Source: a virus
IMG/VR virus record: IMGVR_UViG_3300003690_003095
Coordinates: 1-20,127 of that record
Direction: 5' to 3' (one strand)
DNA: 20,127 nucleotides
Under the pieces are notes generated by a model. The model was given only the letters and a program-made list of their open reading frames with translations, was not told the DNA's origin and ran no database searches. Positions 1-20,127 of the stretch are shown here, piece after piece. Each line of letters opens with the position of its first letter. The first letter of the stretch is position 1. Made by a program: the position numbers and the translations under genes.

Positions 1-25
1 GTTCTCATTTTGTTTTGTGGTTATT

Positions 26-286
26 TTATAGCACCAATAATTGACCTTTTGGCTCGTATCGGTAAAGCGTCATTGGCTCGTCAATGGTATCGCCATAAAG
101 CACAAACATATCTCCACAATATCCGGGGCTTCCCGAAACAAAATCAAACCTTGCGCCAAAAACCCTTTCTGAAAACTCTTTTGCGGTGTCCTCTTGCTCC
201 AAGCCCCACGATTCACGCACTACATCAAGCGCCACTATTTCTTCCCACTCTTTTTCGGTTATCTCTTTTGGTTTTGTGTTTGTCAT
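26..286 (-). CDS. Hypothetical small acidic phage protein (86 aa)
   Basis: I do not recognise a family. The protein is soluble-looking, acidic and charged, with no signal peptide or membrane segment; its first half looks helical (EKEWEEIVALDVV) and its second half is rich in Gly, Tyr and Phe, suggesting a small beta-rich fold. The leftward frame is preferred over the two rightward ORFs here because those translate into low-complexity, Leu/Phe/Ser-rich protein typical of antisense reading. Its ATG (286-284) overlaps the stop of the upstream leftward gene in an ATGA junction, which supports translational coupling and this start. Another leftward ATG lies at 8-6, so the next gene of this leftward unit may begin just inside the window edge, but only two codons are visible. 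No Shine-Dalgarno is visible; the upstream bases are A-rich. Confidence 0.6.
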   Translation of the reverse strand: MTNTKPKEITEKEWEEIVALDVVRESWGLEQEDTAKEFSERVFGARFDFVSGSPGYCGDMFVLYGDTIDEPMTLYRYEPKGQLLVL

Positions 287-606
287 TGTTTTGTTTTACA
301 ATCTTTACAAGTAAAATCGTCTGAAAACTCAACCTCTGCTCTTAAACCCTCGTTCCCACAATTCCCACAATTCAAGAAACTTTCTAGCTTTCCGTTGTCA
401 TTGAGCATTAAAACTTGATAATCTGCATTTACTAGAAAAAGATTATCAGATGTGGGGTTATATTCCCACGCTATCTCGTCTGGATTCCACGCCTCCTTGT
501 CCTCATTACTTTGAAACTCTGCCTTTGCATACTCTTTGAGCATATCTCCTAGTTGGTCAATTTCACGATAGCCTAACCTCGCAATATCTCTGGTATTTTC
601 TGTCAT
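283..606 (-). CDS. Hypothetical protein with C-terminal zinc-ribbon-like CxxC pairs (107 aa)
   Basis: No family recognised. The N-terminal half is charged and helical; the C-terminal 30 residues hold two cysteine pairs, CGNC and CKDC, about 20 residues apart, which is the spacing of a zinc ribbon or zinc knuckle. Such small Zn-binding proteins are common in the accessory parts of phage genomes and may bind nucleic acid, but that is inference. It is co-oriented with, and overlaps by four bases, the downstream 86-aa gene, so the two are probably co-expressed from the leftward unit that begins near 772. No strong ribosome binding site precedes the ATG. The region between its own start (606) and the next upstream leftward gene (stop at 628) is only about 20 bases. 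Confidence 0.65.
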   Translation of the reverse strand: MTENTRDIARLGYREIDQLGDMLKEYAKAEFQSNEDKEAWNPDEIAWEYNPTSDNLFLVNADYQVLMLNDNGKLESFLNCGNCGNEGLRAEVEFSDDFTCKDCKTKQ

Positions 607-627
607 TGTATTATTCTATTAGTGTTA

Positions 628-771
628 TTATCTCAACCTTTCTTCAAAGATGTCTTTTGCCCATTCCACCATAGATACTAATTCGTTTGTAGATATCCAT
701 ATATTGTCTTTTGCTTCTGTATGTTCTGCTTCAATCTCTGCAAGGCGCTTCAACCACTTTTCTTTTTGCAT
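628..771 (-). CDS. Hypothetical short helical protein (47 aa)
   Basis: A short leftward frame from ATG at 771 to TAA at 630-628. The translation starts MQKEKWLKRLAEIEAEHTEA and continues with a second charged helical stretch ending in EERLR. It is strongly amphipathic and probably alpha-helical or coiled-coil. It is supported by being co-oriented with, and about 20 bases upstream of, the two leftward genes that follow, and by a credible amino-acid composition. It is not recognised, and no Shine-Dalgarno is visible. A chance ORF of this length is possible, so confidence is moderate. Confidence 0.5.
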   Translation of the reverse strand: MQKEKWLKRLAEIEAEHTEAKDNIWISTNELVSMVEWAKDIFEERLR

Positions 772-946
772 ATATTCATTTATGTTTGGTTATTATCTTT
801 GACCTTTAAGCGGTAATCTGTTCTATTCCCCCATACATACCATAACCTTAACATACCCATATACCCTGTCAATAGGGTGATTCGCAAGGCGCAAAAGCAC
901 ATAAACCACTTGACACTTGTAAGCATACGATAAACAATGAAACAAT
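772..946. promoter_or_regulatory. Divergent intergenic control region
   Basis: These 175 bases separate the leftward unit from the rightward packaging genes. For rightward transcription there is a perfect TTGACA at 910-915, with only a weak -10 candidate (AACAAT at 933-938, 17-base spacer) that ends just before the ATG at 947. For leftward transcription TTGACA lies on the minus strand at 872-867, inside an interrupted inverted repeat ACCCT(863-867)-6 bases-AGGGT(874-878), which could be an operator. The stretch 831-866 repeats CATACC/CCATA-like words several times. No minus-strand -10 box at ideal spacing is seen. The promoter assignments are inference from motif matching. Confidence 0.4.
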
Positions 947-1315
947 ATGAGAAGATTGACGCCAAAACAGAAAGTCTTTGTAGAAGAAACTATAAAAACC
1001 CTAAACCCCACAAAGGCTGTCCGCCTTGTCTATGATTTGGGAAGTAAAGGAGGCAAACAACTGGAAGGGACTGCTCGGGTAATAGCTTCACAGAACTTAA
1101 CCAAACTTAATGTTCAGCGAGAGTTTGAAAAACGCTTGGCTCTTATTGATGACAGCAAAATTGTTGATGAGTTCTACAAGATAGCGCTGGGAGATAACGA
1201 CTTGAGAGCCAAGCTCCAGGCAGGAGTTGAGATCCTAAAACTAAAACAAAGATATCCAAAAGAACAAATTGACCTGGAATTGAGCAAGAAAAGAGAGGTG
1301 CTTATTGAACCATAG
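947..1315 (+). CDS. terS: Terminase small subunit
   Basis: This is the DNA-recognition component of the packaging motor: it binds the pac or cos site and feeds DNA to the large subunit. The N-terminus (LTPKQKVFVEE, residues 4-14, then NPTKAVRLVYDLGSKGG and ARVIASQNLTKLNVQ) matches the helix-turn-helix region of Terminase_2-type small subunits, where the 'LTxKQxxFVxxY...N..AA.....S...A...GS..L.N..V' pattern is typical. The rest is a helical oligomerisation region ending in a charged tail. At 122 aa it is on the short side of the family. The start at 947 puts the conserved motif next to the N-terminus. It is separated from the large subunit by a glutaredoxin-like gene, a 300-base gap and a small HExxH gene, which is a looser arrangement than usual. 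Confidence 0.75.
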   Translation: MRRLTPKQKVFVEETIKTLNPTKAVRLVYDLGSKGGKQLEGTARVIASQNLTKLNVQREFEKRLALIDDSKIVDEFYKIALGDNDLRAKLQAGVEILKLKQRYPKEQIDLELSKKREVLIEP

Positions 1316-1318
1316 ACA

Positions 1319-1603
1319 ATGATAATTTTATACACTAAGGATAATTGCCGAGCGTGTATCAGCACAAAAGATTTACTCATAGCCCAAAATGCTCCATTCA
1401 TTGAAGAGAATGTCGCAGAATCACAGAACGCCCTTGAAATTGCACTACAAAAGAGCCAGTCATTATCAACGCCGGTATTGGATATAGATGGAACTATTAT
1501 TGTAGGATATTCAAAGAAGAGAATACTTGATGAATTACGCAAAAAGAAAGAAAGGAAAGAGACAAGTGGGGCAAAAGAAACGCCACAAGAGGAAAAGAAG
1601 TAG
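1319..1603 (+). CDS. Glutaredoxin-like thiol-disulfide protein
   Basis: A small thioredoxin-fold redox protein. The N-terminal strand MIILYTKDNC leads into a CxxC active site (C10-R-A-C13), followed by a helix. The cis-proline motif STPVLDIDG is at residues 50-58, then IVGYSKKRI, equivalent to the glutaredoxin 'VGG/VGFD' helix start. The folded core ends near residue 74; a Lys/Glu-rich low-complexity tail of about 20 residues follows. Known phage glutaredoxins support ribonucleotide reductase or redox control during infection; no reductase gene is visible here, so the partner is unknown. It lies three bases after the small terminase gene and is presumably co-transcribed with it. The active site CRAC is not the common CPYC. 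Confidence in the fold is high and in the role low. Confidence 0.75.
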   Translation: MIILYTKDNCRACISTKDLLIAQNAPFIEENVAESQNALEIALQKSQSLSTPVLDIDGTIIVGYSKKRILDELRKKKERKETSGAKETPQEEKK

Positions 1604-1906
1604 AAAGAAGTAATCGCCTATTATATGTATAGGTAAAGAAACAAAGAGTCTAGCAGTATGTAAGGGTATATACCTATTATATGGGCTATAACCATCATAT
1701 CTCTTGCACACACAAGGAAATAGACAGAAAGGAATCAAAGTCCGGTAAAAACTACAAAAAAAGATACTTTATACACAATAACTCCTACACATTAGAGGTA
1801 TAATATGTATGTATGTATAGAAGAGGGGGGGGGAGGAATCCAAGTCAAATATATGGTATAATATGTAATATACTCCCCAGATAAGCTAAGAGTAAAAAAG
1901 ACAGTT
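1604..1906. other. 303-base non-coding gap with repeats between terminase genes
   Basis: No convincing gene is present. An 11-base direct repeat CCTATTATATG occurs at 1617-1627 and 1673-1683. The first copy is part of an inverted repeat CCTAT...ATAGG (1617-1633). The second abuts a perfect 10-base palindrome GGTATATACC at 1665-1674. A 13-base direct repeat GGTATAATATGTA occurs at 1797-1809 and 1855-1867. Both pairs are spaced 56-58 bases apart. Between the second pair lie a TATG/TGTA run (1803-1818) and nine consecutive G (1825-1833). Position beside the small terminase gene makes a packaging (pac/cos) site possible, but this is inference. Confidence 0.6.
1852..1862 (+). promoter_or_regulatory. 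Extended -10 promoter upstream of large terminase operon
   Basis: TATGGTATAAT is an exact match to the extended -10 consensus (TRTGnTATAAT) of the housekeeping sigma factor, which can work without a good -35. No -35 consensus is seen 17 bases upstream. Transcription would begin around 1868-1870, ahead of the HExxH gene and the large terminase gene, and could drive the late structural operon. The first copy of the same repeat (TATAAT at 1799-1804) lacks the TG extension. Confidence 0.5.
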
Positions 1907-1936
1907 ATGGTATGGACTAGGATAAAGGATAATAAC

Positions 1937-2158
1937 ATGCGGGATTTTGGAGATATTGATTACAAAAAGAAGGTTATTAGAGTAAATAAATCCAAAAAGA
2001 AAAACTCCTACGGAGATATTATCGATACTATAATACATGAAGAAAAGCATAGAGAAAGTCCAAGAATGAAAGAGAAGAATGTTAGGACATTTGCTGAAAA
2101 GAAAGTTAAGAAGATGAGTGAAAAGGAAAAGAGGAGATTATATGGAAGGTATGTTTAA
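1937..2158 (+). CDS. Small HExxH zinc-metallopeptidase-like protein
   Basis: A mini-protein whose centre reads IIDTIIHEEKHRESP. HEEKH is an HExxH zinc-binding motif in an amphipathic helix, followed by a downstream helix (EKNVRTFAEKKVKKM) and a C-terminal 'LYGRYV'. The layout, beta strands then HExxH helix then helix, is that of truncated metallopeptidase-like proteins seen in phage packaging regions; the function of these is not known to me. Two starts are possible: ATG at 1907 (83 aa), or ATG at 1937 (73 aa), which has a better AAAGGA ribosome site at 1924-1929. I chose 1937 for that reason. The stop overlaps the large terminase start (TAATG at 2156-2160), so the two are coupled. A third metal ligand cannot be assigned with confidence. 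Confidence 0.6.
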   Translation: MRDFGDIDYKKKVIRVNKSKKKNSYGDIIDTIIHEEKHRESPRMKEKNVRTFAEKKVKKMSEKEKRRLYGRYV

Positions 2159-3456
2159 TGGCAAAAATATCAGACAAAAGATTATGTGAAGTTCTTGAGT
2201 GGAATCCACATGAAGGTCAGAAGCTCGTTTTAAAGGAAAATAAGAGAGATGTTACAATAGCAGCAGGGGTTAGATGGGGTAAATCTCAATTGGCAGGTTA
2301 TCTTGCTTTCAAACAGCTTTTAGCAGATAACCAGAGAATATGGATAGTTAGCTTATCTTACGACATGGCAAAAAAAATCTTTGATTATGTTATAGATTTT
2401 GCTGGGAAGTATGATAAGCATCTATTAAAAGGATTGCAGAATAGGCCATTTCCGAGATTGGAAATAAAAGAATGGAATTCATGGATTGAATGTAAGTCAG
2501 CAGAGAATGAATCTTCCCTTATGGGAGAGGAATTGGATCTAGTTATATTAGATGAGGCTTCTAGGATGAAATCTGACATCTATAATAGGTTTATTGCAGC
2601 AAGATTATCTTCTCGTAGGGGAAAGAGTATAGCTATCTCTACTCCTTTTGGAACCAATTGGTTTCATCAAAGGTATCTTCAGACAAAAGAAGATAGTGAT
2701 GGTGCTTCTTTCCACTTTACAAGTAGAGAGAATCCTCATTTTCCTCAAGAAGAATGGGATAGAGCTGAAAAGAAGTTACCTCGGGATATTTTTCAACAAG
2801 AGTATGAGGCTACTTTTTTGGCTGATGCTGCAGCGGTATTCAGGAATATAAGGAATCGTGTGGCAGACTGTTATGAAGAACCAAAGCCTGGTCATAGATA
2901 CTCAATGGGATTGGATTTGGCAAAGTTTGGAGACTTTACAGTAATAACGATAGTAGATAAGAGTACCCATAATGTAGTTTTCTGGGATCGATTTACTGGT
3001 ATTCCCTATACCTTGCAAAAAGAGAGGATAATCAATGCAGCTACAAATTATAAATGTTCCATAACTATTGATGCTATGAATGTTGGGGCACAAATGTCAG
3101 ATGAACTTATAGCAGCAGGATTAACAGTACATCCTTTCAAGGCAGTAGGAACCATATCAAAGGATTTGTTAAAACAAGGTACAAAAGAGAAGTTAGTAGA
3201 GAAAATCTCATCATTCCTACAGGAAAATAATGTAACAATACCACCAGAACAGGTTTTAATAGATGAGCTTGAAAGTTATGGATATAGATTAACTGCAGCT
3301 GGGAATATTGTTTATGGAGCACCAGAAGGTTATCATGATGATTGTGTAGTTTCTCTCGGATTAGCATTATGGACTTTAGCAGGAAAGATTAGAAGACAAG
3401 CAATAACAGCACAAAGGTCAATACCTCATAGAAAAAGGGTATTTCAATACAGATAA
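2158..3456 (+). CDS. terL: Terminase large subunit (packaging ATPase and nuclease)
   Basis: This is the motor that cuts concatemeric phage DNA and pumps it through the portal. The N-terminal ATPase domain shows a Walker A of the terminase type, AGVRWGKS (residues 36-43), a Walker B LVILDEAS (128-135, catalytic Glu 133) and the coupling motif STPFG (161-165). The C-terminal RNase H-like nuclease domain starts about residue 248 with GLDLAKFGDFTVI (Asp253), followed by TIDAMNVG (Asp305) and GYHDDCVVSLGLA (Asp394/Asp395), which gives the expected acidic metal-binding set. The 432-residue length and intact motifs suggest a functional enzyme. The start overlaps the preceding HExxH gene. The C-terminus is basic (QRSIPHRKR), as is common in large terminases. 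Confidence 0.95.
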   Translation: MAKISDKRLCEVLEWNPHEGQKLVLKENKRDVTIAAGVRWGKSQLAGYLAFKQLLADNQRIWIVSLSYDMAKKIFDYVIDFAGKYDKHLLKGLQNRPFPRLEIKEWNSWIECKSAENESSLMGEELDLVILDEASRMKSDIYNRFIAARLSSRRGKSIAISTPFGTNWFHQRYLQTKEDSDGASFHFTSRENPHFPQEEWDRAEKKLPRDIFQQEYEATFLADAAAVFRNIRNRVADCYEEPKPGHRYSMGLDLAKFGDFTVITIVDKSTHNVVFWDRFTGIPYTLQKERIINAATNYKCSITIDAMNVGAQMSDELIAAGLTVHPFKAVGTISKDLLKQGTKEKLVEKISSFLQENNVTIPPEQVLIDELESYGYRLTAAGNIVYGAPEGYHDDCVVSLGLALWTLAGKIRRQAITAQRSIPHRKRVFQYR

Positions 3457-3474
3457 AAAGATAAATAAAAGAAT

Positions 3475-3630
3475 ATGCCAAAAGCATTTGATGATTGCGT
3501 AGCAAAAGGTGGAAGAGTCAGGAAGATGTCTCTTAAAAAGGATAAGTATATGAATATCTGTTGGGTCGGTGGAAAATCATACGCTGGATATGTAAAGACA
3601 GAAAAGAAACCTACCGCAGCAAAGAAATGA
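3475..3630 (+). CDS. Conserved small phage protein between terminase and portal (51 aa)
   Basis: ATG at 3475 to TGA at 3628-3630. The protein begins MPKAFDDCVAKGGRVRK, continues through NICWVGGKSYAGYVK, and ends in a Lys-rich tail. The 'P.AFD.CV..GG.VRT' followed by '..C...GKSY.GEVK' layout is one I recognise from small hypothetical proteins that sit beside terminase or portal genes in many phage genomes; its function is unknown. It lies 18 bases after the large terminase stop and its own stop overlaps the portal ATG (ATGA at 3627-3630). That junction both supports this gene and fixes the portal start. Confidence 0.75.
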   Translation: MPKAFDDCVAKGGRVRKMSLKKDKYMNICWVGGKSYAGYVKTEKKPTAAKK

Positions 3631-5444
3631 CAAGAAGAGAATTCATAAATCAAGAGAGGGCTGATTTTGAAACAAAAGACATCCTTATTGTTGAGGGTTT
3701 TTCTTTTAATCAAAAACAAACCATCAACAGAATTTATAGATATTATAACTCAAAGTTTGAAAACGGAGATACTGATGCTGATGGCGATAAGAAATACTTT
3801 TACAACATTGTTAGAAACCCTTGTAAGGTGACAACAAAAGGTATTGACTTTGATCCTAAAGATATTCGTATCTTAACTGCTTCTGGAGGTAGTCCTTTAC
3901 AAACATGGTTTTTTGAGAGGGATTTGAAGTATTGGATGAAAGAACAGCAGTTTGGAAAGGTTTTGAACCGCATTTTTGAGGAACTTCCTATATTTGGTTC
4001 TGTTGTTATTAAGATGGTTGGCAATAAGCCAGAGTTTATTGATTTGAGAAACTTTATTGTAGATCAATCAGCAGATTCATTAGATTGTGCAAACTACATT
4101 ATTGAACGTCATCTCTATACTCCAATAGAATTTAGGAAAATAGCAGAAGAAATGAAGTGGGAGAGTGTAGATGAAGTTTTAGAAGAGCACTTCAAAACCA
4201 AAGCTCCTTATATTGCAGTATATGAGAGGTATGGAGATATTGAAGATCAAGATGAGGATGGAAATAAGACAAGAACTTATAAGAGATTGGTATTAGCTGA
4301 TGTAGGAAAAAACGAAAAAGACCAACAATCACAATTAGTCTACAATACCCAAGTTCATCCTGGTTTTGTTTTAGAGGAAGTTGATGTAAAAGACCATCCA
4401 TATTGGGAGTTTCACATGGAGAAAATGCCTGGAAGATGGCTAGGAGTTGGTGTAGTTGAAGTATTGTTTGACCCACAGGTGAGGCAAAACGAAATTGCAA
4501 ACTTACAAGCTAAGGCTTCTTACTGGAACGCTGCTAGATTATTCCAAACTGCAGATGAGGGTATAAACAAAAACCTAAAGTCTGATTTGAAGGATGGTGA
4601 TGTATTGAATCCAGATAGTCCTATTACTCAGATTGCAATGCCAGATAGAAACCTTGCATTCTTTACTCAGGAAACTCAAAAATGGATGAGCAACTCAGAT
4701 GATCTGACTTTCAGATATGAAGTTGTTTCAGGACAGAGATTGCCAGCTGGAACACCTTTGGGTTCAGCTAGGATAGCAGCTGCAATGACAGGAGCATACT
4801 TTGAGCATATAAGAGAAAATATTGCTTTGGAAGTAAAAGAATTCTTGTATGGAGCTGTACTTCCTAGTTTTGCAGAGGAGAATTCGAGAGAACATCTTTT
4901 GAGAATTGTTGGAGATGACTTAGATAGTATAAATTCTATGATAGTAAGTCAGTTAGCTATTGATGAACTATTTAGCTATATGCTTAATAATAAGAAACTT
5001 CCAACAAGAGAACTCTTTGATATCTTGAAAGCTACAATAGGTGAAAGAGCTAAACAAGGAAAAGAAAAGTTGATTAAAATTCCAGCAGGATTCTATAAAG
5101 GACTGAAATACAAGTTGGATATTGTGATTACAGGACAGTACAGAGATATTGCAGTTCAAGCTCAGACTATGTTTGCAGCACTGCAAGCAATTACAGTAGA
5201 CCCAACATTACTTGTAGACCCAACGAAAAAGAAGTTCTTTTACCAGTGGCTTGAAGCTGGAGGTATAAACCCAAGTGATTTTGAGCCTGATGTTAAGCCT
5301 CCATCAATAGAAAGTCTTACTGAAGGAACAGCAAGTATGCCTACTCCAATGCTACCAACACCGCAGAGAGGAGGAGGTGGAGTTTCAGCACCAGCTGCAA
5401 TTACGCCAGAAGCAGTTGGAGGAGTAGCTGAACAGATTTTATGA
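3627..5444 (+). CDS. Portal protein
   Basis: This is the dodecameric ring at the unique vertex through which DNA enters and leaves the head. The position directly after the large terminase, the length of 605 aa and the content are typical: an N-terminal alpha/beta region, a central region with GSVVIKM, FRKIAEEMKW and a long 'wing', and a stem/crown-like helical region around LAFFTQETQKWMSNSDDLTFRYE. The segment GTPLGSARIAAAMTGAYFEH is typical of portal proteins of large environmental podo- and siphophages. The last 55 residues are Pro/Gly/Ala-rich and probably disordered. The open frame extends upstream to 3561, but that part overlaps the 51-aa gene out of frame; the ATGA junction at 3627 is the better start. 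The exact portal subfamily is not certain. Confidence 0.8.
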   Translation: MTRREFINQERADFETKDILIVEGFSFNQKQTINRIYRYYNSKFENGDTDADGDKKYFYNIVRNPCKVTTKGIDFDPKDIRILTASGGSPLQTWFFERDLKYWMKEQQFGKVLNRIFEELPIFGSVVIKMVGNKPEFIDLRNFIVDQSADSLDCANYIIERHLYTPIEFRKIAEEMKWESVDEVLEEHFKTKAPYIAVYERYGDIEDQDEDGNKTRTYKRLVLADVGKNEKDQQSQLVYNTQVHPGFVLEEVDVKDHPYWEFHMEKMPGRWLGVGVVEVLFDPQVRQNEIANLQAKASYWNAARLFQTADEGINKNLKSDLKDGDVLNPDSPITQIAMPDRNLAFFTQETQKWMSNSDDLTFRYEVVSGQRLPAGTPLGSARIAAAMTGAYFEHIRENIALEVKEFLYGAVLPSFAEENSREHLLRIVGDDLDSINSMIVSQLAIDELFSYMLNNKKLPTRELFDILKATIGERAKQGKEKLIKIPAGFYKGLKYKLDIVITGQYRDIAVQAQTMFAALQAITVDPTLLVDPTKKKFFYQWLEAGGINPSDFEPDVKPPSIESLTEGTASMPTPMLPTPQRGGGGVSAPAAITPEAVGGVAEQIL

Positions 5445-5674
5445 AGAAAGAGCAGCAAGACAAATTAGAACAATTGGCAAAGTCTGCATTTTGCGAACCA
5501 TTACTTGAATACATAGCAGAAGAAACAAAGAAGTTAGATACGGTTAAGGGGATAACATCTTTTGAAGATGCCTCCGCAAGATCAAAAGCAGTTGATACAT
5601 TGGATGTAATATTCAAATTTCTTACTCGTAAAAGTAAGTCAGAAGAAGATGTAGGAAAGAACGAATATAGATAA
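5441..5674 (+). CDS. Small helical head-region protein (77 aa)
   Basis: Not recognised by name. It is an all-helical, charged protein (KKEQQDKLEQLAKSAF then a second helix SARSKAVDTLDVIFKFLTRK) with no signal or membrane segment. Its ATG overlaps the portal stop (ATGA at 5441-5444), so it is translationally coupled to the portal. Genes in this position are often small assembly or decoration factors; that is only context. The 58-base gap after it holds a weak G-run/C-run hairpin candidate (5680-5684 with 5693-5696) that is too small to call a terminator. Confidence 0.65.
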   Translation: MKKEQQDKLEQLAKSAFCEPLLEYIAEETKKLDTVKGITSFEDASARSKAVDTLDVIFKFLTRKSKSEEDVGKNEYR

Positions 5675-5732
5675 AGGTTGGGGGAAGCGTAACCCCTTAA
5701 AACACGTTGAGTTCATAACACTCTTAAAAAAT

Positions 5733-6296
5733 ATGGCAAACGAAAATGTGGAGGAAACCACTCAAAATCCAGAGGAGGAAGAAACCTCTGCCTCGCTAAG
5801 CGAGGAAGAAACTTCCGAAGAGGTGCAGGAAACCTCTACAGAACCTGCAGTTTCTCAAAGAGAACTAGAGGAGGTAAGGAAACAAAATGAACAGCTTTAT
5901 GCTCGTTTGAAGAAAACGGAAGAAAAGTTGGACAAAGTTTCTAAGACTTCGCAATATTCATCTTCTGTATTAGACCCAGAAGATATGTCAAGAACGCTTG
6001 CAACATTTGAAGGATTAGATGCTGACGAAAGGACACGTTTAATCCAGGAGTCAAGGTTGAAAGATGTTTCTATAGAGGATGCTCGCAAAGACGAAGATTT
6101 CGCTCTTTGGCAGCAAGCTCATAAGAGAAAGGTCGAAAGAGAAAAAGTTACTTCTCCCTCGACTAAGCAAGGAATAGATACTTCTTCACCTAAAGCAAAA
6201 GTAGCACGCTTTAGCTCAGGGCAGATGAGTTCTGAAGAAGAAGAAAAGTTCTTAATTGAAACTGGAATAATGAAAGATTATTCCAAAGATAAGTAA
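5733..6296 (+). CDS. Probable capsid scaffolding protein
   Basis: The first 40 residues are extremely acidic (runs of Glu with Ser and Thr), followed by a predicted coiled coil at about 40-72 (SQRELEEVRKQNEQLYARL...). A charged helical middle follows, then a Ser/Lys-rich linker and a short C-terminal helix ending in KDYSKDK. Acidic N-terminus, central coiled coil and basic C-terminal end, in a gene placed immediately upstream of the major capsid gene, are the usual hallmarks of phage scaffolding proteins. These fill the procapsid and bind coat protein through a small C-terminal basic helix. At 187 aa the length fits. No protease motif is seen. The function is inferred from composition and synteny, not from sequence identity. 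Confidence 0.65.
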   Translation: MANENVEETTQNPEEEETSASLSEEETSEEVQETSTEPAVSQRELEEVRKQNEQLYARLKKTEEKLDKVSKTSQYSSSVLDPEDMSRTLATFEGLDADERTRLIQESRLKDVSIEDARKDEDFALWQQAHKRKVEREKVTSPSTKQGIDTSSPKAKVARFSSGQMSSEEEEKFLIETGIMKDYSKDK

Positions 6297-6319
6297 GTTT
6301 AGTTGAGAGAGCTAATTCA

Positions 6320-7261
6320 ATGACCCAAGTCGTAAGTAACGACGTTAGTGCCATCACTCCTGAACTTTGGTCTTCGGTAGTTCAAAAGAACCTTTACAAA
6401 TCATTGGTTGCGTTGGACATTGGAAACACCCAGTTGTCTGATACTTTGAAGTTTGCGGACACAATTCATGTGCCATATTTTGCAAGCCTCTCAGCACAGA
6501 CATACACACCTGGAACTTCCTTGTCTGCAACAAACCTTGATTGGAAATTTGATAGCCTCGTAGTATCCGCATACAAACACTCTACCTTCTATGTTGATGA
6601 TGTAGAGTCTCTTCAGACAAATGTTGCTCAAATGCGACCATTGGCTGAAGATGCAGCGTTCCAATTGTCAAATGCAATTGACACTGATGTATTTAAGAAT
6701 CTTACGGGAGCAGACGGGTTCACTAACTATCAGGCTGATGCAGGAACACTTCAAGGGGGAACAGCACACAGACCTATTTCAGCAGGTTCTGCTGCTATCA
6801 TTCAGATTTTTGGAAACGCCAGAAAACTGTTGAGGCAGAATAATGTAGAAGAAATGGGAGACTGGGCTGCAGTTGTTACACCACAGATTGCTTTCTATAT
6901 TGAAGGAAAGGCCACATCTGTAGGATACAACCTTGCTGACGCTACCTTGAGAAATGGTTACACTGGTGATTTCATGGGATTTCAAGTGTATATTTCAAAC
7001 AACTTGCCTTCAGGCAAATGTTCTGCAATATCTCCCACGATTACTGGTGGAGCTGTATCGGCAACATCTTGTAAGTCAATCTACTTTGGAAGAAAGGGTA
7101 TGATTGATGTGGTGTTGCAAAGACGACCAGCATTGGAAATTCGCAAAAAAGATGATATGCTTGGTGCGAACTTCATTACCTGGACAGTCTATGGTTCAGC
7201 TGTGTTCACAAGAAATAGGAAGAGAGGACTAAACGTCGCAGTGCAATCTAGTTACTACTAA
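6320..7261 (+). CDS. Major capsid protein (HK97-like fold)
   Basis: The protein forms the icosahedral shell. The 313-residue length, the location after the scaffold gene and the sequence are those of environmental HK97-fold major capsid proteins. The N-terminal segment has ITPELWSSVVQKNLYKSLVA; a strand-rich E-loop-like region follows (DTIHVPYF...LDWKFDSLVVSAYKHSTFYVDD, residues about 49-95), then the spine helix region AEDAAFQLSNAIDTDVF. The C-terminal part, with VVTPQIAFYIEG and MGFQVYISNNLPSG, is typical of the A-domain, and the protein ends in YGSAVFTRNRKRGLNVAVQSSYY. A spot count of one 60-base line (6421-6480) gives 24 G+C, against 15 in a line of the cargo (12841-12900), so codon choice here is less AT-biased, consistent with a highly expressed gene. 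It ends in TAA, immediately followed by the structured element at 7263-7331. Confidence 0.85.
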   Translation: MTQVVSNDVSAITPELWSSVVQKNLYKSLVALDIGNTQLSDTLKFADTIHVPYFASLSAQTYTPGTSLSATNLDWKFDSLVVSAYKHSTFYVDDVESLQTNVAQMRPLAEDAAFQLSNAIDTDVFKNLTGADGFTNYQADAGTLQGGTAHRPISAGSAAIIQIFGNARKLLRQNNVEEMGDWAAVVTPQIAFYIEGKATSVGYNLADATLRNGYTGDFMGFQVYISNNLPSGKCSAISPTITGGAVSATSCKSIYFGRKGMIDVVLQRRPALEIRKKDDMLGANFITWTVYGSAVFTRNRKRGLNVAVQSSYY

Positions 7262-7262
7262 G

Positions 7263-7331
7263 ATTTGCCTGGATACTTAGCTTTTGTAGGCATTCTGCAA
7301 GAGCTAAGTCCAGAATGCCATTCAGGCAAAT
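7263..7331 (+). promoter_or_regulatory. Compact nested/crossed inverted-repeat element after the capsid gene
   Basis: Three sets of complementary arms lie in 69 bases. Outer stem: 7263-7274 with 7320-7331, 12 pairs with one G-U. Inner stem B: 7275-7286 with 7298-7309, 12 pairs with one G-U (8 perfect pairs 7275-7282/7302-7309). Stem C: GGCATTCTG (7289-7297) with CAGAATGCC (7311-7319), 9 perfect pairs. B and C cross, because the 5' arm of C is the loop of B and its 3' arm is the bulge between B and the outer stem. They therefore form either a pseudoknot/loop-bulge contact or two alternative folds. No T-tract follows, so it is not a standard terminator. Its role is unknown; it could stabilise capsid mRNA or control the cargo. 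Confidence 0.75.
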
Positions 7332-7338
7332 GCAGTTT

Positions 7339-7581
7339 ATGAAAATCTTTAAAAATTACATAAGAAAAGCTAATATCTTTAATCAAGATAGAAGAAAAAG
7401 GAAAGCTATAAATGATTTACTTAAAAAGTACAAATATGTACTTGAAGTAGATCATATTATGGAGTCTTGGATTACCAAGAGAATCCTGGAAGGACAACAG
7501 GGAAGGAGAAATGAGTTGCTGGAAAAGCAACAGGCAATAAAGGAGCAGGAATTATTCATTGAATATCTTGAAAAATTATGA
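7339..7581 (+). CDS. Small basic helical protein heading the cargo (80 aa)
   Basis: Not recognised. It is strongly basic and helical (YIRKANIFNQDRRKRKAIN...) with a likely coiled-coil C-terminal half (LLEKQQAIKEQELFIEYLEKL) and no membrane segment. Three in-frame ATGs exist (7315, 7330, 7339). The first two lie within the structured element, so 7339 is preferred; it also overlaps in ATGA fashion the stop of the frame that continues the capsid gene. The gene's own stop overlaps the following glycosyltransferase start (ATGA at 7578-7581), coupling the two. The position suggests either a last head gene or the first cargo gene. No SD motif is visible. Confidence 0.6.
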   Translation: MKIFKNYIRKANIFNQDRRKRKAINDLLKKYKYVLEVDHIMESWITKRILEGQQGRRNELLEKQQAIKEQELFIEYLEKL

Positions 7582-8693
7582 AAATCCTTTTTGTACTTGA
7601 TTCTCCTTATTCTTGGGAATCTGGAATTTGGTTTCACAGAAATCATCTTCCTTCAATTGGACTTCAGGCAAGAGGACATGGTGTAAAGTTTATGTCTGTT
7701 GGCGGAATTACACCAAAAGACCTGTTAGAATATCCTGATACTGTTATTTTTGGGAGAACTTATCATCCAGGTTCTAATCCTCTTGAATTATTAAGAGAGT
7801 GGAAAAATATGGGGAAGAGGGTGTTGTATGACATTGATGATGACTTTTGGTCAGTCAATCCAGACAATCCCTCTTCTTTAGTTTCCAACGCATACAAAGA
7901 TCAATACGAGGACTTTATTAGGGAATGTGATGCTGTTATTACCCCAAGTGAAGTTCTAAAGACTAAAATACAAAAACTCGTTAAAGGAAAGAAAGTCTTT
8001 ATCTGCCCAAATGCAATATACTATGACTTCTACCAGGAACGCAGAAGACAGCACGATCAGTTGATTATTGGATATGCTGGAGCAGCTTCTCACTGGAAAG
8101 ATTTGGCTATTATTGGAGATGTCATTGGAGATTTGCAAAAAAAGCACTCTTTCTTATTTGTACTCTATGGAATGACAGGAAGTCCGTTAGAGGGGGAGAT
8201 GTATAAGTATTCTCGTATTCTTTATCAGGGATTACAGCCTGAAAAAGCTCCATACTTACAATCAGCACTTGACTGGTACGAGAAAATCAAAGGATTAGAC
8301 TTGGTTCATATTCCCTTTTATCCTCCAGAACTTCATCCATATAAACTACAAGATGCAGACTTGGACATTGGTTTAGCTCCTTTGTACGATTGTGACTTCA
8401 ATAAGGGCAAATCTTGTATTAAGTTCTATGAATACGCAGCTGTTGGAACAGTAACCTTAGCTTCTGATATTTTGCCTTATTCAAAAGAGGTGAATTATTG
8501 TGCAAAGAATACTTACAAAGATTGGTATAAGAAGTTGGAGAGACTTATTGTTGATAAGAAATTCCGAGGAAGTCTACTTGCAAAACAACAAAAGTGGGTA
8601 AAAGATAATCGTTCTTTGGACAAGATGGCTTTAGAGTGGGAATTAGCTGCTCAAAGACCTGGGGGACTTCCTATCTTGATGCAAAAGAAGTAA
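7578..8693 (+). CDS. GT-B fold glycosyltransferase (GT4-like)
   Basis: This is a cytosolic nucleotide-sugar-dependent glycosyltransferase. The N-terminal Rossmann-like domain starts MKILFVLDSP and ends with YDIDDDFW (84-91), a signature of a family of O-antigen and phage glycosyltransferases. The C-terminal donor domain has FICPNAI (141-147), IGYAGAASHWKDL (164-176) and DIGLAPL (263-269), followed by GKSCIKFYEYAAVG (277-290), the equivalent of the donor-phosphate-binding 'KxxEYxAxG' region. The length of 371 aa is normal, with no transmembrane helix. The donor and acceptor cannot be read from sequence; neighbouring NeuA/NeuB-like and phosphonate genes suggest it builds or extends the same glycan. 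The start forms an ATGA overlap with the previous gene. Confidence 0.85.
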   Translation: MKILFVLDSPYSWESGIWFHRNHLPSIGLQARGHGVKFMSVGGITPKDLLEYPDTVIFGRTYHPGSNPLELLREWKNMGKRVLYDIDDDFWSVNPDNPSSLVSNAYKDQYEDFIRECDAVITPSEVLKTKIQKLVKGKKVFICPNAIYYDFYQERRRQHDQLIIGYAGAASHWKDLAIIGDVIGDLQKKHSFLFVLYGMTGSPLEGEMYKYSRILYQGLQPEKAPYLQSALDWYEKIKGLDLVHIPFYPPELHPYKLQDADLDIGLAPLYDCDFNKGKSCIKFYEYAAVGTVTLASDILPYSKEVNYCAKNTYKDWYKKLERLIVDKKFRGSLLAKQQKWVKDNRSLDKMALEWELAAQRPGGLPILMQKK

Positions 8694-9610
8694 TGAAGAA
8701 TATCTTTATTGTTAATCACAATAGGATTCTGTCAGATTTAGAGAAAGATACAAAAAAACATTCTTGGGAAGATAAAAAGTCAAACTTAAACCTTGTAGGA
8801 ACAATTGAAGAAGCAGATGTGATAGTTATGTGGGGAGATACCACTTCGCTGGAAAGAGGAATAGTAAATTATGCAAGAACTTTAAAGAAACCAGTTATAG
8901 TAGCTCAACATGGTAGGAAGGGAACAAGTAGGTATTTTCCTCCAATAAATGAACCTATCACGGCAGATAAACTTCTTGTATGGGGAATTCGAGATAAGAA
9001 TGCACTTGTTAAAGTAGGACATCCTGAAGATAAGATTGAGATTACAGGGACAAGCATATTCTCTCACTTAAAAGGAAGAAAAAAACATGAAGGAATAAAC
9101 GTAGTATTTTGTCCAGAACATTGGGATAGAGAGATTTCAGAGAATAGAAAGGTTGCATCGATTCTTAATAAACTAAAAGGAGTAAAGATAACTACCAAAC
9201 TAATAGAAGGGCATGATGAGAAACTCTATAAGAATCCTGTAATCTCAAATAGAAATCATGAAAACCATTTAGAGATTTGTGCTGATGTTCTTTCAACTGC
9301 AGATTTAGTTGTAGGAATATCTGAAAGTACCTTTGAACTTATGGCACAATATCTGGATATTCCAGTAGTGATTATGGAGGAATGGTATCCAAAAACCTTT
9401 GGAGGGGATGAAAAATACTATTCATATCGCAGAATAATCTCTGAAGCTAGTAAAGTAGCAAACTTCAAAAACCTTATCTTAGTAATAGAACAACAATTAA
9501 AATCTCCACAAGAATTGAAGAAAGAAAGAGAAATTGTTTGCATTGAGGAGGGGGGAACAGATATTAAAGACCCACTAAAAGAGATGTGTAGTATTATAGA
9601 TAAGTTATAG
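8693..9610 (+). CDS. GT-B-like surface carbohydrate protein (glycosyltransferase or 2-epimerase-like)
   Basis: A 305-residue protein with a two-Rossmann layout: MKNIFIVNHN, then ADVIVMWGDTTS (41-52), PVIVAQHGRKG (67-77), ADKLLVWG (91-98), KIEITGTSIFSHL (114-126), and a late TADLVVGISESTFELMAQYLDIPVVIM (202-228). The order resembles both UDP-GlcNAc 2-epimerases (WecB/NeuC, 'GDTTS...VTGN..D') and CDP-glycerol/GT-B transferases ('HG', 'D..S...E'). Catalytic epimerase residues are not convincingly kept. If it were NeuC-like, it would supply the ManNAc-type precursor for the NeuB-like enzyme; otherwise it transfers a sugar. The open frame extends upstream to 8636, but ATG 8693, overlapping the previous stop in TAATG, is the sensible start. 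Confidence 0.6.
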   Translation: MKNIFIVNHNRILSDLEKDTKKHSWEDKKSNLNLVGTIEEADVIVMWGDTTSLERGIVNYARTLKKPVIVAQHGRKGTSRYFPPINEPITADKLLVWGIRDKNALVKVGHPEDKIEITGTSIFSHLKGRKKHEGINVVFCPEHWDREISENRKVASILNKLKGVKITTKLIEGHDEKLYKNPVISNRNHENHLEICADVLSTADLVVGISESTFELMAQYLDIPVVIMEEWYPKTFGGDEKYYSYRRIISEASKVANFKNLILVIEQQLKSPQELKKEREIVCIEEGGTDIKDPLKEMCSIIDKL

Positions 9611-9618
9611 AGATCAAA

Positions 9619-10926
9619 ATGAAGGAAATCATTAAAGACCTGTATAAATTCAATCGTTGTCTTTTAGGAGAAGGTTACGATAATGCTTTGGAATATCTGA
9701 AGATGTTATTGCCTTTTAATATCTTGGAGTTTCCTTCTGGCACAAAACTAGAAACGTGGGATGTTCCCCAAGAATGGGTAGTAACAGATGCTTGGGTAAA
9801 GTATAAAGGCAAAAAAGTATTGGATTACAAGAAGAATCCATTATGTCTTGTTGTAGGTTCTCTTCCTTTTAAGGGTAAATTAGAGCAAAAAGAGCTAAAA
9901 AAGCACTTATTTACCACAGATAATGAAGATTTTGAATTAGAGGAAAAAAAGGGTGAAAGTACAAAGATGAAGGGTATGCCACAAAAGCAATGGGAAGCTG
10001 TACCTTATAAGTATAAGTTCTATGAGAAAGATTGGGGTTTTTGTATATCAAGGAAGGGATTAGATAAGTTTGATGGTAAGGAATATGAGGTTTTTGTAGA
10101 TGCAAGGTATCAAGATGGGGTAATGAAGATAGCAGAGCATACCATTGTGGGTAAATCAGAGAGAGAAATAGTGCTCATTGCTCATTTAGACCATCCTTTT
10201 CAGGCAAATGACAATCTTTCTGGAGTTGCTTGTTTAATGGATTTAATTCCAAAGCTAAAGGATAAGTTTGATCATACTATTAAGATAATCTTTTGTCCTG
10301 AGACTATTGGTTCTGTAGCTTACTTTTTAACACAGGATATATCAAAGGTTGATTTTGTTCTTGCTTTAGATGCTGTAGGTAACGAAAATAGTTTGCTTGT
10401 CCAAAAATCCTTTAATGAAGACGATAAACTTAATTGGGCTACACATCTTGCTTTGCAATCATTAGGAAAGAATTATAGGAGAGGACAATTTAGATTTATA
10501 CAAGGTTCTGATGAATATACTTGTAACGATCCAAAAATAGGAATACCAGGATTGATGATTTCACGTTTACCATATAGTGAATATCATACATCTCTTGATA
10601 CTCCAGATATTATTAGTGAAGAAAAACTCACAGAAACTCAAGATTTTATTATAAAACTGATTGAGGTAATGGAAAATAACTATATTCCAGAACGAAACTT
10701 TAAGGGGCCATTGATGAGAAGCAAGTATAAATTACAGACATTTAATAAGGAATTCAATAGAAGTTTGGATTATTTGATGTATTTAATGGATGGAAAAAGA
10801 GATATAATCACTTTATGTATTATGTCAGGAATAGGTTGGGATTATACATATAAGATGTTAAATGATTTGAAAAATGAAAATATCATCCTTGATACTGGCA
10901 AAAAGCCAAAGCAAACGATTAACTAA
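9619..10926 (+). CDS. DUF4910/M28-type zinc aminopeptidase-like protein
   Basis: The architecture matches DUF4910-type aminopeptidase-like proteins found in bacterial polysaccharide loci. An N-terminal domain with EFPSGTKLETWDVPQEWVV (37-55) inserts around an M28-like catalytic core. A C-terminal winged-helix-like tail follows (about 370-435). Putative zinc ligands and catalytic residues are in place: HLDHPFQANDNLSG (His189, Asp198), CPETIG (Glu228), ALDAVG (Asp251) and YSEYHTSLDTPD (His323). The 435-residue length is normal for the family. The true substrate is unknown; in glycan clusters it may act on an amino-acid-decorated or N-acylated sugar rather than on peptides. The stop lies 53 bases inside the next gene, an unusually long overlap for this window. 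Confidence 0.8.
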   Translation: MKEIIKDLYKFNRCLLGEGYDNALEYLKMLLPFNILEFPSGTKLETWDVPQEWVVTDAWVKYKGKKVLDYKKNPLCLVVGSLPFKGKLEQKELKKHLFTTDNEDFELEEKKGESTKMKGMPQKQWEAVPYKYKFYEKDWGFCISRKGLDKFDGKEYEVFVDARYQDGVMKIAEHTIVGKSEREIVLIAHLDHPFQANDNLSGVACLMDLIPKLKDKFDHTIKIIFCPETIGSVAYFLTQDISKVDFVLALDAVGNENSLLVQKSFNEDDKLNWATHLALQSLGKNYRRGQFRFIQGSDEYTCNDPKIGIPGLMISRLPYSEYHTSLDTPDIISEEKLTETQDFIIKLIEVMENNYIPERNFKGPLMRSKYKLQTFNKEFNRSLDYLMYLMDGKRDIITLCIMSGIGWDYTYKMLNDLKNENIILDTGKKPKQTIN

Positions 10927-11455
10927 TAAGAACCTATTGGACTTTCTTGGAAAGCCAATGTTTGTATGGAATCTACGAAAATGTAGAGGAGTATTTGGAG
11001 AAGTATACATAAGTTCTGATTCAGATGAGATTCTAAAGATAGCAAGAAGATATGGTGCAAAAACAATAAAAAGACCAGGTAATCTTTGTGGAGAAGTGCC
11101 TAATATCCCAGTTTATCAGCATGCCTTGGAGTTTATGGAAAGTCCTAATGTAATAGTTGCAATACAAGCGTGTTCTCCTACTATGGAAACAGGATTATTA
11201 GAAATAACGAGAGATATTATGTTTTCTGGATGTAAAGAGCTTATGACTTGTCATCCAGTTGAGTCAAAAAAAGACTATCATTCTCAGACTTTCCCTATTT
11301 ATGGTTCAATTTGGGCTATTTCAAAGGAAAGATTAGAGAATTATGGTGATCCGTATAAACCAAATCCAGAAGTATTATTAGTTGATGAAAGTGTAGATAT
11401 ACACAATAAAAGAGATTTCAATAGAGCATTAAAAAGAATGACTACATTGAAATAA
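10874..11455 (+). CDS. NeuA/PseF-like CMP-nonulosonate cytidylyltransferase
   Basis: The enzyme would activate a nonulosonic acid with CTP to give the CMP-sugar donor. The N-terminal nucleotide-binding motif is clear: SLILAKSQSKRLTNKNLLDF (5-24), corresponding to 'ARsgSKrlpgKN', then GKPMFVW, YISSDSDEI (45-53) and KRPGNL (66-71). The metal/sugar side has QACSP (98-102) and a final VDIHNKRDFNRAL (174-186), matching the conserved 'iDI...D' close of this family. At 193 aa it is shorter than the usual 220-230; the loss seems to be in the middle to C-terminal region. An A-type Arg in the 'ARxxSKR' motif is Lys here. It begins 53 bases inside the preceding peptidase-like gene. A related function on another sugar acid (KdsB-like) cannot be excluded. 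Confidence 0.75.
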   Translation: MKISSLILAKSQSKRLTNKNLLDFLGKPMFVWNLRKCRGVFGEVYISSDSDEILKIARRYGAKTIKRPGNLCGEVPNIPVYQHALEFMESPNVIVAIQACSPTMETGLLEITRDIMFSGCKELMTCHPVESKKDYHSQTFPIYGSIWAISKERLENYGDPYKPNPEVLLVDESVDIHNKRDFNRALKRMTTLK

Positions 11456-11472
11456 AAAAGTCGAAAAATAAA

Positions 11473-11484
11473 AAGGAGGAGGTG
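11473..11484 (+). promoter_or_regulatory. Strong Shine-Dalgarno before the GNAT gene
   Basis: AAGGAGGAGGTG ends four bases before the ATG at 11489. It is by far the best ribosome site in the cargo, where most genes rely on stop-start overlaps and show no clear SD. This marks the GNAT gene as an independently translated, probably separately acquired or highly expressed gene. Confidence 0.75.
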
Positions 11485-11488
11485 TCTG

Positions 11489-12019
11489 ATGGAAATATAT
11501 GTGAGAGAAGCAGTCGAAAAAGATTTGGATACCATAGCAAAATTGGGAGCTGAGGCTTTCAAGGGACACGGGGGTTCTATAAGTAGTTCTAAGGAATGGT
11601 CAAATTGCTGGTTTAGGGCATTTCCCATGTATCAGTATTATGTAGCTATTATACGGTGGACAGAAAGTTTCACCTTAGAACAAGTTATAGGGTTTGTGGG
11701 ATGGCAGGTACATGGAGGATTCAATAGGGCACAACCAGTCCTCGAGCTAGAGCAGATAGCAATTGATGTAAATCATCGAGGACAAAATTTAGCACCTTTA
11801 CTCATTGAGAAAAGTTTTCTTAAAATAGTTGAATGGATGAAGGAAGAAAACTCTCAATTACAAGATGAGATTAACGTCATAGTATGGGGATATTCCTCAA
11901 ATTTATCTGCAATGAGGTTATATCTTCGTAAGTTTACTGATGGCGTGGTAGGAACACGACTTCAATATGGCGATGATAAAGTAGAAAGTATGCTTCGCTA
12001 TAGAGAGAAGTTAGTTTAA
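11489..12019 (+). CDS. GNAT-family N-acetyltransferase
   Basis: An acetyl-CoA-dependent acyltransferase fold. The beta4-alpha3 acetyl-CoA motif is LELEQIAIDVNHRGQNLAPLLI (residues about 86-107), with HRGQNLA as the pyrophosphate-binding Q/RxxGxA loop. The C-terminal strand and helix INVIVWGYSSNLSAMRLYLRKF give the usual 'N..A..LY...GF' element. Length is 176 aa. Within the cluster it could N-acetylate an amino-sugar intermediate (compare PseH) or a phosphonate, but the substrate is not determined. It is flanked by gaps (33 bases before, 40 after) in an otherwise overlapping gene string, has a strong SD before it, and is followed by a GC-rich hairpin, so it looks like an inserted cassette. Confidence 0.8.
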   Translation: MEIYVREAVEKDLDTIAKLGAEAFKGHGGSISSSKEWSNCWFRAFPMYQYYVAIIRWTESFTLEQVIGFVGWQVHGGFNRAQPVLELEQIAIDVNHRGQNLAPLLIEKSFLKIVEWMKEENSQLQDEINVIVWGYSSNLSAMRLYLRKFTDGVVGTRLQYGDDKVESMLRYREKLV

Positions 12020-12055
12020 GATTAAGGGGCCTCAAAGGAGGAGAGGCCCCAATCT
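12019..12055 (+). promoter_or_regulatory. GC-rich hairpin carrying a Shine-Dalgarno in its loop
   Basis: GGGGCCTC (12026-12033) pairs perfectly with GAGGCCCC (12043-12050). AGATT (12019-12023) and AATCT (12051-12055) extend the stem below a two-base bulge. The nine-base loop is AAAGGAGGA, a strong ribosome-binding sequence. The ATG of the NeuB-like gene is at 12060, five bases past the stem and about 18 from the SD core. There is no T-run after it, so termination is doubtful. Either it is a post-gene hairpin stabilising the GNAT message, or it controls translation of the NeuB-like gene. Confidence 0.7.
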
Positions 12056-12059
12056 ATTT

Positions 12060-12767
12060 ATGAATAATAATAAAATTAGAATTATAGCAGAAATAGGGCA
12101 TAACTTTAATGGCAGCATGAAAATTGCTAAGGATATGATATTGGAAGCAAAAGAATGTGGAGCTGATTTGGTTAAATTTCAACTTTATGATGTGAATACT
12201 ATTAAAAAGCCATATCAGAGTAGATATTTTGAGTTATGGGCAGCAGAATTATCTAAAGAAAACTTATTAGAGCTTAAAGAAACAGCAAAGGAAATAGGAA
12301 TAGAATTGTTTGCATCTGTATTTTCTGCAGATAGGGTAGATTGGCTAGAAAATATAGGAGTAAAAAGATACAAGATAGCTAGTAGAAGTATTTATGATTC
12401 TAAACTTATTAAAAGAATAGAACTTACAGGTAAACCTATAATAGCCTCATTGGGAAAATGGAAAGAACAAGGATTTCCAAAGATAAAAAATGCTGAATAT
12501 TTATACTGTGTTAGCGATTATCCAGCAAAAATAGATAGAGATAAGTTCCCAAAAAAGTTTAATTCTAATGGGTATACTGGATTCTCTGATCATACAATAG
12601 GAACTGGTTGGGCTAAAGAAGCATTAAGAAGGGGAGCAACCATCCTAGAAAAACACTTTACATTAAGTAAACAACTCCCAGGATACAATCAAGAAGGAAG
12701 CTGTGAGCCTTATGAGTTAAAAGATATAGTCAAGTTTGCTCGCCAAAGAGAACAGGATATTTCATGA
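12060..12767 (+). CDS. NeuB-like nonulosonate synthase lacking the SAF domain
   Basis: NeuB family enzymes condense PEP with an N-acyl-mannosamine or related sugar to form sialic acid, legionaminic acid or pseudaminic acid. TIM-barrel motifs are present in order: IIAEIGHNFNGSM (8-20), ADLVKFQLY (35-43), AELSKE (62-67), LFASVFS (83-89), YKIASRS (104-110), KPIIASLG (125-132), YCVSDYPA (149-156), GFSDHTIG (174-181) and ATILEKHFTL (193-202). The usual family length is about 340-350 residues, with a C-terminal antifreeze-like SAF domain that contributes to the partner active site in the dimer. This protein stops at 235, right after the barrel, so that domain is missing here. No separate SAF-like ORF is seen nearby. 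The downstream HAD start overlaps its stop (ATGA at 12764-12767). Confidence 0.85.
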   Translation: MNNNKIRIIAEIGHNFNGSMKIAKDMILEAKECGADLVKFQLYDVNTIKKPYQSRYFELWAAELSKENLLELKETAKEIGIELFASVFSADRVDWLENIGVKRYKIASRSIYDSKLIKRIELTGKPIIASLGKWKEQGFPKIKNAEYLYCVSDYPAKIDRDKFPKKFNSNGYTGFSDHTIGTGWAKEALRRGATILEKHFTLSKQLPGYNQEGSCEPYELKDIVKFARQREQDIS

Positions 12768-13060
12768 TGTATTATTTTGACATAGATGGAGTTATATGTT
12801 CTGACGAGAAAGGAGAATATGAAAAAGCAAAACCATTTAAGAAAAGAATACAAAAGGTTAATAATCTTTATGATGATGGACATACAATAGTTTTCTATAC
12901 TGGGCGAGGTAAGAAAACTAAGATAAATTGGCGTAAGCTGACTGAAGAACAATTCAAGAAATGGGGAGTAAAGTATCATAAGATACTGTTTACAAAGGAA
13001 CCATTCGAAATTCTAGTAGATGATAAAGCAATAAACGATAAAGTATTTTTCAATGGATAA
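12764..13060 (+). CDS. HAD-superfamily small protein of capsule/LPS type
   Basis: The N-terminal FDIDGVICSD (5-14) carries the nucleophile Asp6 and general acid Asp8 of the HAD fold. TGRG (46-49) is motif II, and VDDKAIND (85-92) is motif IV with a DD pair. The organisation 'FDIDG...LYDDGHTIVFYTGRG...W.VKYHKI...K......VDDKA' is that of small HAD proteins common in polysaccharide clusters. These lack a cap domain and may act as phosphatases of sugar or nonulosonate-9-phosphate-type intermediates; the substrate is not known. The length is 98 aa, and the start overlaps the NeuB-like stop. Phosphatase activity for the nonulosonate route is an attractive but unproven role. Confidence 0.75.
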   Translation: MMYYFDIDGVICSDEKGEYEKAKPFKKRIQKVNNLYDDGHTIVFYTGRGKKTKINWRKLTEEQFKKWGVKYHKILFTKEPFEILVDDKAINDKVFFNG

Positions 13061-13685
13061 AAGAATAGAAGATTTAGAAATAGTACAGCAGGTCTTTGAT
13101 AAGCATAAAGCTCATTTCTTTGTAGGATATGGAGCCTTACTTGGCTGGTATAGAGATGGTATGTGGCTTCCTGGGGATGATGATATTGATATTGGCTGTA
13201 TTGAGCCTTTAGACTTAAAAACGAGAAAGTCAATAGGTTGGATGCTTTATGATTTAGGATTTAAGCCACAATCAATAGGGTTTAATGTCTTTGGGAGAAT
13301 GGAACCAGCTGAAATGGGATATAATGGAGATATGGATAGTGGCGTTATTGTTTGTGAAAAGAATATCAAATTTACTATATTCTTTTTTAATAAGGAGATG
13401 TGTAAGATTCATAAAGAAGAATATGTGTGTACGCCAAAACTGGGAGCACTGAAGCTAATAGCTACCCCAACAAAGTTCTATAAGAAGCTAGATAAGGTAA
13501 GTATAGGAAAGAAAGAATACTTAACTCCCAGTCCTATTGAGGATTATCTAAAGTTTTCTTATGAGGATTGGAAAGACCCTATGAAGAGAGATCATAGCAA
13601 AACTTTCTTTGAGGCTCACCCAGAACAAATAGAAATGATAAAAGATGTAGAGAAAAAAAATCAAGTAGTTCAATGGAAAAAATAA
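13053..13685 (+). CDS. LicD-family phosphotransferase
   Basis: LicD proteins transfer phosphocholine-type or related phospho-alcohol groups from CDP/CMP donors to glycans. Key motifs are present: VGYGALLGWYRDG (24-36), LPGDDDIDIGC (39-49; the metal-binding Asp cluster of the nucleotidyltransferase-like fold) and, near the end, PSPIEDYLKFSYEDWKDP (159-176), the conserved LicD C-terminal signature. The 210-residue length is near normal. It overlaps the HAD gene by 8 bases and the PEP mutase gene by 13. LicD relatives beside phosphonate genes are credible transferases of CMP-phosphonates to glycans, so here the predicted donor is the product of the cytidylyltransferase at 15911. This is inference from context; direct biochemical proof would be needed. 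Confidence 0.8.
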   Translation: MDKRIEDLEIVQQVFDKHKAHFFVGYGALLGWYRDGMWLPGDDDIDIGCIEPLDLKTRKSIGWMLYDLGFKPQSIGFNVFGRMEPAEMGYNGDMDSGVIVCEKNIKFTIFFFNKEMCKIHKEEYVCTPKLGALKLIATPTKFYKKLDKVSIGKKEYLTPSPIEDYLKFSYEDWKDPMKRDHSKTFFEAHPEQIEMIKDVEKKNQVVQWKK

Positions 13686-14425
13686 TTGCCTTAGAAGCAC
13701 ATAATGGGTTGAGTGCCTTATTAGTTGAGAAATCAAAGTTTGATGCCATTTGGGTATCTTCTCTTACTCAATCAACCTCAAAAGGATTGCCTGATAATGA
13801 GTTAGTTACATTAAATGAAAGACTAGATTTGGTACATGAAATAAGAAAGGTAGCCAAAAAACCTATCCTTGTTGATATAGATACTGGAGGAAACCTAGAA
13901 CATATACCTCACTTTATTAGAGCATTTAGAGATGCTGGAGTTTATGCTGTAGTTATTGAGGATAAAAAGTATCCCAAACAAAATAGTTTATTGAGTGATG
14001 GAAAGCATCAGTTAGAAGATGTAGATATATTTACAGAAAAGATACTCTTGGCAAAGAAAAACTCAGGAGAAATGAAGGTAATTGCACGTTTGGAGAGCTT
14101 GATAGCTAAACGATCTATGGAAGAAGCACTTATACGAGCTGTAGCTTACGTTGAAGCAAATGCTGATGTTATTCTTATTCATTCAAAGCAAAAGATAGAT
14201 GCTAGTGAAGTTATGGAGTTTGCCAAAAGATTTAGAAAGATGTTTACTCTTCCTTTAATGGCAATACCAAGTACATATACTTTGCCTAAGGATAATCCTT
14301 TTTCAATCATAGTATATGCAAATCAGATGATGAGAGCTTCTTTTGCTGCAATGAAACTATATTCTAGCCAAAAAGATGTAGATATAGCAGATGTAGAAGA
14401 GATATTTGAATTACTTGGACATTGA
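13673..14425 (+). CDS. pepM: Phosphoenolpyruvate phosphomutase (PEP mutase)
   Basis: This is the entry enzyme of C-P bond formation: it rearranges phosphoenolpyruvate to phosphonopyruvate. The diagnostic EDK-x5-NS loop is intact (EDKKYPKQNS, residues 96-105). Also present are EAHNGLS (8-14), IWVSSLT (26-32), VDIDTGG (67-73; Asp68 and Asp70 near the metal site), ARLES (138-142) and LIHSK (168-172). These set PepM apart from isocitrate lyase and methylisocitrate lyase relatives, which lack this loop. The 250-residue length is somewhat compact against 280-300 usual. The gene overlaps LicD upstream by 13 bases and the next gene by one base (TGATG), as part of one tightly coupled string. PEP mutase is a marker of phosphonate biosynthesis, so this call anchors the pathway. 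Confidence 0.93.
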   Translation: MEKIIALEAHNGLSALLVEKSKFDAIWVSSLTQSTSKGLPDNELVTLNERLDLVHEIRKVAKKPILVDIDTGGNLEHIPHFIRAFRDAGVYAVVIEDKKYPKQNSLLSDGKHQLEDVDIFTEKILLAKKNSGEMKVIARLESLIAKRSMEEALIRAVAYVEANADVILIHSKQKIDASEVMEFAKRFRKMFTLPLMAIPSTYTLPKDNPFSIIVYANQMMRASFAAMKLYSSQKDVDIADVEEIFELLGH

Positions 14426-14760
14426 TGATTTATGTAGGAGTGCCAGACAAGAAGTTAAATATCTGGTTGAAGGGGAAAGAATATATGATTTCTTCAGATG
14501 AAGGAGAAGCCATTGGGATTTGTGCAGGACTTTATTATGCAACAAAAGAAAGAGCTACTGCTTTTATGAATGCAGACGGATTCTTGAATGCTCTAAATCC
14601 TATTACTTCCTTTGTAATCCCCTATGACATAAAGATGAATATAGTAGTAAGCTATGGCAGAAAGGAACCTCAACATAAAGTAGCAACATATTTACTTCCC
14701 AAAATACTAAAATCTTTGAAATATGACTCAAAAAAGATTTCTTTCAAACTTATTAAGTAA
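14425..14760 (+). CDS. Phosphonopyruvate decarboxylase, N-terminal (PYR-domain) subunit
   Basis: The phosphonopyruvate decarboxylase reaction removes CO2 from phosphonopyruvate to give phosphonoacetaldehyde, pulling the unfavourable PepM reaction forward. This 111-aa part is the TPP pyrimidine-binding half: GVPDKKL (5-11), SSDEGEAIGICAG (23-35, with the TPP-activating Glu26), TAFMNADGFLNALNPITSF (45-63) and YGRKEPQHKV (77-86), corresponding to the family's 'GWRG....EPQH' turn. The start is ATG 14425 (TTG 14422 is in frame but overlaps the PEP mutase stop; TGATG overlap). The family's usual single chain is about 380 aa. The second half is the next gene in another frame, so the enzyme is split, as in sulfopyruvate decarboxylase ComD/ComE. 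Confidence 0.88.
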   Translation: MIYVGVPDKKLNIWLKGKEYMISSDEGEAIGICAGLYYATKERATAFMNADGFLNALNPITSFVIPYDIKMNIVVSYGRKEPQHKVATYLLPKILKSLKYDSKKISFKLIK

Positions 14761-15124
14761 GAATAAAAGAGCAGTAATTATAGGCTCTCTTGGGACTATC
14801 TCTTATGATTTAGCTGAAATTCCACATAAAAATAAGATACTTGTTAAGGGAGCAATGGGATGTGTCCTAGGGGTAGGACTAGGTTTTGCCTTAAAAACCA
14901 AGAAACAAGTATATGTTTTGATAGGAGATGGAGCATTATTGATGAAATTAGGCTCTTTGGCAACAATCAAGAAGTACAATCAACAAAACCTACATATTAT
15001 AGTTATGGATAATGGGAGACATGAAAGTACGGGAGGACAATTAACTAATTTTAGGGAGATAGAAAAGTATATTAAACCTTTGTGTGAGGTAGTAAAGGTC
15101 AATGAAATTCACGATAAGATATAA
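14723..15124 (+). CDS. Phosphonopyruvate decarboxylase, C-terminal (TPP-binding PP-domain) subunit
   Basis: This is the second half of the decarboxylase. The TPP/Mg2+-binding signature runs from GDGALLMKLGSLATI (68-82) to MDNGRHESTGGQ (95-106), the family's 'GDG...NNG.H.S.GGQ' element. KGAMGCVLGVGLGFAL (42-57) precedes it. The N-terminal 20 residues (MTQKRFLSNLLSKNKRAVII) match the helix that follows the interdomain linker in one-chain enzymes. It is in the +1 frame relative to its N-terminal partner and overlaps it by 38 bases, with its own ATG at 14723. No strong SD is visible. The two polypeptides together (about 244 aa) are far shorter than the usual 380, because the linker and parts of both domains are absent. 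An indel in the A-run at 14730-14735 could also produce the split. Confidence 0.88.
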   Translation: MTQKRFLSNLLSKNKRAVIIGSLGTISYDLAEIPHKNKILVKGAMGCVLGVGLGFALKTKKQVYVLIGDGALLMKLGSLATIKKYNQQNLHIIVMDNGRHESTGGQLTNFREIEKYIKPLCEVVKVNEIHDKI

Positions 15125-15920
15125 TGAGGTTCCTTCTAATCCAACCATTGAATTTGCAGATCAGATTCTTTTAGAGGCAAAGAAAGTAAATTGTACTGAA
15201 ATAGAGTCAATTGGAGGAGGTTCTACTATAGATGTAGGAAAGTATGTAGCATTTAAGCTAGACGTTCCGCATACAGCTATACCTACTACAGCTGGAACAG
15301 GAAGTGAGGTTACAAAGTTTGCAGTATTTGTTAAGGATGGAAAGAAAGTAAGTTTATCAGATGAAAGACTTATACCAAATAACTATATTTTAGATGCTTC
15401 CAGGGTTGTTGGACTAGATGCCTTACATACAGCAGCAAGCGGTTTAGATGCACTTTCACAAGGAATTGAGTCATATTGGGCAAAAAAAGCTACAAATGAT
15501 AGCAGATATTGGTCAAAGAAGGCAATACGATTAGCTTCAAAGAATCTTATAGATTCATATGATAATCCAAACAATGAGTATTTAAGATTAAGAATGCTAC
15601 AAGCTGCTAATTATTCTGGTAGAGCTATAAATATAGCTGGAACTTCAATTTGTCATGCTATCTCATATGCTTTAACCACAAGATATGAGATTCCTCATGG
15701 GATTGCTTGTGCTCATACATTGCCTTTCTTTATTGAATATTTTGATTTTAAGCTCATAGAAGCAAGAGTAGTAAGGAGGATAATAAAGAGAATAAAAGGT
15801 GATATACAAATAAAATATGATATAGATTTTGTGGCAAGAGAAGCTATGAAAGAAAAAAGGGCGACTAACACACCAAGAGTATTATCGTTAGAAACGGTAA
15901 AGAAAGCGTTATGGGGGTAA
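15102..15920 (+). CDS. Iron-containing alcohol dehydrogenase, probable phosphonoacetaldehyde reductase
   Basis: The likely role is NAD(P)H reduction of phosphonoacetaldehyde to 2-hydroxyethylphosphonate. Family signatures present: NPTIEFAD (13-20), IGGGSTIDVGKYVA (37-50), PTTAGTGSEVTKFAV (61-75), DALSQGIESYW (116-126), and metal-ligand histidines CHAISYALTT (His185) and IPHGIACAH (His199). It has 272 residues, against about 370-380 usual. The first 60 or so residues of the nucleotide-binding domain are gone, and the C-terminal helical domain is compacted but still ends in the family's 'NTPRVLSLETVKKAL'. The usual second ligand His of DALxH is Gln120 (DALSQ); this may be a feature of this reductase branch, and I cannot verify it. 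It overlaps the decarboxylase subunit by 23 bases. Confidence 0.8.
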   Translation: MKFTIRYNEVPSNPTIEFADQILLEAKKVNCTEIESIGGGSTIDVGKYVAFKLDVPHTAIPTTAGTGSEVTKFAVFVKDGKKVSLSDERLIPNNYILDASRVVGLDALHTAASGLDALSQGIESYWAKKATNDSRYWSKKAIRLASKNLIDSYDNPNNEYLRLRMLQAANYSGRAINIAGTSICHAISYALTTRYEIPHGIACAHTLPFFIEYFDFKLIEARVVRRIIKRIKGDIQIKYDIDFVAREAMKEKRATNTPRVLSLETVKKALWG

Positions 15921-16333
15921 TTTATTTACCAATGACTGCAGATGTAATAACTCCTGGGCATGTTAAAGCTATACAATTTTGTGCACAAAGAGGAACAGTA
16001 ATAATAGGTCTTTTAACGAAAAAAGCATTAGAAGGGTACAAAAATCCAGTAATGACTTATTTGGAAAGAAAAGAGATTTTAGATAGTATTAAGGGAGTAG
16101 AAAAGGTAGTACCTCAAATAAATCTTAATTGCTCTATGAATTTATTTAGGTATCATGTAAATTATCTTGCTTCAGGAGATGGCTTTGAAGAGGAGGAAAA
16201 GAAATCAGCAAAGTTAGCAGGTTGTAAACTTCTTAATATAACTTTACATGGAGAAGAGAAAGAAAAACTTTATTCATCAACAGAATTAAAAAAAAGAATA
16301 TGGTTGCAACAAAAGAGTAAAGAAGAATTATGA
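15911..16333 (+). CDS. Phosphonate-type cytidylyltransferase (PntC-like)
   Basis: The protein belongs to the tagD/choline-phosphate cytidylyltransferase fold. TADVITPGHVKAIQFC (9-24) is the HxGH nucleotide-binding loop, with Thr14 in place of the first His (T-P-G-H). GTVIIGLLTKKALEGYK (28-44), TYLERKEILDSIKGVEKVVPQ (49-69) and YSSTELKKRI (121-130; equivalent to ISSTxLxxRI) complete the family pattern. The 'GLLTDKAIASYK...T..ER..I...IKGV..VVPQ' arrangement is the one I associate with cytidylyltransferases fused to or next to PEP mutase, which activate phosphonates with CTP. The predicted product is CMP-2-hydroxyethylphosphonate. Activity is uncertain with the altered HxGH. It overlaps the dehydrogenase by 10 bases. 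Length is 140 aa, normal for the single-domain form. Confidence 0.82.
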   Translation: MGVIYLPMTADVITPGHVKAIQFCAQRGTVIIGLLTKKALEGYKNPVMTYLERKEILDSIKGVEKVVPQINLNCSMNLFRYHVNYLASGDGFEEEEKKSAKLAGCKLLNITLHGEEKEKLYSSTELKKRIWLQQKSKEEL

Positions 16334-17337
16334 AAAAACAAACTTTATTATTAACAGGAGGTTGTGGATTTGTAGGACATCATTTAGTCGAGGGAGTATT
16401 GAAACAAACAGATTGGGATATTGTTATTCTTGATGCTCTTACATATGCTGGCAATCTTAATAGATTAACTAACATCTCTTTGTGGGACAATGAAAAGCAT
16501 AGAGTTAAGTTTGTATGGCATAATTTGAATTCCCCTATTTCAGAAACAATACATAAAATGATAGGGAACATAGATTATGTATGGCACGTTGCAGCTGAAT
16601 CTCATGTAGAAAATAGTATCAATGATCCTATTCCGTTTGCTTATAACGTTGTTTCTGTTACAAATTTACTTCAGTATTTAAGGGAAAAACAGCCTAATTT
16701 ACAAAAGTATATTGGGTTTAATACAGATGAAGTATTTGGGCCAGCTGCAGAAGGAATATATCACTCAGAAGATTTTAAGTTTAATCCTTCTAATCCTTAT
16801 TCAGCTTCAAAAGGAGGACAATGGTGTATGGAGTATGCTTTCTTTAAGTCATTTCAAATGCCCATTGTTATGGTTCACTCCATGAATATTTATGGAGAAA
16901 GACAACATCCAGAGAAGTTTATTCCAATGACAATAAATAAAGTTTTAACTGGAGAAAAGATAGTTTTACATGGAATAAAAGGAGGGAAATGTTCTTCAAG
17001 ATGTTGGATTCATGCCAGAGAAGTTTGTAATGGCTTAATCTATTTGACAAGTATTGGTGTCATGGGAGAATCTTATAATATAGTTGGTGAAGAAAAGGAT
17101 GTGTTAGATATTGCTAATAGAATTTCTATAGCAATTACTATGAAACCCTTGGAAGAAAGTAAGATTGAGTGGGTTGATTTTCATAGAACAAGACCAGGGC
17201 ATGATTCTCGCTATGCATTATCTGGAAAGAAACTAAAAAAAATAGGTTGGATTCCTACTTTTTCCATAGATGATAGTTTGGGCAAAACAGTTAGATGGTC
17301 GATACAATCAGAAAATAAAAGATGGTTAAATTTATAA
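16330..17337 (+). CDS. RmlB-like NAD-dependent sugar-nucleotide 4,6-dehydratase
   Basis: An extended SDR of the dTDP-glucose 4,6-dehydratase type, which would convert NDP-hexose to the 4-keto-6-deoxy form used for many deoxysugars. Motifs: TGGCGFVG (9-16, NAD-binding glycine loop), DALTYAGNL (35-43, characteristic of RmlB), NTDEVFG (131-137, catalytic TDE), YSASK (157-161, the SDR Y-x3-K) and RPGHDSRYAL (288-297, RmlB substrate-nucleotide contact). The 335-residue length is typical. It is the last cargo gene; its start overlaps the cytidylyltransferase stop by four bases (ATGA) and it ends three bases before the next structural gene. No partner RmlA, RmlC or RmlD gene is in the window, so the host or another part of the phage may supply these. 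Other NDP-sugar dehydratases are possible. Confidence 0.82.
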   Translation: MKKQTLLLTGGCGFVGHHLVEGVLKQTDWDIVILDALTYAGNLNRLTNISLWDNEKHRVKFVWHNLNSPISETIHKMIGNIDYVWHVAAESHVENSINDPIPFAYNVVSVTNLLQYLREKQPNLQKYIGFNTDEVFGPAAEGIYHSEDFKFNPSNPYSASKGGQWCMEYAFFKSFQMPIVMVHSMNIYGERQHPEKFIPMTINKVLTGEKIVLHGIKGGKCSSRCWIHAREVCNGLIYLTSIGVMGESYNIVGEEKDVLDIANRISIAITMKPLEESKIEWVDFHRTRPGHDSRYALSGKKLKKIGWIPTFSIDDSLGKTVRWSIQSENKRWLNL

Positions 17338-17340
17338 ACA

Positions 17341-18066
17341 ATGTTATTTAATCCTACTGCATCTTCTAATGCTTTATCTAATTCTTTAATTGCAGATACT
17401 CTGTATTTAGCTGGAGCTGGTACTACAGCTTCGTATTCTGTTCAAGACATTACAAGGAATCTTAATATCGCATATCAAGACGTTTCAAGAATGATTTGGG
17501 AAATCGATGATAGTTGGAACTATGATGATTCAAATGCTACAGGTTCTCCAACAGCAATATTGACATTGGGGCATAGTTCAGCAAGCTATTATATTCCAAC
17601 TACTGCACAAAAAATATTGAGAGTTGAGGTTAAAGATAATACTTCAACTATGCACAAGTTAAAATCATTAGATTATGCAGATGTAAATGTAGCTCTTTCA
17701 GAACGCTTTCCATCTCCAGGATTGCCTCTTTTCTATGACTTGGAAGGTTCTCAAATAACTTTGTATCCATCTCCTTCTTCTGCATATGTAACTCTTAGTA
17801 ATGGTCTTGAGATGAGAGTAGATAGAGATGTAACTTTATTTACTACAGCAACACAAAGAACTCCTGGATTTGCTCCTCAATTCCACAGAATATTATCTGC
17901 TTCTGCAGCTCTTGACTTTACAAGAGATCCTCAAGTAAGAAGAACTCTAATGGATATACGAGATAGAATGGAAAGAGGAATCAGGAATATGTATTCAAGT
18001 AGAGCGGCCGAAACAAGAAGACAAATAAGACCAGCTAAAATGAGAGCTTGGAGACAATATCTATGA
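17341..18066 (+). CDS. Probable head-tail connector (adaptor) protein
   Basis: A 241-residue protein whose sequence suits phage head completion or adaptor proteins located downstream of the capsid gene. The early part has a Ser/Thr/Asn-rich beta segment and helix LNIAYQDVSRMIWEIDDSWNYDD (46-68). The middle is beta-rich (YIPTTAQKILRVEVKDN; SQITLYPSPSSAYVTLS). The C-terminal third is helical and basic (FHRILSASAALDFTRDPQ... MDIRDRMERGIRNMYSSRA... RQIRPAKMRAWRQYL). The 'LYPSP....Y' plus C-terminal helical arginine-rich layout is common in uncharacterised environmental phage head-closure proteins. No enzyme motif is found. Function is inferred from position (after capsid and cargo, before the tail fibre gene) and general composition. 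Its TGA overlaps the start of the next gene. Confidence 0.55.
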   Translation: MLFNPTASSNALSNSLIADTLYLAGAGTTASYSVQDITRNLNIAYQDVSRMIWEIDDSWNYDDSNATGSPTAILTLGHSSASYYIPTTAQKILRVEVKDNTSTMHKLKSLDYADVNVALSERFPSPGLPLFYDLEGSQITLYPSPSSAYVTLSNGLEMRVDRDVTLFTTATQRTPGFAPQFHRILSASAALDFTRDPQVRRTLMDIRDRMERGIRNMYSSRAAETRRQIRPAKMRAWRQYL

Positions 18067-20127
18067 CCATACGACAATTCAAAACTATTCAAAAGCAGAT
18101 AGAAACACTCTTAAGAGTTGCAGAAAATGATGCTGGAAAATTAGGACTTGATATTACTTCTGCTGAATTTCTATTTGGACTTGATGAGTTAAAAAGAAAG
18201 GCCCTTGAAACTAGAGGTTTTACTGTAGCTGATTATGAGGAGCTAGAATATATTGCAGGTTCTGAAAAAGCTGAAGATGAGGGAGAGATGAAGACTATTT
18301 TTGGAATGAAGGTTAATGTTAAACTTCCCGAATCTGAAAAGAAAGCCTTTAGAAAAGAAACCTGGCAGGAAATGCAACGCCTAAAAGAGGAGTTTCTCTT
18401 AAAGGTAGGAGCTACAGAAAAAGCTATTTCAGAATTGAAAGATAGTTTTGCATTTGAAATTGACGTTATTAAGAAAGATGCTCTTACTAAAATCCATGTG
18501 CGAGATATTGTATCTGAAATGTTACCCTATGTTCCTCCTGCTTATGAGCCAAAAGAGTCTGATTTCCCAGGATTTTTAGGAGGAATTGAAAGTCTTTATG
18601 ATAGTGTAGCTTCTCTACACAGTTCTTACGAAGGAATCACAAAGGATATGGGAGAGAAGGTGGATTCACTTTCTAATACTTTTCTTGATTTTAAGACTAA
18701 AAAACCTATTTTTTCTGAAAAAGAAGTGCTTAGTTTGAAAGGTCTTGCCAGACCTTCAAGTCTCCAAGAAAATATCGAAATGTATACAATGGAGCCATTT
18801 CGTAAGTTGGCATTGGGACTTCAAACTCAAATTGATGGTATTACGGGTTCAGATATTGAAGGGCCAGGTTCTTCGACTGATAATGCTGTAGTACGATGGA
18901 ATGGTACTGGAGGAACTAAAATTCAAAATACTAGCGGTGTTGTTATTGATGATTCTTTTAATGTAGATATAGATGGTACTCTTACTCTTGGAAGTTCTGG
19001 TATTCAGGTTTCTACATCAGCTGGTCTTCTTCGACATGAAGCAGGAGGTATTGAACTAGATATTTCTTCTATTAGCACTGGAGATGTTTTGGCAGGAGCT
19101 TCTTCTGGAGTAATGGAAATTGTTGATGGTGGATCAGCTTCAGATGGTGATGTACTTACTATTCAAGCAGATGGAACTGTAAACTTTGAGGCTGCACCAG
19201 GAGCAGGTAGTATTGGTGGTTCTACTGGTTCAGTAGATAATGCACTCTTAAGAGCAAATGGAACTGGAGGAAGTACAATGCAGGCTGCTTCTGCTACTGC
19301 AACTCTTTCTGATAATAATGACCTTACCCTTTATGATGCTACCAATAATGGTAATCCAGTATTTGCTTTTGGAGCTGCTGCAGCAGAACGATTGACAATA
19401 ACTCCAACCTTTGATTCTGGAGCACAAACTCTTGATTATGTTCTTTTTGAGACAAATGTAGCTAGTGGTACTGCAGATAAAGGAGAATTAAGATTTCAGA
19501 TAGATGAAGCACTTGTTGCCACTATTGATGATGGAGGAATAGAGTTGGCTGATGCTATGGCTTACCACATTGATACTTCAAACGTACTCAATGAAACTAC
19601 TCTTGGTTCTACTGTGGTAACTAGCTCTCTTACTACTGTTGGTGCATTAAATTCAGGTTCTATTACATCAGGATTTGGAGCCATTGATGTTGGTGCTTCT
19701 GCTATTGCTGGTGGTTCATTCGATGCTTCTGAGGGAAATATTACTAATGTAGGAGATATTGGATTAGATTCTCTTACAGCAGATGATGCGGGTATTGCTA
19801 TAAATAGTGATATATTTACGGCCAATGATACTGCAATTGTGATAGGTTACGCCGCACAGATAACTGGAAGAAACACATCTGAGTTTCAGTTGCTAGGTAC
19901 TACTGGCCCTGATTCAACTATTATACTTGGTAGGTGGTCAGCGAATAACAAACAAACCAATATTCATTTCATAAAAAGTAGGAACGCAACAATTGGTTCG
20001 CATACTATTGTTCAAGACAATGATAACTTAGGAGAGCTTGCTTGGCTTCCCGATGATGGAGTGGATTTTGCTACCAGAGCTGCAAGATTCATAGTGGAGG
20101 TAGATGACGCTAGTCCTACTGAACAAG
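18063..20127 (+). CDS. Tail fibre or tail spike protein, 3' end beyond window
   Basis: ATG 18063 overlaps the previous stop (ATGA). I find no stop in this frame to the last base, so at least 688 residues are encoded. Residues 1 to about 255 are charged and largely helical, with coiled-coil-like stretches, as expected of a virion attachment domain. From about 267 on, the protein is Gly/Ser/Thr/Asn/Asp-rich beta-repeat. A module near 267-300 (STDNAVVRWNGTGGT) recurs near 386-415 (SVDNALLRANGTGGS). The region from about 633 (IHFIKSRNATIGSHTIVQDN, then LGEL...DFATRAARFIVEVDD) is a family signature I know from tail fibres of many environmental phages. It probably binds the host surface glycan, the same class of molecule the cargo may change. 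Confidence 0.85.
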   Translation, partial: MTIRQFKTIQKQIETLLRVAENDAGKLGLDITSAEFLFGLDELKRKALETRGFTVADYEELEYIAGSEKAEDEGEMKTIFGMKVNVKLPESEKKAFRKETWQEMQRLKEEFLLKVGATEKAISELKDSFAFEIDVIKKDALTKIHVRDIVSEMLPYVPPAYEPKESDFPGFLGGIESLYDSVASLHSSYEGITKDMGEKVDSLSNTFLDFKTKKPIFSEKEVLSLKGLARPSSLQENIEMYTMEPFRKLALGLQTQIDGITGSDIEGPGSSTDNAVVRWNGTGGTKIQNTSGVVIDDSFNVDIDGTLTLGSSGIQVSTSAGLLRHEAGGIELDISSISTGDVLAGASSGVMEIVDGGSASDGDVLTIQADGTVNFEAAPGAGSIGGSTGSVDNALLRANGTGGSTMQAASATATLSDNNDLTLYDATNNGNPVFAFGAAAAERLTITPTFDSGAQTLDYVLFETNVASGTADKGELRFQIDEALVATIDDGGIELADAMAYHIDTSNVLNETTLGSTVVTSSLTTVGALNSGSITSGFGAIDVGASAIAGGSFDASEGNITNVGDIGLDSLTADDAGIAINSDIFTANDTAIVIGYAAQITGRNTSEFQLLGTTGPDSTIILGRWSANNKQTNIHFIKSRNATIGSHTIVQDNDNLGELAWLPDDGVDFATRAARFIVEVDDASPTEQ

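Follow-up and report, generated by a model that had tools for sequence, protein, structure and literature searches.

Genomic context of the element

The sequence considered here (hereafter, the window) is a stretch of 20,127 nucleotides corresponding to positions 1 to 20,127 of the IMG/VR virus record IMGVR_UViG_3300003690_003095. The major capsid protein (MCP) gene lies at 6320-7261 on the plus strand, matches PHROG 267 (major head protein, E 1.8e-34), and ends in a TAA stop codon at 7259-7261. After a gap of one base (7262) comes a dense set of inverted repeats that occupies 7263-7331 of the same strand, and the first gene past it is a small conserved ORF of 80 amino acids (SORF, 7339-7581, plus strand), the gap from the MCP stop to the SORF ATG being 77 nt. 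The SORF start was placed at the ATG at 7339 by homology and not at 7315, which lies inside the repeats, and its end at 7581 overlaps the first ORF of the cargo, a glycan-modification block, at 7578. An initial annotation of this DNA had placed the element between the capsid gene and the cargo; the position after the capsid stop holds, while the next gene is this conserved ORF of ~80 amino acids, with the cargo following it.

SORF and its homologues (alignment A2, 30 homologues) are small, basic proteins of ~75 amino acids that are predicted to form a two-helix hairpin (AlphaFold2 pLDDT 93.8). SORF had no match in Pfam or PHROG, and Foldseek returned only weak helical-hairpin matches, several of them to ribosomal protein uL29 and all with E > 1, from which we did not assign a function. 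Further downstream, the phage carries a phosphonate module at 13673-15920, with neighbouring genes to 17337; these include a PEP mutase, a phosphonopyruvate decarboxylase split across two ORFs (14422-14760 and 14723-15124), a PsrA-like Fe-alcohol dehydrogenase, a glycerol-3-phosphate-cytidylyltransferase-like protein, and a dTDP-glucose-dehydratase-like protein. Genes for NeuB (12060) and a NeuA-like protein (10874) adjoin the module. The gene content suggests that the window may encode a phosphonate- or sialic-acid-like surface decoration, with the proteins of the module and the Neu proteins scoring under the NCBIfam equivalog cut-offs.

Structure of the element

Direct reading and a repeat search reproduced, to the base, the three helices that had been proposed for 7263-7331. 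These helices, of 12, 12 and 9 bp, are arranged in the order P1-P2-PK-P2'-PK'-P1' and pair 66 of the 69 bases. The outer stem, P1, joins 7263-7274 (ATTTGCCTGGAT) to 7320-7331 (ATTCAGGCAAAT) through 12 pairs, one of them G-U, and its 3' strand ends 7 nt ahead of the start codon of the next ORF. P2 joins 7275-7286 (ACTTAGCTTTTG) to 7298-7309 (CAAGAGCTAAGT), again through 12 pairs with one G-U, and PK joins 7289-7297 (GGCATTCTG) to 7311-7319 (CAGAATGCC) through nine perfect pairs; the 3' strands of both helices were located by the repeat search. Loop L1 (TA, 7287-7288) is the sole unpaired run longer than 1 nt, linker L3 is a single C at 7310, and all remaining linkers have a length of zero. P1 and P2 without PK fold at -35.3 kcal/mol (z = -5.6), with 0 of 200 shuffles as low, and the helix score including PK is -54.9, whereas shuffles averaged -16.6 and went no lower than -30.3.

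We found no second copy of the element within the window, and a pattern scan revealed neither a terminator-like nor a promoter-like site on the plus strand at the element. The GC-rich hairpin followed by a T-tract that marks a Rho-independent terminator is absent, the bases at 7332-7341 reading GCAGTTTATG, and the earlier judgement that this is not a classical terminator is therefore upheld.

Conservation and covariation among related phages

A search with the MCP yielded 61 related loci in viral contigs, and an MCP profile added further loci down to 43% identity; after removal of near-duplicates the set comprised 60 distinct contigs, the window included, with MCP identities of 43-81%. The DNA 3' of each MCP stop was run through a purpose-written solver for the order P1-P2-PK-P2'-PK'-P1', which uses stacking energies and short linkers. 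The enclosed crossed fold occurred at the same place in 51 of the 60 contigs. Six others (L009, L039, L040, L047, L108 and L115) have a re-wired variant that keeps the P2 x PK core and in which the 3' arm of the third helix lies between P2 and PK, apparently giving two kissing hairpins; this assignment was clear by computation for L009 and L047 and was made by eye for L039, L040, L108 and L115. A crossed fold of either form is thus present after the MCP stop in 57 of 60 contigs, and the remaining three (L054, L057 and L078) carry a plain long hairpin without a U-tract at this position. The counts include L029, in which a frame-shifted MCP match had hidden the fold (at -38.4), and L123 and L133, which have weaker versions of the fold.

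Among these relatives, median helix lengths are 7 bp for P1, 12 for P2 and 8 for PK, and the median total length is 62.5 nt. The median linkers are 0 nt for both P1-P2 and P2'-PK' and 1 nt for PK'-P1', and the loops are similarly short (medians of 2.5 nt for L1 and 2 nt for L2). No conserved unpaired binding pocket was found among the relatives, in which loops measure 0-10 nt and differ in sequence between clades. One clade has an extra CCUC-NNN-GAGG hairpin within the P2 loop that competes with PK. Hairpins also follow the MCP in distant phages with unrelated downstream genes, namely Pelagibacter phage HTVC104P (L140) and Rhizobium phage RHph_TM3_14A (L141), with a T-run behind the hairpin in the latter. 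A near-identical PK strand (CAGAATGCC or CAGAATCTC) is shared by the window (7263-7331), L126 (3939-4002) and L139 (3912-3983), the capsid proteins of the latter two being only 43-50% identical to that of the window, hinting at exchange of the element or at convergence.

The initial annotation had held that such complementarity was hardly due to chance and that it might form a pseudoknot, and had named covariation in related phages as a check; our controls bear out both points, the covariation check strongly so. A score of -33 or lower was reached by 53 of the 60 real contigs and by 2 of 3600 dinucleotide shuffles. Elsewhere in the same contigs (505 kb), this cut-off was reached by 26 of 19547 scanned segments on the plus strand and 33 of 19547 on the minus strand, which we take as the background; unlike these other sites, the MCP site passes in nearly all contigs. 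When the 5' and 3' halves of different relatives were combined into chimeras, the fold survived in 51 of 2450. Covariation was scored on MAFFT alignments made without any fitting to the structure. In the alignment of the window's own subfamily (A5: the window, L139, L126, L002 and L003), 92.3% of cells were paired, compared with 28.8-42.9% in slid registers, and both sides had changed in 17 of 33 pairs, with 0 of 500 shuffles as good. All three helices contributed (6 of 12 pairs in P1, 7 of 12 in P2 and 4 of 9 in PK), and within PK 100% of cells were paired. A second clade (A3) gave a similar picture, with 10 of 27 pairs changed on both sides (P2 7, PK 3) and again 0 of 500 shuffles as good. 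Compensatory changes therefore exceed those of both the shuffled and the slid controls, and the pairing persists while the sequence turns over almost entirely; the element is a conserved structured RNA and a candidate new family, and the crossing helices P2 and PK are both maintained by covariation.

We used the balance of mismatch types as the only strand test, given that reverse-strand solver energies would be an unfair comparison with asymmetric linker limits. With both mismatch types allowed equally, the helices contain 132 G-T and 36 A-C combinations, an excess which indicates that selection acts on the mRNA strand. What is maintained on this strand, right after the MCP stop, is the pairing of an H-type pseudoknot (P2 x PK) held together by the outer stem P1. 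The fold also appears tied to this gene: two PK-strand motifs have 171 exact copies among viral contigs, of which three fold beside this MCP, all at known loci, and outside this MCP the fold was obtained once, at background level.

Compatibility of the crossed helices

The near-absence of linkers raises the question of whether P2 and PK can form in one molecule, and the initial annotation had considered the three helices strained enough for alternative folds to be plausible. We examined this with a coarse three-dimensional bead model that treats the helices as rigid and A-form, caps the length of each linker and includes no energetics. In this model the complete window fold gave a moderate clash; the conflict disappeared upon opening ~4 of the 33 pairs (two basal pairs of P2 and two pairs of PK), and the best solutions have a crossing angle of roughly 70-100 degrees between P2 and PK. 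The modelled fold becomes impossible when P2 exceeds ~14 bp, in keeping with observed P2 lengths of 6-15 bp (median 12). A geometric optimum of P2 at 12 bp was considered and dropped, as the model shows an upper limit only. The strain is thus confirmed for the complete fold, whereas a pure two-state switch is not required, as the helices fit once a few pairs open. The six re-wired relatives, which change the third helix and keep P2 x PK, likewise point to P2 and PK as simultaneous, and their coexistence in one molecule appears plausible from the modelling.

Position of the element and translation context

To which neighbouring gene the element belongs can be considered from its spacing across relatives. 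Relative to the MCP stop, P1 begins at a median distance of 9.5 nt, with 40 of 50 cases at no more than 17 nt and extremes of -3 and 53 nt. On the other side, 26 of 48 cases have at most 5 nt between P1 and the SORF ATG and 18 of 48 have at least 13 nt; for the next ATG in general this distance spreads from -2 to 37 nt and reaches 77 nt in L105. In L060, an ORF resembling an HNH endonuclease (6783-7187; identified by eye, with no Pfam match) lies between the pseudoknot and SORF, and L105 has an HNH-like remnant, again identified by eye, in the corresponding place after 4014; in both, the element is still at the MCP stop. As the fold stays with the capsid gene despite these insertions, a capsid 3' end element fits better than a cargo leader, although it often also touches the next start codon. 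Two relatives have promoter sequences nearby. In L133 a perfect sigma-70 promoter (TTGACA-17-TATAAT) precedes the element, about 10-40 nt after the MCP stop, and in L042 a near-perfect one (TTGACT-17-TATAAT) lies between the element and SORF, downstream of the former; no promoter role was read from these, as they point in opposite directions and are too few for use.

Shine-Dalgarno motifs precede 44 of 413 ORFs in the phage contigs, compared with 66 of 413 in an in-gene control, and are thus not enriched; the same script applied to lambda found them in 8 of 17 ORFs versus 1 of 17 in the control. The leaders of the phage ORFs are instead A-rich, with about 50-60% A at positions -8 to -2. A pseudoknot that sequesters a Shine-Dalgarno motif was accordingly rejected, with no such motif near SORF in the window and the phage ORFs generally lacking one. 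GAGG is kept within PK, with an ATG 20-37 nt away, in L026, L028, L042 and L048; given the lack of Shine-Dalgarno use, the GAGG in some PK strands is not a hidden ribosome-binding site. Leaders of this kind resemble those of Bacteroidota, a likeness of leaders and not an identification of the host; in that group, structure and an A at -3 have been found to tune initiation in Flavobacterium (PMC6847099). We did not take the host from the sole genome match (L063), as this lies in a MAG of ~3 Mb that may be a mis-bin, and 58 related genomes do not contain the locus. With A-rich leaders and no Shine-Dalgarno use, initiation in these phages should depend in large part on structure.

Possible functions of the element

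The capsid gene is normally the most highly expressed late gene of a phage. The most likely explanation for our results, to which we assign a probability of about 0.5, is that the element is a stable, cis-acting barrier after the capsid stop that insulates capsid translation and mRNA from the downstream operon of the small ORF and glycan genes. Such a barrier would be mechanical and largely independent of sequence: a ribosome that has finished the MCP would meet a compact, knot-like RNA and would neither slide on to SORF nor reinitiate there, and the same knot would block 3'-to-5' exonucleases from entering the capsid message from behind. High capsid expression would thereby be insulated from the small-ORF/glycan operon, and the capsid mRNA would be protected. 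The element is free in sequence and its third helix can be re-wired, which would suit a barrier and would not suit a ligand pocket. Experiments in E. coli support stable structure placed directly behind a stop codon as an insulator against reinitiation (PMC7518266), and by analogy a pseudoknot would strengthen this insulation and hinder exonucleases. We infer ribosome insulation, mRNA protection or both, and place neither as dominant. An intergenic gap of about 20 nt nearly abolishes reinitiation in E. coli and Haloferax (PMC10666635), however, so a gap of 60-110 nt would insulate without a pseudoknot, and mRNA protection would then be the main benefit. This interpretation must be held with some caution, as a plain hairpin would seem sufficient for either role, and in about half of cases P1 touches the next start codon or comes within 5 nt of it, which speaks against a role purely at the capsid 3' end.

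The proximity to the start codon would be explained by a translational gate, in which P1 shuts the A-rich initiation region of SORF and is melted by the ribosome terminating at the MCP, such that one initiation passes and translation of the operon is tied to, and limited by, that of the capsid. The short distances on both sides of the element are consistent with this scenario, as is the A-rich composition of the conserved P1 3' strand (AAATAACT, AAATGACA), which matches that of the phage leaders. We nevertheless consider it unlikely, as the ATG lies at least 13 nt past P1 in more than a third of cases (and 77 nt past it in L105), another ORF intervenes in L060, and a gate formed by P1 leaves P2 x PK unexplained.

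Two further scenarios appear more improbable still. P2 and PK could be alternatives in a two-state switch or operator, with a protein (the capsid protein or the SORF product) or a metabolite selecting between them and regulating the cargo genes. The strain that near-zero linkers impose on the complete fold, the clade-specific hairpin that competes with PK, and the small, basic nature of SORF would all suit this reading, but everything fits once ~4 pairs are opened, P2 is within the tolerated length, the re-wired variants hold P2 and PK together, and the loops offer no conserved unpaired pocket and vary by clade. Alternatively, the element could be a site of RNase III-type cleavage, or an unusual terminator, that makes the 3' end of the capsid mRNA. 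P1 and P2 together do resemble a long stem with a 3' bulge, and the far relatives L140 and L141 have hairpins after the MCP, with a T-run in L141; neither the window nor the relatives inspected have a U-tract behind the element, however, the plus strand shows no terminator pattern, and a conserved PK would be needless for cleavage or termination. Finally, a DNA-level element (a cruciform, a recombination or packaging site, or a mobile repeat) would account for the inverted repeats and for the HNH-like ORFs inserted alongside them in L060 and L105, but the G-T excess reflects one-strand selection and largely excludes this reading, and the lack of a second copy in the window and of folding by PK-motif copies away from this MCP, bar the one at background, leaves it with very little probability.

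Regardless of which function applies, 60 divergent sequences with one architecture, together with re-wired and hairpin variants, constitute a clean natural series. This series allows one to ask why phages place structure after the capsid stop and what a pseudoknot offers over a hairpin, and it bears on operon insulation in bacteria whose translation does not rely on Shine-Dalgarno signals. The element could also serve as a portable insulator or mRNA-end part.

Comparison with known systems

None of the 4227 families of Rfam 15 matched above the gathering threshold in the window or in 16 related contigs, and a relaxed search of 7200-7400 gave only weak matches far below threshold. We did not find a description of this element in the open-licence literature. 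Pseudoknots in mRNA and structures after stop codons are already known; a fixed pseudoknot with near-zero linkers at the ends of capsid genes is apparently undescribed. In T7, RNase III hairpins and a terminator after gene 10 shape the level and stability of the capsid mRNA; these too are structures downstream of a capsid gene, but they are plain hairpins without conserved crossed pairing. Regulators built on H-type pseudoknots in mRNA include the SAM-II and preQ1 riboswitches and the leader pseudoknot of phage T4 gene 32. They share the fold type but lie in 5' leaders, preserve their contacts with a ligand or protein, and in most cases target a ribosome-binding site, whereas the element described here lies past a stop codon, is free in sequence, and occurs among phage genes without a Shine-Dalgarno signal.

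Readthrough pseudoknots of the retroviral gag-pol type (cf. PMC2194720) likewise lie a few bases past a stop codon. Readthrough or a hop into SORF was rejected, however: relatives such as L016 have a second in-frame stop at once, P1 includes the stop in L119, the spacing from the stop is variable (-3 to 53 nt), and the next ORF has its own ATG. Another parallel is the ribosome termination structure (RTS) of bacterial operons, a proposed translational insulator for the gene that follows where the intergenic gap exceeds 25 nt (PMC7518266). The element shares with RTS a stable mRNA structure directly past the stop codon (median 9.5 nt) and a gap to the next gene above this length (77 nt in the window); RTS, however, is a statistical class of local folding energy, and here we find one precise, covarying pseudoknot at one gene boundary. 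The element also recalls the compact knotted fold of flavivirus xrRNAs (PMC7603331, PMC7385498), which serves to resist a processive enzyme mechanically. The two differ in that xrRNAs resist 5'-to-3' decay by means of a ring around the 5' end, and the resistance of the element is only a proposal. A bolder view, which we regard as possible though rather doubtful, is that the element is the phage equivalent of an xrRNA: a sequence-independent barrier with a topologically crossed fold, close to fixation where the capsid message ends in a family of uncultivated phages without Shine-Dalgarno signals, and selected only for mechanical resistance to ribosomes, exonucleases or both.
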